Shown here piece after piece: positions 1-64,000 of a stretch of DNA of 64,000 nucleotides. A model generated the notes under the pieces. That model worked only from the letters and a program-made list of their open reading frames with translations, made no database searches and was not told where the DNA came from. The stretch's first letter is position 1; every line of letters begins with the position of its first letter. The position numbers and the translations under genes are program-made. Origin of the DNA: Synechococcus sp. HK01-R (lineage in GTDB: Bacteria > Cyanobacteriota > Cyanobacteriia > PCC-6307 > Cyanobiaceae); assembly GCF_014217855.1 (NCBI RefSeq), contig NZ_CP059059.1, positions 1,984,001 through 2,048,000 of the forward strand, read 5' to 3'.

Positions 1-825
1 CTCGAGCGAAGCTCGCTGTTCGTAGCCCTCGGTGGTGGAGTTGTGGGTGACATGACTGGATTCGCTGCCGCCACCTGGCTGCGGGGTCTAGCGGTCGTTC
101 AGGTTCCGACCACCTTGCTGGCGATGGTGGACGCGGCGATTGGGGGCAAAACCGGAGTCAATCACCCGGGTGGAAAAAATCTGATCGGAGCGTTTCACCA
201 GCCAAAGCTCGTGCTGATCGATCCCTCCACCCTGGCCAGCCTTCCAGAACGGGAATTCCGCGCTGGCATGGCCGAAGTGATCAAGTACGGCGTGATCGGA
301 GATGCGGATCTTTTTGCGCAACTCGAGCAGGGGGGGAAACTGAGCAGCGTCGAGGAAATGGATCCATCCCTGCTGCAGACAACACTCGAGCGATCAGCCC
401 AGGCCAAGGCCAGGGTGGTTGCTGCCGACGAACGGGAGGGGGGTCTGCGCGCCATCCTCAACTACGGACACACGTTTGGTCATGTGGTCGAAAACCTGAC
501 GGGCTACGGGACCTGGCTTCATGGTGAAGCCGTGGCCATCGGCATGGTTGCCGCTGGTGAACTGGCTGTTCAACGCAATCTCTGGAGCCGCGAAGACTGT
601 GATCGGCAACGACGTCTGATCGCGCAGGCGGGCCTACCCAACGCATGGCCAACCCTGAATCCGACAGCCGTCCTTGACACCCTCACAGGCGACAAAAAAG
701 TTCAGGACGGAAAGGTTCGGTTTGTGCTTCCTAAGGCCCTCGGCTCGGTGACCATCGTCAACGATGTTGAGCAGAGAGAAATTCTGGATTGCCTGTCCTC
801 GCTCACTGAGGAAGCGGCTCCCTGA
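1..825 (+). CDS. aroB: 3-dehydroquinate synthase, C-terminal part (5' end outside window)
   Basis: Second step of the shikimate pathway: converts DAHP to 3-dehydroquinate with NAD and a divalent metal, in the cytosol. The frame is open from base 1, reading [17 protein letters not shown], the glycine-rich NAD-binding turn, so the first methionine at 43 is internal. Metal and active-site motifs are visible: the conserved lysines around [13 protein letters not shown], then HTFGHVVE and HGEAVAIGM, whose histidines bind the metal. 274 residues are present of a family length near 360, so roughly the first quarter is missing. Its 3' end overlaps the convergent methyltransferase gene by 23 bases, inside a short tandem duplication. 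Confidence 0.95.
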
Positions 826-2038
826 GGAAGCGGCTGTTGAACGTTGCTCCCCGGTCGGGCCCCTGGGAAGAGCGTTCAAACGCGATCCAACGGAACTCCC
901 CCAACCCAGCAGGATCCACCAGTCTGAGCAGGGCTTCTCGACGCTGCAGAGCCTGGGCAAGTAGCGATGAGGGCATGTGCTGAAGAGCCTGGAGCCGTTG
1001 CGCTAACCCCAGAGAGAGCAAGGCCTCGCCCTGTCGGCAAGCCCCATGACTGAGCCATCCCTCCTCCTCCGCCATGGCGATCAGGGGCTCAAGGCAGAGG
1101 TGCGCTGTCAGATCACTCTGCCCCGCATCACGCAACAACTCCTGATGACACTGCTGCTGGCCATAGGCCAGCAAGGTTCCATCCCGGCGTGAAGGGCTGT
1201 AATAACGCTTCGCTTCCAGTGCGTAATCCACCACCAACAAGACCCCTGACTCCAGTGCCGTGGCCACCTGATGCAACCAAGGCCTTACCCCTGGATGCCA
1301 TTCACTACACCAGCCCTCGGAGGTTCCATCTGGAGGAATCTGCAGGCCACAACGTGATGTCGCCCACGCCAAGTCATCGACAAGTTGCTGATCGAGCGGG
1401 AGTGAAACCCAGGCAATCTCAGGCTCCAGGTTCATGGTCTGAGGTGATGACCGCTCAGGGAGCAAAACCACCCCAAGCTTCTTCAGCGTTCCTTGTTCAA
1501 AAACCAAGCGCTCAACGGCGAACGCATCGAGCAGTTCGTGGGCAATCACGACCCCGACCACCGGTGATGCCATCAGATCCTCAAGTCGGCTCCAACGCAC
1601 AGGGATGGCATCAGTCACAGCAGCAAGGCGTTCCCGCTGTCGTTGCTGCATGCCGGGATTGCTCTCCACGAGAACAAACTCGAGCTGATCACGACACTCA
1701 GGACAATGCTCCAGAAGAAATGAAAGAAGGTCATGGGCAAGGTGGCCCTCCCCTGGTCCCATCTCCACAAGGCTGAGCCGATTGGAAGGGTGATGGCCCC
1801 TCAGTTGCTCAAGCCAATCCAGCACCTGAAGGCCCAGTAACTCTGCAAAGTCGGATCCAAGAGAGGGGGAGGTCGCAAAGTCCCCATGAGGACCAATCCT
1901 TAGAGCACCGCTGCCATAGGCGCCATGCACAGGGTGGTGCAGGGCGAGGTCCATAAAACGGCAAAAACTGATGCAGCCGCCCTCTTGTGCAATCGCCCGG
2001 GCCAACCAGGGCGGGCACGGCACACCGGAACGATCCAT
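803..2038 (-). CDS. MidA/NDUFAF7-like SAM-dependent methyltransferase (COG1565)
   Basis: 411-residue protein of the SAM-MidA family. Eukaryotic members methylate an arginine of a complex I subunit; the cyanobacterial substrate is unknown. Family features seen: an N-terminal segment with [18 protein letters not shown], then the SAM-binding motif [15 protein letters not shown], then the [15 protein letters not shown] stretch typical of the family. I chose the ATG at 2038 because the family similarity starts just after it. The longer frame to 2182 adds 48 low-complexity residues and would run under the divergent TPM gene. Convergent with aroB. A link to NDH-1 assembly is inference from NDUFAF7. 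Confidence 0.85.
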
Positions 2039-2062
2039 TCGAGAGAATGCTGCAACTGCATC

Positions 2063-2875
2063 ATGGCCATGGGAGCACAACGCGGAATCAAAACCCTCCT
2101 GGCCGTTGCGTTCGCGCTGCTGCTGACATTCGGAGCCCGACCAGCACTGGCCAGCGACAACCCTGAGCTTCTGCCCGACCATGCCACCCCGGTGATCGAC
2201 CTAGCCCGGGCATTCAGTGAGCGCCAGAAGGGTGACCTGGAGGAATCGCTCGACGCCTTTGAAACACGCAGTGGCTGGAAGCTGAGGGTGCTGACCCAGT
2301 ACGAGCGCACCCCAGGTCTGGCCGTCAAGGAGTTCTGGGGGCTCGATGAACGCAGCTTGCTGCTGGTAGCCGATCCCCGCGGCGGCAACCTTCTCAATTT
2401 CAACGTGGGGGATGCCTTCTTTGCCCTCATGCCACGCACCTGGTGGGTGGAGCTGCAAACCCGCTACGGCAACCAGTATTACGTGCGTGACCACGGAGAG
2501 GATGGAGCGATCCTGGCCGCCATCGATGCCGTGGAGGTCTGCCTCGACAGGGGTGGATGCCAGGTGGTTCCAGGATTGCCTCAAGAACAGTGGCTCTGGA
2601 CCCTCTCGACGGCCATTCTCGGAGGCCTGATCGCTGGTTTCGCTGCCTACCCCAGAAAACATGGGGAGGTGATCTCCTGGTCGTGGCTCCTCCTACTGTC
2701 ACCTCTCTGGGTGATGTTGTTCGGGGTGTTTGGAATCGCCCCAGTGGTCACCCGCACGAGCGAGATCCTTCCTCTGCTTCGCAATGGGCTGGGCTTTGTC
2801 GGAGCCGCAGTCTTGGCCTATCTGATTGCAGGGGCCACGGTTGGCAAGGATCGCCAAGGGGCTGAGGAATCGTGA
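2063..2875 (+). CDS. TPM-domain membrane protein (Psb32/YgcG-like)
   Basis: 270-residue protein. An N-terminal signal peptide (hydrophobic stretch ending near ARPALA) is followed by a TPM domain beginning HATPVIDLARAFSERQKGDLEESL. The second half holds about three hydrophobic segments (LSTAILGGLIAGFAAYP, WLLLLSPLWVMLFGVFG, GLGFVGAAVLAYLIAGA). Cyanobacterial and plant relatives include Psb32/TLP18.3, which take part in photosystem II repair; that role is inferred here. I chose ATG 2063 for the signal peptide; the upstream extension to 1925 is antisense to the methyltransferase. ATG 2069 is also possible. It is divergent from the methyltransferase, with only about 24 bases between the starts. 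Confidence 0.8.
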   Translation: MAMGAQRGIKTLLAVAFALLLTFGARPALASDNPELLPDHATPVIDLARAFSERQKGDLEESLDAFETRSGWKLRVLTQYERTPGLAVKEFWGLDERSLLLVADPRGGNLLNFNVGDAFFALMPRTWWVELQTRYGNQYYVRDHGEDGAILAAIDAVEVCLDRGGCQVVPGLPQEQWLWTLSTAILGGLIAGFAAYPRKHGEVISWSWLLLLSPLWVMLFGVFGIAPVVTRTSEILPLLRNGLGFVGAAVLAYLIAGATVGKDRQGAEES

Positions 2876-2906
2876 CGCGGCAACAGCTGAGCAGTCTGTC
2901 GAGACG

Positions 2907-3662
2907 TCAGAAACCACAGAGGATGGTTGGGCCAGTGCAGACAGGCCGCTTGGGGCCTGAATCCTGTTCAGTCTGGGGCTTGGACTGACTGCTGAGCAAT
3001 TCGCGACGCTGATCCCGCACCTGGCGGAGTTGAGCCAAGGTGACGCGGTAAAACCTCTGAAGTTGCGAAAAACGCTTCACAGGCTGACCGTAGTAGCTCG
3101 ACCCACGCAAGGTCGGGAACGAGGCCCATTCCGGTGCAAGCAGAGCGGCGAGCTGTGGTGTCATCACACCAGCGTCGGTCAGGGGAAGAGCCTTACGCCG
3201 TTGAATCAGGAAGAGGGCGCCTTGATCCTGGGCTTCAGGGCCGAAACCCTGCACACCAATACTGCGCTTCACCAAGTCCCAGGTGAAAGGCATGAACTGA
3301 TAAGCACCTGCTGCGGCACTCGCGTAGCGGGAGGAATAAATGACCCGATTGGGATGGCGATCGAGAGAGGCCATCAGGCCACCGCCAAACATCACGCGAT
3401 AGCCGAGGTCACGACCGCCCTTCCAGGTGCCCTCCGCAAAACGAATGGTGTTGAGCAAGGCCCTGCGTTCCGGTGTGATCACGTAAGGAAGAGCAGAGGG
3501 TCCGGACTCCTCAGGGAGCGTGACGGACAAGGACCGAGCCGAGGGTTCGATCGAGGGGAGGGCGACAGTGGATGCCCGGGCTGGACTGAAAGAAACCCCA
3601 ATGGGCACACTTGCAACGACCGCTGCAACGACACGACAGGCGGACGAAACAAGGGAGGCCAT
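2907..3662 (-). CDS. secreted lysozyme-like muramidase (glycoside hydrolase family 104-like)
   Basis: 251-residue protein with a signal peptide (hydrophobic run then FSPARAS). The catalytic part begins at RALLNTIRFAEGTW, where the glutamate in AEGTW is the expected catalytic acid, and continues with SSRYASAAAGAYQFMPFTW, a signature shared with phage-lambda-type endolysins and cyanobacterial GH104 proteins. The C-terminus is basic and low-complexity. Expected role: peptidoglycan glycan-strand cleavage or remodelling in the periplasm. Start is the ATG at 3662, just before the signal peptide; the frame stays open upstream to 3836 but that part has no signal-like start. Monocistronic, with an AT-rich upstream region. 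Confidence 0.75.
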   Translation of the reverse strand: MASLVSSACRVVAAVVASVPIGVSFSPARASTVALPSIEPSARSLSVTLPEESGPSALPYVITPERRALLNTIRFAEGTWKGGRDLGYRVMFGGGLMASLDRHPNRVIYSSRYASAAAGAYQFMPFTWDLVKRSIGVQGFGPEAQDQGALFLIQRRKALPLTDAGVMTPQLAALLAPEWASFPTLRGSSYYGQPVKRFSQLQRFYRVTLAQLRQVRDQRRELLSSQSKPQTEQDSGPKRPVCTGPTILCGF

Positions 3663-3969
3663 AAAAAGCGTTCGGAGGTCAAAAATGCAACAGCGAACAC
3701 GCAGCAAATCAGAAGCGGATGAAATGCAGCGCTGTATCAGATGAAACGAATCACCGAAGCAGAGTGAAGAAAATCGGAAAAAATTCTTCAGACAGCGGAA
3801 CTTTGTCGAAACAACTGACCCCGCCCAGGCGATCAAGTGCCAGTCACAATATTGTCTACACAGTAAATTTTCGAATCAATCGCCAAGATAATGATTCAAA
3901 TCCCTGGCCAGGATTGAAGACTCAGCAGATAGGAAAAGCCAAAAAAGTTTGGATCAGCAATCCTGATGG
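3663..3969. other. 307-base intergenic region, AT-rich, no gene seen
   Basis: Lies between two minus-strand genes. It is visibly richer in A and T than its surroundings, with several A runs at about 3770-3785 and 3930-3950. I see no coding signal on either strand, no tRNA and no clear terminator. It should hold the promoter of the lysozyme-like gene, since that gene starts at 3662 on the minus strand, but I could not pick a convincing -35/-10 pair. Confidence 0.6.
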
Positions 3970-5049
3970 TTACCCCCCACAGCAATCAAGGATCGCCTGC
4001 GCCGCAACTGCTGCACCATCGTTGGCAAGGGGACCGTCCTTGGCCGGATGCAGTGGTTGGTCCAATTGCCAATCACCCGTTTCCAGCTGGTGGCGACTCA
4101 GAATCCGATGCCGACCATGACGTTGAAGGCCGTCCATCAAAGCTGTGGCCTCAGCAAAACCGCTGCGCCTCACCACATGCAGACCCACATCACTCGAAAG
4201 GGCCTCGCAGAAACTGCTGTAGCCGGGTTTGCCCAGATGCCGCTCACAGTGGGGAAGAAGATCCAGGGGGCGAACACCCTCCGGTAAGAGCAACACATTC
4301 GAGCAAGCAGCAAGCCGTTCCCGTTCAGAGGCAAGCGCCGGCTCGCTGAGCACAAATCGATGGGATGACCAGCCGCGAAGCAAGCGGTCATCAAGGGCAA
4401 AGCCCAAACCACCGAAGCCGACGAAGACACGAGGCCTCGCATCGGTGGACAAAGCCTGCTCGAAGGACCTCGGGAGGGGCCTCGGTTGGCTCGCTGTCAG
4501 CCCGATGGAGATTTCTCGCAACCCCCAAGGCATCGCCAGCGAAAACGGACAACGCAAAAGCAAATCACCCCTGGAGTAGGCCTCTGCTGCAGCCTGCGCG
4601 TAATCGCTGAAAGCGCCGTCGAGAGGGGCATAAATCTCATCCCATCCGAAATTCGCCATCCAGACCAGCGGAACCCTGAGGCGTTCCGCGAGGGAAGCTG
4701 CCGCTGGTGGCACATCCCCGACAATCAGTACCGGCGAAGACTGAGCTGCGAGCCAAGCCGCTTCAGCGGCAATCTGATCAGGTAGTTCCTCGTGGAGATC
4801 AGCAAGAGCGGCCAGTGTCGCCTCGGGATCCGTTCCGAGGGCATCGGACTGCACCATGCCCACATCCCATCGACAGCGTCGCAACTCCACTGGCAGGCCT
4901 CGAAAGACAAGGCCCAGAAACCTGGGATCCACTGCCGTACTGACCACCAGCCTTGATCCAGGAGAAAGACGGTGCAGCTCCGCAAGTACGGACGCGTGAC
5001 GAGCAGCATGACCAAATCCATGGCTGCTCAGGCAGGAGTAGATCAGCAC
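3970..5049 (-). CDS. glycosyltransferase-like protein (GT-B / MurG-UGT fold)
   Basis: 359 residues. The N-terminus ends in GFGHAARHASVLAEL, the glycine/histidine loop of GT-B transferases. A C-terminal nucleotide-sugar-binding half contains VFVGFGGLGF and LLPEGVRPLDLLPHCERHLGKPGYSSFCEAL, matching the MurG/UGT donor-site pattern (a conserved stretch followed by a G-x-S/T-x-x-E loop). Related proteins in cyanobacteria are annotated as putative glycosyltransferases; donor and acceptor are unknown. It begins inside the end of the upstream metallophosphoesterase gene (7-base overlap), suggesting an operon. Confidence 0.7.
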   Translation of the reverse strand: MLIYSCLSSHGFGHAARHASVLAELHRLSPGSRLVVSTAVDPRFLGLVFRGLPVELRRCRWDVGMVQSDALGTDPEATLAALADLHEELPDQIAAEAAWLAAQSSPVLIVGDVPPAAASLAERLRVPLVWMANFGWDEIYAPLDGAFSDYAQAAAEAYSRGDLLLRCPFSLAMPWGLREISIGLTASQPRPLPRSFEQALSTDARPRVFVGFGGLGFALDDRLLRGWSSHRFVLSEPALASERERLAACSNVLLLPEGVRPLDLLPHCERHLGKPGYSSFCEALSSDVGLHVVRRSGFAEATALMDGLQRHGRHRILSRHQLETGDWQLDQPLHPAKDGPLANDGAAVAAQAILDCCGG

Positions 5050-5963
5050 CCAACCACCTCAGGAGCATTGCGGTGCCAAAGGGTCTCTTCGAACACCAGG
5101 GTGCCGTCGTCTTCATACCAACGGTGGCTGGCATGGCAGAGCTCACATCCGCTGAACTCCACCCAGGACCAATGGGTGAGTGAACGGCCATCAGCATCAA
5201 CGCCCCGCCGCGGGACACAGGCCGCATTGAGATAGGCCGTACCAAGCCGATCCTGAAGGAAGGTGCAACGTTCACCCTGGCCTCCTTTAAGGCGATGGTG
5301 CATATGACCAAACACCACGAGGGGGACCTCGCGTCTCTGTCGGATCCGGTCAAGAGCCAGAGCCAAGTCTTGATCTCCCCAGTCGATCGCAGGGCGCTTC
5401 CAGTCCCGGCCACAGGGACTGGCCGCATCGGACCCCAGGCCCGAGGGACCCGCGTGGGCGAGAACCACGAGGGGACGATCCTGAGGAGCCTGCTCGGAGG
5501 CCTGCACGATTAATTGAGCAGAGTCTTCTAGCTCGATCGGACCGTAGGTGGCGGCCATGGCGCGGGAGAGGTGAAATCCACCCCCGGCGCTACCTGGCCG
5601 CGCACCAAGCACTGATAGGGCTGGTGCCGACCAATTGCGCAAACTCCAGGCGCAGTGACGATCCCCCAGCACCTTGACCTGGCGCTGAAACAACTCGCCG
5701 GTGGCATCTTTGCCCCGATCGTGATTACCAAGAATTACCGCAGTAGGGATTGGCAGAGCGGCAATCGCTTTGACCAAACGCAGATCCCCATCACTGAGGT
5801 CCCCCACAAACAGAACGGCATCCGGCTGAAGCTGGTCTAGAAGTCGGGCGTCAAGATCGTTCCACTGGCCATGCAGATCTCCGGCAATGGCCAGACGCAG
5901 CCTGCGAGGACCAGACGTCTGCACGGGCTGCGATGCAGGCTCTAGCGATGGAGACGCTTGCAA
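5043..5963 (-). CDS. metallophosphoesterase (calcineurin-like, TIGR04168-type)
   Basis: 306 residues with a complete calcineurin-like metal site: IAGDLHGQW (D and H), FVGDLSDGDL (D), ILGNHDRG (N and H), VLAHAGPSG and VFGHMHHRL (histidines). The order matches a cyanobacterial/plant family often placed near photosynthesis genes, but the substrate is unknown. Start is uncertain: the frame allows TTG at 5963, while GTG at 5924, 13 codons later, sits closer to the conserved domain and may be the real one. It overlaps the downstream glycosyltransferase by 7 bases and is divergent from nadA. Confidence 0.8.
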   Translation of the reverse strand: MQASPSLEPASQPVQTSGPRRLRLAIAGDLHGQWNDLDARLLDQLQPDAVLFVGDLSDGDLRLVKAIAALPIPTAVILGNHDRGKDATGELFQRQVKVLGDRHCAWSLRNWSAPALSVLGARPGSAGGGFHLSRAMAATYGPIELEDSAQLIVQASEQAPQDRPLVVLAHAGPSGLGSDAASPCGRDWKRPAIDWGDQDLALALDRIRQRREVPLVVFGHMHHRLKGGQGERCTFLQDRLGTAYLNAACVPRRGVDADGRSLTHWSWVEFSGCELCHASHRWYEDDGTLVFEETLWHRNAPEVVGC

Positions 5964-6006
5964 TGCAGAGAGTGGTGATGCCTAGGCTGTTGCCATCCTG
6001 CCTCAG

Positions 6007-6981
6007 ATGGTCCTGATGACCGCTGTCACTGCCAACTCGAAGGCCCCAACAGCGGTACCGGTTGACCTTGCTGCTGCGATCCAGGATCTGAAGCGGAAAC
6101 GCAATGCCGTCATCCTGGCGCACTACTACCAGGAACCTGAGATTCAGGACATCGCCGACTTCATTGGTGATTCCCTCGAGCTTTCACGTAAAGCCGCTGG
6201 CACCAATGCTGATGTGATCGTCTTCTGCGGCGTCCATTTCATGGCGGAAACCGCGAAGATCCTCAGCCCCCAGAAAACTGTTCTCCTGCCAGATCTGGAC
6301 GCCGGCTGCTCCCTTGCAGATGACTGTCCGGCCGATGCATTTGCTGACTTCCGCGCCCGCCATCCCGACCACATTGTGGTCAGCTACATCAATTGCACCG
6401 CGGCTGTCAAAGCACAAAGCGACCTGATTTGCACAAGCAGCAATGCCGTCGATCTCGTCAGGCAGCTTCCTGCCGATCGACCGATTCTCTTTGCGCCTGA
6501 TCGCAATCTCGGTCGCTGGGTGCAGAAACAGAGCGGCAGGGAACTCACGCTCTGGCCAGGGCGCTGCATCGTGCACGAAACCTTCAGCGAAGAAGCGGTG
6601 CTCAGGCTTCAAATTGAACACCCAGCTGCCGAGGTGATCGCCCATCCTGAATGCCTCGAACCGCTGTTGGATCTTGCTGATTTCATCGGTTCCACCAGCA
6701 AACTGCTCCATCACGCAGAGAGCAGCAGCGCCGAAAGCTTCATCGTTCTCACTGAACCGGGCATCCTCCACCAGATGCAACAACGCATTCCTGGGAAAAC
6801 CTTCCTAGCTGTGCCAGGTCTGGATGGCTGCAGCTGCAATGCCTGCCCTTACATGCGACTGAACACCCTGGAAAAGCTCTGGCGCTGCCTGTCCGTCGGT
6901 GCCCCAGAAATCGAAATGGATGAGGATCTTCGGCTGCGTGCCCTGCAGCCGATTCAACGGATGCTGGAGATGAGCCTCTGA
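6007..6981 (+). CDS. nadA: quinolinate synthase A
   Basis: Condenses iminoaspartate and dihydroxyacetone phosphate to quinolinate in de novo NAD synthesis; an oxygen-sensitive [4Fe-4S] enzyme. 324 residues, the usual length for the short type. The three cluster cysteines are placed as expected: Cys101 in DAGCSLAD, Cys216 in AHPECLEP and Cys280 in CSCNACPYM. Other conserved elements are ILAHYYQ and the [11 protein letters not shown] strand. ATG at 6007 is used; ATG 6016 is equally possible. Its TGA (6979-6981) overlaps the apparent CTG start of the next gene by four bases, so the two may be translationally coupled. Confidence 0.95.
6966..6969 (+). promoter_or_regulatory. Shine-Dalgarno-like GGAG deciding a non-canonical start
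   Basis: GGAG lies 8 bases upstream of CTG 6978, within the last codons of nadA. It supports translation starting at 6978, where no ATG, GTG or TTG is available in frame between the TGA at 6921 and the GTG at 7215. Confidence 0.4.
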
Positions 6982-7982
6982 TTGAACGCACTCCTGAAGG
7001 GCTCTACTGCCACGCGGCAGAAGCCTGGATCGATCCGATTCGACCTGTACGCCGGGCTCTGATTACCCACGCCCATGCCGACCATGCCAGGGCTGGGTGC
7101 GGTGAGTATTTCGCCGTCAACGCCAGTGAAGCGATCCTGCGCGAACGGCTTGGGAGTGGAATCAGGCTGAACACAGTCAGTTACAGGGAACAACGGCGTA
7201 TCGGGACAGTTCTGGTGTCGTTTCACAGCGCAGGACACGTGCTTGGAAGTGCCCAGATCCGTCTTGAGCATGAGGGATGTGTCTGGGTGGTAAGCGGTGA
7301 TTACAAACGCTGCACAGACCCCAGCTGCGAGCCCTTTGAATCCGTGCCCTGCGATGTCTTGATCACTGAGGCAACGTTTGGTCTTCCGATCTACAGGTGG
7401 CGAAGTGGCGAGCAGGTGGCGCATGAGATCCGCGCCTGGTGGATGGGGGAACGATTGAGACCTTCACTCCTGTTCTGCTACGCCTTTGGAAAAGCCCAAC
7501 GGGTGCTGGCGGAACTGAAAGCCATTGGTGTCGACGATGAGGTGCTGCTCCACGGAGCGGTGGAAACGGTGACTCGCCATTACAGGGATGCAGGCATTCC
7601 CATGACGGCCAGCCGTCCTCTGAGCGATCTTCCCCGAAATGCAAACCTGGAAGGTCGCCTCATCCTCGCTCCCCCTTCCGCCCATCGATCCGCTTGGATG
7701 CGCCGCTTCAAAACCCCGCAGACAGCCTTCGCATCTGGTTGGATGGCGGTGCGCGGAGCACGCCGCCGCAGGGGCTATGAACGAGGCTTCGTCCTCAGTG
7801 ACCACGCTGACTGGCCTGGTCTCGTTCAAACCGTGAAGGAAAGCGGTGCCCGTCGTGTCTATGTGACCCATGGACAAAGCGATGTGCTGGCGCGTTACCT
7901 ACGAGACGTCGAGGGACTGGACGCTGAACCGATCGAAGCGCTGCCTGCAGGAAGGGTGAGTAGCGCCGACGAGGGCAACTGA
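6978..7982 (+). CDS. ligase-associated DNA exonuclease (metallo-beta-lactamase fold)
   Basis: About 334 residues from CTG 6978. The metal-binding motif THAHADHA (His31, His33, Asp35, His36) marks an MBL/beta-CASP nuclease. Later conserved parts are [22 protein letters not shown] and [11 protein letters not shown], as in the exonuclease that accompanies ATP-dependent ligase and Lhr-like helicase. The frame is blocked by TGA at 6921. The first standard start (GTG 7215) would remove the metal motif, so translation must begin earlier, at CTG 6978 (which makes a CTGA overlap with the nadA stop) or ATT 6981. Probable role: end processing in a DNA repair operon. A base error creating the odd start cannot be excluded. 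Confidence 0.85.
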
Positions 7983-8012
7983 CCTAGCGTCGTCCGGTTG
8001 CAGACTCCTGCC

Positions 8013-8360
8013 ATGTCGCGTCTCTTCGTGGTCTGTCTGGCCACCAGCCTCGCCATCGCTCCCGCCCTGGCGGCTGACATTGAGGAGATCTCGATCGAGC
8101 GCATCCAAACGGTGATCTTCCCTGCCGATGGAGCTGAGGCCGCCGCCGCGATTTGCAACGGCCTGGCCGATGGAGTGTTGACCCGTGACGGAATCGGCGT
8201 GGATCTCGCCCGCCTTCAGAACGCTCTCGCCACCAGCGGCAACCCGGATCAAGTGAACCGCTACGTCAACGGTTTCAACCAAACGGCGCAGGCACGCCAG
8301 GGCTGCAACATCAGAATCAGCGATCCGCAAAACACTGACCTCTATCAGTGGCAGTACTGA
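8013..8360 (+). CDS. small secreted protein inside the ligase/exonuclease operon
   Basis: 115 residues. Begins with a clear signal peptide (MSRLFVVCLATSLAIAPALA, cleavage after ALA) followed by an acidic, otherwise unrecognised domain with two cysteines (AAAAICNGLADG and QGCNIRIS) that could form a disulfide. ATG 8013 is preferred over the upstream TTG at 7998. It sits 30 bases after the exonuclease gene and 3 bases before the ligase gene on the same strand, so it is probably co-transcribed with DNA repair genes although its product should be exported. Function unknown. Confidence 0.75.
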   Translation: MSRLFVVCLATSLAIAPALAADIEEISIERIQTVIFPADGAEAAAAICNGLADGVLTRDGIGVDLARLQNALATSGNPDQVNRYVNGFNQTAQARQGCNIRISDPQNTDLYQWQY

Positions 8361-8363
8361 TCG

Positions 8364-10073
8364 GTGCAGGCGTTCGCGGACCTCATCGATGACCTGGACG
8401 CCACCAATGGCTCAGGACAGAAGGTCCAACGCATCGCCGCTTATCTCCAGGAACAACCTCCTGAAGATTCCGCCTGGACACTGCTTCTTCTGATCGGTCA
8501 ACGCCGCAGGCGTTTGATCACAGGCCGCCGACTGCGGGATGTGCTTCAGAAGGAGAGCGGCATGCCGTCCTGGCTCTTTGCTGCCTGCCACAGCCAAGTT
8601 GGCGATTCAGCTGAAACCATCAGCCTTCTCTGGCCACAACTTGCAACGGAGCTGCCACGGGACTCACGACCCCTGGGGGCAGAGCTGGAGCCACTCATCC
8701 TCCAGATGAAACACGAGCCCCACCTTCACTGGTGGATGGAGACTCTGCTCCCAACCATCGCAGCCCTTGACGAGACGCTTCAGGCGCAGGCTCTCATCAA
8801 GGTGTGGCACCAACTCGCGCCCGAGCGACACCTGCTGTTGAACAAACTGCTCACCGGCGGCTTCCGGATCGGCGTGGCCAGGGGATTGGTGGTCAAGGCG
8901 ATCGCTCGGGGTTTTGACCTCGAGGAAACGGTGGTCCTCGAACGATTAATGGGTCCCATGGAAGCCACGGTGCCATGGTTTCAACAACTGACGGCTCCGG
9001 TGGTCGACGCTCCCAGCGATCGTGGTGCCGTCCCCTATCCGTTTTTCCTGGCCAGCCCTGCGAAGGTCGACACCCTGCAAAACACCCCTCCCCGGGACTG
9101 GTGGGTGGAACACAAGTGGGATGGCATCCGCGGACAGCTGATTCGGCGACCGTCTGGGGTCTACCTATGGAGCCGAGGGGAGGAACTGATCAACGATCAG
9201 TTCCCGGAGCTGGTGACCATGGCCGAATCCCTCCCAGCCGGAACGGTGCTGGATGGAGAAGTGATCTGCTGGCGAATGAAGGCCAACACACCGATGCCCT
9301 TTAGTGCCCTTCAACGCCGACTTGGACGCCAACAGGTCGGACGGACCCTGCAGGACGAATGTCCAGCCAGCTTTATCGCCTATGACTTGATCGAATCTCA
9401 GGGGGAAGACCTGCGGGCGCGGCCACTCCACGAACGACTGACCCAACTCTGGGCACTTCGTGGCCTGAGCGGGGAAGACGCATGGCGCCTGCGCTGGAGT
9501 GAAGGAGAAGCTTTGCGTGACTGGGAAGATCTCCATGATCTTCGCCAGAACGCCGTTGCAGCTGGGGCGGAAGGCGTAATGCTGAAGCATCGAGAATCGC
9601 CTTACCTCAGCGGGCGCAAACGGGGGCATTGGTGGAAATTCAAGCGTGACCCCATGACGCTCGATGCGGTGCTGATCTACGCCCAGGCGGGGAGCGGCAG
9701 GCGCGCCAATATCTTCACCGACTACACCTTTGCGCTTTGGCAACGCAATGCTGAGGGGGAGGAATCCCATCAACTCGTGACCTTCGCCAAGGCCTACTCA
9801 GGCTTGGATGATCAAGAGATCCTTGAATTGGACCGCTGGATCCGACGCCATACCCGCGAACGGTTTGGGCCCGCAAGAGCGGTTGAACCTGAACTGGTTT
9901 TTGAAATTGGCTTTGAAGGAATTCAACGATCCAAACGTCACAAATGCGGTCTTGCCGTTCGTTTCCCGCGCATCCTGCGTTGGCGAAAGGATCGCCCCGC
10001 AAACAGCGCCGACACGATCAACCGGGCCGAGGAGCTATTGGCTCTTCAACCGCAAGCTGAAGCACAAGCGTGA
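8364..10073 (+). CDS. ATP-dependent DNA ligase (ligase-associated repair operon type)
   Basis: 569 residues; seals nicks using ATP, separate from the NAD-dependent LigA expected elsewhere in the genome. An N-terminal alpha-helical DNA-binding region (about 1-215) precedes the nucleotidyltransferase core with the adenylated lysine at Lys251 in VEHKWDGIRG. Further motifs are LWSRGEEL, VLDGEVICW, AEGVMLKH and HWWKFKRD, then an OB-fold with FEIGFEGIQRS. Start GTG 8364 lies 3 bases after the preceding stop; its TGA overlaps the GTG of the helicase gene as GTGA. Architecture matches the bacterial ligase family found with an exonuclease, a helicase and PdeM. Confidence 0.92.
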   Translation: MQAFADLIDDLDATNGSGQKVQRIAAYLQEQPPEDSAWTLLLLIGQRRRRLITGRRLRDVLQKESGMPSWLFAACHSQVGDSAETISLLWPQLATELPRDSRPLGAELEPLILQMKHEPHLHWWMETLLPTIAALDETLQAQALIKVWHQLAPERHLLLNKLLTGGFRIGVARGLVVKAIARGFDLEETVVLERLMGPMEATVPWFQQLTAPVVDAPSDRGAVPYPFFLASPAKVDTLQNTPPRDWWVEHKWDGIRGQLIRRPSGVYLWSRGEELINDQFPELVTMAESLPAGTVLDGEVICWRMKANTPMPFSALQRRLGRQQVGRTLQDECPASFIAYDLIESQGEDLRARPLHERLTQLWALRGLSGEDAWRLRWSEGEALRDWEDLHDLRQNAVAAGAEGVMLKHRESPYLSGRKRGHWWKFKRDPMTLDAVLIYAQAGSGRRANIFTDYTFALWQRNAEGEESHQLVTFAKAYSGLDDQEILELDRWIRRHTRERFGPARAVEPELVFEIGFEGIQRSKRHKCGLAVRFPRILRWRKDRPANSADTINRAEELLALQPQAEAQA

Positions 10074-12535
10074 ACGGGCGGTCGCACGATCGAGAGCTAC
10101 TCGCCCCCGTTGAGGAGTGGTTTGAACGCCAGGGATGGACACCACTTCCTTTTCAACGCCAGACCTGGCAAGCCCATCTGAGGGGCCGCAGTGGGTTAAT
10201 TCAGGTTCCCACTGGCTCTGGCAAGACCTATGCCGCCGTGATGGCACCCATTGCCAAGGCGCTTGCTCAATCTGTCCCGAGACGTGGGGTGCGTCTGCTC
10301 TACATCACACCTCTGAGGGCCCTGAGCCGAGACCTCGCCCAGGCGCTGCTGGAACCGATCGAGGCGATGGGATGGCCCTTGAGGGTTGGTATCCGCAATG
10401 GCGATACCCCCAGTGCCGAACGCAGTCGACAACTCAAGTCGCCACCAGACATTTTGATCACCACGCCGGAATCCCTGTGCGTTCTCATGGCTGGGCGTCA
10501 TGCAACGGAGCTCTTCCAGCCACTTGAGACGGTGATCCTGGATGAATGGCATGAACTGATCGGAAGCAAACGGGGGACGCAGGCAGAGCTCGCCCTCAGC
10601 TGGCTCCGCCTGCAGAAGCCCCAACTGCAGACCTGGGCCATCAGCGCCACGATCGGCAATCTCGAGGAAGCGGCACGCCATGCCCTTGGTGAAGGATCCG
10701 ATCCATGCCTGATCACTGGAGCCCCAGAGCGGCCCCTTGAGATCCGAAGCATCGTTCCCGACAGCCTGGATGGGTTTCCATGGGGCGGCCATCTTGGACT
10801 GCGCCGCTACGAGGACCTGGTGGCCACCTTGAGCCCGACCACCAGCACCCTGCTATTCACCAACACACGCAACCAGGCGGAGCGCTGGTTTCAGTGCCTG
10901 CGCTTCGCCTGCCCCGAGATGGAAGGACTGCTGGCCCTGCATCACAGCGCAGTGGACCGTCAGGAACGGGAGGCGATCGAGGCCGGTGTGAAAGCCGGAT
11001 CGCTGCGCTGGGTGGTGTGCACAAGCTCGCTCGATCTGGGGGTGGATTTCCAGCCGGTGGAGCGGGTGGTGCAGATCGGTTCCCCGAAGAACCTGGCCCG
11101 TCTCCTGCAACGGGCTGGCCGCTCCGCCCATTGCCCCGGAGGCACGTCACAGATGTGGTTCATGCCCACCAATGCTTTGGAACTGCTGGAACTGAGCGCC
11201 GTGCGACGAGGCCTGACCCAGGGCCTCGTGGAAGAGCGCCATCCACCGAATGAAGCCCTGGATGTGCTTCTGCAACACCTCACCACGCTGGCCTGCGGAC
11301 CAGGGTTCACACCTGAGGCAACCCTGGAGTCGATCCGCAGGACCTCTAGTTACCGCAACCTGAGCGATGCAACGTGGCAATGGTGCCTGCGCTTTCTCGA
11401 ACTGGGTGGCGATTGCCTTGGTGCCTACCCCCGCTACAGGAAGCTGGAGCGCGCGGACGACGGCCGGTTCGTCATTCGCGACAACACCATCGCCCGACTC
11501 CACCGTCTCAACATCGGCACGATCACCTCAGCACCAGCAATCCGCGTGCGCTTTGTTCGAGGAGCGGTGCTGGGGCATGTGGAGGAGACCTTTATCAGCC
11601 AGCTGAGGCCAAAGGATGTGTTCTTTTTCGCGGGCCGTCAGCTGGAGTTTGTGCGGCTTCGTGAGATGACGGCTTACGTCAAAGCCAGCACACGCAAAAG
11701 CACAGCCGTACCCGCATGGGCCGGAGGGCAAATGGCCCTTTCCGATCTGTTGACCCATCATCTGCGCGAGGAGGTGGCTCGTGCGGGCCGCGGCGATCTC
11801 GATACCCCGGAACTGCAAGCCCTGGCCCCCGTGTTCGAGCGTCAGAAGGATCTCTCCACACTGCCGGCGAACAACCAGTTCTTGATCGAGACCTGCCGCA
11901 CCAGAGAGGGGACCCATCTCTACGCGTACCCCTTTGAGGGTCGTTTCGTGCATGAGGGGCTCGGGTTTCTCTGGTCCACTCGACTGACACGTCTCCATCG
12001 CGGAACGATCACGGTGTCGGTGAACGACTACGGGTTTGAACTGCTGGCACCTCGCAGCTATCCAATGGCCGATCTGCTGGAGGAACACCTCGACGCGTTA
12101 CTCGCCGATGATCACCTGGAGAAGGATCTTGAACAGGCGCTCAACCTGTCCGAACTATGCCGCCGCCGCTTCCGAAGCATTGCGCAGGTGGCAGGGCTGC
12201 TGGTGCAGGGATACCCGGGTCAAAGCAAAAGTGCCGGCCAACTGCAGATCAGCGGCTCGCTCCTCTGGGAGGTGTTCTCAAAACATGAACCAGGCAATCT
12301 TCTCCTGAAGCAGGCGCAACAGGAGGTTCTGCAGGAGCAGCTTGAATTACAACGTCTACGCAGCGCCCTGAAACGGCTCCAGGAGGGAGAGGTTCTCCTT
12401 AGCGCCACCGCAAGACCAGGTCCTCTCGCCTTTCCACTGCTAGTGGAGCGTTTGAACAATCGGATGACCAATGAGTCAGTGATGGAACGGGTGCAGCGCA
12501 TGGTCGCCGAAGCACAGCGCCTTGAAGGCGATTAG
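10070..12535 (+). CDS. ligase-associated DEXH-box DNA helicase (Lhr-like)
   Basis: 821 residues, superfamily 2. Walker A is VPTGSGKTYAAV (residues 46-57), motif II is DEWH near 158, motif III is SATIGN, and the C-terminal RecA lobe contains CTSSLDLGVDF and the arginine-finger motif QRAGRSAH. The remaining C-terminus is the Lhr-type winged-helix and beta-barrel core. Lhr-Core helicases translocate on single-stranded DNA and unwind duplexes with a 3' tail. GTG 10070 overlaps the ligase stop by four bases. Together with the exonuclease and ligase this makes a likely DNA end-repair operon. Confidence 0.92.
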   Translation: MNGRSHDRELLAPVEEWFERQGWTPLPFQRQTWQAHLRGRSGLIQVPTGSGKTYAAVMAPIAKALAQSVPRRGVRLLYITPLRALSRDLAQALLEPIEAMGWPLRVGIRNGDTPSAERSRQLKSPPDILITTPESLCVLMAGRHATELFQPLETVILDEWHELIGSKRGTQAELALSWLRLQKPQLQTWAISATIGNLEEAARHALGEGSDPCLITGAPERPLEIRSIVPDSLDGFPWGGHLGLRRYEDLVATLSPTTSTLLFTNTRNQAERWFQCLRFACPEMEGLLALHHSAVDRQEREAIEAGVKAGSLRWVVCTSSLDLGVDFQPVERVVQIGSPKNLARLLQRAGRSAHCPGGTSQMWFMPTNALELLELSAVRRGLTQGLVEERHPPNEALDVLLQHLTTLACGPGFTPEATLESIRRTSSYRNLSDATWQWCLRFLELGGDCLGAYPRYRKLERADDGRFVIRDNTIARLHRLNIGTITSAPAIRVRFVRGAVLGHVEETFISQLRPKDVFFFAGRQLEFVRLREMTAYVKASTRKSTAVPAWAGGQMALSDLLTHHLREEVARAGRGDLDTPELQALAPVFERQKDLSTLPANNQFLIETCRTREGTHLYAYPFEGRFVHEGLGFLWSTRLTRLHRGTITVSVNDYGFELLAPRSYPMADLLEEHLDALLADDHLEKDLEQALNLSELCRRRFRSIAQVAGLLVQGYPGQSKSAGQLQISGSLLWEVFSKHEPGNLLLKQAQQEVLQEQLELQRLRSALKRLQEGEVLLSATARPGPLAFPLLVERLNNRMTNESVMERVQRMVAEAQRLEGD

Positions 12536-12565
12536 CGTCCGAGCGACCGCAGAAGCCCAACAGCG

Positions 12566-13750
12566 ATGTTGTCCGCCTGGAGAGTGTTTGCGGAATTCCT
12601 GCTTTTGGGCTGCACCTCCTTCGGCGGGCCCGTGGCCCATCTCGGTTATTTCAGAGAACGCTTTGTGATGCGGCGGCACTGGCTATCCGATGAGGCCTAT
12701 GCCGAATTAGTTGCCATCTGTCAGTTTCTGCCAGGCCCTGCCAGCTCTCAGGTGGGCATTGGCCTTGGCCTGATGCGAGCAGGATGGCTCGGTGGCATCG
12801 CAGCGTGGATCGGATTCACGCTGCCCTCGGCGGTCATTTTGCTGATCGCTTCTGCAGTGCTCAGCATCAATCCCGCCTGGCTCAATGGTGGCTGGGTTCA
12901 GGGCTTGAAGGTTGCTGCCGTCGCAGTGGTGACCCAGGCGGTATTGGGGATGCAAAAGCGGCTGGCACCTGACCGCCCGCGCCTCACTCTGATGGCGGTC
13001 AGCGCCATTCTGGTGCTGGTGGTGCCGTTGGCCTCTGTGCAGGTTCTGGCCCTGCTACTCGGCGCCGTGGTGGGAGTGTTGTGCTTTCGAACTCCTGATC
13101 AGAACGCCCAAGTGCTCAATGGCCTCCAGGTTCCTGTGCGGCGATCGGTTGCCATCGGCCTGCTCGGCCTGTTAGCGCTCCTCCTGGCCTTTCTCCCATG
13201 GCTCTCTGCCAGCACCAGACCGGTGGCTGTTCAACAATTGAGCGCCATGCTTCAAGCCGGTTCCCTGGTCTTTGGTGGGGGCCATGTTGTGTTGCCACTC
13301 CTTGAGCAATCCCTGGTCCCCCCAGGCTGGATCAGCCTTGATCGGTTTCTTGCTGGCTATGGAGCCGCCCAGGCAGTCCCCGGACCAATGTTCAGCCTTG
13401 CAGCCTTTTTAGGCTTTGACCTCCGGGGAGGTCTGCAAGGAATCACAGGTTCGATCCTGGCCTTAATCGCCCTGTTTCTCCCTGCTTTTCTGTTGATCGG
13501 CGGAGTGCTGCCTTTCTGGTCTGATCTCGGTCAATGTCGAGCGATGCGCCGCGCCTTGATGGGGGTGAACGCAGCTGTGGTGGGCATCCTTCTCGCCGCT
13601 CTTTATCAGCCCGTCTGGAGAGTTGGCATCCGCAACAGTGCTGACTTCAGCCTGGCTCTCTTGGCTGTACTCCTCCTGATGGCTTGGCGTCAGCCGGCCT
13701 GGAGGGTGGTGTTGTTTTGCGGGTTGATCGGCGGACTGGTGTTGCCGTGA
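12566..13750 (+). CDS. chrA: chromate efflux transporter (CHR family)
   Basis: 394 residues and about 10-12 hydrophobic segments. The protein is an internal duplication typical of long-chain CHR transporters: the first half has TSFGGPVAHLGYFRERFV and QFLPGPASSQVGIGLG, the second LVFGGGHVVLPLLEQ and AAQAVPGPMFSLAAFLGF. These FGG and PGP motifs define the family. Family members export chromate by proton exchange; in picocyanobacteria the true substrate may differ. It is 30 bases downstream of the helicase and its stop overlaps the next gene start by one base (TGATG). Confidence 0.9.
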   Translation: MLSAWRVFAEFLLLGCTSFGGPVAHLGYFRERFVMRRHWLSDEAYAELVAICQFLPGPASSQVGIGLGLMRAGWLGGIAAWIGFTLPSAVILLIASAVLSINPAWLNGGWVQGLKVAAVAVVTQAVLGMQKRLAPDRPRLTLMAVSAILVLVVPLASVQVLALLLGAVVGVLCFRTPDQNAQVLNGLQVPVRRSVAIGLLGLLALLLAFLPWLSASTRPVAVQQLSAMLQAGSLVFGGGHVVLPLLEQSLVPPGWISLDRFLAGYGAAQAVPGPMFSLAAFLGFDLRGGLQGITGSILALIALFLPAFLLIGGVLPFWSDLGQCRAMRRALMGVNAAVVGILLAALYQPVWRVGIRNSADFSLALLAVLLLMAWRQPAWRVVLFCGLIGGLVLP

Positions 13751-14340
13751 TGAGCCCATCAGCCGTCAGCTTGTTTCTGGTGGTGCTAGGGGGACGCACC
13801 CCCAATTGCCACGTTGAACTCCACGATGTGCGCTGGGTGGTGGGCCCCAACATTGAAACCACAATCCCCGAGCTCAGACGGCAATGGTGGGGAAGCCTGA
13901 AGGGGCTACACATCGACAGTTACACCTCCATTGACTCTGTCGATGGCTATGCCGTTTCGCTCGAATCAAACGCGGCTCCTGCGCTCGAGGGCAACACCAC
14001 AAACCAACGGCTCTGGTTTATCAATCTGGGTGGCTATCAGCGCCATTCCCTTCAGGAATGGCACCACTTCGGTCTTGTGGTGGCGACAACCGCCCAGGCA
14101 GCCAAGGCGCGAGCCAGGACTCGCTGGCTTCAAGACCATGTGCAGGTGCACAAGGATGACCTCCATAGCCTTGACACAGTCGGTGGCATCGATGACTGCC
14201 TGCCAATTGAAACGATTTCAGGTTGGCGACTTGTTCTGACTCCCGAGCCCCACCGGCAAAACCATGACCTGCGACCCGAGTGGTTTGGGTATTGGCGCAT
14301 CGACGGTCGCCAGCCCCAACCGAGGCCTCCAGCTTCCTGA
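13750..14340 (+). CDS. DUF1543-type protein
   Basis: 196 residues with two similar halves: LVVLGGRTPNCHVELHDVRWVVG with the tryptophan-containing HIDSYTSIDSVDGYAV, and LWFINLGGYQRHSLQEWHHFGLVV with VHKDDLHSLDTVGGIDDC. This duplicated layout fits the DUF1543 family of small bacterial proteins of unknown function. The start ATG 13750 overlaps the chrA stop by one base, so the longer upstream frame is not needed. Probably soluble. Confidence 0.75.
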   Translation: MSPSAVSLFLVVLGGRTPNCHVELHDVRWVVGPNIETTIPELRRQWWGSLKGLHIDSYTSIDSVDGYAVSLESNAAPALEGNTTNQRLWFINLGGYQRHSLQEWHHFGLVVATTAQAAKARARTRWLQDHVQVHKDDLHSLDTVGGIDDCLPIETISGWRLVLTPEPHRQNHDLRPEWFGYWRIDGRQPQPRPPAS

Positions 14341-14342
14341 AG

Positions 14343-15044
14343 TCATCGGCAAGCGGCCGACCACCAGGACGTGATGCGATCAGGAGAGCCATACCAGGAT
14401 GATCCAAACAAGCCACCATGGGCCGTGGCTTCTAACAACACTGGCCTTGCATTGAGCAACAGAGCCGATTGCACAGGCACAAGGCCATCACCCCGCACCT
14501 GAGGGTCACCGCTGATGCTCCGATAGCTGCCGCGGGCACTGCGACGACTGAAAGCCGAGGCCAACGGCCCATTCAGATCCAGCTCACCGGCAACGGCCAC
14601 GTAGTCAACCTCAGGGGCATGGCAACCCGGGAAGCGTCGATCAACCATGGCTCTCAAGGGTGTAGCCCTCTCGGCCTGGTGGGGGCTGCCGAGGGTGATC
14701 AGGCGATTGCAACGCTCGGCACCGGCATAGACACGACCAGCAAAGGGCTCATGACTGAGATAAAGGCGAAGCATCACCCCTCCGGAGCTATGCCCCACGA
14801 GGGTGACCTTTCCAGAGGGTGAACGGCTCTGCAACTCCTTCACAAGACCATCCACCCGATCGAGCAAACGACGCCAACCAAGAGACCAGCTCGTGAGCAA
14901 CCAGTCGAGTCGGCTAGCGGGAGTGATCGCCACGGCCAAACCTTGCTCGTTCATGAGCCAGTCGGCCATCGGTTGATAAGCCGTGTCACTGATGAGAAAC
15001 CCACCGAGAATCACGACGGGTTGTCGGGGATCCACCACGCTCAT
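14343..15044 (-). CDS. alpha/beta-hydrolase, lipase-like
   Basis: 233 residues. The nucleophile elbow is VGHSSGG, preceded by an oxyanion-type segment PVVILGGFLISD. A late histidine (EATAHGGLFGSSWYG) and an acidic residue near RGDGLVPVQSALL can complete a catalytic triad. The shape resembles triacylglycerol lipase or plant-type esterase-like proteins common in cyanobacteria. Substrate unknown. ATG 15044 is chosen over an upstream start five codons earlier. It converges on the DUF1543 gene, separated by two bases. Confidence 0.8.
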   Translation of the reverse strand: MSVVDPRQPVVILGGFLISDTAYQPMADWLMNEQGLAVAITPASRLDWLLTSWSLGWRRLLDRVDGLVKELQSRSPSGKVTLVGHSSGGVMLRLYLSHEPFAGRVYAGAERCNRLITLGSPHQAERATPLRAMVDRRFPGCHAPEVDYVAVAGELDLNGPLASAFSRRSARGSYRSISGDPQVRGDGLVPVQSALLLNARPVLLEATAHGGLFGSSWYGSPDRITSWWSAACR

Positions 15045-15098
15045 CACCACGAGAAACAACGGGCCCAGCCATCATCAAAGGAGATCACCCCGAAGCCC

Positions 15099-15569
15099 AT
15101 GGTTCAGGAACGGGTCGCGGACTACCCAAGACCACCACGGCTGGAACCAAGCAGTGATCTGGTGCTTGTGAAGGTGGCTGGTGAAGTGCTGTACGAGGGC
15201 ACGGGGGCCTGGCGGGTTCTCGAAACCTTCCACCCGCCCACCTATTACCTGCCACCTGAGGGAATCAAGCAGTCGCTGTTGCACCCTGCTGTTGGGCGCA
15301 GCTTCTGTGAATGGAAAGGTGTGGCGGAGTACTTCGACATTGTTGCCGGAGGACGCAGGATCCATCGCGCCGTCTGGCGTTACCCAACGCCCACGGCGGA
15401 CTTCAAGGCCATCCAAGGGTGGTTCGCGTTGTATCCAGCACTGATGGATGGCTGTTGGCTGAATGGGGAGCCTGTCATTCCCCAGCCAGGAGGTTTCTAC
15501 GGCGGTTGGATCAGTTCTGCCGTGGTAGGCCCTTTCAAGGGGGATCCAGCCCATCCTGAATTGATCTGA
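15099..15569 (+). CDS. DUF427 domain protein
   Basis: 156 residues. The DUF427 core is visible in the strand set LVLVKVAGEVLYEGTGAWRV, TYYLPPEG, GRSFCEWKGVAEYFDIV and RIHRAVWRYPTPTADFKAI. Members are small beta-rich proteins of unknown biochemical role. The C-terminal third is a picocyanobacterial extension. ATG 15099 is used; the frame is open upstream but that part is antisense to the hydrolase N-terminus. A GGAG lies about 15 bases before the start, a little far. Confidence 0.8.
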   Translation: MVQERVADYPRPPRLEPSSDLVLVKVAGEVLYEGTGAWRVLETFHPPTYYLPPEGIKQSLLHPAVGRSFCEWKGVAEYFDIVAGGRRIHRAVWRYPTPTADFKAIQGWFALYPALMDGCWLNGEPVIPQPGGFYGGWISSAVVGPFKGDPAHPELI

Positions 15570-15587
15570 GCCTGCGGTGCCAAGCTG

Positions 15588-16101
15588 ATGCCCTCTTCCA
15601 CTGATTCAGCCCGCGAGCGGCTCGTGGAGTTGTTGATGAATCAGCCGCAGGATCCGGTCATCAGCGAGCTTCTGGATCAGGTCGAAGCGAAAAGCACCGT
15701 GGATCTCTTCAAGGCAGCGCAACACAGCCGTGGCTGAAACAGGCCCCATGGCTGGAGAACCTGCAGGTGATCGATCCGAAGCGAGGGAGAGGGATGAATC
15801 TGCTGCGTCTCGGTGGCCCCATGGCTGATCTGGCCGCCGTTGCCGTCAAAGCTGACCTGACGATCGAAAACAAGACACGGGTCTCCGTTCGCTTCCGCAG
15901 GGGGGCTGGCTCGGCCCCTCCCTCATCAGCGGTTGGCGGCCAACACTGATGGCGGCAATCCAACAAAGCTTTCCGGCCTGGCTTGAGATCACCTGGCTCG
16001 ACGAGCGATTGCGGGTCTGTCGCGGTAACGCAGGCACCCGCTTCGCCCTCCTGCGTCGTGACGACCTAAGCGTCGATGCACTGATGGGAGAACGGCCATG
16101 A
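15588..16101 (+). pseudogene. PAP/fibrillin family protein, disrupted by two frame changes
   Basis: Three pieces in three frames join into one PAP/fibrillin-like protein. Piece one (15588-15737) starts MPSSTDSARERLVELLMNQP and stops early. Piece two, in another frame from about 15720, reads ATQPWLKQAPWLENLQ and MNLLRLGGPMADLAAV. Piece three, after a run of six G at 15900-15905, reads GWLGPSLISGWRPTLM and the family C-terminus AWLEITWLDERLRVCRGNAG. One more G in the run restores piece two to three; the first junction looks like a small deletion that removed the usual GxWEL region. The end overlaps the Nudix start (ATGA 16098-16101), as in an intact operon. Either a real pseudogene or sequence errors. 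PAP/fibrillins coat plastid lipid bodies. Confidence 0.7.
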
Positions 16102-16520
16102 CCGTGGTGGCCCTGGCCATGCTCCAGCAGCAAGGTTCCTGGCTCTTGCAGCTCCGCGATGACATCAGCGGAATCGTGGCCCCCGGATGCTGGGGATTGT
16201 TCGGTGGTCACCTGGAGCCGGGGGAATCGCCCGAGCAGGGACTACGCAGGGAATTAATCGAGGAGATCGGCTGGTGTCCGCTAACCCTGAACCCTTGGTT
16301 TCAGCACCAGACACCCCAGCGCCTCCTGCATGCCTTCCATGGCGATCTGGATGTGCCTCTCTCGGAACTCACGCTCCTGGAAGGGCAGGATCTGACCTTG
16401 GCGCAACCAGAAGAGATCCACCAAGGCGCGGTTTGGAGCCCGCGACTCCGTGAATGCAGACCTTTAGCACCATCGCTTCAGCTGATCAGCCTCAGGCTGA
16501 AAGAACTCTCTGGCGAATGA
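16098..16520 (+). CDS. Nudix hydrolase
   Basis: 140 residues. A full Nudix box is present: GHLEPGESPEQGLRRELIEEIG, matching G-x5-E-x7-R-E-U-x-E-E-x-G-U, which binds Mg for hydrolysis of a nucleoside diphosphate linked to another group. Residues before it (LQLRDDISGIVAPGCWGLFG) also fit. Substrate unknown. The start overlaps the end of the broken PAP/fibrillin gene by four bases, and the stop is one base from the end of the convergent zinc-ribbon gene. Confidence 0.92.
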   Translation: MTVVALAMLQQQGSWLLQLRDDISGIVAPGCWGLFGGHLEPGESPEQGLRRELIEEIGWCPLTLNPWFQHQTPQRLLHAFHGDLDVPLSELTLLEGQDLTLAQPEEIHQGAVWSPRLRECRPLAPSLQLISLRLKELSGE

Positions 16521-16521
16521 T

Positions 16522-16749
16522 TCAGACGCCATTGAGAAACAGAACCATCCCGATCACAACCAGGATCAAGACAAGCCACCACCCCCAACGCCTCACCCAA
16601 CGGCTGGATGAGAAGCGTTCCTGACGAAAAGCTGCCCGTCCCTGACCGACAGGGCATCCACAGCGAGCGCAAACCAGGCGACCGGCCAGGGAACGGTCCG
16701 CACGGAAGGAACTGCACCCGCATTGCCTGCAGCGGCGGCTGATCCCCAT
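16522..16749 (-). CDS. small zinc-ribbon membrane protein
   Basis: 75 residues. Two CxxCG knuckles (CRQCGC and CARCGC) about 20 residues apart form a probable zinc ribbon. They are followed by a basic, serine/arginine stretch and a single C-terminal transmembrane segment (WLVLILVVIGMVLFL). ATG 16749 is preferred; a TTG at 16800 would extend the protein across the start of the divergent ABC gene. Function unknown; the layout suggests a membrane-tethered metal-binding or regulatory protein. Confidence 0.7.
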   Translation of the reverse strand: MGISRRCRQCGCSSFRADRSLAGRLVCARCGCPVGQGRAAFRQERFSSSRWVRRWGWWLVLILVVIGMVLFLNGV

Positions 16750-16781
16750 CACGACACAGCAGAAACCTGGAGAATGGCGAC

Positions 16782-17591
16782 ATGGGCCCTCATTCGACAA
16801 GTCCCGACCACCATCCCTGGCTGTCTCTCAACTCCGTGGAGGCATGGATCCAAGACAAGCGCGTGTTCAAGGATCTGAGCCTGGATCTCTGGAGTGGTGA
16901 GCCCACGGTCGTTCTGGGCCCGAATGGTTCTGGAAAAAGTTCGCTGGTGAGGCTGATCAGTCGGGCGCTGTATCCGGTCGTCCGCCCGGGTTCTCATCTG
17001 AGGATCTTCGGGGAGGAGACGATCAAACTCTGGGAGCTTCGCCGCCAACTCGGGATCGTGAACAGCGATCTGGACAGTCGCATCCACCCTTCGACCCAGG
17101 GCAGGGAGCTGCTGTTATCGGCATTCTTCGGCGCAGTCAGACTCGGAAGGGAGCCGATCCCTACGCCCCTGCAGAACCAACGGGTTGAGCTGTTGCTGAA
17201 GGAGATGGATCTCGATGCACAGGGGCGACAGCCCTACGGCTCACTCTCTGATGGCCAGAAACGGCGGTTGCAGATCGCGCGAGCGCTCGTCCATGAGCCG
17301 GAGGTTCTGGTTCTCGATGAACCCATGAACACCCTCGACCTCAAAGCGCGACACAGCCTTCAGAAGACTCTGCGCAAGCTCTGCAGGCAGGGAATCACCC
17401 TGGTGATGGTCACCCACAGCATTGAAAGCATCATTCCCGAGATCGAGAGGGTGATCGGTCTTCGCGATGGTCAGGTGGTGATGGACGACACACCGAAACG
17501 TGCACTCACTGATCAGGCATTGTCTGAGCTATTCGACACACCGCTGCAGGTGGTTGAAGCCAATGGTTACCGACAAGTGTTACCAGGCTGA
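16782..17591 (+). CDS. ABC transporter ATP-binding protein
   Basis: 269 residues with Walker A GPNGSGKSS, Q-loop region QLGIVNSD, signature LSDGQKRRLQIARAL (degenerate LSGGQ, with D for the first G), Walker B VLVLDEP and switch histidine VTHS. No permease or binding-protein gene adjoins it, so its partners are elsewhere or it is a stand-alone ATPase. The closest general likeness is to the molybdate/iron-type ATPases of the YlmA group. It is followed three bases later by the ZIP-like gene. Confidence 0.88.
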   Translation: MGPHSTSPDHHPWLSLNSVEAWIQDKRVFKDLSLDLWSGEPTVVLGPNGSGKSSLVRLISRALYPVVRPGSHLRIFGEETIKLWELRRQLGIVNSDLDSRIHPSTQGRELLLSAFFGAVRLGREPIPTPLQNQRVELLLKEMDLDAQGRQPYGSLSDGQKRRLQIARALVHEPEVLVLDEPMNTLDLKARHSLQKTLRKLCRQGITLVMVTHSIESIIPEIERVIGLRDGQVVMDDTPKRALTDQALSELFDTPLQVVEANGYRQVLPG

Positions 17592-17593
17592 GC

Positions 17594-18331
17594 ATGCTTG
17601 GCAGCAGTCGTGATCGTGCGGTGCTCGTTCAGATCATTCCGGCCCTGGCCTTGATCGGTGGCGGTGTTCTCGGAAGCCGCTTTCACCCCCAACAGCGGCT
17701 GCGCGGGATTATCGCTCACCTGGTGGGCGGACTGGTGCTAGGCACCGCTGCAGCCGATCTGATGCCCGCAGCAAGCCGCAGCGGCCATCTCCTCGCTCTC
17801 GCTGTTGGCTTTTGCCTTGGCTTTTCTCTGTTGCTGGTGATCAATGCGGTGCTCACCGAACCGAAAGCAGCTGAGGCAGCCCAGCAACTCAGGCCTCTAT
17901 TGATCCTGCTGCTCCCCTTTCTGGTGGACAGCCTTATCGATGGATTGGTTGTGGGAATCAGCAGCGATGCCACAGATCACGGATGGATCATCCCGCTAGC
18001 GGTGGCCCTGGAGATGGGTTGCACGGCAGTGGGAGTTGGAACCCTGCTTGGACGCGGAGCTGGGCGTTGGCGCAGCACGCTCGGGGGGGCTCTGATGGCT
18101 GCGCTGTATCTGGTGGGGTTGGGAATTAGCGGATCACTTGCCAACTGGCTCAAGGGCCCAGCGCTCACGGGGCTCCTCGCCTTCGGAACCGCCGCCCTGA
18201 TCTACCTGGTGATTGAGGAGGTGATGAAGGAAGCCCACGCCGATGGAGAGGACGATTCTGGGGTCGTCAACCTGGCCTTCTTCGTCGGTCTGCTGGTGGT
18301 CTGGCTGCTCGACGCTGCACAGCTGTCATAA
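17594..18331 (+). CDS. ZIP-family-like metal permease
   Basis: 245 residues, about seven to eight hydrophobic segments. The metal-site helices are recognisable: FLVDSLIDGLVVGISSD, corresponding to the H-N-x-P-E-G helix of ZIP proteins but with Asp residues, and LVIEEVMKEAHAD. The central loop between is short. ZIP proteins move divalent metals such as zinc into the cytosol; with the altered helix the ion is uncertain. It is three bases downstream of the ABC ATPase, which suggests co-transcription rather than a shared complex. Confidence 0.7.
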   Translation: MLGSSRDRAVLVQIIPALALIGGGVLGSRFHPQQRLRGIIAHLVGGLVLGTAAADLMPAASRSGHLLALAVGFCLGFSLLLVINAVLTEPKAAEAAQQLRPLLILLLPFLVDSLIDGLVVGISSDATDHGWIIPLAVALEMGCTAVGVGTLLGRGAGRWRSTLGGALMAALYLVGLGISGSLANWLKGPALTGLLAFGTAALIYLVIEEVMKEAHADGEDDSGVVNLAFFVGLLVVWLLDAAQLS

Positions 18332-18357
18332 CCTCGCTGCGTGACGCAGCTCCCGCC

Positions 18358-18555
18358 ATGAACAGCAACGCCAGGATTGATGCGCTGGAACTGATGCTCA
18401 CTGATTTGCGCACCCGCAACGAACCGATCCGGCACAAAGCGGCCTTCCGAGGCTGTCAGCCGGAGTTCCAAGCCCTCGTGAGCCAGTTAATCGAGCAACT
18501 GGAAAACGAATTGCTCGAGCAGAAGCGTCGGGCACGGGGCGAGAAACTGGCCTAA
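18358..18555 (+). CDS. small conserved-looking protein, unknown
   Basis: 65 residues, predicted largely helical and charged (IDALELMLTDLRTRNEPI, QLIEQLENELLEQKRRARG), so it may be a coiled coil. No known domain recognised. The 3' end overlaps the convergent small membrane protein gene by four bases. Reading composition and an ATG start shortly after the ZIP gene support it as a real gene. Confidence 0.6.
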   Translation: MNSNARIDALELMLTDLRTRNEPIRHKAAFRGCQPEFQALVSQLIEQLENELLEQKRRARGEKLA

Positions 18556-18782
18556 GGGCTCTCAGCCCGCTTGTAGGCCGCAGGCACAAGCACCAGGAAG
18601 AGGAACCACCAGATGGTGATGCCCATCACGGCAAGGGCCGTCAGCCAGATGCGCTCGACGAGAAACCAGCTGGCGGCAATCACGACAACTCCCGTCAGCA
18701 AGATCGACCAGGGCTGACACCACCATGGCTTGGCAAGCCAAAGCGAAGGACTGGTGGACTCCGAGTGATCGGAATTGCTCAC
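18552..18782 (-). CDS. small two-helix membrane protein (DUF6737-like)
   Basis: 76 residues with a tryptophan-rich N-terminus (LWLAKPWWCQPWSILLTG) and two hydrophobic helices, ending VLVPAAYKRAESP. This resembles a cyanobacteria-restricted DUF6737 family of unknown role. Its ATG at 18782 overlaps the stop of the upstream DUF296-glutaredoxin gene by four bases, so they are probably one transcript. Confidence 0.7.
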   Translation of the reverse strand: MSNSDHSESTSPSLWLAKPWWCQPWSILLTGVVVIAASWFLVERIWLTALAVMGITIWWFLFLVLVPAAYKRAESP

Positions 18783-19396
18783 CGCAGCCCGTGGAGCTCA
18801 GATCGCTCATGCATGGCGGCAAGAGCGTCGTATCCGCCAACCAGTGCACCGTCCACAAAGACCTGAGGGAAGGTGTTCATGCCGCTGCGCCCATGCCAGT
18901 GGGCAAAAGCCTGATCATCGTCAACACGAAAGACCTGATGGGGAACGTCGGCACTGCTCAACAAGCGGAGCGCACGCGTGCACCAAGGACAGCCAGGTAA
19001 CACCGCGATCTCGACACGAGCGTCATTGGCCTGCGGCGACATCGCAGGAATAGCCGGCTGGAGAGATGACGGCTCAAGGACGCCAAGAAGCAACTGGGCA
19101 CCTTTAAGGATCAACGTGCCGTGCTCAAGATGCCCCCCCCAAACCTGGCAGGCCCCATCGGAAAGGCTCAGATGCAGGTGCACACCATCAGCCCCGAAGG
19201 TTCCGTTGAGCGTGATGATCTCCAGATCTCCCTCAAGCACGGTCGGGGAGGCCTGACCAGGGCATTGAAAGGCTGCTCTGGAGAGGTTGCCCACCACCCC
19301 GAGAACAAAACCTGAGAGATTCTGCGCTCGCGCTAACTCCTCGAGAGCTCCCCTGAGATCCTGACCAGGAGCTAACGACAGGGGCAGCGCGCGCAT
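18779..19396 (-). CDS. DUF296 (PPC/PCC) domain fused to glutaredoxin
   Basis: 205 residues from ATG 19396. Residues about 1-115 form a PPC domain: MRALPLSLAPGQDL, GFVLGVVGNLSRAA, LEIITLNGTFG, HLHLSLSD, WGGHLEHGTLILKGAQLLLGVL. After a short linker comes a glutaredoxin with active site PGCPWCTRALRLL and a GMNTFPQVFVDGALVGGYDAL second half (the TFPQVF cis-proline and GG motif). The CxxC is dithiol. Earlier starts at 19438 or 19489 are possible but would approach or overlap the divergent RHH gene. PPC domains in plants sit in AT-hook proteins; the fusion points to a redox-linked function that I cannot name. Confidence 0.8.
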   Translation of the reverse strand: MRALPLSLAPGQDLRGALEELARAQNLSGFVLGVVGNLSRAAFQCPGQASPTVLEGDLEIITLNGTFGADGVHLHLSLSDGACQVWGGHLEHGTLILKGAQLLLGVLEPSSLQPAIPAMSPQANDARVEIAVLPGCPWCTRALRLLSSADVPHQVFRVDDDQAFAHWHGRSGMNTFPQVFVDGALVGGYDALAAMHERSELHGLR

Positions 19397-19556
19397 CACC
19401 TCAACCTGAAAACGGCCCCACAGTAACGCGGGCTGCATCGCAGGAAAAAACGGCAAGGATGAGGCATAATTGTTACGAGAACGTGTCAAAACCGTGTCAA
19501 TCCTTCAATCCCTTCTGCATGAGCTGCAACACAAGCTGCAAACCGAGCAACCATCC

Positions 19557-19730
19557 ATGAGTGCCGGTGACGTCGCTGACGCCGCGGAATCAGAACGACT
19601 GAACGTCACCCTTCCCGGAGGCGTGATGGCGCGCCTCAAGCAGCATGCTCTCAGCGAAGGACGCAGCTGCAGCAGCCTGGCCTCCTATCTGATCGAAGAT
19701 GGCCTGCGGCGGCATCTCCCCCTGGACTGA
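19557..19730 (+). CDS. ribbon-helix-helix protein (CopG/Arc-like)
   Basis: 57 residues from ATG 19557. RLNVTLPGGVMARLKQHALSEGRSCSSLASYLIEDGL is a typical RHH: one beta strand (RLNVTL) then two helices. It could be a small DNA-binding regulator or antitoxin-like protein; no toxin gene adjoins it. Upstream in-frame GTG 19494 would add a helical 21-residue leader, so the start is uncertain. It is divergent from the DUF296-glutaredoxin gene. Confidence 0.65.
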   Translation: MSAGDVADAAESERLNVTLPGGVMARLKQHALSEGRSCSSLASYLIEDGLRRHLPLD

Positions 19731-19759
19731 CAGGCCCAGCGGATGCCTCGTCCTCAGAC

Positions 19760-20869
19760 TCAGGACTGAGGCGCAGGCTGGAGAATCCGATCTTCAATCG
19801 CCTTAATCCTGCCGCTGCGCACCATGTCGACAATCTCGACATCCAGCGGAACACGCAAGGCACTGTCATCAGGGAAGGCGAAGCCATAGGTCTGGGCCGC
19901 GAGGGCGAAGGGTGCCAATTTGAAATCGCTATGACCTTGCTTTTGCAGGAAATACTGCAAGGCCGGGCGATCGAACATCACAGCGTTGACCCGGCCCGCC
20001 TTCAACAGGCCGATTGCCGCATTCAGATCGCTAGTCGACGTTGCCTTGGCCCCGTAGATCTGAGCCCAAATCGAGCTGGTCGTTCCCCGAACGACTGCCA
20101 CGGACTGACCGGTTAGATCATCGGGCTGCTGGATTCGTCCTGGCGACTGCTGGGACAGCGAGAGGGTGAAGGCTGAAGCCAGCCCCGCGGTCACAGACGA
20201 AAGAGCCAACAAAGACAGAAGCATCCAAACCCCAGCGACCGTGCGTCCCGTACGGCTCAAAGGGGCCCGATCGCCATAACCCACGGTTGTCAAAGTCACG
20301 AGAGCAAACCACATCCCATTACCAACGCCGTGAAGGTAATGACGAGGGAACTGCTCGTAGTTGCGACGCCGCTCCGCCAGCCAGATCAGATTCCCCACAA
20401 GAAACAGCAGAAGCATCAACACCCCGAGAGAGGACAGAGCTGCCCAGCCGAAGAAGGGCGCAAGCCTCTTGATCCAAGGTGCCGAACCCGTTGGCACCAG
20501 CAATCCGAGATGACCGTGGAAATAGGGCTGACTGAAATCAAGCCCCTCCCTCGCGAGGCGATCAGGAGTGATGCTGATCGGACCGATAGAGAGATCGACC
20601 TCCCGGCCGAGCAGCGCCTGCAGATTGGCGTCTGTATTAGGTAGTGGGACCAGCACATAGGGCTGGTTGAGACGGGTGGCCACCTCTTGCCACACCTCCA
20701 CGCTGATCCCTGTCTGTACGGTTTGCCCGCCTATCACGAAGGGAGGGCTCCCACTCACACCAACCCGGATGGGCTTTTTCGCCTCCTCAACGGCGCCGAC
20801 TGGCTCGAGCCAAAGGATTGATCCGACCAACGCCAGAACGATTGGCCGGATTGGGAACCATCGCTTCAC
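19760..20869 (-). CDS. prokaryotic ionotropic glutamate receptor-like potassium channel (GluR0-type)
   Basis: About 369 residues. Signal-like N-terminus, then the first half of a periplasmic amino-acid-binding domain (IRVGVSGSPPFV to GPISITPDRLAREGLDFSQPYF). A transmembrane pore unit follows: helix, pore loop with TLTTVGYGD, helix. The second half of the binding domain comes last (LTGQSVAVVRGTTSS, VMFDRPALQYFL). This split ligand-binding domain around a potassium selectivity filter is the GluR0 layout. It should sit in the plasma membrane with the ligand site outside. Start GTG 20869 or 20872 gives a signal peptide; a longer frame to 20938 is open. Confidence 0.85.
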   Translation of the reverse strand: MKRWFPIRPIVLALVGSILWLEPVGAVEEAKKPIRVGVSGSPPFVIGGQTVQTGISVEVWQEVATRLNQPYVLVPLPNTDANLQALLGREVDLSIGPISITPDRLAREGLDFSQPYFHGHLGLLVPTGSAPWIKRLAPFFGWAALSSLGVLMLLLFLVGNLIWLAERRRNYEQFPRHYLHGVGNGMWFALVTLTTVGYGDRAPLSRTGRTVAGVWMLLSLLALSSVTAGLASAFTLSLSQQSPGRIQQPDDLTGQSVAVVRGTTSSIWAQIYGAKATSTSDLNAAIGLLKAGRVNAVMFDRPALQYFLQKQGHSDFKLAPFALAAQTYGFAFPDDSALRVPLDVEIVDMVRSGRIKAIEDRILQPAPQS

Positions 20870-20957
20870 CACAGCTGCTGCGCGCAACAGCCCATGGGTA
20901 CCACGCCAACAACGGCCACGGCGACAATACACTTGCACTACTCGCGGGTGATAGTGA

Positions 20958-21260
20958 ATGGAGCGCAGAGCAGAGCCGATCTTTCTGCGGATCCGCCCAG
21001 GCGACCATGTGGCCGTCAGGGGGTTGCACCCTTCAAGCCCCGCGTCGGACTGGTGGATCGGTGCCGTGCTGCATTGCGATGGCGGAGCCCGTGGACCACA
21101 ACCGTCCCTTTGTCAGGTTGCCTGCATCGACACGGGCATCATTCACACCGTGAATGCTGATCAAATCGTCGATCGCCTCAGGCCTGGTCCAGGCGACGCA
21201 CAATCCAGGCCATCGCCGCCAGGGAACCTGCGAGAGCAAGCAAAAGCGCGAGGGTCATGA
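20958..21260 (+). CDS. DUF3104 family small protein
   Basis: 100 residues. The core FLRIRPGDHVAVRGLHP, DWWIGAVLHCDGGARGPQ and CQVACIDTGIIHTVNADQIV matches the DUF3104 family, which is typical of marine Synechococcus and Prochlorococcus and has no known function. The last 25 or so residues are proline/glycine-rich and unlike the family, so the native stop may have been lost. It is divergent from the GluR0-like gene. Confidence 0.75.
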   Translation: MERRAEPIFLRIRPGDHVAVRGLHPSSPASDWWIGAVLHCDGGARGPQPSLCQVACIDTGIIHTVNADQIVDRLRPGPGDAQSRPSPPGNLREQAKARGS

Positions 21261-21264
21261 TCGA

Positions 21265-21459
21265 TCAGAGCGGAGAAGGCAGGTTAAGAGTGGCAGGCTC
21301 ACCCGCGCCTGCGTTCCCTAGGAAAAGCCAATCCGCCACTTCCATCCGCAGGGCATAGGCGCATTCAAAACGCTGTTGCTGTTCCAGAAGGTTGAGACGG
21401 TGCTCCAGAAAGCGCAGGATTTCAGGCTCTGGCTGGTGCAGACGATCTGGGAACGCCAC
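21265..21459 (-). CDS. small helical protein, unknown
   Basis: 64 residues from GTG 21459. The central part PEILRFLEHRLNLLEQQQRFECAYAL is a charged amphipathic helix that could form a coiled coil. No domain recognised. Start is nearly back to back with the ATG of the divergent pdeM-like gene (one base between them), so the two starts share one promoter region. Confidence 0.5.
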   Translation of the reverse strand: MAFPDRLHQPEPEILRFLEHRLNLLEQQQRFECAYALRMEVADWLFLGNAGAGEPATLNLPSPL

Positions 21460-21460
21460 A

Positions 21461-22252
21461 ATGCAACCGCTCAGGTGGCGTCAGCCTGATGCATGGACAC
21501 GACACTTGAATGCAGTCGAGATCACACCGACGGATGAGCCCTTGACCCGTGCTCCAGTAACCAACGGAGCAGGACAACCCTGGCATTGGGGATCCGAAGA
21601 ACTGGTGCTGATGCCCCAGAGGGCCCTCTGGCGCCCCAAAAGCCGCCAGCTGATGGTGGCCGATCTTCACCTCGGCAAAGCCGAGGTGTTTCAGGCTCAC
21701 GGGATTCCGATCCCGAGCGACGGAGATCGGTGCAACCTCGATAGGCTCAAACAGCTATGCCAAGTGCTGCAGCCCGAAGAACTGCTGATCCTCGGAGATC
21801 TCATCCACGGACGACAGGGGCTGACCGACAAGCTCATGAAGAGCCTGCAGTTACTACCCCGAGAGTGCAGCTGCAAACTGACGCTGATCGGTGGCAATCA
21901 TGACCGTGACGCCCCCTGCCCTGGAGTTCCCAGGCAGCCCAGCCAAAGGGTCGGGCAGCTTTGGCTGAGCCATGAGCCCGAGTCGCCTCCGGAGCCACGC
22001 CACACGCCTCTTCTCAATGTCTGCGGCCACGTGCATCCAGTGGCATCGCTTCGCTCCGGCAATGATCGACTCCGCCTTCCCTGCTTTGCCTATGACCCTG
22101 TGAGCGAGCGATTGCTGATTCCTGCTTTCGGGGAGTTGACGGGAGGGCATGATTGCGGCCAGCGTTACCGCAAATGGCTGGTGGCTGAGAACGCCATCGT
22201 TCCTTGGCTCGATCCGTCTCCCCACCACCAAACCAGAAGACTGGCCCCGTGA
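21461..22252 (+). CDS. pdeM: ligase-associated DNA damage response endonuclease PdeM-like
   Basis: 263 residues. Metallophosphoesterase motifs: MVADLHLGKAE, LILGDLIHGRQG, LIGGNHDRDAP and VCGHVHPVA, with a lead-in of ALWRPKSRQ typical of PdeM. Family members are Mn-dependent nucleases or phosphodiesterases found next to ATP ligase, MBL exonuclease and Lhr-like helicase; those three genes lie 9-14 kb upstream here, separated by unrelated genes. ATG 21461 is used; the longer frame to 21392 overlaps the divergent gene. Its TGA overlaps the GTG of the next gene (GTGA), implying coupling. Confidence 0.85.
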   Translation: MQPLRWRQPDAWTRHLNAVEITPTDEPLTRAPVTNGAGQPWHWGSEELVLMPQRALWRPKSRQLMVADLHLGKAEVFQAHGIPIPSDGDRCNLDRLKQLCQVLQPEELLILGDLIHGRQGLTDKLMKSLQLLPRECSCKLTLIGGNHDRDAPCPGVPRQPSQRVGQLWLSHEPESPPEPRHTPLLNVCGHVHPVASLRSGNDRLRLPCFAYDPVSERLLIPAFGELTGGHDCGQRYRKWLVAENAIVPWLDPSPHHQTRRLAP

Positions 22253-23706
22253 CACACGGATCCTCGGTCACCAAGAGGCCTGCCGGCGCCGCAAAACGGC
22301 AGCGTCGCTCGGCGCCGAAGCGACGATCGCGCCGCGGGCTGCGAAAACGCTGGATCGTGCTGGGACTGCCGATCTTGGGGTTCGCAGCGCTACTTTCTCT
22401 GGCACCTCCGAGTCCGGAGAGTGATCAACAGCAGTCCGGGACAAAGGAACGCCTGGGAGGAGCCGAGGCCGGCAGTTTTCGTTACCTGCCCGATGACGAG
22501 GTGTATGCCCTCGATTTTGATCCCAGAAAAGTGCGGGTCGGACTGCTTGAGGGGTGGGACCGGGAGCAAGATGCCTATCAAGACACTGCAGCACTCGCTT
22601 ATGTGTCAGGTCCCATGTACGAACGACATGTGGACAACGGGGGGCAGGAGATCACTGTTCCCCTGGGAGACCTCAAGCTGGGTCAAAGGATCTGGAAGGG
22701 AAGGAACCGTACGGCGTCGCAGCAAAGAGCCTTCATCGGCATCGGTCATGACGGCAGTGTCGACTTCGGCTACGGCGAACTGACCAATGAACGGGAACGG
22801 CGCTACGACACCTTCGTCGGTGGTCTCCATAGTGTTTACAACGATCTGAAAGCCCCGCCCGCCAGCTACAAAGGGGCTTACAGCATCAGCATGGGGCAGC
22901 GCATCCGCTACTACCTGCCCAGGATCCGAATGGTCTTCGGACTTCGCGAAGACGGGCGGATGGAAATGCTGATGAGCAAGGACGGCCTCACCCTCGAACA
23001 AACGAGAGAGCTGGCCCGTCGGCGGGGCCTGGTGGCCGCCTACATGCCTGACCATGCCTCCAAAAGTCGCCTCATCATTCCAGGGGTCAAGGGTTTTACA
23101 GAGGAGGACGCCAACTGGATCAGCGGAGGGGCCACAAGCTTTGTGCATGTTCCCTATTTGCTCCGGTTGAGTGAACGACGCTTTGCCCTGGAAGGGAACT
23201 TGATGGCCAACCTCAGCAGCCGCGTGGGGATGGCCGCCCAATGCGACGGCCCCGTGGACTGCGCCCAGTGGATCGGAAACCGTCTGATCGATCGTGCATT
23301 GGCAGGCCTGAACCGGGTCATGGAACAGGGGGTGGAGCCAGTGGCCAGGATGATCTGGAGTCCAAAACAACCAACGAAACCAGGACGAAGCGGAGACTCC
23401 GGCAGTCAAACTGCAATCCGCGAGCGCTCACCGCTGCCGGAACCTCCGATTACTGCCGATCCGCTGGTGCTCCAAGAGCTTGATCCGGGCTCCAGATCCT
23501 CTGAACCGATTGATCCTGTCTTGCCAGGGCCCAATCAGGACGGACTCGACCGTCTGACCCTGCCACCGGATCTCCCCCCCCCGATCGTCGTGCAGGAAAA
23601 GTCTCAGCCGTCCAGTGCGATGCAAGAGAAGCAAAGTGGAGCCGTCAATCAGGATGCACTGGTCGGTGCACCGCCACCGCCGGTGTTGCCACCACCGCTG
23701 CCCTGA
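22249..23706 (+). CDS. unknown membrane-anchored protein with proline-rich tail
   Basis: 485 residues from GTG 22249. A very basic leader (KRPAGAAKRQRRSAPKRRS) precedes one transmembrane segment (WIVLGLPILGFAALLSL). A large globular extracytoplasmic domain (about residues 65-375) includes AALAYVSGPMYERHV, RAFIGIGHDGSVDFGYGEL and WISGGATSFVHVPY. The tail ends in PPPPVLPPPLP. The globular part faintly recalls phosphodiester glycosidase-type domains but I cannot assign it. Start is set by the four-base overlap with the pdeM-like stop. Confidence 0.75.
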   Translation: MTHGSSVTKRPAGAAKRQRRSAPKRRSRRGLRKRWIVLGLPILGFAALLSLAPPSPESDQQQSGTKERLGGAEAGSFRYLPDDEVYALDFDPRKVRVGLLEGWDREQDAYQDTAALAYVSGPMYERHVDNGGQEITVPLGDLKLGQRIWKGRNRTASQQRAFIGIGHDGSVDFGYGELTNERERRYDTFVGGLHSVYNDLKAPPASYKGAYSISMGQRIRYYLPRIRMVFGLREDGRMEMLMSKDGLTLEQTRELARRRGLVAAYMPDHASKSRLIIPGVKGFTEEDANWISGGATSFVHVPYLLRLSERRFALEGNLMANLSSRVGMAAQCDGPVDCAQWIGNRLIDRALAGLNRVMEQGVEPVARMIWSPKQPTKPGRSGDSGSQTAIRERSPLPEPPITADPLVLQELDPGSRSSEPIDPVLPGPNQDGLDRLTLPPDLPPPIVVQEKSQPSSAMQEKQSGAVNQDALVGAPPPPVLPPPLP

Positions 23707-23730
23707 GTTAAGGCAGCAGCAAGGCCTGAC

Positions 23731-24201
23731 TCAAATCTGGCTCGAGGCCAGGGCGCGGACCACATCACCGCGGGTGATCACACCGATGGGTTGTTGATCA
23801 ACATCCACCACATAGAGCCGCTGGGTGCTGCGTTCATGCAGAAGCGATGCAGCCCGAGGCAACGCAAGCTCAGCGTTGCAGGAATGATGATCCCGCCGCA
23901 TCAGATCTTTGACCGTTGTGCCAAGCACCTGATGGACCTGCTTATCCCAGTTGAGGGGGTTCCGAAGGTAGATGACGCTGTCAAGGAGCATCACGTAAGG
24001 ACCGGCATCCACGCCGCTTTCACGCACCATCAGGTCCTGTTCGGTCAGTTCACCGATCAGCTGACCCTGGTCATTCACCACCGGCAGACCACTGATGTGG
24101 TGATCACTCAGCAAAGCCACGGCCTCTTGAAGAGGGGTCTCCGGAGTGACCTTCAGCACCGGCGTGGTCATCACATCACGAACCGACTGCTGGAGCACCA
24201 T
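23731..24201 (-). CDS. two-CBS-domain protein
   Basis: 156 residues: a CBS pair, first VRDVMTTPVLKVTPETPLQEAV with HHISGLPVVND, second VKDLMRRDHHSCNAELALPRAA with RLYVVDVDQQPIGVITRGDVVRAL. Such pairs bind adenosine nucleotides and often regulate enzymes or transporters in energy-dependent ways; stand-alone CBS-pair proteins also interact with thioredoxins in plants. ATG 24201 is chosen because the domain begins at once; ATG 24210 is possible. The upstream open frame is antisense to pgsA. Confidence 0.88.
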   Translation of the reverse strand: MVLQQSVRDVMTTPVLKVTPETPLQEAVALLSDHHISGLPVVNDQGQLIGELTEQDLMVRESGVDAGPYVMLLDSVIYLRNPLNWDKQVHQVLGTTVKDLMRRDHHSCNAELALPRAASLLHERSTQRLYVVDVDQQPIGVITRGDVVRALASSQI

Positions 24202-24232
24202 GGAACACATGCGAGTGAAGGCATTCTGAGCC

Positions 24233-24781
24233 TTGAAGAACCCATGGCGCACCTGGGCTGACCGCCTCACCCTGCTTCGGGCGATGGCAGGCCTGCCGCT
24301 GATCATGTCTCTGGCGGCCGGATGGTCGGCCGTGGCATGGATCCTGCTTCTTCTGGGAGGGCTCAGCGATGCACTGGATGGCTGGTTGGCTCGCCGAGGT
24401 GGAGGGGGAAACAGTTGGGGCGCCCGCCTGGACCCCTTAGCCGACAAGCTCCTGATTTGTGCCCCTTTGGTCTGGCTCGCCAGTGAGCAGCGCCTTCCCC
24501 TCTGGGCGCTGTGGCTTCTCTTATCCCGGGAGCTGCTGATCTCCGGATGGCGACGGGATGCCATGGACGGTGCTCCCGCCTCGAGTGCAGGGAAAGCCAA
24601 AACGATCTTGCAGTTCCTCAGCCTGCTGCTGCTGCTCTGGCCTAGATCCTGGGGATCGGACGCGGCTGTCGATGGGCTCCATCAACTGGGCTGGTGGCTC
24701 TTCTGGCCGTCGTTGTTCATGGCCCTGCAATCCGCCGCCAGCTACCTCAGGCCGCTCCAATCAACTGAAGGTCAGCGCTGA
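24233..24781 (+). CDS. pgsA: CDP-diacylglycerol-glycerol-3-phosphate 3-phosphatidyltransferase-like
   Basis: 182 residues, integral membrane. The CDP-alcohol phosphatidyltransferase motif D-G-x2-A-R-x8-G-x3-D-x3-D reads DALDGWLARRGGGGNSWGARLDPLADKL, with all the aspartates and glycines in place. It makes phosphatidylglycerol phosphate, precursor of the phosphatidylglycerol needed by thylakoids. The frame is closed by TGA at 24227, so the only usable start is TTG 24233. The 3' end overlaps the convergent CSP41-like gene by 35 bases. Confidence 0.85.
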   Translation: MKNPWRTWADRLTLLRAMAGLPLIMSLAAGWSAVAWILLLLGGLSDALDGWLARRGGGGNSWGARLDPLADKLLICAPLVWLASEQRLPLWALWLLLSRELLISGWRRDAMDGAPASSAGKAKTILQFLSLLLLLWPRSWGSDAAVDGLHQLGWWLFWPSLFMALQSAASYLRPLQSTEGQR

Positions 24782-25670
24782 GATCTGGAGCATCCACCGG
24801 GTCGAGGCTGAACTCCCGGTTGAAACTGTCCTGAAAAGCCTTCAGGGCATCAAAACGAGGGCTCCAGGCGAGTTCACGCTCCACTCGGCTGATATCGGTC
24901 AGAAAATGGCCGATCCTGAGCGGAAAGGCCTTCCGCGCCTTGGGATCAAGTCCGCTCGGGTCGAAGCGACGCACATCAACGGACTGAGGATCACGTCCCG
25001 CTGCGATCGCAGCAGCTGCCACAAGCCCATTGAACGTGATGCCACGGCGGCAGGAGCAGTTGTAAATGCGGTTGGCGGAGGCATCCACCGCGAGCGAACG
25101 GGCCATGGCCTCAGCCAAGTCCTCCACATGACCCACCTGGGTAATCGTGGTGCCATCCCCCGGGATGGGGACGGGCAGGTCATGACAAATCCGGGCGAAA
25201 AACCAACGCTCAATCGGGTTGTAATTGCCAGGACCGACGATGTACGTGGGACGGAAACTCGTGAACGGAATTCCCTCCTTGAGCAGCCAAGCTTCGGTGT
25301 CAGCTTTACCGGCGTGGCGGCTTGCCGGATCCACTGGGCAGTCTTCATCAAGGGGCCACTGTTCGCTGGATGCATAAACACCAGCTGAACTCACATAAAG
25401 GAATCGGTGGCTCGGAGCACCCGTCACAGACAGGACAGAACGGCTGTCGTCCAGGGTGCGGCCGGAACTATCAATGATTACGTCGAAGCTTCGGCCCTGA
25501 AGTTGCTCTAAATCCTCCAGCTGGCTGCGATCCCCACGCACGTGCTCAATCCCAGCTGGCAGGGACTGCTTGCCTCGCGTAAACAGCGTGAGTTCATGCC
25601 CCTGAGCCTGGAGCGACGCCACCAGCGGTTTACCCACAAATCGGGTTCCACCCATGACAAGGATCTTCAT
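24747..25670 (-). CDS. NAD-dependent epimerase/SDR, CSP41-like
   Basis: 307 residues, extended SDR. N-terminal ILVMGGTRFVGKPLV binds the dinucleotide. Downstream are VIIDSSGRTLDD, YVSSAGVYA, FRPTYIVGPGNYNPIERWFF and VGHVEDLAEAM. The usual catalytic YxxxK is replaced in this group, as seen in chloroplast stem-loop-binding CSP41 proteins, which are RNA-binding and stabilise plastid transcripts and ribosomes. A similar role in cyanobacteria is an inference. It overlaps pgsA tail to tail by 35 bases. Confidence 0.85.
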   Translation of the reverse strand: MKILVMGGTRFVGKPLVASLQAQGHELTLFTRGKQSLPAGIEHVRGDRSQLEDLEQLQGRSFDVIIDSSGRTLDDSRSVLSVTGAPSHRFLYVSSAGVYASSEQWPLDEDCPVDPASRHAGKADTEAWLLKEGIPFTSFRPTYIVGPGNYNPIERWFFARICHDLPVPIPGDGTTITQVGHVEDLAEAMARSLAVDASANRIYNCSCRRGITFNGLVAAAAIAAGRDPQSVDVRRFDPSGLDPKARKAFPLRIGHFLTDISRVERELAWSPRFDALKAFQDSFNREFSLDPVDAPDLSADLQLIGAA

Positions 25671-25763
25671 CCGAACAGCTCAGTTGGCTGCCATTGAAGC
25701 GCGGTTGGGGGTCGCTGATCAGCCACGCTGCAGGATGGGGCTCTGCGATCCATCCCTCAACCC

Positions 25764-26531
25764 ATGGAGATCATTCCCGCCATCGATCTGCTGGGTGGAG
25801 CTTGCGTACGCCTGCATCAAGGTGACTACGGACAGGTCACCCAGTTCAACGACGATCCGGTGGCCCAGGCACTGAGCTGGCAGACACAGGGGGCCAGCCG
25901 GCTGCACCTCGTCGATCTTGACGGCGCCAAAAGTGGGAAACCCGTCAATGACGAAAGCGTGCAGGCGATCACGCAGGCCCTCTCGATTCCCGTCCAACTC
26001 GGTGGAGGCGTTCGTTCGGTTGATCGGGCTGAACAGTTGCTGGCCTGCGGACTTGATCGCGTGATCCTTGGCACCGCAGCGCTCGAAAATCCTGGGCTGG
26101 TTACTGAGCTGGCATCGCGTCACCCTGGCCGGATCGTGGTCGGCATCGATGCGCGGGAAGGGAAGGTAGCCACTCGAGGCTGGATTGAAAACAGCAATGT
26201 TGAGGCCACGACCCTGGCCTCAGAACTCAGTGTTGAAGGCATTGCCGCGATCATCAGCACCGACATCGCGACGGACGGCACCCTTGAAGGGCCGAATCTT
26301 GACGCCTTACGTGCCATGGCCCAGGCCAGCCAGGTGCCGGTGATCGCGTCGGGAGGCGTCGGATGCATGGCCGACCTTCTGGCTCTACTGGCACTGGAAC
26401 CCCTTGGAGTGCAGGGGGTGATTGTTGGACGCGCCCTCTACGACGGTCGCGTGGATTTGAGAGAAGCGATCGCTGCCCTGGGAGAGAACCGTCTTCAGGA
26501 CCCTCCAAACCTCGACATCCTCAACGGCTGA
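25764..26531 (+). CDS. hisA: phosphoribosylformimino-5-aminoimidazole carboxamide ribotide isomerase
   Basis: Histidine pathway isomerase converting ProFAR to PRFAR. 255 residues forming a beta/alpha barrel. Asp8 in IPAIDLLGG is the catalytic base and Asp in VVGIDAREGK is the acid. Phosphate-binding turns are LGGGVRS and IASGGVGC. The length is normal. The next gene, the Fur-type regulator, starts 51 bases further on. Confidence 0.95.
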   Translation: MEIIPAIDLLGGACVRLHQGDYGQVTQFNDDPVAQALSWQTQGASRLHLVDLDGAKSGKPVNDESVQAITQALSIPVQLGGGVRSVDRAEQLLACGLDRVILGTAALENPGLVTELASRHPGRIVVGIDAREGKVATRGWIENSNVEATTLASELSVEGIAAIISTDIATDGTLEGPNLDALRAMAQASQVPVIASGGVGCMADLLALLALEPLGVQGVIVGRALYDGRVDLREAIAALGENRLQDPPNLDILNG

Positions 26532-26582
26532 GCCACCTCGGGTTGCCTGGGACCTTAAGGTGAAGTCATTCCCGATACGCCT

Positions 26583-27035
26583 GTGAGCGGAGTCAATCCC
26601 TCCACAGACCCAGTCCCCCAGACCGGGGTGCAGCAAGCCTTTGAACGCTGCCGTCAGCTCGGCATGCGTCTCAGCAGGCAGAGACGCATGGTGCTCGATC
26701 TGCTCTGGAGTGAAGCCAACCATCTCAGTGCAAGAGACATCTTCGAGAAGCTCAATGCCCGTGGTCGAAACATCGGCCACACCTCCGTTTACCAAAACCT
26801 CGAGGCCCTCCAAAGCGCGGGAGTGATCGAGTGCCTCGACAGGGCCAATGGGCGGCTCTACGGATATCGCAGTGATCCCCACAGTCACCTCACCTGTCTG
26901 GAGACGGGGCGAATTGAAGATCTCGACATCGAGCTGCCCGACGCACTACTCAGCGCGATCGAATCCAGCACTGGCTACAGGATCGAGTCGTACACCCTGC
27001 AACTCAACGGTCGTCCGACGGGCTCCGCATCCTGA
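26583..27035 (+). CDS. Fur-family transcriptional regulator
   Basis: 150 residues from GTG 26583. Winged-helix DNA-binding domain with LSRQRRMVLDLLWSEANHLSARDIFEKL and TSVYQNLEALQSAGVIE. It then has HSHLTCLETGRIEDLDIE, the regulatory metal site with histidine and acidic residues. Only one cysteine is seen in that region, so the structural CxxC zinc pairs of Fur or PerR are absent. It could be an iron, zinc or peroxide regulator; the target set cannot be read from the window. Confidence 0.85.
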   Translation: MSGVNPSTDPVPQTGVQQAFERCRQLGMRLSRQRRMVLDLLWSEANHLSARDIFEKLNARGRNIGHTSVYQNLEALQSAGVIECLDRANGRLYGYRSDPHSHLTCLETGRIEDLDIELPDALLSAIESSTGYRIESYTLQLNGRPTGSAS

Positions 27036-27114
27036 ACAATCCCCTCCCAGCCACTGGAGCCAAGGCTCCGCACTCGTTACCTTGACGGAACAGTGACGGT
27101 CCAGGTCCCCAGCC

Positions 27115-28797
27115 TTGAGCAGCAAGAACGTCGAAGTCCTCCTGCTCGCGCCGGATCTCCTCGGTGAGTCCCTGGCCCTACAGCTGTCGATGGAGGCCGA
27201 CACCTGCACCGTTCGACTCCGGCCTGAGCAGCTCAATCAACACCCCTGCCTGGTGATCTGGTCGGTGGACGAACAGATCGGATTCGGGGCCCTGCGTCGG
27301 GAGCTTTTGCAGCTCAATGAACGCTGGCAACCAGCTCCTGTGCTGCTCTTGCTCCCCGCTCAACTGAACCTGAGCGAAGACGAGCTGCTTCAACTCGACT
27401 GCCCCGGATTACTGCAAGACCCGGATCTACCAAGCCTTCGCGAAGCCATCACCACCCTGCGCGAGGGGGGACGGGTGTTGCGTCTTCGCCAGAGTGCAGG
27501 CCCACAACCCAGTGCATCGACCCCTGCGGCAACGCTGGGCCTGGGGCAATGGCTCTTAGTCAGCGGTCTGCAGCAGATCAGCCATGACCTGCAGGTAATC
27601 GAAAGCCTGCTCAATCCCCCTCCAGAGCATCTTCTGCTGCGACTGCTGCTGGAAGGGCGCTGCCGCGAATTGCGCAGTGCCAGAAACCTGCTGCTCTGGC
27701 TGTGGGGGCCCCTGCAGGTCGGGCTAGTGGACGCCGTCCCCCTGGGTCAACAGAGCAGAACGATCCTCGAGGAAGGCGGGGACTCGCATCATCAGGCGAG
27801 CACAGCGATCACGCTGCGTGAACGCAATGCCACAGCGGTCTGGACAGCGATCCAGGAGCGGCTCCAGGGAGCGGTCAACGCAGGGTTGGGCAACGGCACC
27901 GGCAGCCTGTTGGCGATGGAGGGGCTGAACCCAGAACGTCGCCGCGATCTTCTCTTGGCACTCCTGCAGCAACTCGACCAGGTCATGGCACGGCTCCGGC
28001 GCGAGGAGATGGAGCCAGAGGATCTTCACGCAGCGGCACTGACCGACAGCTGGCACGCTCTCCAGCCTCAGCTGCGCAGACAGGCCCTGCAATCCATGAC
28101 CGGTAGCTATGTGCGTCTACCGCAGGGCGACTCCCTCCAGCCCGTGACGGAGTCATTGCTGACGCAGGCGGATTTGCAGCAGGCCGATGAAGAACTACCC
28201 GATCCACGACGGATGCTGGATCCACTCGTTCTTGACCAGCCGGTGCTCGTGGATGGTCAACTCCTGCCAGCCCACCACCCCCGCGCCTTGCTCCAACTCG
28301 AGACTCTTGTCAGCAACTGGTTGGTGCGAACGGCTGAGTTGATCAGTGGAGAGTTGATAAGCGCCTGCGGTGACTGGCCTGAACTGCGGCGTTATCTCCT
28401 GAACCAGCATCTGATCTCCACCCGTGAACTGGAGCGACTCCGCAACCAGCTCAACCATCAGAACCGCTGGCAACTCTGGATTCAGCGGCCGATCCGCCTT
28501 TATGAGAGCCGTCGTCTGCTTTACCGACTACGGGCCGGTCGAATCGAACCGCTGATCCTTGTGGAACCCCGCGACAGCGAACTGAAACAGTTGGGCTGGT
28601 GGCAGCAACAGGTCGCACTGCTTCTCGAAGCAAGGGATGCCATTGCTCCTCAGATGCAGGCTTTGGTGCGCACCATTGGAGACCTCATGGTGGTGCTGCT
28701 CACCCAGGTGGTCGGTCGAGCCATCGGCTTGATCGGTCGAGGGATTGCTCAGGGGATGGGACGGAGCCTGAACCAGCGGCCTGCGGGCCGCGGCTGA
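27115..28797 (+). CDS. DUF3685 protein (Ycf55-like)
   Basis: 560 residues from TTG 27115, the only standard start early in the frame. The N-terminus (VEVLLLAPDLLGESLALQL) recalls a receiver-like domain; the rest is leucine- and glutamine-rich helical sequence, with conserved parts such as LRLLLEGRCRELRSARNLLL and RRYLLNQHLISTRELERLRN. Red-algal plastids encode a related Ycf55. Function unknown; an association with chloroplast-type gene sets suggests a photosynthesis or plastid-expression role. Confidence 0.75.
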   Translation: MSSKNVEVLLLAPDLLGESLALQLSMEADTCTVRLRPEQLNQHPCLVIWSVDEQIGFGALRRELLQLNERWQPAPVLLLLPAQLNLSEDELLQLDCPGLLQDPDLPSLREAITTLREGGRVLRLRQSAGPQPSASTPAATLGLGQWLLVSGLQQISHDLQVIESLLNPPPEHLLLRLLLEGRCRELRSARNLLLWLWGPLQVGLVDAVPLGQQSRTILEEGGDSHHQASTAITLRERNATAVWTAIQERLQGAVNAGLGNGTGSLLAMEGLNPERRRDLLLALLQQLDQVMARLRREEMEPEDLHAAALTDSWHALQPQLRRQALQSMTGSYVRLPQGDSLQPVTESLLTQADLQQADEELPDPRRMLDPLVLDQPVLVDGQLLPAHHPRALLQLETLVSNWLVRTAELISGELISACGDWPELRRYLLNQHLISTRELERLRNQLNHQNRWQLWIQRPIRLYESRRLLYRLRAGRIEPLILVEPRDSELKQLGWWQQQVALLLEARDAIAPQMQALVRTIGDLMVVLLTQVVGRAIGLIGRGIAQGMGRSLNQRPAGRG

Positions 28798-28835
28798 GAT
28801 CAACAGTCAGAATGCCCAGCTATCACGGCTGGGCG

Positions 28836-29372
28836 ATGGCACGAGTACTCAAGGCAATGCTGGGACTGGTGCTGTCTCTGCTCCTGTTTGTTCCAACTGC
28901 ATCCGCAGCGCGCGATGACGATGCCTACGACGGCAACATCTTCGCCCTCTACGCAGGCAATGGCTCCCTGGTCCCTCCCGCCAGCACCCTGGCCGAATCC
29001 CAGGCAGCCGGGCGAACCAGCGTCCTCATCTTCTACCTGGATGACAGCCGCACGAGCAAAGCCTTCGCTCCAGCCGTCTCAGAGCTGCAACGGCTCTGGG
29101 GGCGAAGCATCGACCTGATGCCTCTGACCACTGATGCCCTGCAAGACCGCATGGATCGGGGCGTCAGCGATCCTGCCCACTACTGGCACGGTCGCATCCC
29201 CCAAGTGGTGGTGATCAACGGCGAGGGACGTCTGCTGCTGGATGAAGAGGGTCAAGTGCCCCTCGAGGCCATCAATGTCGCGATCAGTGAGGCCACTGGT
29301 CTTCCCGCTCCAGAGGGGGTGAGCACCAGCCTCAGTTTCAATGAGCTCAACACTGAAGTGCTGACCCGCTGA
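28836..29372 (+). CDS. secreted thioredoxin-fold protein, likely thylakoid/lumenal
   Basis: 178 residues. A signal peptide (VLKAMLGLVLSLLLFVPTASA) precedes a thioredoxin-like domain with RTSVLIFYLDDSRTSKAFAP, RIPQVVVINGEGRLL and an alpha/beta order. No cysteine occurs anywhere, so it cannot do dithiol chemistry. Similar cyanobacterial proteins have been described as thylakoid proteins needed for photosystem I accumulation; I offer that as a likely but unproven identity. Start ATG 28836 or 28812. It follows the DUF3685 gene by 38 bases. Confidence 0.7.
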   Translation: MARVLKAMLGLVLSLLLFVPTASAARDDDAYDGNIFALYAGNGSLVPPASTLAESQAAGRTSVLIFYLDDSRTSKAFAPAVSELQRLWGRSIDLMPLTTDALQDRMDRGVSDPAHYWHGRIPQVVVINGEGRLLLDEEGQVPLEAINVAISEATGLPAPEGVSTSLSFNELNTEVLTR

Positions 29373-29434
29373 TCCGAGCGATGAAACCGCCTACGCTGCG
29401 CGGCTGATCGTCCGGTCGATGCACCGGTGATGGC

Positions 29435-30604
29435 ATGGCCACCCTGCTCATCGTGCTGCTCGTCCTCGGTGTGGCCGTGGCCTGGCTTGAGGCGCGGCAC
29501 CGCCTGAGACCAGCCTCGCCACTGCAACTGAGTGCCAATGACTGGCACGTGGAGCCTCAAGAGCAAGGTGGGCTGAAGGTGACGGGCTCCTTCTCGATTC
29601 ACAACCCCCACCAACGCATGGAGGTGATGGTTCCCGAGTTCGACGTGAAGCCCGTGCTGATTGGACAGTGTGATCTCACCTCAATGAAGGTGAGCACCAG
29701 CATTCGGCCCGAGCATCCCGACGAAGAAGCCCGGGACGATGGCTACTGGGCCGCTTACATCGTGAAGGGAAGAAAAACCACCACGGTGAAGGTGGCGATC
29801 AGCGTCGCTGACGCTGAGGGGACTGCGGTGCTCGAGAGCGTCGACACCCTGTGGGCCGACGTGCACTGGATCAACTACGGACCGTTTGGTCGTCTTCAAC
29901 GACGCCAGGGTGTGGTCTTTCCCTTGCGGCGTCCTGCTGTCCCGACCCGCGATCAGGCAAACATCAGGCCTGGCGACCAGTGCGGAGTGCTGCCGATCCG
30001 CACCCACCTGCTCGGGCCACTGGATGACACCGTTGACGTGCTTCGCACCTATGCCGGGCATCTCGTTCAGCCCGGTGATGTGCTCACCATCGGTGAAACG
30101 CCCGTGGCGGTGATGCAGGGCCGCTATCAACATCCCTCCATGGTGGATCCAAGCTGGCTGAGCAGACTCCTCTGCAGAGCGTTTCATCCCACCAGCAGCC
30201 TGGCTACAGCCTGTGGTCTCCAAACCCTCATTGATCAGGTCGGTCCGACCCGGGTCCTGCTGGCCTGGGTTCTTGGCCTTGCCATGAAATTAGTCGGCAG
30301 CCCAGGTGGCTTCTATCGACTGGCTGGAGAGCAGGCTCGGCTGATTGACGACATCACCGGCACCACTCCTCCCTATGACCAGACGATTGTCTTGGGTCCG
30401 CAGGAGCCCCAGGCCCTCTGTGAGGCAGCAGCCGCAGCTCTCGGCGTCGATGTGGCCATCGTTGATGTCAACGACCTCGGTCGCGTCAAGGTGCTCGCGA
30501 GCAGCCGTGGCTGCGACCACGCCCTGCTGCACCGGGCTCTGAAACCAAATCCAGCGGGAAATGCCAACGAGCGAACCCCTCTTGTGCTGGTCCGGCCAGC
30601 CTGA
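29435..30604 (+). CDS. CofE-like (F420-0 gamma-glutamyl ligase family) membrane-anchored protein
   Basis: 389 residues. One N-terminal transmembrane helix (LLIVLLVLGVAVAWLEA), then a beta-rich domain of about 120 residues, then a CofE-like domain starting VLPIRTHLLGPLDDTVDVL and going on to DQTIVLGPQEPQALCE and ALGVDVAIVDVNDLG. The N-terminal anchor and extra domain are unlike the soluble F420 ligase, so a true F420 role is doubtful. This long form recurs in cyanobacteria. Preceded by the thioredoxin-like gene. Confidence 0.7.
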   Translation: MATLLIVLLVLGVAVAWLEARHRLRPASPLQLSANDWHVEPQEQGGLKVTGSFSIHNPHQRMEVMVPEFDVKPVLIGQCDLTSMKVSTSIRPEHPDEEARDDGYWAAYIVKGRKTTTVKVAISVADAEGTAVLESVDTLWADVHWINYGPFGRLQRRQGVVFPLRRPAVPTRDQANIRPGDQCGVLPIRTHLLGPLDDTVDVLRTYAGHLVQPGDVLTIGETPVAVMQGRYQHPSMVDPSWLSRLLCRAFHPTSSLATACGLQTLIDQVGPTRVLLAWVLGLAMKLVGSPGGFYRLAGEQARLIDDITGTTPPYDQTIVLGPQEPQALCEAAAAALGVDVAIVDVNDLGRVKVLASSRGCDHALLHRALKPNPAGNANERTPLVLVRPA

Positions 30605-30646
30605 AGAACTCCCCGGGCTGCCCGACGGGCAGAGACGGGCGATACA

Positions 30647-31702
30647 TTGAGCTCATCCCAGCTGAGCATCGTGGTGGGGGGAGCCGACTGCACCCTTCAG
30701 GTAGAGCCGCTCCATGCGGCCCACCTTCCCCGGCTTCAGGCCGGCGAATCGAGTGCTTTGCTTCCCAGACTTCAGACCCTTCTCCTTCAAGGGCTGATCG
30801 CCAGAGCGGAAAGCCTTTTTCCGGTGCTGCCGTGGATACGCCAGCCCAGGGCGCTTGTCGCTCTGGAGTCCGACCAACTGCGGGCTCTTGTGGAATTGCG
30901 TCCCCACAATCGCCAGGGAACCTGTTGGCGACTGGCCCTTGAAGACATCAGCACGCCATCGCAGCACAGTCGCGCTCAGGTGCTCAGCACCCTGCTCAAG
31001 GAATCCCTCCTCGGGGCGCACCCGCGATCCCGCAGTTGGGTGATTCGCTGCCCATCCCAGGATCGCGACCAGATTGAGGTCCTACGGGAACTCGGCTTTC
31101 AACCCCTGCGACGAACGCGACTTTGGAGCCGCGCATCAACGCCATCGCCGATGCCGACTGAGCTTGGAGACGGATGTATCTGGTCTCCCCTCAACCGTCG
31201 CAGTGCTCCGCTCCTCTGGCCCCTTGAGCAGGCTTCCGCATCAAGCCATCAACGACAGATCGTGGACCGACGCTGCAACGATCTACTCGACCAGTGCGGT
31301 GCCGGCAGTGGGGTGTTGCTGGGCAAAGGCGACAACGGTCCAATCGCCCTTGCCGGACTTCTGCGAATCGATCGAGGCCCCGATGGTGCCCGGTGTGAAC
31401 TGGTCCGGGACCTGGCCTGGGATGAGCGACTCAATCGGGCATTGCCAGCGGTCTTGGATCGACTGCACCGGGAACAACCTGACCTGAAACTGCTTTGCAA
31501 TGAGGAGGATCGTCCCTTAAACGCCTTGCTGGAAAGAGCGGGATGGAACTCCATTGGCGAGGAGCTACTGCTCGGCAGAAGTCTCTGGCGGCGACAAATC
31601 CAACCACGTCAACGTCCAAACAGCCTCCAACTGGAAAGCGTGCTGGGACGTCTCCAGCCCCAACGTCCACCGCTGCCGACCCCGAGCCTGGGGCGTCGCT
31701 GA
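30647..31702 (+). CDS. unknown protein, possibly GNAT-like
   Basis: 351 residues from TTG 30647. I do not recognise a named family. Features: LVALESDQLRALVELRPHNRQGTCWRLAL and a later GVLLGKGDNGPIALAGLLRI followed by LPAVLDRLHREQPDLKLLCNEEDRPLNALLERAGW, which looks like the core strand-helix set of an acetyltransferase-type fold in two copies. The basic C-terminus (RRQIQPRQRPNSLQLE) is low-complexity. It sits 7 bases before ruvX, probably in the same operon. Confidence 0.6.
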   Translation: MSSSQLSIVVGGADCTLQVEPLHAAHLPRLQAGESSALLPRLQTLLLQGLIARAESLFPVLPWIRQPRALVALESDQLRALVELRPHNRQGTCWRLALEDISTPSQHSRAQVLSTLLKESLLGAHPRSRSWVIRCPSQDRDQIEVLRELGFQPLRRTRLWSRASTPSPMPTELGDGCIWSPLNRRSAPLLWPLEQASASSHQRQIVDRRCNDLLDQCGAGSGVLLGKGDNGPIALAGLLRIDRGPDGARCELVRDLAWDERLNRALPAVLDRLHREQPDLKLLCNEEDRPLNALLERAGWNSIGEELLLGRSLWRRQIQPRQRPNSLQLESVLGRLQPQRPPLPTPSLGRR

Positions 31703-31709
31703 CCATCAC

Positions 31710-32219
31710 GTGGCAAGCCTGAAGCCTCGCCCCCGTTCCGTGCTGAGCTTGGACGTCGGTCGACGCAGAATTGGTTTGGCCGGCTGCGACCCCCTCGGGA
31801 TTGCGGTCAGACCGTTGCAGGCCCTGAGGCGTCAACGCTTTGGCGACGATCTCGAGCAGATCCGCAGGCTCTGCCACGAGCGCCGGGTGGAAGGTCTGGT
31901 GGTGGGCTTGCCGCTGGATGCAGAGGGAAGACTCACCGACCAAGCGGTCCATAGCCAGCGCTACGGAATCAGGCTGGCGAGAGCGCTCATGCTGCCCCTG
32001 GCCTGGGTGAACGAACACAGCAGCAGCTGGGCTGCCGGCGAGCGCTTCGGACTCCACGGCGACCGCAGCGGTCGCCTCGACAGTGCTGCCGCCGCCTTAC
32101 TACTGGAGCAATGGCTGAACGATGGTCCCGAGCCAGAACCGGTCGCAGCGGCGGACCCGGCCTCTGGCAGTGTCAGCGGCGATGAAGGATCCTGTAAGAA
32201 CACATCAGCGCAGTCATGA
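31710..32219 (+). CDS. ruvX: putative Holliday junction resolvase RuvX (YqgF)
   Basis: 169 residues from GTG 31710. RNase-H fold motif VLSLDVGRRRIGLAGCDP, then VEGLVVGLPLDAEG and WVNEHSSSWAAGE, where the usual E is present. Such proteins also act in 16S rRNA 5' end processing. The C-terminal tail after about residue 145 is alanine/glutamate-rich and variable. Its stop overlaps the next start by four bases (ATGA). Confidence 0.85.
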   Translation: MASLKPRPRSVLSLDVGRRRIGLAGCDPLGIAVRPLQALRRQRFGDDLEQIRRLCHERRVEGLVVGLPLDAEGRLTDQAVHSQRYGIRLARALMLPLAWVNEHSSSWAAGERFGLHGDRSGRLDSAAAALLLEQWLNDGPEPEPVAAADPASGSVSGDEGSCKNTSAQS

Positions 32220-32761
32220 GCAGCAGCGGAGCCGGTAACGGCAGCGAAGTGCCCACCGTCCTTGTCAGGGACAAGGGGAGCAGGGATCTGCTCTGTTTCC
32301 TGGAACAACTGATTCCCCTCGATGGGGTCGACTACGCCCTGCTCACACCTGTCGATACCCCAGTGTGTCTGTTTCGCCTCAAGGACGGCGACGAACCTGA
32401 GCTGATCGACGCCATTAGTGACAGCGAACCGATCCTTTCTGTGGCTGACGTTGATCTACAGGAACACGACCTGACGCTTGTGCGATCCGCCGTGACACTC
32501 ACAGTCAGCGGTGAGCTGGACGAACCCGACCCCGATGAACTGGAGGAAGACAGTGAAGAGGAAGACGATTCGGAAACCTATGAGCTGCTGGTTAGTTTCC
32601 TGGTCGAAGAACAGGAATATGGCCTTTACATCCCCCTGGATCCCTTCTTCGTTGTGGCCCGCATGAACGACGGTGCCGCAGAACTCGTCGAGGGCGAGGA
32701 GTTTGATCGCATCCAGCCGCGCATTGAAGCGGAACTTGAGGAGCGGGAGCTCAGCAACTGA
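32216..32761 (+). CDS. DUF3727 protein
   Basis: 181 residues, strongly acidic. N-terminal DUF1292-like strands LVRDKGSRDLLCFLEQLI and LLTPVDTPVCLFRL, an acidic linker DELEEDSEEEDDSE near residue 107, and a second half with VEEQEYGLYIPLDPFFVVAR. Common in cyanobacteria and plastid-bearing eukaryotes; function unknown. Overlaps ruvX by four bases and the next gene by one. Confidence 0.8.
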   Translation: MSSSGAGNGSEVPTVLVRDKGSRDLLCFLEQLIPLDGVDYALLTPVDTPVCLFRLKDGDEPELIDAISDSEPILSVADVDLQEHDLTLVRSAVTLTVSGELDEPDPDELEEDSEEEDDSETYELLVSFLVEEQEYGLYIPLDPFFVVARMNDGAAELVEGEEFDRIQPRIEAELEERELSN

Positions 32762-33276
32762 TGCCGATGAGCCATCACTGGCTTCAACCCGACTGGGACC
32801 CTGGCCTGACACTGGCCCAGCTCCCCCTGCAACCGCTCCTATCGCAGGGCATTACCGCCATGCTTATGGATGTGGATCGCACACTCCTGCCTGGCCACGA
32901 GGTCGTGCTTCCTCCCGCGGTCATCAGCTGGGTCGACCAGGCGCGGCAGCATCTCACCCTGCATTTGTTCAGCAACAATCCCTCCCGCCAACGGATCGGT
33001 GCGGTGGCCGCCCAGTTGGAGCTTGGCTTCACCAGCGGTGCCGCCAAACCCAGACGGGCCGCCCTTCGCCGGGTGCTGCAGGATCTGCAAGTGAGCCCGG
33101 AACAGCTTGCCATCGTGGGTGACCGCCTGTTCACCGATGTTCTGGCCGGCAATCGTCTTGGCCTGTTCACCGTGCTGGTACGACCGCTCCGAGCCGACGG
33201 AACCCCCTGCCGCCACGACAGGGTGCAACGGGTTGAACGGCAGCTCGCCCGCTGGATGGGGGCTGGGCGTCCATGA
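32761..33276 (+). CDS. YqeG-family HAD IIIA phosphatase
   Basis: 171 residues. HAD motif I MDVDRTLLPG (Asp37, Asp39, Thr41), motif II LFSNNPS and motif III/IV IVGDRLFTDVLAGN are all visible. This clade includes the plastid phosphatidylglycerophosphate phosphatase PGPP1; with a pgsA homologue in the same window, dephosphorylation of phosphatidylglycerol phosphate is a fair inference. Overlaps the previous gene by one base and proB by four (ATGA). Confidence 0.85.
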   Translation: MPMSHHWLQPDWDPGLTLAQLPLQPLLSQGITAMLMDVDRTLLPGHEVVLPPAVISWVDQARQHLTLHLFSNNPSRQRIGAVAAQLELGFTSGAAKPRRAALRRVLQDLQVSPEQLAIVGDRLFTDVLAGNRLGLFTVLVRPLRADGTPCRHDRVQRVERQLARWMGAGRP

Positions 33277-34406
33277 CCCTGCGGGTGGTGAAGGTGGGCA
33301 CCAGCCTGCTCAGAGGTCAGGAACAGGTTTCAACGGAGACGATGATCGGACGCCTCGCCGACGCCCTGGCGGAAAGCTTGGAGAAAGGCGATCGCGCCGT
33401 TCTGGTGAGCAGTGGTGCAGTCGGGCTCGGCTGCCGCCGTCTTGGCCTCAATTCGCGACCGGAGAGCGTGGTGGCTCTTCAAGCAGCGGCAGCCGTGGGC
33501 CAGGGCCATCTGATGGGGCTCTACGAAGCCGCCATGGCTCGCCACAGCAAAACCGTGGCCCAGGTGCTGCTGACCCGCTCAGATCTCGCGGATCGGCGCA
33601 GCTATCGCAATGCCTCGGCAACGCTCCATCAATTACTCGATTGGGGCGTGCTGCCGATCGTGAACGAAAACGACACCGTCTCGTCAGCGGAACTGCGCTT
33701 CGGCGACAACGACACACTGTCTGCACTTGTGGCTGCGGCTGTGGAAGCCGATGAGCTGATCCTGCTGACGGACGTGAACCACCTCTACTCAGCCGATCCG
33801 CGGATTGACGCCAGTGCCCATCCGATCACGGATGTGCATCACCCTTCCGAACTGGCTCAACTCGAAGAAGGTGCCGGTGACGGCGGCCGTTGGGGCACCG
33901 GTGGCATGACCACGAAATTGGCAGCGGCCAGAATCGCGACGGCCAGCGGAATCACAGTGCACCTGGCGGATGGGAGGGAAGCCAGCGTGCTGCAGGACGT
34001 GCTGCAGGGAGGCCGAGGCGGAACCGTGTTCCACCCCCATCCGGAGCCCCTCGGACAGCGCAAACGTTGGCTGGCCCATGCTCTTCAACCTCAGGGTTCA
34101 CTCCACCTCGATCACGGCGCCTGTGAGGCGCTTCTGCATCGGGGTGCCTCCTTACTGCTGGTGGGAATCGCAGCGATTGACGGGCGCTTCGACAGCGGAG
34201 ATGCCGTCCGCCTGCTTGGCCCGGACGGGACCGAGTTGGGTCGAGGTCTGAGCTCCCTAAGCAGTGAGGCCCTCCAGAAAGCCTTGGAGGTCGGAAGCAA
34301 CGACCCGGTTGAGAGCGACAACCGGCTCGATGGTGGCTCGCCCCTGGTTGTTCACCGTGACGCCCTCGTGCTCAGCACGCCTACGATCCGGCCGGCGGAG
34401 CTCTAA
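33273..34406 (+). CDS. proB: glutamate 5-kinase
   Basis: First step of proline synthesis: phosphorylates glutamate with ATP. 377 residues: an amino-acid kinase domain (VVKVGTSLLRG, VSSGAVGLGC, VNENDTVSSAELRFGDND, GTGGMTTKLAAA) and a C-terminal PUA domain from about residue 280 (LHLDHGACEALLHRG). Normal length for the PUA-containing form. Overlaps the YqeG gene by four bases and is followed three bases later by lpxD. Confidence 0.95.
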   Translation: MTLRVVKVGTSLLRGQEQVSTETMIGRLADALAESLEKGDRAVLVSSGAVGLGCRRLGLNSRPESVVALQAAAAVGQGHLMGLYEAAMARHSKTVAQVLLTRSDLADRRSYRNASATLHQLLDWGVLPIVNENDTVSSAELRFGDNDTLSALVAAAVEADELILLTDVNHLYSADPRIDASAHPITDVHHPSELAQLEEGAGDGGRWGTGGMTTKLAAARIATASGITVHLADGREASVLQDVLQGGRGGTVFHPHPEPLGQRKRWLAHALQPQGSLHLDHGACEALLHRGASLLLVGIAAIDGRFDSGDAVRLLGPDGTELGRGLSSLSSEALQKALEVGSNDPVESDNRLDGGSPLVVHRDALVLSTPTIRPAEL

Positions 34407-34409
34407 CGG

Positions 34410-35480
34410 ATGCATTTCAGTCAGTTGGTTGCTGCGCTGCAGCAAGGCGAAGCCGGCCTGCTTCGCCACGGCCTCGGGAGCGATCCCCGGCTCAGTTCAG
34501 CGGCGTCGCTGGAGAAAGCCAAGGCAGACCAGATGAGCTTCCTCGAAAAGGGCAATGCGCTCGAGCAAGCCCTCGAAGCAAGCCAGGCTGGCGCCCTGCT
34601 GCTTCCCGATCAAGACGAGTTAGTGCAACGAGCCGAGGCAAGGGGCACCGCCTGGGCGGTGTTCAAAGATCCCCGACTGGCCTTTGCAGAGGCCCTGGAA
34701 CTTTTGCATCCACGACCACGGCCCCTCGCGGGAGTGCATCCCACAGCGGTGATCGGTGAACGGGTCAGCCTTGGTGCTGGCGTCTCCATCGGGGCAAGGG
34801 TCTGCATCAGTGACGGAAGCAGGATCGGAAACCACAGCGTCATCCACCCGGGGGTGGTGATCTACGACGACGTGGAAGTGGGAGACCATTGCGAACTCCA
34901 CGCCAACGCAGTGCTGCATCCAGGCTCAAGGCTTGGGGCCCGATGCGTGGTGCACTCCAATGCTGTGGTGGGTTCGGAGGGTTTCGGTTTCGTTCCGACT
35001 GCCAACGGTTGGCGCAAGATGCCGCAGACCGGTCAGGTGGTGCTCGAGGACGGCGTTGAAGTGGGGTGTGGCAGCACGATCGATCGCCCCTCGGTGGGGG
35101 AGACCCGCATTGGTGCTGGCACCAAAATCGACAACCTGGTGCAGATCGGCCACGGCGTCGAAACGGGCCGGGGCTGTGCCCTCGCCTCCCAGGTCGGCAT
35201 CGCTGGCGGAGCCCGGCTTGGGAATGGGGTCATCCTTGCCGGCCAGGTCGGTGTGGCCAACAGGGCTGTCATCGGTGACCGTGCCATTGCCAGCTCCAAG
35301 AGCGGCATCCATGGCGAGGTGGCTGCCGGTGAGGTGGTGAGCGGCTATCCGGCGATTCCCAATCGCCTTTGGCTTCGGTGCTCCGCCGCCTTCGGCAAGC
35401 TGCCGGAGATGGCCAAACAACTCAGAGAGCTGAGGAAAGAACTGGATGCTCTGATCAAGTCGGAGCGTTCGCCTCAGTAA
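34410..35480 (+). CDS. lpxD: UDP-3-O-acylglucosamine N-acyltransferase
   Basis: Third step of lipid A synthesis: adds a 3-hydroxyacyl group to the 2-amino position of UDP-3-O-acyl-glucosamine. 356 residues: an N-terminal UDP-binding part, then a left-handed beta-helix of hexapeptide repeats ([20 protein letters not shown] onward) with the catalytic histidine in IGHGVETG, and a C-terminal helix. It shows the cell makes an LPS-type outer membrane lipid. Confidence 0.95.
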
Positions 35481-35513
35481 CCTCGCTGGCTTCGGCCCTC
35501 ATCCCTGAAGCCC

Positions 35514-36593
35514 ATGCGCCAGCATCGCGTCGTTCTGCTGCCGGGTGACGGCATCGGACCCGAAATCACTGCTGTGGCCCGCACGCTGCTTGACGCCGTG
35601 GCCTCTCGTCACGACTTCACCATCAGCTTTGAGGAGCAGCCAATCGGCGGTGCAGCGATCGATGCCACCGGGGAGCCACTCCCGGAAAGCACGCTCACCG
35701 CGTGCCGAGGGGCAGATGCCGTGCTTCTGGCTGCAATCGGTAGCCCCCGCTTTGACAGCCTGCCGCGTCAACAACGACCGGAAAGCGGTCTGCTCGCGCT
35801 GCGGTCCGGCATGGAACTGTTTGCCAACCTGCGTCCGGTCAAAATCGTTCCGGCTTTGATCGATGCCAGCACTCTGCGGCCGGAGGTGATCGAAGGGGTC
35901 GACCTGATGGTGGTGCGAGAACTCACCGGAGGCATTTACTTCGGCCAGCCGAAGGGGCGAGTCAGCGCTGATGGGGAGGAGCGCGGTTTCAACACCATGA
36001 CCTACTCGAGCGGCGAGGTGGACAGAATCGCCAAGGTGGCCTTTGAGCTCGCTGTTCAGCGCCGTGGTCAGCTTTGTTCTGTGGACAAGGCCAATGTGCT
36101 GGACGTGAGCCAGCTCTGGCGCGATCGCGTGGAGGCGATGGCATCGAGCTACCCAGCAGTGGAGGTGAGCCACATGTATGTGGACAACGCTGCGATGCAA
36201 CTGGTGCGGGCCCCACGTCAATTTGATGTGGTGCTCACCGGCAATCTCTTCGGCGACATTTTGAGTGACGAAGCCGCCATGCTCACCGGTTCCATCGGCA
36301 TGCTGCCCTCCGCATCCCTTGGCAGTGAAGGCCCTGGACTGTTCGAACCTGTGCATGGCTCCGCGCCGGATATCGCAGGTCAGGACAAAGCCAACCCAAC
36401 GGCGATGGTGCTATCGGCGGCCATGATGCTGCGCATCGGCCTCGGGGAGGAGTCGGCCGCCAGTGCCCTGGAACAAGCCGTGGATGGCGTCTTGGCAGGG
36501 GGCTACCGGACCGGAGATCTGATGGCAGAGGGCTGCACCATGCTTGGCTGTCGAGCCATGGGCGAGCAATTGCTCAACCATCTCTCCACCTGA
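35514..36593 (+). CDS. leuB: 3-isopropylmalate dehydrogenase
   Basis: Leucine pathway: oxidative decarboxylation of 3-isopropylmalate with NAD. 359 residues. Conserved features: VVLLPGDGIGPEI at the N-terminus, the substrate-binding arginines in SGMELFANLRPVK, VRELTGGIYFG, the catalytic lysine in VDKANVLD, metal-binding NLFGDILSDEAAM and EPVHGSAPDIAGQ. Normal length. Ends 95 bases before prk; a hairpin lies between. Confidence 0.95.
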   Translation: MRQHRVVLLPGDGIGPEITAVARTLLDAVASRHDFTISFEEQPIGGAAIDATGEPLPESTLTACRGADAVLLAAIGSPRFDSLPRQQRPESGLLALRSGMELFANLRPVKIVPALIDASTLRPEVIEGVDLMVVRELTGGIYFGQPKGRVSADGEERGFNTMTYSSGEVDRIAKVAFELAVQRRGQLCSVDKANVLDVSQLWRDRVEAMASSYPAVEVSHMYVDNAAMQLVRAPRQFDVVLTGNLFGDILSDEAAMLTGSIGMLPSASLGSEGPGLFEPVHGSAPDIAGQDKANPTAMVLSAAMMLRIGLGEESAASALEQAVDGVLAGGYRTGDLMAEGCTMLGCRAMGEQLLNHLST

Positions 36594-36613
36594 GGAGAAC
36601 CATGGGGGCCATT

Positions 36614-36646
36614 GCCGGTCCCGGCACTGCGTCGACCGGGATCGGC
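36614..36646 (+). terminator. GC-rich hairpin between leuB and prk (no U tract)
   Basis: GCCGGTCCCGG (36614-36624) pairs over 11 bases, with one G-U wobble, with CCGGGATCGGC (36636-36646), leaving an 11-base loop. No T run follows, so it could slow or end leuB transcription only weakly, or act as a processing or 5'-leader structure for prk. A TTGACC box at 36649-36654 just after it may be a prk promoter -35. Confidence 0.4.
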
Positions 36647-36688
36647 ACTTGACCTGCCAAACTCTTCGGGCCTGCTCTGCCTGCGTCG

Positions 36689-37591
36689 ATGTCGAAGCGT
36701 CACCCCGTTGTCGCCGTTACGGGTTCCTCCGGTGCCGGAACCAGCACCGTGAAAAGGGCCTTCGAACACATCTTTGCCAGGGAGAACATCACCCCTGCCG
36801 TTGTGGAGGGTGACAGCTACCACCGCTTCGAGCGGATGGCGATGAAGGAGGCCATGGCAGAAGCACTGGCCAAGGGTGAGAACTTCTCCCACTTCGGTCC
36901 AGAGGCCAACCTCTTCGACAAGCTTGAGGAACTCTTCCGCGTTTACGGCGAAAGCGGTGGCGGCCAGAAGCGCTACTACCTGCACAGCCCTGAAGAGGCC
37001 GCTGAGCACAACGCCCGTTTAGGCACCGATCTTGGCCCCGGCCAGTTCACCCCCTGGGAAAACATCCCCAGCGGCACTGACCTGCTCTTCTACGAGGGTC
37101 TGCATGGTGGTGTGCAGGGCGATGGCTACGACGTGGCTGCCCTTGCCGACCTGCTGGTGGGCGTGGTGCCCATCACCAACCTCGAATGGATTCAGAAAAT
37201 CCACCGTGACAACGCCGAGCGTGGCTATTCCGCCGAAGCGATCGTCGATACGATCCTGCGCCGGATGCCCGACTACATTAATCACATCTGTCCCCAGTTC
37301 AGCCGCACCGACATCAACTTCCAGCGGGTGCCGACCGTTGACACCTCCAACCCTTTCATCTGCCGCAATATCCCAACGCCGGATGAGAGCTTTGTGATCA
37401 TTCACTTCCGTAAAGGAGCACGTGAAAAGTGGGGAATTGACTTCGCTTACCTGCTGAGCATGATCCACGATTCATTCATGTCCAGCCCTACCAGCATCGT
37501 TGTCAATGGCGGCAAGATGGGTTTTGCCATGGAGCTGATCCTCACCCCGATCATTCATCGCATGATTGAGGAGAAGCAGAAGCTCTCCTGA
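36689..37591 (+). CDS. prk: phosphoribulokinase (class I-like)
   Basis: Calvin cycle: makes ribulose-1,5-bisphosphate from ribulose-5-phosphate and ATP. 300 residues with P-loop VTGSSGAGTSTVKRAFEHIF, EGDSYHRFERMAM, HFGPEANLFDKLEEL and the later HSPEEAAEHN. The length and P-loop resemble proteobacterial class I enzymes rather than the plant/beta-cyanobacterial class II. The P-loop lacks the regulatory cysteine, and only two cysteines occur (NHICPQF and FICRNIP), so the classic thioredoxin switch is absent. Confidence 0.95.
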   Translation: MSKRHPVVAVTGSSGAGTSTVKRAFEHIFARENITPAVVEGDSYHRFERMAMKEAMAEALAKGENFSHFGPEANLFDKLEELFRVYGESGGGQKRYYLHSPEEAAEHNARLGTDLGPGQFTPWENIPSGTDLLFYEGLHGGVQGDGYDVAALADLLVGVVPITNLEWIQKIHRDNAERGYSAEAIVDTILRRMPDYINHICPQFSRTDINFQRVPTVDTSNPFICRNIPTPDESFVIIHFRKGAREKWGIDFAYLLSMIHDSFMSSPTSIVVNGGKMGFAMELILTPIIHRMIEEKQKLS

Positions 37592-37617
37592 TCTTTTTCC
37601 AACGGAAGATCTATCGT

Positions 37618-37655
37618 GGGCTCATCTGAGTAATCAGGTGGGCCCATTTCCGTTT
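37618..37655 (+). terminator. hairpin terminator after prk
   Basis: A 12-base stem (37618-37629 with 37634-37645, two G-U wobbles) closes on a GTAA (GNRA) tetraloop and is followed by ATTTCCGTTTC, moderately T-rich. It sits 27 bases after the prk stop and would end the leuB-prk transcript. Confidence 0.65.
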
Positions 37656-37669
37656 CATCCCCATCGTTC

Positions 37670-37933
37670 GTGATCCATGGAGCCGGCAATGGTGCCGGTG
37701 TCTCACCGCGTTGGGATCGGGTCAACAGTCAGGAGCTCATCGCCCGGGCTCGTCGGATCTATTTCCGCTATCTCAGCGAGGCGACGCGTACGCAGGAACC
37801 CAGCGGCGTTGTGGTCTGTCAGAAGAGCGGCGAGGGTCGGGTGGTTTTTGAGATGCCCACACTGCTGCCAGAGGAAGAATTCCTCTCCACAGCGCTGCTT
37901 CGCAACCGGTCCCGTCGCTCCATGGCTCGCTGA
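37670..37933 (+). CDS. small unknown protein upstream of prepilin peptidase
   Basis: 87 residues from GTG 37670. The middle is helical and basic (QELIARARRIYFRYLSEATR), followed by a strand pair (GVVVCQKSGEGRVVFEMP) and a basic tail. No domain recognised. Its stop overlaps the ATG of the prepilin peptidase gene by one base, which supports it being a translated and coupled gene. Confidence 0.6.
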   Translation: MIHGAGNGAGVSPRWDRVNSQELIARARRIYFRYLSEATRTQEPSGVVVCQKSGEGRVVFEMPTLLPEEEFLSTALLRNRSRRSMAR

Positions 37934-38748
37934 TGGCTGCTGTCGTGGTGGTGCCCCTGGCCCTACTGGGGGCCTGCATCGGCAGTTTTCTCAACGTGGT
38001 GGCATGGAGGCTCCCACGACACGAATCAGTGGTCCACCCGGGGAGCCATTGCCCGAGTTGTGGTCATTCCGTGCGTTGGCATGACAACCTGCCGGTGCTG
38101 GGGTGGCTTTGGCTCGCGGGTCGTTGCCGCGACTGTGGCTGGACAATTCCGACCCGTTATCCGCTGGTTGAAGCCCTGAGCAGTGGCCTCTGGGTCAGCG
38201 CCGCGTGGGCACGAGGCTTGCCCGTCGATCAATCCCGATTGGGAGCCGAAGCCGCGGCAGGGCTTTCCCTTGTGGCCGGAGTGGTGCTGGTGAGCCTCCT
38301 GCTGGTTCTGCTGCTGATCGATTGCGACCACCTCTGGTTGCCCGAACCCCTCTGCCGTGCCGGAGTCTTGCTGGGGCTGATTGTGATGCTGAGCGCTCCA
38401 TCTCAGCTGCTGCCCCATCTGCTGGCCGCCGCCGCTGCCCTGCTGGGGATGGAAGCCCTCAGCGCCCTTGGAGAGAAAATCCTTGGCCAGCCAGCTCTCG
38501 GACTTGGCGATGCGAAACTCGCGGCCATGGGAGGTGCCTGGCTGGGACCAGCCGGGATCGCAGCTGCCATGGCCCTTGCCGTTTGCAGCGGAGCGATCAT
38601 TGGTTTGATGGGCCGACTCAGCGGAAGACTGGGGCCACGACAGCCCTTCCCCTTCGGTCCGTTCATCGCCCTGGGCATCTGGTTGGTGTGGCTCACAGGC
38701 CCGATCTGGTGGTGGCAGAACTGGATCAGGCTGATTGGAGTGGCCTGA
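37933..38748 (+). CDS. pilD: prepilin peptidase (A24 family)
   Basis: Inner-membrane aspartic peptidase that cleaves and N-methylates type IV pilin-like precursors. 271 residues. N-terminal GSFLNVVAWRLP and a cytoplasmic zinc site with two CxxC pairs (Cys40/43, Cys65/68) mark the methylase part. The catalytic aspartates are in LLIDCDHLWLP and GLGDAKLAAM (GxGD). About seven to eight transmembrane helices. Picocyanobacteria use such pili for competence. Confidence 0.92.
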   Translation: MAAVVVVPLALLGACIGSFLNVVAWRLPRHESVVHPGSHCPSCGHSVRWHDNLPVLGWLWLAGRCRDCGWTIPTRYPLVEALSSGLWVSAAWARGLPVDQSRLGAEAAAGLSLVAGVVLVSLLLVLLLIDCDHLWLPEPLCRAGVLLGLIVMLSAPSQLLPHLLAAAAALLGMEALSALGEKILGQPALGLGDAKLAAMGGAWLGPAGIAAAMALAVCSGAIIGLMGRLSGRLGPRQPFPFGPFIALGIWLVWLTGPIWWWQNWIRLIGVA

Positions 38749-38782
38749 TGGGCTTTAAATAGTCATCAGAAGGAAGAATTGC

Positions 38783-39661
38783 GTGTCGCTGTTCGACTGG
38801 TTTGCCGATCGCCGAAAAGGTCAGCCCGTGGTCAAGCTGACCCAGGAGCCTGAGGAGGGAGATGGTCTCTGGAGCAAGTGCCCGGAATGTTCCCAGGTGG
38901 TCTACCGCAAGGATCTACTCGCCAATGCGAGTGTCTGCAGCAACTGCGGGCATCACAACCGAATTGACAGTGCTGAGCGGATTGCAGTCATCGCTGATCC
39001 AGGCAGTTTCGTGCCCCTGGATGGGGACCTGGAGCCAACCGACCCGCTCGGCTTCAAAGATCGCCGTGCCTATGCCGACCGTCTACGAGAGATGCAGGCA
39101 AAAACCGGATTGCGGGATGCCGTGATCACCGGCCTGTGTCGTGTGGAGAATCATCCGCTAGCCCTGGCGGTGATGGATTTCCGCTTTATGGGGGGCTCCA
39201 TGGGCTCCGTGGTCGGCGAAAAAATCACCCGACTGGTGGAGAGAGCCACGGAACAGCGACTACCTCTCCTGATTGTGTGTGCCTCCGGCGGCGCGCGCAT
39301 GCAGGAAGGCATGCTCAGCCTGATGCAGATGGCGAAAATCTCCGGGGCTCTGGAGCGTCACCGTGAGCAGGGTCTCCTCTACATGCCGCTGCTCACGCAC
39401 CCCACAACGGGTGGAGTCACAGCCAGCTTCGCCATGCTCGGCGACCTCATCCTTGCGGAACCGAAAGCGCTGATCGGTTTCGCCGGTCGCCGGGTGATCG
39501 AACAAACCCTGCGCGAAAAGCTCCCTGACAATTTCCAGACGGCTGAATATCTGCAGGAGCACGGATTCGTCGACACGATCGTTCCGCGCACCCAGCTGAA
39601 GAGCACGCTCGTGCGGCTGCTTCGACTCCACGGAAGCCATCCCGTCGAAGCGGTCGGGTAA
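38783..39661 (+). CDS. accD: acetyl-CoA carboxylase carboxyltransferase subunit beta
   Basis: Part of acetyl-CoA carboxylase, first step of fatty acid synthesis; works with AccA. 292 residues from GTG 38783 with an AGGAAG ribosome site 6 bases upstream. A four-cysteine zinc ribbon (Cys33, 36, 52, 55) is followed by the crotonase-like core: [24 protein letters not shown] and [15 protein letters not shown]. Length is as expected. The stop overlaps the next start by one base (TAATG). Confidence 0.95.
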
Positions 39662-40047
39662 TGGGCCGTCGACTTGTCCGCGGACTGCTTCTCGGCATCC
39701 TGATCCTGCTGACAGGGCTGGCGCAGCCCTATGCGGCCATGGCCGGCCCCGTGGACTGGCGAGAGGTCCCTCCAACCGCCGAAGGCCGGCAATGGTGGGA
39801 TGCCGGAAGCGTGCGCCGCACCCGCGAAGGAACCCTGTCTGTGCTCAGTCGATTTACGCCGGAAACCGACCCTGAAGCCCGCCCCCTGGGGAGCCTCTAC
39901 GTGATGCAGATTGATTGCGATCAGAAGCTCTATCGAGACCAGCAGGTCAATGGACTTCCCCGCTGGGGGGCTCAGTGGGAAGCTGCCGGGCAGGATGCAT
40001 TGATCAGCAGCGTGATCGATGCGGTTTGCAGCGCTGACCTCGCCTGA
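39661..40047 (+). CDS. small secreted protein, unknown
   Basis: 128 residues. Signal peptide (LLLGILILLTGLAQPYAAMA) and a mature domain rich in tryptophan with two cysteines (MQIDCDQKLY and DAVCSADLA), likely a disulfide. DWREVPPTAEGRQWWDAGSVRR looks like a conserved head. No domain name recognised. One-base overlap with accD makes co-expression likely. Confidence 0.7.
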   Translation: MGRRLVRGLLLGILILLTGLAQPYAAMAGPVDWREVPPTAEGRQWWDAGSVRRTREGTLSVLSRFTPETDPEARPLGSLYVMQIDCDQKLYRDQQVNGLPRWGAQWEAAGQDALISSVIDAVCSADLA

Positions 40048-40056
40048 ACAGTCCCC

Positions 40057-41178
40057 ATGCAAAGCAGATCCAACCGTCCCATCGGTGTCGCCATCGCCGG
40101 TCTTGGTTTCGGTGAAATCGTCCACCTGAAAGCCCTTGAGGCCGTTCAGGAACTCAAGCCCGTTGCCCTCTGGCATCCTCGAGCGGATCGGCTCAACCAA
40201 GCGACTGCAACCACTGGACTGAAGGGTTATCAAGACTGGGATGGCCTGCTGGCCGATCCCGCCGTTGAGGCGATCGTGATTGCCACCCCGCCGGAACCGA
40301 GGGTTGATCTTGCCCGACGCGCCCTCGAGGCGGGCAAGCATCTTTTGCTGGAAAAACCGGTTGGGCTCTGCGCTGAGCAGGTGGCAGATCTGCAGCGACT
40401 CGCTATGGCCCAACGCCTGAGTGTGGCCGTCGATTTCGAATACAGAGCCGTCCCTTTGTTCATGCAGGCAGCTCGTCTGCTGGCCCAGGGCACGATCGGA
40501 ACCCCCTGGCTGGTGAAGCTCGACTGGCTGATGAGCAGCAGGGCGAATCCAGAGCGGCCGTGGAGTTGGTATTCCAGCCGCCGCCAGGGGGGTGGGGTGA
40601 TCGGAGCCCTCGGCACCCATGCCTTCGACATGCTGGCCTGGATGGTCGGGCCGATCGAAAACCTGCATGCTCTCCATCACACCGCCATTCGCGAACGCCC
40701 CAACACCGATGGCCAGATGACCCCTGTCGATGCAGAGGATGTGGCTCTCATCCAGGCCCAGCTGCAGCGGCACGATGGCTCAGGCCTTGTTCCAGCCCAG
40801 GTGAGCTTGGCCTCCGTGGCACGGAATGGCCGTGGTTGTTGGCTGGAAATCCATGGCTCACAAGGAAGCTTGAAGCTGGGCAGCGATAACCAGAAGGACT
40901 ATGTGCATGGTTTCGGTCTCTGGATTGCGCAGGGCCATGAGGAACCCCGGAGTGTCCAGGCCGATGCCGACCTGCTCTTCCCTACTACCTGGAGCGATGG
41001 ACGCATCGCTCCTGTGGCGCGATTGCAGCAATGGTGGGCCCAAAGCATTCTCAGCGGACAGCCGATGGTGCCTGGACTGACCGAAGGCCTCCTAAGTCAG
41101 CTGGCCTGCGACCGCTGCCAGGAATCCCATGAAGGATGGAGCTTGCCAACACGGAATCCTGAGGGGCAGATCCGGTAG
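40057..41178 (+). CDS. Gfo/Idh/MocA-family oxidoreductase
   Basis: 373 residues. N-terminal Rossmann fold GVAIAGLGFGEIVHLKAL binds NAD(P), then VIVIATPPEPRVDLAR-like positions and EKPVGLCAEQ with the conserved EKP lysine. The substrate half has VDFEYRAVPLFMQAARLL and GVIGALGTHAFDMLAWMVG with the histidine in THAFD. A sugar-type substrate is expected; which one cannot be read. A possible -10 (TAGATT) for fba overlaps its stop codon. Confidence 0.85.
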   Translation: MQSRSNRPIGVAIAGLGFGEIVHLKALEAVQELKPVALWHPRADRLNQATATTGLKGYQDWDGLLADPAVEAIVIATPPEPRVDLARRALEAGKHLLLEKPVGLCAEQVADLQRLAMAQRLSVAVDFEYRAVPLFMQAARLLAQGTIGTPWLVKLDWLMSSRANPERPWSWYSSRRQGGGVIGALGTHAFDMLAWMVGPIENLHALHHTAIRERPNTDGQMTPVDAEDVALIQAQLQRHDGSGLVPAQVSLASVARNGRGCWLEIHGSQGSLKLGSDNQKDYVHGFGLWIAQGHEEPRSVQADADLLFPTTWSDGRIAPVARLQQWWAQSILSGQPMVPGLTEGLLSQLACDRCQESHEGWSLPTRNPEGQIR

Positions 41179-41226
41179 ATTCGCCCCCATTCGTCACTAC
41201 GACGTTTCACCACCGAGGACTTCACC

Positions 41227-42300
41227 ATGGCGCTCGTTCCGCTTCGGCTTCTTCTTGATCACGCCGCCGAAAACGGCTACGGCATCCCTGCCTTCAACGT
41301 GAACAATTTGGAGCAGGTCCAGTCGATCATGGAAGCGGCCCACGAGACCGATTCCCCGGTGATCCTGCAGGCCTCCCGCGGCGCTCGCACCTATGCCGGT
41401 GAGAACTTCCTGCGCCACCTGATCCTGGCCGCCGTTGAAACCTATCCGGACATTCCGGTGGTGATGCACCAGGACCACGGCAACAGCCCTGCCACCTGCT
41501 ACGGAGCAGCCGCCAACGGCTTCACCTCCGTGATGATGGATGGTTCCCTGGAAGCCGATGCCAAGACTCCTGCCAGCTACGACTACAACGTGGCTGTGAC
41601 CAAGGAAGTGGTGGACGTGGCCCACGCCATCGGCGTGAGCGTTGAAGGTGAGCTGGGTTGCCTCGGTTCCCTGGAAACCGGCAAGGGTGAAGCCGAGGAC
41701 GGCCATGGTTTCGAGGGTGAACTCTCCAAGGATCAGCTCCTCACCGATCCCGCAGAAGCCGCTGACTTTGTGGCCAAGACGAAGGTTGATGCCCTGGCGA
41801 TTGCCATCGGCACTAGCCACGGCGCCTACAAGTTCACCCGCAAGCCCACCGGTGAAGTGCTGGCCATCAGCCGCATTGCTGAAATCCACAAAGCCATCCC
41901 CAACACCCACCTGGTGATGCATGGCTCCTCCTCCGTTCCCCAGGAATGGCTGGAGATGATTAACAAGTACGGCGGTCAGATCCCTGAGACCTACGGCGTT
42001 CCCGTCGAGGAGATCCAGGAAGGTATCCGCAATGGTGTGCGCAAGGTCAACATCGACACCGATAACCGCCTTGCCTTCACCGCCGCTGTTCGCGAAGCAG
42101 CTGCCGCGGATCCCGCCAACTTCGACCCCCGTCACTTCAACAAGCCGGCTCGCAAGTACATGAAGCAGGTCTGCCTTGACCGCTATCAGCAGTTCTGGGC
42201 TGCCGGTAACGCCAGCAAGATCAAGCAGCGCGACATCAACTACTACGCCGGCCTGTATGCCAAGGGCGAACTGGACCCCAAGACTGCAGTTGCAGCCTGA
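41227..42300 (+). CDS. fba: class II fructose-bisphosphate aldolase (Calvin cycle type)
   Basis: Joins GAP and DHAP to fructose-1,6-bisphosphate, and E4P with DHAP to sedoheptulose-1,7-bisphosphate. 357 residues. Zinc-binding MHQDHGN (His81, His84) is followed by [20 protein letters not shown] and HGSSSVPQ. The length and sequence match the Calvin-cycle subtype. GAGGA 7 bases before ATG 41227 is a good ribosome site. Codon use is strongly biased toward C-ending codons, as in highly expressed genes. Followed by a strong terminator. Confidence 0.95.
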
Positions 42301-42323
42301 TCATCACGATCGAAAGATCAATG

Positions 42324-42353
42324 AAGGGGGGGGCGAAAGGCCCCCCTTTTTTT
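42324..42353 (+). terminator. strong Rho-independent terminator after fba
   Basis: AAGGGGGG pairs with CCCCCCTT around a loop containing C-GAAA-G, followed by seven T. This is the clearest terminator in the window and closes a long plus-strand gene run. Confidence 0.85.
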
Positions 42354-42390
42354 GTGGCGTGGTTGACGTTCCTTGTTGAACCTGGCTTGC

Positions 42391-43515
42391 TTAGGGAATC
42401 GTGACCGTCAGATCCATCCGATTGTTCTGGCGTCGGCTCTGGGGTTCGATGACCAGCTCCTGGGGGTCGGCGACCACCGCGATCGAGTGCTGCCCGGGGG
42501 GGAGCGGCCAGGGCAGGCTGTAGCTCTCGCTGGCTCCGGCATCCATCCAGGGAATCTGGAGATAGCGGTGATCACTGAAGCGGTCGTTGACGACCACAGC
42601 CACCCCCACATCGCTCACATCAAGGGCACCCGCATTGGTGACGCTGAAGTGGATCTGGCCCTCTGCATAACTGAGTTGGTTGATGGCGAGATCACTGCAG
42701 AGCGATTCAATCGTCTGCAGCGGGTAAAGCACCAGCTGTTCGATGCTCCCGAGGCGGGTGTTGGGGTGATCGTGTAGAACATGCCCCCCATAGGCCAGAT
42801 CGGTGCTGCAGCCGTGCAGATGCAGATGATCGCCGGCTTTGGGCACGGTGACGCGCCCCCGTTCCGGCTCACGATCGAAGAACCCACAGCAATCCCATTG
42901 CATCGACTTGCCGAGATAACGGATGGGACCGTCGGGTTGCTCAGGTGGGAGCGGCGCCAGACGGTAGTGCTGGAGCATGTCGTAGAGGCTCATTTCAGCT
43001 TGGCTGCCGTCGTCTGATTCACTCGAGAACCCTTGGTTGCGTCGTTGTTGCCCCATGCAGAGTTTCGAAGCGACGGTGATCACCAGCTCGTCCCAGTGGG
43101 CCAGCAGTCGGATGCCGTAAATGGGTGCCTCTTCCAGGGCCCCGCGCTGGCGTTCCTGTTCGATCGCGGTGCTGATCACCTCTTGGATCGGCCGATGCTT
43201 CATCTGTTGAAGCGGACCCAGCTCCACAGGGCGACGCAGGGCCGTCACATCTCCCGTGAAGCAGACGTAAGGGAAATGTCCGCTGCCGTCGCCCGGTTGC
43301 AGCCGGATGAGGCTCCCGTTGTGAGCGAGGCAGCGCCAGATGTCCGAGTTCCCGGAGGCGTTGCGAAGAAAGGTGAGTTCTCCGTTCTCCAGGCTGGAGG
43401 TGGTCCCCAGACCCAGCACGTCGCCCTGAAGGGGAATCCGTTCCAGGGGAAGATGCTCCCGAACATCGCCCTGGATCAGATCAGACACCGTGTTCGCGAT
43501 GGTGAGGTCGGCCAC
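42391..43515 (-). CDS. acetolactate decarboxylase-like protein with C-terminal CARDB-like domain
   Basis: 374 residues from GTG 43515. The first 245 residues look like an acetolactate decarboxylase: LGLGTTSSLENGELTFL, FPYVCFTGD, PIYGIRLLAHWDELVI, and a zinc-type motif HLHLHGCSTDLAYGGHVL. Residues about 265-374 form a separate beta domain (LSYAEGQIHFSVTNAGALD and VGVAVVVND), like CARDB/Ig-type adhesion domains. True ALDC makes acetoin from acetolactate, but the extra domain and drifted core make the substrate uncertain. No secretion signal seen. Confidence 0.6.
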   Translation of the reverse strand: MADLTIANTVSDLIQGDVREHLPLERIPLQGDVLGLGTTSSLENGELTFLRNASGNSDIWRCLAHNGSLIRLQPGDGSGHFPYVCFTGDVTALRRPVELGPLQQMKHRPIQEVISTAIEQERQRGALEEAPIYGIRLLAHWDELVITVASKLCMGQQRRNQGFSSESDDGSQAEMSLYDMLQHYRLAPLPPEQPDGPIRYLGKSMQWDCCGFFDREPERGRVTVPKAGDHLHLHGCSTDLAYGGHVLHDHPNTRLGSIEQLVLYPLQTIESLCSDLAINQLSYAEGQIHFSVTNAGALDVSDVGVAVVVNDRFSDHRYLQIPWMDAGASESYSLPWPLPPGQHSIAVVADPQELVIEPQSRRQNNRMDLTVTIP

Positions 43516-43581
43516 GACTTAGAGCTGCTGTCACCATCGCTAGCGGCAAAGCCCGCGAAGCACCAGCGTTGCCTTCGCAGA

Positions 43582-44565
43582 TCAGGGAATCAGGCTGAGA
43601 CGGCCGCGCTGGCCATCCAGCTGTGCCTGAGCTCCCAGAGGCAAGGCTTGGTTGGGGCGACCATGGCCCAGCGGCAGATTCAGCACCAAGGGAATGCCCA
43701 GATCGCCCAGGCGTTCCTCAAGGATCTCCTCAATCGTGAAATCACCGGGAAGGATGTCGTTTTCAGCCCAGCTGAAGCGACCGCAGGCCACCCCTGCCAA
43801 GTGCTGCAGTAGGCCTGCGCTGCGCCACTGGGTCAGCATTCGGTCCACTCGGTAGGGCGCTTCGCCGACGTCTTCCAGCACCAAGATGGCCCCCTTCAGG
43901 GAAGGAAGCCAGGGAGTGCCAATCAGGTGGGTCGCCACTGTGAGATTGGTCACCACAAGCGGACCCTGCGCCAAACCGGAACGAACGGCCCGCCCAGACA
44001 AGGGAGCCACAGGACGACCACTGAGCAGTGAAACAGTGCGCTGCCACTGGTCATCAGGGCCACCGGAGGAGCCATGGATCGCCCCCAACGATCCCGACGC
44101 CCACTGCGCGAGCAACAGAGAGCTGGTATCGGAAAAACCAAGGGTCCAGAGGGACCGACGGGGAAAACGGAAACCAGCCTCAAGCACCCGGGCAGCCCCC
44201 CAGCCCCCCCCCACCACAATCAGCCCATCGAGGGTCGGGTCTGCCCAGGCCTCTTCCAATTCACCGACGCGCTGACCATCAGTCCCGGAGAACCACTGCC
44301 ACTGTCGCCAGATCGTGTCGGGAATCTCCAAGATCCAGCCCTCCGCAGCACAACGTTGGCGAAGCTGCGTGAAATCCGTATCAGGGGAAATCCAGGTGCC
44401 TGGATTCACCGCCCGCAACCGAGAGCCGCGCCGCAAAGGGGGTGGGAGAGACAGGGCTGTGCCTTGAGCCCTGGGGGACGCCGCCTGGGAGACGCCAGGC
44501 AGCAGAGCCCCCAGCAAACTGAGGAGACCGCTGGTTAGAACACGGCGACGCCCAATCCCCATCAC
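43582..44565 (-). CDS. LD-carboxypeptidase (S66 family), exported
   Basis: 327 residues. The N-terminus GIGRRRVLTSGLLSLLGALLPG has a twin-arginine-like signal. The core has LIVVGGGWGAARVLE, the nucleophile region LGFSDTSSLLLA, ILVLEDVGEAPYRVDRML (Glu) and NLPLGHGRPNQALPLG (His), the Ser-Glu-His set of muramoyltetrapeptide carboxypeptidases. Expected role: trimming or recycling of peptidoglycan stem peptides. ATG 44565 or 44562. Confidence 0.85.
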   Translation of the reverse strand: MMGIGRRRVLTSGLLSLLGALLPGVSQAASPRAQGTALSLPPPLRRGSRLRAVNPGTWISPDTDFTQLRQRCAAEGWILEIPDTIWRQWQWFSGTDGQRVGELEEAWADPTLDGLIVVGGGWGAARVLEAGFRFPRRSLWTLGFSDTSSLLLAQWASGSLGAIHGSSGGPDDQWQRTVSLLSGRPVAPLSGRAVRSGLAQGPLVVTNLTVATHLIGTPWLPSLKGAILVLEDVGEAPYRVDRMLTQWRSAGLLQHLAGVACGRFSWAENDILPGDFTIEEILEERLGDLGIPLVLNLPLGHGRPNQALPLGAQAQLDGQRGRLSLIP

Positions 44566-44582
44566 GATTCAGGCGAAGCCCA

Positions 44583-45236
44583 TCACCCGATCAAGGCCTT
44601 CAGCAACGCGCGCCCGTCAACACCGCCAGTGACGGGATCGCAGGCCCGCTCGGGATGGGGCATCAGACCCAAAACATTGCCCTTGGCATTGGTGATACCA
44701 GCAATATTGTCCACAGACCCGTTGGGATTGGCGACGTAGCGCAGAGCGATCGCATCGTCATCCTGGAGCTGCTTCAAGGTCTCGTCGCTGCATTGATAGC
44801 GACCCTCTCCATGGGCGATCGGGAGCGTGATCTGACCACCAGCCACCTGATCAGACAACCAAGGAGTGCGGGAACTGGCCACCTGAAGAGCGGCGTCCTC
44901 GCAGATGAAGTGCAAGTTCCGATTACGAGTCAACGCACCAGGCAACAAACCGAGTTCGGTGAGGACCTGAAAGCCATTGCAAATGCCCAACACACGACCG
45001 CCGCCGGCTGCAAAATCCACCAGGGACTGCAGCACCGGAGCAAAGCGAGCAATCGCCCCGCATCGCAGGTAGTCGCCGTAGCTGAATCCACCTGGAAGCA
45101 CCACAGCGTCCAGTCCGCTCAAGTCCCGTTCCTCATGCCAGAGGAAGCGTGTGGGCAAGCCTAAGCATCCCTCCGTCGCCCAGCGCACGTCCCGGTCGCA
45201 ATTGGAACCGGGAAAAATCACCACACCAATGCTCAT
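44583..45236 (-). CDS. purQ: phosphoribosylformylglycinamidine synthase, glutaminase subunit
   Basis: Glutaminase of FGAM synthase in purine synthesis, working with PurS and PurL. 217 residues, class I amidotransferase: [29 protein letters not shown], catalytic Cys in [11 protein letters not shown], and the His/Glu pair in MPHPERA. Overlaps purS by four bases (ATGA). purL is not in the window. Confidence 0.95.
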
Positions 45237-45487
45237 GACTCCTGCAGCTCCAGGCTCCAGTTCTCGATCACAGGGTTGGCCAGGAGGCGATCACTGAGGA
45301 GCTCCAGACGTCGACGCGCTTCCGCTTCATCAGGAGCCTCAAGCTCAAGCTCCACCGCCTTCCCAATCCTGAGACGGGTCACACCGTCGACCCCGAGACG
45401 AGCCGCGGCGGCTCGCGTGGCCTCTCCGGCCGGATCGAGGACCGAAGGTCGCAGATTCACCAAAACGCGGGCTTGATAACGCGGCAC
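45233..45487 (-). CDS. purS: phosphoribosylformylglycinamidine synthase subunit PurS
   Basis: 84 residues. Small PurS subunit that bridges PurQ and Pur[41 protein letters not shown] and a C-terminal [16 protein letters not shown] 45487 is the likely start because the conserved protein begins there, with GGAG just upstream. The frame extends to 45616 but that part is antisense to the divergent gene. Four-base overlap with purQ. Confidence 0.9.
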
Positions 45488-45579
45488 GAGCTCCGGGCGG
45501 GGATTGTTAAATCTTGACAGGCCGAGGCACCCATCCCGGAAGGCTCTGGGCACGTTGAAGAAAGGGTCGATGCCATGGT

Positions 45580-45963
45580 GTGCCACAGCTGCTCTCAGCC
45601 AAACGGCCCGTTGCATTGGGCCGACAGGGATTCCTGGTCGCTGGGCTGATGGCCCTGGTCACGGTCGCTGGCATTCCCAGGGGGGCCAGGGCCGCCAACC
45701 CTGCACCGCTGCGGATCGACTTGGAATGCAACCGCAATGGCGGAGGCTGGCAGACCTGTCAGATGCGGGTGGTCCGGATCGGCGAAGAATGGTGGCTAGA
45801 CCTTCCCGATCGCCAGCTGCATTTTCGACATGACGGCAGCGGTCGGATGCGCCTGAGGGATTCCAGCAAGGCAGGCTGGCAGCCCGTCGAAGCCCGTTGG
45901 GTGGCAGAGCGAACCCTTTGTTGGGATGGGATCTGTGCCCGTGGGAATCTGCCCCTCGATTGA
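45580..45963 (+). CDS. small secreted protein, unknown
   Basis: 127 residues from GTG 45580. A signal-like hydrophobic region (GFLVAGLMALVTVAGIP, then ARAA) precedes a short domain with four cysteines (LECNRNGGGWQTCQMRV and ERTLCWDGICARG), which could form two disulfides. Not recognised. It is divergent from purS and lies 14 bases before the membrane methyltransferase gene. Confidence 0.65.
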   Translation: MPQLLSAKRPVALGRQGFLVAGLMALVTVAGIPRGARAANPAPLRIDLECNRNGGGWQTCQMRVVRIGEEWWLDLPDRQLHFRHDGSGRMRLRDSSKAGWQPVEARWVAERTLCWDGICARGNLPLD

Positions 45964-45977
45964 TCGGAGAGCCAGCC

Positions 45978-46535
45978 ATGGCCCAAAAGGAGCGAAACTT
46001 GAAAGGGGCTTGGAAGGGCTGGAACCTCAGCTGGGAAAGCCTGTTGAAGAACAGCCAGGGGGAATGGTGGCTCATGGCACAGCTCCTGCTGATCCTGGCC
46101 CTGCTGCTGCTTCCAAGCTGGCCTCACCAGGCTGCATGGGAGAGCAGCACGGGGGCGTGGTCTCGGGCCGTCTTGGGAGGCGGAATGCTGATGAGCGGAC
46201 TGGTGATGGCGCTTCAGTCGTTGCTGAGCCTTGGAGCCAGCCTGTCGCCACTACCGGAACCGAAGCAAGGGGCAACTCTGATCACAACAGGGGCCTACCA
46301 GCGCTGTCGCCATCCGCTCTATCAAGCACTCCTCCTGAGTGCCGCGGGAGTGGTGATCTTGCGATGGAGTCCCCTACACCTGTTCCTGCTTGTGCTGCTG
46401 GCGGCTGTTCTGGCGGGGAAGGCGCGACGGGAGGAGCGGAGTCTGATCGCCCTGCATCCTGACTACGGGACCTATCGCAGACATACGGCAGCGATTCTCA
46501 ACGGACTACCAGGACTCGACTGGCGAGACCCCTAA
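45978..46535 (+). CDS. ICMT/PEMT-like membrane methyltransferase
   Basis: 185 residues from ATG 45978. Several hydrophobic helices and the motif TTGAYQRCRHPLYQALLL, the TGxY-x2-x-RHPxY signature of isoprenylcysteine carboxyl methyltransferase-type membrane enzymes, followed by KARREERSLIALHPDYGTYRR (the EE-x-L-x3-FG-x-x-Y element). The substrate is unknown. Co-directional with the preceding secreted protein. Confidence 0.85.
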   Translation: MAQKERNLKGAWKGWNLSWESLLKNSQGEWWLMAQLLLILALLLLPSWPHQAAWESSTGAWSRAVLGGGMLMSGLVMALQSLLSLGASLSPLPEPKQGATLITTGAYQRCRHPLYQALLLSAAGVVILRWSPLHLFLLVLLAAVLAGKARREERSLIALHPDYGTYRRHTAAILNGLPGLDWRDP

Positions 46536-46621
46536 GACCCAGGGTCGGACAAGGAACTGGCTTTTCCTCTCTGGAGCGTTAAAAACAATCCGTAGTTTCG
46601 GCATCCCCTGCTGCCTCGGCG

Positions 46622-47278
46622 ATGCTGCTGCAACGGATCCAAGCTCCGCTGATCCTGCTCATGGGCTGCGCGCTCGTCGCACCGCAAGTCAACGCTGCCG
46701 AAATGGACAGCCTTCAGGACAACCAGGTCCTGGGCATGGGACGTCTGAACAAAGAAGATCCAAGCCGACCGGACTGGACAACGAAGTCAACGACTGCTCC
46801 CAGCAGCCCAGACCAATGGCTGGCCTTCCTCCAGGAGCGAAAAGAGTCCGTCCTGGTTTTAGAGCGCACCGACCGCTCGATTCGGTCCACCGGTGACCCG
46901 ATCTGGGACCTGCGTCTGGAAATCCCAGGACAACGTCCACACCACTATCCAGCCGTCAGCGGCCGTGCCAATCGCCAACAGGCGAATCGCGATCAAATGG
47001 GCAGTCGGGCTCCGCTACCGCGTGGCCACTACACCCTCGGAGCCGTGGAACCACTAGCCGCCGGGGCCTATCCGGAACTCGGACCCATCTGGATCAGCAT
47101 CGAACCCAGCTTCAGCACCGGGCGAAGGGTACTGGGAATCCATCAGGATCCGAGCGCTGGCCGAAATTCCCAGAGCGGAACCCTCGGATGCATTGGCCTG
47201 ATCCATCGCAAGGACATCCTTGAACTCTCCGAGCTGATTCGACGCACGGGTACCCGACAGCTGGTGGTCCGAGACTGA
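46622..47278 (+). CDS. L,D-transpeptidase-like (YkuD) secreted protein
   Basis: 218 residues. Signal peptide (LILLMGCALVAPQVNA). C-terminal domain has PRGHYTLGAVEP, GRRVLGIHQDPSAGRN and SGTLGCIGLIHRKDI; the histidine and the cysteine in TLGCIGL fit the HxnSxGCx signature of L,D-transpeptidases that cross-link peptidoglycan. The enzyme is shorter and more divergent than typical members but the catalytic pair is present. It has its own 86-base upstream region. Confidence 0.8.
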   Translation: MLLQRIQAPLILLMGCALVAPQVNAAEMDSLQDNQVLGMGRLNKEDPSRPDWTTKSTTAPSSPDQWLAFLQERKESVLVLERTDRSIRSTGDPIWDLRLEIPGQRPHHYPAVSGRANRQQANRDQMGSRAPLPRGHYTLGAVEPLAAGAYPELGPIWISIEPSFSTGRRVLGIHQDPSAGRNSQSGTLGCIGLIHRKDILELSELIRRTGTRQLVVRD

Positions 47279-47305
47279 TCGAAAGCGCCCGGTGCCCCGT
47301 GGCCA

Positions 47306-48409
47306 TCACACCTGAAGCTCAGCACTGAGCAGCTCAGCTGCCTCGGGCTCGAAACCGATCAAGACCAGATCCACCCCGGCACCGGAGGGCGGTCTCCAAG
47401 CCTGTGAGGGGGCAGCTTCAAACCAGCTGTCGATCCTTGGGCCGACCATCTGGACCTGAAGGGGGAGGTTCTTACCCGGCAACCAGATCCTTCCCTTGAG
47501 GCGAACAACCCGATGGTTGCGAACAAAGGACGGTAACCGCTGTTCTAGATCGTCCCTCGAGACCTGACCCTCGAATCGAACCGTGCCACTGACCACCTCC
47601 ACGTGGCTGTGATCGTGATGGTCGTGCTCATGCTCATGCTCATGCTCATGCTCATGCTCATGGTCATGACCGTGGGTCTGACTGTGGGCCTGACTATGGG
47701 AATCGTGCCCAAGGACATCCGAGCCCTCCAGACGTGCTCCGAGCACGAGGGCCGGGTCAACCTCCCCGCGCTGCATCGCCATCAGAGCCGTACCCGGACG
47801 TACCCGCTGGCCGAGTTCGGTTTGGAGCTCGTCAAGTCGGGAGGCCTCAAGGCGATCGGCTCGACTGATCAGCACCTGATCAGCCGCCTGGAGCTGATCG
47901 TTGAACAACTCCTCGATCGAACTCAAGTGGTCGAGGCTGGGATCCTCCTCGCGCTGACGTTCCAGAGCCTCGGGATCCCCAACGGGACTACCAGCCGCAA
48001 GAGCCTCGCCGTCGACCACCGTGACCACACCGTTCACGACCACGCGGGAACGGACTTCTGGCCAAGCCAGCGCCTGTAGCAGAGGTCTTGGCAAGGCAAG
48101 ACCACTGGTTTCCACGACGATCCCATCCAGGCTCTCGGCTCGGGCCAGCAAGAGCTCCATCGTCGGCAAGAAATCGTCTTGCACCGTGCAGCACAGACAA
48201 CCGTTATTGAGCTCGACCAAACGACCTGCCAGCTCATCCTCCGGACAGAAACCGCAGCTGCGAATGAGATCGCCATCGAGGCCGACGGTGCCGAACTCGT
48301 TCACCATCACCGCGAGCCGCTGACCACTGTGGGAGAGCAGATGACGCAAAAGAGTGGTCTTTCCCGCACCGAGAAAGCCTGTGATCACTGTGACCGGTAA
48401 GCGCGCCAT
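47306..48409 (-). CDS. CobW/COG0523 GTP-dependent metallochaperone
   Basis: 367 residues from ATG 48409. P-loop ITGFLGAGKTT (residues 9-19), the family metal motif CLCC (Cys71, 73, 74) in LNNGCLCCTV, and a C-terminal CobW_C domain. A long His/Asp/Glu-rich loop near residue 230 (HGHDHEHEHEH...) would bind zinc, nickel or cobalt. COG0523 proteins deliver metals to target enzymes under limitation; the exact metal cannot be told. The start overlaps the upstream pentapeptide gene stop by one base. Confidence 0.9.
   Translation of the reverse strand: MARLPVTVITGFLGAGKTTLLRHLLSHSGQRLAVMVNEFGTVGLDGDLIRSCGFCPEDELAGRLVELNNGCLCCTVQDDFLPTMELLLARAESLDGIVVETSGLALPRPLLQALAWPEVRSRVVVNGVVTVVDGEALAAGSPVGDPEALERQREEDPSLDHLSSIEELFNDQLQAADQVLISRADRLEASRLDELQTELGQRVRPGTALMAMQRGEVDPALVLGARLEGSDVLGHDSHSQAHSQTHGHDHEHEHEHEHEHEHDHHDHSHVEVVSGTVRFEGQVSRDDLEQRLPSFVRNHRVVRLKGRIWLPGKNLPLQVQMVGPRIDSWFEAAPSQAWRPPSGAGVDLVLIGFEPEAAELLSAELQV
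47625..47660 (+). repeat. six perfect copies of a 6-base repeat (TGCTCA) inside the CobW gene
   Basis: Tandem TGCTCA x6, read on the minus strand as six Glu-His codon pairs in the metal-binding loop. Further imperfect His-rich codons flank it on both sides. Because the unit is in frame, copy-number change would add or remove two residues per step without breaking the gene. Confidence 0.9.
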
Positions 48410-48939
48410 CAGCGGCAACCCAAGCTGTCACGGGTGCTCACACCCGTGCGTTCATTCACACCGCTCGCCCTAGAGCAGAGGGCCTTGAGCTGGGGAAGGT
48501 CAATCACAGCATCTGTGAAATCGGCACCTTCAATCCGAGCATCCGTGAAGCGGCTCTGCATGAGCATGGCGTTCGTCAAGACCGCATTGGAGAGATCAGC
48601 GGCATCGAAACGGCTTGCAAAAGCGACCACATCGGACAAATCAGCCCCCTGAAGATCGGCCCCCTGAAGCAGGGAGGTGTTGATCACAGCGCCCCTGAGA
48701 TCACTGTCAGAAAGATTGACTCCCTGCAGATCAGCCTTGAGGAATTCCTTCTCCTTGAGATCCAGGCCATGCATATCAGGCACGATTTCCTGGACGGCCC
48801 GCTGACCGCGGAGCTCCGGAGCCGTGATCGCCTGAACAGGACGAACCGGTACGAGCAAGAGCACTCCGAACAGCAAAACAACGAATGACAGCGCAAAGCG
48901 CTTCAGGCCCAGGCAACAGGGGCGAGCTGGAGCAGACAT
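48409..48939 (-). CDS. secreted pentapeptide-repeat protein
   Basis: 176 residues. Signal peptide (FVVLLFGVLLLVPVRPVQA), then pentapeptide repeats A(D/N)LxX from about 65 to 145: ADLQGVNLSDSDLRGAV, ADLQGADLSD, ADLSNAVLTNAM, ADFTDAVI. This makes a right-handed quadrilateral beta-helix, exported, probably to the thylakoid lumen or periplasm as in cyanobacterial lumenal RFR proteins. The function is unknown. TGATG overlap with the CobW gene. Confidence 0.85.
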   Translation of the reverse strand: MSAPARPCCLGLKRFALSFVVLLFGVLLLVPVRPVQAITAPELRGQRAVQEIVPDMHGLDLKEKEFLKADLQGVNLSDSDLRGAVINTSLLQGADLQGADLSDVVAFASRFDAADLSNAVLTNAMLMQSRFTDARIEGADFTDAVIDLPQLKALCSRASGVNERTGVSTRDSLGCR

Positions 48940-49028
48940 CGCAGAGAAGGAATCACCGACGTGGTCGCGAAGGACCTGCCGTAGTTTGAGTGGTCACGTT
49001 ATGGCAGTCGTCCGCTAAACCACGCGTC

Positions 49029-49649
49029 ATGGCCAAGACATTGCGGGTGGTGGTCCCCCCCCATCCATTGATCGCCCACTGGTTGACGGTGCTCCGTCAT
49101 GCGGGCACACCGGCGGCCCTCTATGGAACCGGAATGGAGGAGCTGGGGCGATGGCTCACCTATGAAGCGGTCCGCGACTGGCTCCCCCATCGGCGTGAAA
49201 CCGTGACGACCCCAGTGGCAACAACAGACGGTCACGTGATCGAAGCCGCGGTTCCCCTGTTGGCCGTCCCTGTGCTTCCTGGTGGGCTCTCGCTCTGGCA
49301 GGGGGCCAGACAGGTGCTGCCTAATGCAGAGCTGTGCCTTTCCAGTGTTCCAGATCAGATCGAAGGCCAGGCTGGTGTGGTGTTGTTCATCGACCAAATC
49401 AGCAGTGGAAGGATCCTGCTCGATCTGCTTGAACAGCTGGCCGAACGAGGCGTCAACGATGGACGCAGGTTGCGGGTGGTCACAGCCGTGGCCGCCAGCC
49501 CAGGGTTGAAGAGCATCGGTGAGCGCATGCCCGACCTCACCATTCACACCGCCTGCATCGATGAGGGACTGGAGCCAGACGGGCGCGTGAACCCAGGCAT
49601 TGGAGAACCAGTGCAACGGCTTCAGATCAGAACGACTGGCAGCACCTAG
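49029..49649 (+). CDS. uracil phosphoribosyltransferase-like protein (altered substrate loops)
   Basis: 206 residues from ATG 49029. Overall Upp layout: HPLIAHWLTVLRHAGTPAA, then VPVLPGGLSLWQGARQVLP and a C-terminus LTIHTACIDEGLEPDGRVNPGIG. But the PRPP loop expected as DPMLATGGS reads FIDQISSGRI, and the uracil-site motif GDAGDR reads GIGEPVQRL. Catalysis of uracil salvage is therefore doubtful; it may have another or a regulatory role. Divergent from the pentapeptide gene. Confidence 0.8.
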   Translation: MAKTLRVVVPPHPLIAHWLTVLRHAGTPAALYGTGMEELGRWLTYEAVRDWLPHRRETVTTPVATTDGHVIEAAVPLLAVPVLPGGLSLWQGARQVLPNAELCLSSVPDQIEGQAGVVLFIDQISSGRILLDLLEQLAERGVNDGRRLRVVTAVAASPGLKSIGERMPDLTIHTACIDEGLEPDGRVNPGIGEPVQRLQIRTTGST

Positions 49650-49672
49650 TCTTTGGACACTGAGAAACAGTC

Positions 49673-49963
49673 ATGGCCCATCAGCGGGAGACCGCCAGCG
49701 GCAGCCTGGCCACACTGATCAGCGGAGCAGTCCTCGGGGCAGCCGGACTCGCCTGGTGGCTCTTATCGGAAGCGGATCGTCGCCAGCGGCTTCAGCGGCA
49801 ACGCTCGATGCTCTACGCACCCCGTCTTCAAGACGGAAGTGAAGACAGCGACCAAGACAGCCTGCAGAGCGCCGATCATCAACTCGAAAGGAAGGTGGAA
49901 CAGCTCAACACCGCGATTGCAGATGTGCGACGCCAGCTTGAGGATCTCGGGGCCAGGGGCTGA
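49673..49963 (+). CDS. small membrane protein with C-terminal coiled coil
   Basis: 96 residues. One transmembrane helix ([17 protein letters not shown]), a basic stretch, then a heptad-patterned C-terminus ([22 protein letters not shown]). Unknown function, and it sits between the UPRT-like gene and ilvD on the same strand. GAAACAG before ATG 49673 is a weak ribosome site. Confidence 0.65.
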
Positions 49964-50016
49964 CCGGGCACTCGGTAGGTTGGCCAAGAACCATCACCGC
50001 CCTCCGGCTGCCATCG

Positions 50017-51693
50017 ATGCTCCGCTCCGACGCCATCACGCAGGGGATTCAGCGTTCACCCAATCGGGCCATGCTCAGGGCCGTTGGCTTCGGGGATTCT
50101 GATTTCGGCAAACCGATCATTGGGATCGCCAACGGCTACAGCACGATCACCCCGTGCAATGTCGGTCTGAATGACCTGGCCCGAAGGGCCGAAGAGGCCG
50201 CCCGTCTCGCTGGAGGGATGCCGCAGACCTTCGGCACGATCACGGTGAGTGATGGCATTTCGATGGGCACCGAGGGGATGAAATATTCCCTTGTGAGCCG
50301 TGAGGTGATCGCGGATGCGATCGAGACCGCCTGCAATGGCCAGAGCATGGACGGCGTGCTCGCCGTCGGAGGCTGCGACAAGAACATGCCTGGCGCAATG
50401 CTGGCCATGGCCCGAATGAACATCCCCTCGATTTTTGTATACGGGGGAACGATCAAACCCGGCAAGCTGGGGGGCTGCGACCTGACCGTTGTCAGTGCGT
50501 TTGAGGCGGTGGGCCAGATCACCAGCGGCAAGATCGACGAAGAACAACTGACCGCGATTGAAAAGAACGCCTGCCCTGGAGCAGGCAGTTGCGGAGGGAT
50601 GTTCACCGCCAACACCATGAGCGCGGCAATCGAAACCATGGGGTTGAGCCTTCCTTACAGCTCAACGATGGCGGCTGAAGACGAGGAAAAGGCCGAGAGC
50701 GCTGCTCGCTCCGCCGAAGTGCTTGTGGAGGCGATCAAGGCGAACATCCGCCCCCTCGATCTGATGACCCGGGAGGCCTTCGAGAACGCCATCAGCGTGA
50801 TCATGGCGGTGGGCGGCTCCACCAACTCGGTCCTCCACCTGCTGGCGATTGCACGCACCGCCGGGGTGGAACTCAGCATTGATGACTTCGAGCGCATCCG
50901 TGAACGCGTTCCAGTGATCTGCGACCTCAAGCCCAGTGGCCGTTTTGTCACCGTGGACCTACACCAGGCCGGCGGTATCCCCCAGGTGATGAAACTGCTG
51001 CTCGATGCAGGATTGCTGCACGGCGACTGTCGGACCATCGAGGGAACGACGCTGAAGGAGCTGCTCGCCGATGTGCCTTCGGTACCTCCAGCGGATCAAG
51101 AGGTGATACGCCCTCTCTCCAACCCCCTCTACGCCAAAGGGCATCTGGCAATCCTCAAGGGCAACCTTGCCGAAGAGGGTGCGGTCGCCAAGATCAGCGG
51201 CGTGAAGAACCCTGTGATCACCGGACCAGCACGCGTTTTCGAAAGCGAGGAGACCTGCTTAGAAGCAATTCTCGACAAGCGGATTCAAGCCGGGGACGTG
51301 GTGGTGGTGCGCAACGAGGGCCCCGTAGGAGGACCTGGTATGCGCGAAATGCTCAGCCCCACCTCGGCAATCGTGGGCCAGGGTCTCCTCGACAAAGTGG
51401 CCCTGATCACCGATGGACGCTTCTCGGGTGGCTCCTATGGGCTTGTGATTGGCCATGTGGCCCCGGAAGCCGCTGTGGGCGGCACGATCGGGCTGATCGA
51501 AGAAGGAGACAGCATCACGGTGGATGCCAACAAGCTGCTCATCCAACTCAACGTAGACGACACGGAATTGGCACGTCGACGTAACGCCTGGGTGCCGCCT
51601 ACTCCGAAATATCGGACGGGGATTCTGGGCAAATACGCGCGACTGGTCAGCTCCAGCAGTTTGGGAGCCGTCACTGATCAGCCGCCCTCCTGA
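50017..51693 (+). CDS. ilvD: dihydroxy-acid dehydratase
   Basis: Branched-chain amino acid pathway: dehydrates 2,3-dihydroxyacids. 558 residues, normal length. Three cysteines in the cluster positions, Cys47 (ITPCNVG), Cys120 ([12 protein letters not shown]) and Cys192 ([13 protein letters not shown]), point to the [2Fe-2S] type. C-terminal [12 protein letters not shown] is the substrate-binding signature. The 3' end overlaps the convergent unknown gene by 16 bases. Confidence 0.96.
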
Positions 51694-52073
51694 GCCAGAG
51701 ATCCCACCAGCAGAGCACGCAAGCGCCTCGCTAGTGCTTCGATCGGGGCACCGTCGGAGGGAGGAGTACAGCGCTGACCACTGCTCCCGTCCATCCACAC
51801 TGGATGCTGTCCCTGCCAGAGCAGCGGTCGATCGGGTTGCTCCCACCAACCCAGCATCAGGTTGAGATCGGCACCACTGCGATAGATCTCCAGCTCAAGA
51901 TCGTGGAGCTGCTGACGGGCCCCATCGGGATCCCTCGCTTCGAGGCGAAGCCGCAGGTCATCGAGGTGGATGGTCTGCGGCTCGGCGTCATCAGCACCCA
52001 CTGGCACAACACCGTGGCGCAGGGGTTTACGGCAGACATCTGCGGCAGCTGCAATCAAAGCCAGCAAATCCAT
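51678..52073 (-). CDS. unknown protein downstream of a CIA30-like gene
   Basis: 131 residues. Segments [33 protein letters not shown] look structured; the N-terminus is helical. No domain recognised. ATG 52073 shares one base with the stop of the CIA30-like gene, and its end overlaps ilvD by 16 bases tail to tail. Confidence 0.6.
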
Positions 52074-52672
52074 CAGCGGTAGGCCTCGATCGAGCGAACG
52101 AGCAGTTGAATCGAACCAGCCCGATACCCAGAGTTCTCACTCCCGTCGTCAGCGAACCGTGAGTGGAGAAGCTGAAGACGGGTCAAAGCAGAAGCCTGAA
52201 ACTTCACAGGCAAGGTCACGGGCTGCGCTCGAACCACCGGCTTGAGGATGCTGAAAGGGATTTCAAGCGTGGTGGTGCCTTCGGCAAGGGTTGGCAACGG
52301 AGCCACCCATCGCAAACCTCCGGGAATCAGTTCCGTCAACCCCATCACTCCATCGGCACAGGCAACAGCGAGCTTCAGGGTTCGCCCGCCGCCATCCACA
52401 CGCAGGCGCAATCCGCGATAGCGACTGAGATCAAGCGGCGGACGATAGACAGGAGACCGACAACTGACAAAACCTCCGCCTTCACTCACCACCTCTCCTT
52501 CGAGAACAAGCCCCTCTGAAGTGAGGCGACAGCCGGCACGACTGGAGCCGCCCATGATCGTGTCATTCAAACTGGCCCATTCCGAGAAGCTTGATCCGGC
52601 AGCGATGACGCGCACGTCAGCGGCAGGCTCGGGTGGGGTGAGGGTCACAGTGAGGCTGGATGGAATCCTCAA
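52073..52672 (-). CDS. CIA30-family protein
   Basis: 199 residues. The CIA30 (complex I intermediate-associated protein 30) galactose-binding-like fold is seen in FSEWASLNDTIMGGSSRAGC, LEGEVVSEGGGFVSCRSP and YRGLRLRVDGGGRTLKLAV, ending with LLHSRFADDG. CIA30 helps assemble mitochondrial complex I; cyanobacterial members could assist NDH-1 or another complex (inference). TTG 52672 is the first usable start, GTG 52648 an alternative. Confidence 0.8.
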   Translation of the reverse strand: MRIPSSLTVTLTPPEPAADVRVIAAGSSFSEWASLNDTIMGGSSRAGCRLTSEGLVLEGEVVSEGGGFVSCRSPVYRPPLDLSRYRGLRLRVDGGGRTLKLAVACADGVMGLTELIPGGLRWVAPLPTLAEGTTTLEIPFSILKPVVRAQPVTLPVKFQASALTRLQLLHSRFADDGSENSGYRAGSIQLLVRSIEAYR

Positions 52673-52708
52673 TCCTGAATGATTCAGAGCCGGAGCTGCG
52701 CAAGGGGA

Positions 52709-53425
52709 TCAGTGATCCCCACAGGCACCCTGATCCGCGACCACGATGATCTCCGAACCAGGTTGCACCAACTTCGCGGGGGTGCGCTCAGCAGATTCAC
52801 TGGGGTCGAGAAGGCGAGATAGAGCTTGCTGCTTGCCTTCACCACTCACCAGAAACAGCACCTGCCTGGCAGCACTCAGCACCGGTGCCGTGAGGGTGAT
52901 TCGGTCCAACCCCTTTCCCCGGCCAATCGTGGTCCAGCGATCGCGAACGGAAGGAGCCTCGGTACCGGGAAACAACGAGGCGGTATGACCGTCATCACCA
53001 AGGCCAAGAGACATCAGGTCAAACACGGGCGGCTCACCAGCGCAGATGCCTGAAACCAGCTGAGCAAAGGCATCGGCACTGGCCTCCGGAGATGGCAATG
53101 CAACCGTGGGCACAGGATGAAAACAGGCGCGCGATCCCGGCTGCCCCTCCTTGAGCAGGGTGCTGCGCAGCATGCGGGCATTGCTTGAGGCATCATCGGC
53201 AGCCACCCAGCGCTCATCACCAAGAAACACATCCACCCGATCCCAAGGGAGATGTTCTCGGCCTAGGAGCTCATAGGCGGCGGCCGGAGTCGAGCCCCCG
53301 GAGAGGGCAATCTGAGCCCGATCCCGCTGATCCAGGGCCAGATCAATGGCGGTGGCGATGTGCTCAGCAGCGCGACGGGCCAGATCCTGGGGATCCTTGG
53401 CCCGTTCGATGCGATAGGCGTTCAT
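52709..53425 (-). CDS. pgl: 6-phosphogluconolactonase
   Basis: Second step of the oxidative pentose phosphate pathway: hydrolyses 6-phosphogluconolactone. 238 residues: IALSGGSTPAAAYELL, VFLGDERWV and LGLGDDGHTASLFPG are the active-site motifs. It lies 9 bases after gnd on the same strand, so the two successive pathway steps are likely co-transcribed. Confidence 0.92.
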   Translation of the reverse strand: MNAYRIERAKDPQDLARRAAEHIATAIDLALDQRDRAQIALSGGSTPAAAYELLGREHLPWDRVDVFLGDERWVAADDASSNARMLRSTLLKEGQPGSRACFHPVPTVALPSPEASADAFAQLVSGICAGEPPVFDLMSLGLGDDGHTASLFPGTEAPSVRDRWTTIGRGKGLDRITLTAPVLSAARQVLFLVSGEGKQQALSRLLDPSESAERTPAKLVQPGSEIIVVADQGACGDH

Positions 53426-53434
53426 GAGCGCACC

Positions 53435-54853
53435 TCAGCTGAGCCACTCGGTGTGGAAGGTTCCGGGCTTGTCCATACGCTCGTAGGTATGAGAACCAAA
53501 GCAGTCGCGCATGGCCTGCACGAGATTCTGGGGCAGGCGGGCGGTGCGATAGCTGTTGATGTAATCGAGAGTGCTGCTCAGGCATGGCACAGGAATACCG
53601 GCCTCGGCGGCACCTGCCACCACCTGAGCCAGACCGGGCAGACGACGGTTCACCTGCTCAGCGAACCAGGGGTCGATCAGAAGGTTGGCAAGCTGGGGAT
53701 CGGCATTGAAGGCATCCTGGATCCGCTTGAGCAAACGGGCGCGGATGATGCAGCCACCCTTCCAGATCTGCGCGATCGAAGGCATGTGCAAGTTGTAGTT
53801 GTGCTCTGCAGAAGCGATGCGCAACAACTCCATGCCCTGGGCATAACTCGCCATACTCGCCAGCACCATGGCGTCCATCAATGGCGCCATGCCATCCGCC
53901 GGAGTCCCCATCGCGAAGGGCTTGATTGCAGGTCCCTTGAGAATTGGCTCCGCCTTGATGCGCTGATCCTTCATCGAGCTCATCACCCGACCGTTCAGTG
54001 AGGCATAAATCGTTGGCACCGAAGCGCCCATCTGAAGGGCGCTGACCACGGTCCAGAGCCCCGTTCCCTTCTGGCCGGCCTTGTCTTGAATTTTTTCGAC
54101 CAGGTCACTGCCGTCGTCGGGGTCCTTGGTCCGCAGGCACACCTCAGTGATCTCAACGAGATAGGAGGAGAGTTCCTCAGTGCTGTTCCAGTAAGCGAAC
54201 ACATCCGCCATCTGGCTGCCGCTCATGCCGCCGACCCGCTTCATGAGGTCGTACCCCTCAGCCAGGATCTGCTCAATTCCGTACTCAATACCGTTGTGGA
54301 CGGTCTTGACGAAATGGCCGGAACCACCAGGACCGATGTAGGTGACGCAGGGCCCGTCCTCCACCTGGGCGGCCATCTTGCAAACCAGGCTTTCAATCGC
54401 GTCATAGGACGCCTTGGTGCCGCCGGGCATCATGCTCGGACCTTCCAGGGCACCCTTCGCTCCACCGGACACGCCCATGCCGATAAAACCAAAGCTTTTG
54501 CTCTCCAGCTCGGCCACCCGACGCTCGGTGTCGTGGTATTCGGAATTACCACCATCAATCAGAAGATCCCCTTCCTCTAGATAGGGGGAGATCTGTTGGA
54601 TAACGGCATCAACAGGACCACCGGCCTTCACCATCATCAGGATCCGGCGAGGACGCTCCAGCTTGTTCACGAAGTCCTGAAGGTCCGTCGCACCCTGGAT
54701 GTTCTTCCCTGCACCTCGACCAGCCAGAAATTCCTGAGTCTTGGCGTAGGTGCGGTTGTAGACGACGCTGGAGAAGCCGTTGCGCTCGGCATTGAGGACG
54801 AGGTTCTCGCCCATCACACCGAGACCGATCAGACCGAAGTGCGCCTTGGACAT
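53435..54853 (-). CDS. gnd: 6-phosphogluconate dehydrogenase (decarboxylating)
   Basis: Third oxidative pentose phosphate step, yielding ribulose-5-phosphate, CO2 and NADPH. 472 residues from ATG 54853 (the longer frame to 54946 is not needed). NADP site FGLIGLGVMGENLVLN, then DGGNSEYHDTERR, GSGHFVKTVHNGIEYG and KGTGLWTV. Normal length. Upstream of pgl and downstream of glgC in a minus-strand carbon cluster. Confidence 0.95.
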   Translation of the reverse strand: MSKAHFGLIGLGVMGENLVLNAERNGFSSVVYNRTYAKTQEFLAGRGAGKNIQGATDLQDFVNKLERPRRILMMVKAGGPVDAVIQQISPYLEEGDLLIDGGNSEYHDTERRVAELESKSFGFIGMGVSGGAKGALEGPSMMPGGTKASYDAIESLVCKMAAQVEDGPCVTYIGPGGSGHFVKTVHNGIEYGIEQILAEGYDLMKRVGGMSGSQMADVFAYWNSTEELSSYLVEITEVCLRTKDPDDGSDLVEKIQDKAGQKGTGLWTVVSALQMGASVPTIYASLNGRVMSSMKDQRIKAEPILKGPAIKPFAMGTPADGMAPLMDAMVLASMASYAQGMELLRIASAEHNYNLHMPSIAQIWKGGCIIRARLLKRIQDAFNADPQLANLLIDPWFAEQVNRRLPGLAQVVAGAAEAGIPVPCLSSTLDYINSYRTARLPQNLVQAMRDCFGSHTYERMDKPGTFHTEWLS

Positions 54854-54953
54854 GGATCCGTGAAGTCTTTCACTGGCGTCAGTGTGACCACGGGATGAAG
54901 GTTCGGCTGCAACCTGGGCGACGTCTGTTAGGGAGGCGTCACCCAACCAGGGG

Positions 54954-56249
54954 TTAAATCACCGTCCCATCGGGGATGGAGGCATTTTTGACAACCACAA
55001 CAATTCCGTTACGGATGTAGAAACCCAGCTCGGGGCGATCGGCTTCATCCACATGGTCTTTATTGACGATGGTGACATTGCTACCAATCCGAGCATTTTT
55101 ATCAAGGATGGCGCGCTTCACCGTGGTCCCTTGACCCACACCCAGAGGAATGCCTCCACGCTCTCGCAAGACGGCCCGCTCGGAAGAGGATTCAAAGAAG
55201 TCGGATCCCATCAGCAGGGAATCCTGGAGCACCACATCATCCTCAACGCGGCTGCGGACGCCCAAAACACAGTGGTGGATGCTGCAGGATTTGAGAATTG
55301 TGCCCTCGCCAATGATCGATTCGGTGATCTGGGCGTCAACCAGCTTGCTTGGTGGCAGATAGCGGGGACGGGTGTAAATCGGAAAGTCTTCGTCGTAGAA
55401 GCTGAAGGGGGGGGTGGGCTGCTGAGTCAGGGCCAGGTTGGCTTCGTAGAAGGCACCGATGGTTCCAATGTCTTCCCAATAGTCATCAAAGACATAGCTC
55501 TTCAAGGTCATGCCACTGGCCAGTGCCTCTGGGATGACTTCCTTGCCGAAATCCTTGTGCTCGGGATTGTTGTTGAGCAGATCAAACAGGGCCTTTCTGC
55601 TGAACACATAGATACCCATAGAAGCCAGATAGGGCTTCTGCTCTGCCGACTCGGCTGACAGACCGAAGCGGGAGGTATCCACAGCCATCTCTTTCAGTGC
55701 ATCACCCTTGGGCTTCTCACGGAACTCCTGGATCGTGCCGTGGGCATCGGTGCGCATGAGGCCAAAGGCCTCAGCCTGTTTTGCATCCACCGGAAGCGCT
55801 GCAACAGTGAGGTCGGCACCAGATTGACGATGGTGCTCGACGAACTGGCTGTAGTCCATCCGGTAGAGCTGATCACCGGAGAGGATCAGGTATTCATCAA
55901 CATCCCATTCCTGAAACAGCCACTGATATTTGCGAACGGCATCAGCGGTGCCTTCGAACCAGGAGGGGCTTTCAGGCGTCTGCTGGGCGGCGAGCACTTC
56001 AACGAATCCCTGGCCAAACCCCGCGCTGAGGTCGTAGGTCTGAGAGAGGTGCCGATTCAGTGAGGCGCTGTTGAACTGCGTCAACACATACATCTTGGTG
56101 ATGCTGGAGTTGATGCAGTTACTAATTGGAATATCAATCAGGCGGTACTTACCAGCCAGGGGAACAGCCGGCTTGGCCCGCATCTTGGTGAGCGGATACA
56201 GACGGGTTCCAGCTCCCCCGCCCAGAATGATGGCCAGAACGCGCTTCAT
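54954..56249 (-). CDS. glgC: glucose-1-phosphate adenylyltransferase
   Basis: Makes ADP-glucose for glycogen synthesis; the committed, allosteric step. 431 residues. N-terminal [24 protein letters not shown] binds ATP. Then come [20 protein letters not shown] and [15 protein letters not shown], and a C-terminal beta-helix with [27 protein letters not shown] ribosome site sits just before ATG 56249. Confidence 0.95.
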
Positions 56250-56344
56250 GCCGCCCCCTCAGATCGGCTTTGCGCGTGCAAACCTACCGGACATTTCGCT
56301 TCTAGAACCGCCTCGCGGGCAAGATCCGTCGAGATTGCTGGGAT

Positions 56345-57652
56345 TCAGCCCTGGACTGGCGGCGTGAGGTCGAAAATGCGCTCCACCACCCGGAGGGCCT
56401 GCTGTCGTTCCAACCGCGTCTGAGGGCTACGCAACTCCGTTACCGGGGTGTGCAGGATCTTGTTAATGATGCCCTTGGTGAGGGCTTCCACCACCTTGCG
56501 CTCACGCGCAGAAAAATCAGGTCCCATACGACTGAGGGCTTTCTGGAGCTCTTCAGTGCGGATCTCCTCAAGGGAAGCCCGTAAACGGTTGATGGTGGGA
56601 ACGGCCTCGAGACTGTCCCACCATTCAAGGAACAGGCGACCCTCCTCATCAAGCAAACCCTGGGCTTCGCGAGCCACCTGTTGACGGGCCTCCTGGTTGC
56701 GGGCGACCACCTCTTGGAGATCATCCACATCATGGGCTTCCACTCCGGGAAGACCGGTGACATCGGAGGCGATATTGCGAGGCACGCCAATATCGATCAA
56801 ACGCAGGGAACTGCGGCGATTAAGGCCCTGAAGACGGGCTGCGTCGATGATCGGTTCATCCGCCGCGGTGCTGGTGAACACCAGTGAACAGGTGCTCAGG
56901 CAATGGTCGAGATCCTCGAGGGAGCGACACTGCACCGGCAGGGACGGAAAATCGGCCGCCAGGGTGAGGGCTCGTTCCCGGGTGCGGTTCAGCAGCACAA
57001 CGCCGGAACAGCCTTTGGCCTGCAGATGCTGAAGCAGCAGGCGACTCATGCGGCCTGCGCCGACCACAGCCACCTGCTCGGACTCAAGGCTGACAAGCTG
57101 ATCGAGACCGCGGGATTGTCCAAGCTTCAGCTGAGCCAGCTCGACAGCGGCCGAACTGATCGACACCGCACCCGTCCCGAGATTGGTTTCGCTCCGCACC
57201 CGCTTTCCGGTGCTCACGGCCTGAGTCAGCAGTCGATTGAGAATCGGGCCGATCGATTTGTGCTCCTGGCCCAGGCGCATCATCTTCTTCACCTGGGAGA
57301 GGATCTGCCCCTCTCCGAGCACAAGACTGTCGAGGCCTGCAGAAACCCTGAGCAGATGGGCGACGGCTTCCTGGTGATGGAAGGTGAAGAGATGAGGGGT
57401 GAGGTCATCGGTCGGAAGACCAGAGTGACCACTCAAAAACTCCCTGACCGCTGAAATCCCCTGCTCGGGATGCTGCACCAGTGTGTAGATCTCGAGCCGA
57501 TTGCAGGTGCTGAGGATGGATGCCTCTAGCACCTGCTCGTGGCCACGAAGGCTCTGGAGCGAGGACTCCATGGTGTGTTCCGGGATGCTGAGCTTCTCCC
57601 GGACTTCGACAGGTGCCGTTCGATGACTGAGGCCGACGACGGCAATATGCAT
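56345..57652 (-). CDS. hemA: glutamyl-tRNA reductase
   Basis: First committed step of tetrapyrrole synthesis: reduces glutamyl-tRNA to glutamate-1-semialdehyde with NADPH. 435 residues. Catalytic Cys50 in [29 protein letters not shown], the NADPH fold [17 protein letters not shown] and a C-terminal dimerisation helix region. In phototrophs this supplies chlorophyll and bilins. Next upstream gene is glpX. Confidence 0.95.
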
Positions 57653-57686
57653 GGAGTTAGGTCCTCGAATCCAGACGATGCGACGT

Positions 57687-58691
57687 TCAGCTCAGAGCGA
57701 TGCTCTGGGCTCCGTCCTTGATGTGCACCGTGTTGGTGAAGCGGCAGGTGTTGTCGAGATTGCTGATCACCAGGCTGCTCGTGCGGGTGCAGTCCTTCTC
57801 GAACTTAACGCCGTGGAAGAGGAGACCATCGGTGATTCCGCTGCCTGCAAAAACGACGTGCTCGCCGGAAGCCAGCTCCTCGGCCTCGTAGATCTTGTCG
57901 GGATCGCTGATGCCCATCTCAGCCAGGCGCGCCAGGTTGCCTTCCTTGGTGAGGTCAGCCCACTCTTTGGTCTGAGCAACCGCGGGGTCGTAGACGAGCT
58001 GTCCCTGGAAGTGACCGCCGAGTGCGCGCATGGCTGCCGCAGAGATCACACCTTCGGGAGCCGCACCAATGCCCATCAGGCAGTGGGTGCCGGTGCCAGC
58101 AAAACCACAGGCGATCGCAGCCTGCACATCACCATCGGAGATGGGCTGCACACGAGCACCGGTGGCACGGATCTCAGCGATCAGATCCTTGTGACGGGCA
58201 CGATCCATCACAACGATGGTGAGCTCGTTCACGGCAAGGCCAAGGCACTCGCTGAGGATCTTGATGTTTTCGGTGGCCGACTTACGGATGTCCACCTTGC
58301 CCTTGGCAGCCGGGGGAGCAGCCAGCTTCTTCATGTAGAAGTCGGGGGCATTGAAGAGACCGCCGCGGTCGGAAGCAGCGAGGACGGCCATGGAGCCGCG
58401 TTGGTTGTTGGCACAGAGGTTGGTGCCTTCGCAGGGGTCCACAGCGAAGTCAACACCTGGGCCGGTGCCGCTGCCCACTTCCTCACCGATGTAAAGCATG
58501 GGGGCTTCGTCCCGCTCACCTTCACCGATCACGATCCGGCCCTGCATCTGGATCTGACCCATGCGCTGGCGCATGGCCTCGACAGCAGCGGCATCGGCTT
58601 CGTCCTTTTGGCCGAGACCAGTGAGGCGTGCAGAGGCGATAGCCGCCTGCTCGACGACCTCGAGAATTTCCTGGATAAGAGTGCGATCCAC
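57687..58691 (-). CDS. glpX: class II fructose-1,6-/sedoheptulose-1,7-bisphosphatase
   Basis: Bifunctional Calvin-cycle phosphatase releasing phosphate from FBP and SBP. 334 residues from GTG 58691. Metal and substrate motifs: [64 protein letters not shown]. This GlpX-type F/SBPase is the main one in cyanobacteria. Divergent from rpe with 195 bases between. Confidence 0.95.
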
Positions 58692-58854
58692 GGGTGTGCG
58701 GCGTTGGGAACGGGTGCAGCGAACGGAGAGCGGAACGGACGAACCGGCATGGGAGCGAACCGACGGAATCGGCTGGCCTGGGCCACGGACCCGATGCCGC
58801 AGGGCTTTCCAGCTCTTGAGCGCGGCTCACTGTATCAGCGGCATCCGCGCTTCC

Positions 58855-58860
58855 TACAAT
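58855..58860 (+). promoter_or_regulatory. possible -10 element (TACAAT) for rpe
   Basis: TACAAT lies 26 bases before the rpe ATG in the divergent glpX-rpe spacer. No clear -35 is found at the usual distance, so this is a weak call. Confidence 0.3.
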
Positions 58861-58886
58861 CGCCGCGCATTCCTGCGGACGCCTTC

Positions 58887-59570
58887 ATGAGCACCAAGCC
58901 CCTGGTGATCTCCCCATCGATCCTTTCGGCCGATTTCGCTCGCCTCGGGGAGGAGGTGAAAGCAGTCGATCAGGCCGGCGCCGATTGGATTCATGTGGAT
59001 GTGATGGATGGACGCTTCGTCCCCAACATCACGATCGGCCCCCTGATCGTTGACGCACTCCGTCCAGTGACAACAAAGCCCCTGGATGTGCACCTGATGA
59101 TCGTGGAGCCGGAAAAGTACGTTCCCGATTTCGCGAAAGCCGGCGCAGACATCATTTCTGTGCAAGTGGAAGCCTGCCCGCACCTGCATCGCAACCTGGC
59201 TCAGATCAAGGATCTCGGCAAGAAAGCCGGTGCAGTGCTGAACCCCAGCACCCCAATCGACACGCTTGAGTATTGCCTTGAGCTCTGCGATCTGGTGTTG
59301 ATCATGAGTGTGAACCCAGGCTTCGGCGGCCAAAGCTTCATTGAGAGCCAGGTTCAGAAGATCCGTGATCTGCGCCGCATGTGTGATGAGAAGGGTCTTG
59401 ACCCCTGGATCGAGGTCGACGGCGGCATCAAAGGAGCCAATGCCTGGAAGGTGATTGAGGCGGGAGCCAACGCGATCGTGAGTGGTTCCGGCGTGTTCAA
59501 CCAGCCTGATTACGCCGCAGCGATTCAGGGCATTCGCGATAGCAAGCGACCCGAAGGCGTGCTCGTCTGA
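58887..59570 (+). CDS. rpe: ribulose-phosphate 3-epimerase
   Basis: Interconverts ribulose-5-phosphate and xylulose-5-phosphate in the Calvin and pentose phosphate pathways. 227 residues from ATG 58887: [26 protein letters not shown] (metal-binding His36 and Asp38), [18 protein letters not shown] and VDGGIKGAN. The frame is open far upstream, but that part is antisense to glpX. Followed by a terminator. Confidence 0.96.
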
Positions 59571-59595
59571 GCCCCTTTCACTGGAGAAATCTCAC

Positions 59596-59619
59596 AAAGC
59601 CCCGCCAAGGCGGGGCTTT
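59596..59619. terminator. bidirectional terminator between rpe and ccsB
   Basis: AAAGCCCCGCC and GGCGGGGCTTT form a perfect 11-base inverted repeat (59596-59606, 59609-59619 less the last base), with T runs outside on both strands. It serves the convergent rpe and ccsB transcripts. Confidence 0.8.
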
Positions 59620-59643
59620 GTTTATCAACCAACGCGTCGGGCC

Positions 59644-60591
59644 TCAGCTGCCGAAGAACCAGCCATAGCTGTGCAGTCCGATTCCCAGGAGATTCACGCC
59701 GATGTAACAAACCACGATCACAACAAGACCGACCGCTGCGACAAGCGCAGGTCGACGGCCCTGCCAACCACGACTGAGACGGGTGTGAAGGTAGGCGGCA
59801 TACACAAGCCAGCAGATCAGAGCCCAGGTCTCCTTCGGGTCCCAGCTCCACCAACTTCCCCAGGCTTCGTTCGCCCACACCGCTCCACTGATGATGCCGA
59901 CCGTGAGCAACAAGAAGCCAACCGTGATCGTTCGATAACTGAGGCTGTCGAGCTGTTCAATCCGTGAAAAGGCAACCGAGGAGAGTTGAAGGTCGCCAAC
60001 CGCAAGTGCCGCTCCATCGGGTCCCTGCAGGGCAGCCCGGCGAAAACCTCCGCTGCCAATCGAGCTGCTGCGGAGTTCGAGCGCATCGCCGCGATCCACG
60101 AACAACACGGCCAGTGACAGCAGCGAGCCGACCAACAGGGCCGCGTAGCTGACCATGATCACGCTGACATGCATCACGAGCCAGCTCGAGCGGAGCGCAG
60201 GCACCAGAGGGGATGCTTCCTGAAGCCGATCTGGCAGAGCAAAACTGGCGAATGCAACGCAGCCGAGCCCCATTGGTGTGGCCGCTGCAGCCACCAGGGG
60301 AGAAGCCCAAGCGCGCTCCACGAGCAACTGCGTAAGGGTGCAAGCCCAGGCCAGGAAACAGAGAGATTCGTAAAGGTTGCTGATCGGAAAGTGCCCTGAC
60401 TGCCACCAACGCAGAACCAGTTGGGCTGTGAAGGCGAGATTGGCAAGAGCCACCAGAGTTCGCACAGCTCCTGAGCTACGCCCGGAAGACAGAGCCCAAA
60501 ACGCCCAGGGAAGAGCAATGAGCAACAGAGCGAAGGCGATGAGCCCCAGCAGCAACACGGGCTCATGCAAGGCGGCATCCAGGATGGGCAT
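59644..60591 (-). CDS. ccsB: cytochrome c biogenesis protein CcsB (System II, plastid CcsA-type)
   Basis: Heme delivery and ligation to apocytochromes c on the lumenal side, with the partner Ccs1/ResB. 315 residues, about eight transmembrane helices, and the heme-handling tryptophan-rich motif [18 protein letters not shown]. Conserved histidines flank it ([12 protein letters not shown] and LHSYGWFFG). Needed for cytochrome f and c6. Confidence 0.92.
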
Positions 60592-60645
60592 CAGTGGATC
60601 AAGAACGCAATGGAATAACCGATCAGACGATTCTGACCGCCGAAA

Positions 60646-61812
60646 TCAACGACTGGCCTGACGCAGCAACACTCCGCCTCCGGCCAGACAAATCAAAACG
60701 GGTGACCAGGCGGCGATGAGTGGCGGCAATGTGCCCTTCACACCGAGAGAACTGAAACTGAAACTGAGCACGTAATACACAAGGATGAGCACAACGCTGA
60801 TGCCAAACCCCTGACTGCGACTGGTGCGGCTGTTCGGCTTGGCTCCGAGGCTGCTGCCAATCAGGCCGAAGACAAGACAGGCCATCGGCAAGGTGAATTT
60901 CTCCTGAATTCGCACCCGCAGGCGCCGCGCCTCCTTGCGATCGCCCGCGTCCAGAAGCAAGCGTTCCGCCTCAACGGCCTCGGCGACGGTCATGTTGTTG
61001 GCGTCCTTCGGCAACTGGGCGACCCGAATCGGTGCCGCACTGAGTGGATAGAGATACCGATCAAAGTCGGCGGCCGTGGTGCTACCCGATGGGTTGAGGG
61101 TCAGGATCTGGCCATCCAGAAATTCCCATTTGCTCTCGCGATCGTTCCAGTTGGCACGTTTGGCCACAAGCATCTGAGTGAAACCAACCCGAGAAAAATC
61201 AAGCACCGTGACGTCGCTCATCGTGCCGTCACGGAACTCACGGGCATAGAACAGCTGAGCCAAGCCCTTGTCGGACTGCCCATCGGCACCAGCGAGGCGG
61301 CCGAAACGGGAGTACACAATGTTGTCTCCCTTTTCTGTAGCGATCGCCTTACCAAGAGCTCGCTGCAGAGTGATTTCTGCCGAGCGGTTGGTCCGAGGAA
61401 CGATCACATCGTTGAACACGAAGGTGAGTCCGGTCATCAGCAACGCCAGCACCAGCGCAGGCGCGATCATGCGACTGGCACTGACACCAACACTGCGCAG
61501 GGCCGTGAGCTCACTATTCGCCGATAGACGGCTATAGGCGAGCAGCGTGGCCATCAAGGTGGCCATCGGAAAGGAGATCACCAGAAAGCTGGGCAACCGC
61601 AGCATCAGAACCCGTACGGCGATCAACACCGGCAAGCCTGATTCGACAATTTTGCGCACGAGCTCGAACATCACCCCTACCGAAAGGGAGACCACCGTGA
61701 AGGCAGCGATGGCGAACAAAAGGGGGCCAATCAGCTCCCCCAACAGCCAGCGATCCAGGAGCGGAATGCGGCGGGCCTGACTGGTCACGCGAGAGCGCAG
61801 GGACTCGATCAC
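60646..61812 (-). CDS. LPS export permease LptF/LptG-type
   Basis: 388 residues; the permease of the Lpt ABC exporter. N-terminal helices (LLFAIAAFTVVSLSVGVMFELV), LPSFLVISFPMATLMATLLAYSRL, a periplasmic beta-jellyroll domain of about 170 residues, and C-terminal helices with LPMACLVFGLIGSSLGA. Cyanobacteria often carry one such permease. GTG 61812 overlaps the lptB stop (GTGA). Confidence 0.9.
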   Translation of the reverse strand: MIESLRSRVTSQARRIPLLDRWLLGELIGPLLFAIAAFTVVSLSVGVMFELVRKIVESGLPVLIAVRVLMLRLPSFLVISFPMATLMATLLAYSRLSANSELTALRSVGVSASRMIAPALVLALLMTGLTFVFNDVIVPRTNRSAEITLQRALGKAIATEKGDNIVYSRFGRLAGADGQSDKGLAQLFYAREFRDGTMSDVTVLDFSRVGFTQMLVAKRANWNDRESKWEFLDGQILTLNPSGSTTAADFDRYLYPLSAAPIRVAQLPKDANNMTVAEAVEAERLLLDAGDRKEARRLRVRIQEKFTLPMACLVFGLIGSSLGAKPNSRTSRSQGFGISVVLILVYYVLSFSFSSLGVKGTLPPLIAAWSPVLICLAGGGVLLRQASR

Positions 61813-62537
61813 AGCTGAAAGCCCTCCCCGAGATAATGACGGCGCACGAGGGGATCATGGGCCACGTCCTGGGAGGGACCCGAAGCGAGAATGGAACCGT
61901 CCGTAAGGATGTAGGCACGGTCAGTGATCGCAAGGGTTTCGCGGACGTTGTGATCGGTGATCAGGATGCCCATACCCCGATCACGAAGCACCTGGATGAG
62001 TTGCTGAAGGTCGGCCACGGCCAAGGGATCGACCCCGGCAAACGGTTCATCCAGCAGGAGATATCGAGGTCCCTCAAGACCGACGGCAAGGGCACGGGCG
62101 ACTTCACAACGACGGCGTTCCCCACCCGAGAGCTGATAACCACGGCGGTCCAGGAAAGGACCGAGGTGAAAGTCATCAACCAGCTGATGCAAGCGCTCGC
62201 GACATTGCGGGCGGGGGAGACAGCTTTGTGCCAGAACCAATTCCAAGTTCTCCCGCACCGTGAGCTGACGGAAAACACTCGGTTCCTGAGGCAAATAACC
62301 AATACCGAGTCTCGCCCGCTGAGGCATCGCCAAACCGGCGATCGGGTGACCATCGAGAAGGACCTGACCACGGTCAGGACGCAGGAGTCCGATCACCAGA
62401 TTGAAGGTGGTGGTCTTGCCAGCGCCATTCGGTCCAAGCAGGCCGATCACCTCGCCAGGATCAAGGGAGATGGAGAGGTCACGAACCAACGGCCTGCCAC
62501 CAAGGGTGAGGGCCACCCGTTCCAGGGAGAGACTCAT
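61809..62537 (-). CDS. lptB: LPS export ABC transporter ATP-binding protein
   Basis: 242 residues. Walker A GPNGAGKTT, signature LSGGERRRCEVARAL, Walker B YLLLDEPFAGVDP and switch ITDHNVRETL match LptB closely. It powers LPS extraction from the inner membrane with the adjoining permease. Overlaps lptA by four bases (ATGA) and the permease by four. Confidence 0.93.
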   Translation of the reverse strand: MSLSLERVALTLGGRPLVRDLSISLDPGEVIGLLGPNGAGKTTTFNLVIGLLRPDRGQVLLDGHPIAGLAMPQRARLGIGYLPQEPSVFRQLTVRENLELVLAQSCLPRPQCRERLHQLVDDFHLGPFLDRRGYQLSGGERRRCEVARALAVGLEGPRYLLLDEPFAGVDPLAVADLQQLIQVLRDRGMGILITDHNVRETLAITDRAYILTDGSILASGPSQDVAHDPLVRRHYLGEGFQL

Positions 62538-63034
62538 GGGGTGAATGGGGTTTGAGCTGGGCCTACCCCGGGGGGTTTCTTGGTTTCAGTAGCGGGTTGA
62601 CGAATCACCATCTGACTAAACACCTGCGCTCCCTTGGCTGGTTCAGCGACGGCGCGCTCGTCATCGAGCAGATAGACCACACGCTCCGCCCTCAAGGTGT
62701 TGCCGCCCTCCTGAATCACGTCAACATCACCGCTGAGCACCAGGCGACCCTCTTTGCTGAAGTACTGAGCCTGTCGTGATGTGGCCACCATCTTGCGGGC
62801 TGGATAAACGATCCGCACATTGCCAAGGGCGGTCACCACACCGGTGATGTTGTCCGCGCTCTGGGTGTCCGATTCAATCGTGATCAAACCTTTGGGACCG
62901 TCTGAAGCCTGAACAGCTGGGGCAGGTCCGGCCGAAACTTGGGCTGGCTGCGGTTCGGCCTTGACACCGCCAATGAGCAGCATCTGAACCAAAAGTGGTG
63001 CCAGTGCTGTCAGCCGGGAGACGAAAGCTGGCAA
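62534..63034 (-). CDS. lptA: LptA/OstA-like periplasmic LPS transport protein
   Basis: 166 residues from TTG 63034. Signal peptide (LTALAPLLVQMLLIGGVKA), then an OstA-type beta-jellyroll: ITIESDTQSADNITGVVTALGNVRIVYP, ATSRQAQYFSKEGRLVLSGDV and LRAERVVYLLDDERAV. It carries LPS across the periplasm. First gene of the three-gene lpt operon on the minus strand. Confidence 0.88.
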   Translation of the reverse strand: MPAFVSRLTALAPLLVQMLLIGGVKAEPQPAQVSAGPAPAVQASDGPKGLITIESDTQSADNITGVVTALGNVRIVYPARKMVATSRQAQYFSKEGRLVLSGDVDVIQEGGNTLRAERVVYLLDDERAVAEPAKGAQVFSQMVIRQPATETKKPPGVGPAQTPFTP

Positions 63035-63074
63035 AGGGGGCCATCAGCGAATCGCCAATGTACTGACAACCCGA

Positions 63075-63476
63075 TCAGCGTGGATACAGGGTTGGGGCCT
63101 CCAGAACATCCGGGTCCTCCCCGTGCTGCAACGCCTTTAAACGTGCTGTCACCTGGTGCTGCAGCGTCAGAAGGTCGAGACCAAGATCGGGGGCTGAAGG
63201 GGAAGCGAACCGACCAAGCCCCTCGCCGAGCAGGATCGTCGCCCCTCGCTGATTGCCATTCTGAAGATGCACGTGGGCCACTGCCACCTGAATCAGGCCC
63301 TGTAAAACGCGGCGCTCAGGCCCTGATGTCTCGTGCCAGAGCTCTTCGAGAACATCGTGGGCTGCGTACCACTCCTTCCTGTTGAAGAGCGCGATGCCCT
63401 CACAGAAACGGGGATCCGACTGAATGGTCAGCGAATCCCCTGAACTCTGCTCACGATTGGAGGGCGACGAACTCAA
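63075..63476 (-). CDS. DUF309 protein
   Basis: 133 residues. The DUF309 helices are clear: RFCEGIALFNRKEWYAAHDVLEELWHETSG and LQGLIQVAVAHVHLQNGN. These small helical proteins have conserved His/Glu residues and unknown function. TTG 63476 overlaps the typA stop as TTGA, so coupled translation is likely; this is the only available early start. Confidence 0.8.
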   Translation of the reverse strand: MSSSPSNREQSSGDSLTIQSDPRFCEGIALFNRKEWYAAHDVLEELWHETSGPERRVLQGLIQVAVAHVHLQNGNQRGATILLGEGLGRFASPSAPDLGLDLLTLQHQVTARLKALQHGEDPDVLEAPTLYPR

Positions 63477-64000
63477 CGCTTCGCCATCTTCTTGGCTGGA
63501 AGCTTGCGAAGACGAATCGATTCCGGAGTCACCTCCAGCATTTCGTCAGGTCCGATGTATTCAAGGGCCCTTTCCAGGGTCATCTGAATGGGCGCCTGCA
63601 GGGTATCGAGTTCATCAGCACCGGCCGAGCGCATGTTGGTGAGCTGCTTGGCCTTGCAGATATTGATCTCCAAATCCTGGGGGCGGTTGTTCTCGCCGAT
63701 GATCATTCCCTTGTAGACCTTCGTACCAGGTGAGATGAAGAATTGACCGCGATCTTCAGCATTCTTCAGGGCATAGAAGGTGGCAGTTCCCTCCTCGAAG
63801 GCAATCAGGACGCCGTTCCTGCGGGTATCGAAGTCACCAAGCATCGGCCTGTATTCGAAGAAGGAGTGGCTCATGATCCCTTCGCCCCTGGTGGCACGAA
63901 TGAACTCACCTCGGAACCCGATCAGACCACGGGAGGGAACGATGAACTCCAGCTGGGTGCGTCCGTCCTGTCCGGTCTCCATGTTCTGCATCTCGCCTTT
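63473..64000 (-). CDS. typA: translational GTPase TypA/BipA, C-terminal part (5' end outside window)
   Basis: Ribosome-associated GTPase involved in assembly and stress adaptation. Only about 175 C-terminal residues are present: RTQLEFIVPSRGLIGFRGEF, TRGEGIMSHSFFEY, VYKGMIIGENNRPQDLEINICKAK and LTNMRSAGADE, all diagnostic of the BipA C-terminal domain. The frame continues past base 64000, so the methionine at 63991 is not the start. Confidence 0.95.
   Translation of the reverse strand, partial: KGEMQNMETGQDGRTQLEFIVPSRGLIGFRGEFIRATRGEGIMSHSFFEYRPMLGDFDTRRNGVLIAFEEGTATFYALKNAEDRGQFFISPGTKVYKGMIIGENNRPQDLEINICKAKQLTNMRSAGADELDTLQAPIQMTLERALEYIGPDEMLEVTPESIRLRKLPAKKMAKR

Follow-up and report, generated by a model that had tools for sequence, protein, structure and literature searches.

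Locus organization

The window, which is the whole 64,000-nucleotide stretch of Synechococcus sp. HK01-R DNA analysed here, carries on its plus strand the genes for quinolinate synthase (nadA), a ligase-associated DNA exonuclease and a cisplatin-damage-response ATP-dependent DNA ligase (Table 1). The start of nadA is approximate, with a second in-frame ATG at 6007, and a TIGR04168 metallophosphatase gene (5043-5981, minus strand) is divergent from it. The exonuclease open frame extends from 6924 to 7982. When read from CTG 6978 as residue 1, its product scores well above the curated TIGR04122 cut-off of 325 bits and matches the whole profile, with residues 1-320 aligned to profile positions 1-320 of 326. 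This gene is the single match in the genome (one contig, 2,479,154 bases). A Pfam search of the protein returned no family at E 0.001, and its matches in the PDB, CPSF73-type proteins and RNase TTHA0252, were weak and only partial. The fold is presumably of the metallo-beta-lactamase/beta-CASP type, and we take the THAHADHA motif to be the metal ligand set. The nearby ligase exceeds the TIGR04120 cut-off of 400 bits and is separated from the exonuclease by one small ORF (8013-8360, plus strand). That ORF has by eye a signal-peptide-like N-terminus and no NCBIfam or Pfam match, and the ligase GTG lies 3 nt past its stop.

Table 1. Features at the junction of nadA and the exonuclease gene, in window coordinates.
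Feature	Position	Strand	Evidence or remark
nadA, quinolinate synthase	6016..6981	+	NF006878 464 bits, TIGR00550 376 bits, Pfam NadA
nadA tail, ATG AGC CTC TGA	stop TGA 6979-6981	+	read from sequence
TGA closing the exonuclease frame on the upstream side	6921..6923	+	in frame, 57 nt before CTG
GGAG, Shine-Dalgarno-like, within the nadA coding region	6966..6969	+	spacing to CTG 8 nt
CTG, most likely start codon, forms CTGA with the nadA stop	6978..6980	+	sequence and comparison
ATT, rival start codon, one base in common with the nadA stop	6981..6983	+	
Ligase-associated DNA exonuclease, 334 aa	6978..7982	+	TIGR04122 457.8 bits
THAHADHA metal-binding motif, residues 30-37	7065..7088	+	precedes every usual start codon
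GTG, earliest usual start in the exonuclease frame	7215..7217	+	too late to include THAHADHA
Cisplatin-damage-response ATP-dependent DNA ligase, GTG start	8364..10073	+	NF006701 688 bits, TIGR04120 552 bits

The initial annotation stated that the exonuclease frame contains no ATG, GTG or TTG (here called usual starts) between TGA 6921 and GTG 7215, and the window sequence confirms this. The earliest usual start downstream of CTG 6978 is found at +237, and none stands at or before the conserved N-terminus. That N-terminus and the THAHADHA motif (+87) are both encoded within the start-less interval, as had been claimed for the motif, but its earlier coordinates of 7068-7091 were one codon off. 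Also borne out was the overlap of CTG 6978 with the nadA stop, which together read CTGA; GGAG, a motif of Shine-Dalgarno (SD) type, stands toward the 3' end of nadA, 8 nt ahead of the CTG. With CTG as the start, the four nucleotides 6978-6981 would form a -4 overlap of the NTGA type. If CTG is used, gene callers restricted to ATG, GTG and TTG would truncate or misplace the exonuclease gene; in the window, they would be forced to GTG 7215 or later and the metal-binding motif would be lost.

Distribution of the start-less state

Exonuclease loci were gathered from contigs of named genomes (the best 80 among 415 relatives), from the window's genus group (a match in 29 of 31 genomes), from two other genus groups (6 of 6 and 26 of 34) and from the family (226 of 400), the family loci being places among the matches listed, with group g18 left out. 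In the window's genus group, the two genomes with no exonuclease match at E 0.001 are G012, a single contig of 99% completeness, and G018, of 80% completeness. The window's own entry (L001), a locus missing its N-terminus (L079), one consisting of filler (L233), copies identical over 600 nt, partial loci and the loci L237-L242 from a pattern search were removed. This left 192 distinct loci, three of which (L058, L067 and L189) have less than 300 nt of upstream sequence.

A usual start lies at most 60 nt upstream of residue 1 in 146 of these loci. Residue 1 itself is TTG in 29 and GTG in 10, some of these 39 having another usual start further up; in the first tree, which holds 157 rows of at least 66% identity, the corresponding counts are 19 and 6. 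Altogether, 185 of the 192 loci possess a usual start either as residue 1 itself or no more than 60 nt before it, and seven, the window included, have none. The start-less state is therefore more than chance or a lone error. The other six loci with only CTG are L015 (genome G125), L019 (Synechococcus RCC307, with the same coordinates as G054), L138 (G164), L139 (G318), L083 (G019) and L084 (G003). This state was found in 3 of the 29 gene-bearing genomes of the window's group, in 3 of 6 in the RCC307 group, and, in a second genus group where the G299 sequence is cut, in 1 of the 25 genomes whose N-terminus is complete.

All seven loci lie directly downstream of nadA, and each has an in-frame CTG in the CTGA of nadA. 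This CTG is residue 1 exactly in five of the seven, while L083 and L084 have the in-frame CTGA 6 nt before residue 1, followed by CTG CTG. In the six loci other than the window, a GTG or TTG occurs at +69 or +81, before the metal motif. The window is thus the most stringent of the seven, its first usual start lying beyond that motif. A search of the 400 family genomes for the CTGAT junction pattern gave six matches, five of which are known nadA-exonuclease junctions; the sixth, in G244, is about 11 kb from that genome's own exonuclease and was taken as unrelated.

Start codon and integrity of the gene

The N-terminal codons of the exonuclease are, by pairwise comparison, under purifying selection. 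Over codons 2-79, comparison with the window gives a dN of 0.28 and a dS of 1.63 for L139, 0.22 and 1.42 for L083, 0.26 and 1.67 for L110, 0.37 and 3.12 for L099, and 0.30 and 1.47 for L088. The resulting dN/dS quotients for the first 79 codons, computed by hand from saturated dS values, are 0.12-0.21 in these five comparisons (dS for L019 was not computable). Codons 80-320 give 0.04-0.09 in five comparisons that exclude L139 because of an ambiguous base, so constraint is weaker over the first 79 codons than over the remainder. Amino-acid identity to the window in six comparisons is likewise 60-71% in the first part and 71-86% later. By codon usage alone, the coding signal begins at 7101 and not at 6978. 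A codon-usage scan for other start-less genes among window frames of at least 150 codons gave seven rows, this gene included, and the others were set aside: 48394-48888 and 47549-48079 overlap opposite-strand genes named by eye, 42300-41197 (minus strand) and 54002-54580 (plus strand) were judged antisense by eye from translation alone, and for the frames from 16 and 49990 a usual start is no more than 27 nt away. Long open frames occur on the strands opposite two genes, 48409-48993 (minus; by eye a pentapeptide-like-repeat protein) and 47306-48427 (minus; by eye a CobW-like GTPase).

With a probability of roughly 0.68, we favour the reading that the exonuclease at 6978-7982 is intact and would begin at CTG 6978 by reinitiation coupled to nadA, the CTG being a by-product of the overlap. 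The coupled CTG start proposed in the initial annotation gains support from the sequence comparison, since CTGA, GGAG and the lack of a usual start recur in six other genomes. Ahead of +51, the CTG at residue 1 is the sole near-cognate codon common to all seven loci. ATH codons at +51 and +84 are also shared by the seven, but these lie inside the conserved protein, and in L138 an upstream stop at -33 leaves no near-cognate codon further up. Of the 25 rows in a neighbouring group (SH-aLRT 87), 18 have TTG at the CTG position, 6 have GTG and 1 has CTG; 16 of the 24 TTG or GTG rows have no usual start further up, and eight have one at -39 or beyond. Because CTG is the near-cognate codon common to all seven and the neighbouring-group codon is TTG or GTG, CTG is more likely than ATT as the start. 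An ATT start at 6981-6983 would share the A of the nadA TGA in a -1 overlap resembling TGATG, here TGATT, and would yield a protein without the first residue and with the N-terminus fMet-Glu-Arg-Thr. Such a start is unlikely, and it remains a real rival because a mycobacterial selection with a Shine-Dalgarno sequence placed ATT (9.8%) above CTG, which was not enriched (0.03%), in the portion of that study available (PMC4633059). The codon directly after CTG is ATT in the window and L139 and ATC in L015, L019 and L138, that is, ATT or ATC in five of the seven. It is CTG, not ATH, in L083 and L084, however, and the neighbouring group has its TTG or GTG at the CTG position, with ATH as the second codon. 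In addition, GGAG stands 11 nt from ATT and 8 nt from CTG. CUG complexes are described in the available text of a further study as less stable than those of AUG, GUG and UUG (PMC11497404). A relaxed initiator tRNA was considered and rejected: the customary anticodon arm, with its three G-C pairs, has one match in the genome, in a tRNA-Met, and nothing unusual was seen in this initiator-type tRNA, the one found.

Other explanations were also weighed. Loss of the start, leaving the gene decaying or silent or producing only a short form from an internal start, would fit the missing usual start, the weaker constraint on the first 79 codons, the GTG or TTG at +69 or +81 in six of the seven loci, and the lack of a nuclease match at E 0.001 in 2 of 31 genus-group genomes, one of them listed as 80% complete. 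It is nonetheless improbable given the full-length open frame, the 458-bit family match and the dN/dS of 0.12-0.21 in the first 79 codons; the frame is also kept in the related CTG-only loci L015, L019 and L138, and L083 and L084, between which dS over codons 2-181 is 0.14-0.38 against a dN of at most about 0.025, and in the window the first internal usual start falls after the metal motif. Ribosomal frameshifting out of nadA, giving a NadA-nuclease fusion, could account for overlapping frames without a usual start, and in L083 and L084 the nuclease frame reaches far into nadA before a stop at -144 ends it. This is very unlikely, since by eye the junction (AGCCTCTGA or AGCCGCTGA) has no slippery run, the nuclease frame of L138 is closed 33 nt upstream of the CTG, and the other 185 loci have a usual start. 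Finally, the species is represented here by one assembly, so an ATG or other usual start might have been misread as CTG; the in-frame CTGA and missing usual start in six further loci, Synechococcus RCC307 (L019) among them, reduce the chance of such an error to almost nothing.

Origin of the CTGA junction

In 42 of the 192 loci, among them all seven with only CTG, nadA ends no more than 100 nt before the gene. In 94 loci, no same-strand nadA was seen in the upstream sequence retrieved. The initial annotation had considered an inherited ATG-to-CTG change and suggested comparing the junction across relatives to see if ATGA is ancestral. No in-frame ATGA overlap was found in any of the 42 loci, and the codon in the neighbouring group is TTG or GTG; on these grounds, an ancestral ATGA finds no support and was rejected. 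Among the 42 loci, the in-frame NTGA overlaps take the form CTGA in the seven as well as in L021, L046 and L195, GTGA in L086, L087 and L089, and TTGA in L097. In L021, L086, L087, L089 and L195, a stop closes the frame before the gene, and these five, L046 and L097 all have a usual start nearer the gene or, in L097, at the overlap itself. In L097, the nadA stop forms TTGA with an in-frame TTG at -24, and an ATG is present at -6. This locus is possibly an intermediate between an overlap and a separate start.

The seven loci do not form a single clade. A careful tree was built from 66 rows, namely the 62 in that portion of the first tree where the seven lie and four more chosen by hand. On it, the CTG-only state needs four changes, at least three of which are forced by well-supported branches, and a single clade of the seven is rejected (p-AU 7.7e-6). 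The quick tree of 157 rows likewise needs four changes, two of them forced. Because four changes are needed and a single clade is rejected, the CTGA junction would either have arisen three to four times or be old with repeated loss. The CTG itself probably arose as the genes came to overlap. In a simple route to repeated origin, a deletion would fuse the nadA stop TGA with the TGA within an NTGAT start, as in GTGATT or TTGATC, and the first base of the merged start would then be the last base of nadA, which is usually C, giving CTG. In the 75 other nadA tails whose last codon ends in a fourfold site, that base is C in 55, G in 9, T in 8 and A in 3.

Proposed coupling to nadA translation

The start-less state is confined to loci adjoining nadA (7 of the 42 with nadA within 100 nt and 0 of the 150 others; Fisher p 1.6e-5 with related rows). 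Of 98 distinct nadA tails, all 7 from the CTG-only loci have GGAG at this site, as do 14 of the remaining 91 (p 8e-6, rows related). The motif is partly dictated by the Leu-Glu of NadA, and where NadA has Leu-Glu the counts are 7 of 7 and 14 of 51 (p 3.9e-4, again with related rows); this p becomes about 0.006 when only four lineages are counted, by hand from 14/51. The rows being related and the four-lineage figure being about 0.006, the enrichment of GGAG is suggestive. An SD motif is reported in only about 40% of overlapping gene pairs in Cyanobacteria (PMC6728339, in the part available), and the many cyanobacterial overlaps without one make the weight of GGAG uncertain. The predicted junction hairpin is not significant: its z is -1.5, and 18 of 200 shuffled sequences fold equally well.

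In the favoured reading, a ribosome completing nadA would terminate at UGA 6979-6981, and the ribosome or its small subunit, held near GGAG 6966-6969, would restart one base upstream at the overlapping CUG. This would be termination-reinitiation at a -4 overlap with the ordinary initiator tRNA. Since the restart would follow nadA termination, we infer that nuclease output is tied to nadA translation and is probably low.

A different view of the same junction is that selection keeps CTG as a deliberately poor start that works only with a ribosome terminating from nadA. ATG, GTG or TTG could each arise by a synonymous change in NadA's last codon, yet the five exact 4-nt overlaps found are all CTGA. 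Selection on the C was rejected as an explanation, however, because C already stands in 55 of the 75 other fourfold sites, and its presence in seven related loci is thus by itself no evidence of selection. Retention of CTG by selection is quite doubtful; if true, the translation of an NAD-synthesis gene would set the dosage of a repair nuclease. The locus, together with orthologs that vary in start codon and in distance from nadA, is a natural setting in which to test if an overlap of stop and start makes ribosomes use a start codon that they would otherwise reject.

Comparison with known systems

A CTG start, either of this exonuclease or of a nadA overlap, was not evident from the titles and abstract openings of the open-licence papers listed; in two Corynebacterium papers, CTG appears in the text available only as an allowed setting for finding open frames (PMC3890552, PMC5784534). 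As far as tested, the gene differs from other TIGR04122 exonucleases only in its start codon and nadA overlap, and it shares with them the full-length match from profile position 1 and the TIGR04120 ligase nearby.

The junction resembles the ATGA termination-reinitiation systems with a -4 overlap, as far as these are described in the main text of Huber et al. (2019; PMC6728339), in having the same 4-nt NTGA overlap and an SD-like motif in the upstream gene. It differs in that the start here would be CTG and the coupling is putative. The terms CTG and CTGA do not occur in that main text. The available part of a review gives the -4 spacing generally as NTGA (PMC12548453). Prokaryotic CUG starts are rare: a study of 36 genome triples reports, in the part available, switches to CUG in 2 of 61,358 AUG, 1 of 5,080 GUG and 1 of 2,468 UUG starts (PMC5622118). 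The exonuclease would resemble those cases in having CUG in place of a usual start. In contrast to them, as they are presented there, the state is recurrent at one orthologous gene, apparently in three to four lineages, and all seven of its occurrences overlap nadA.
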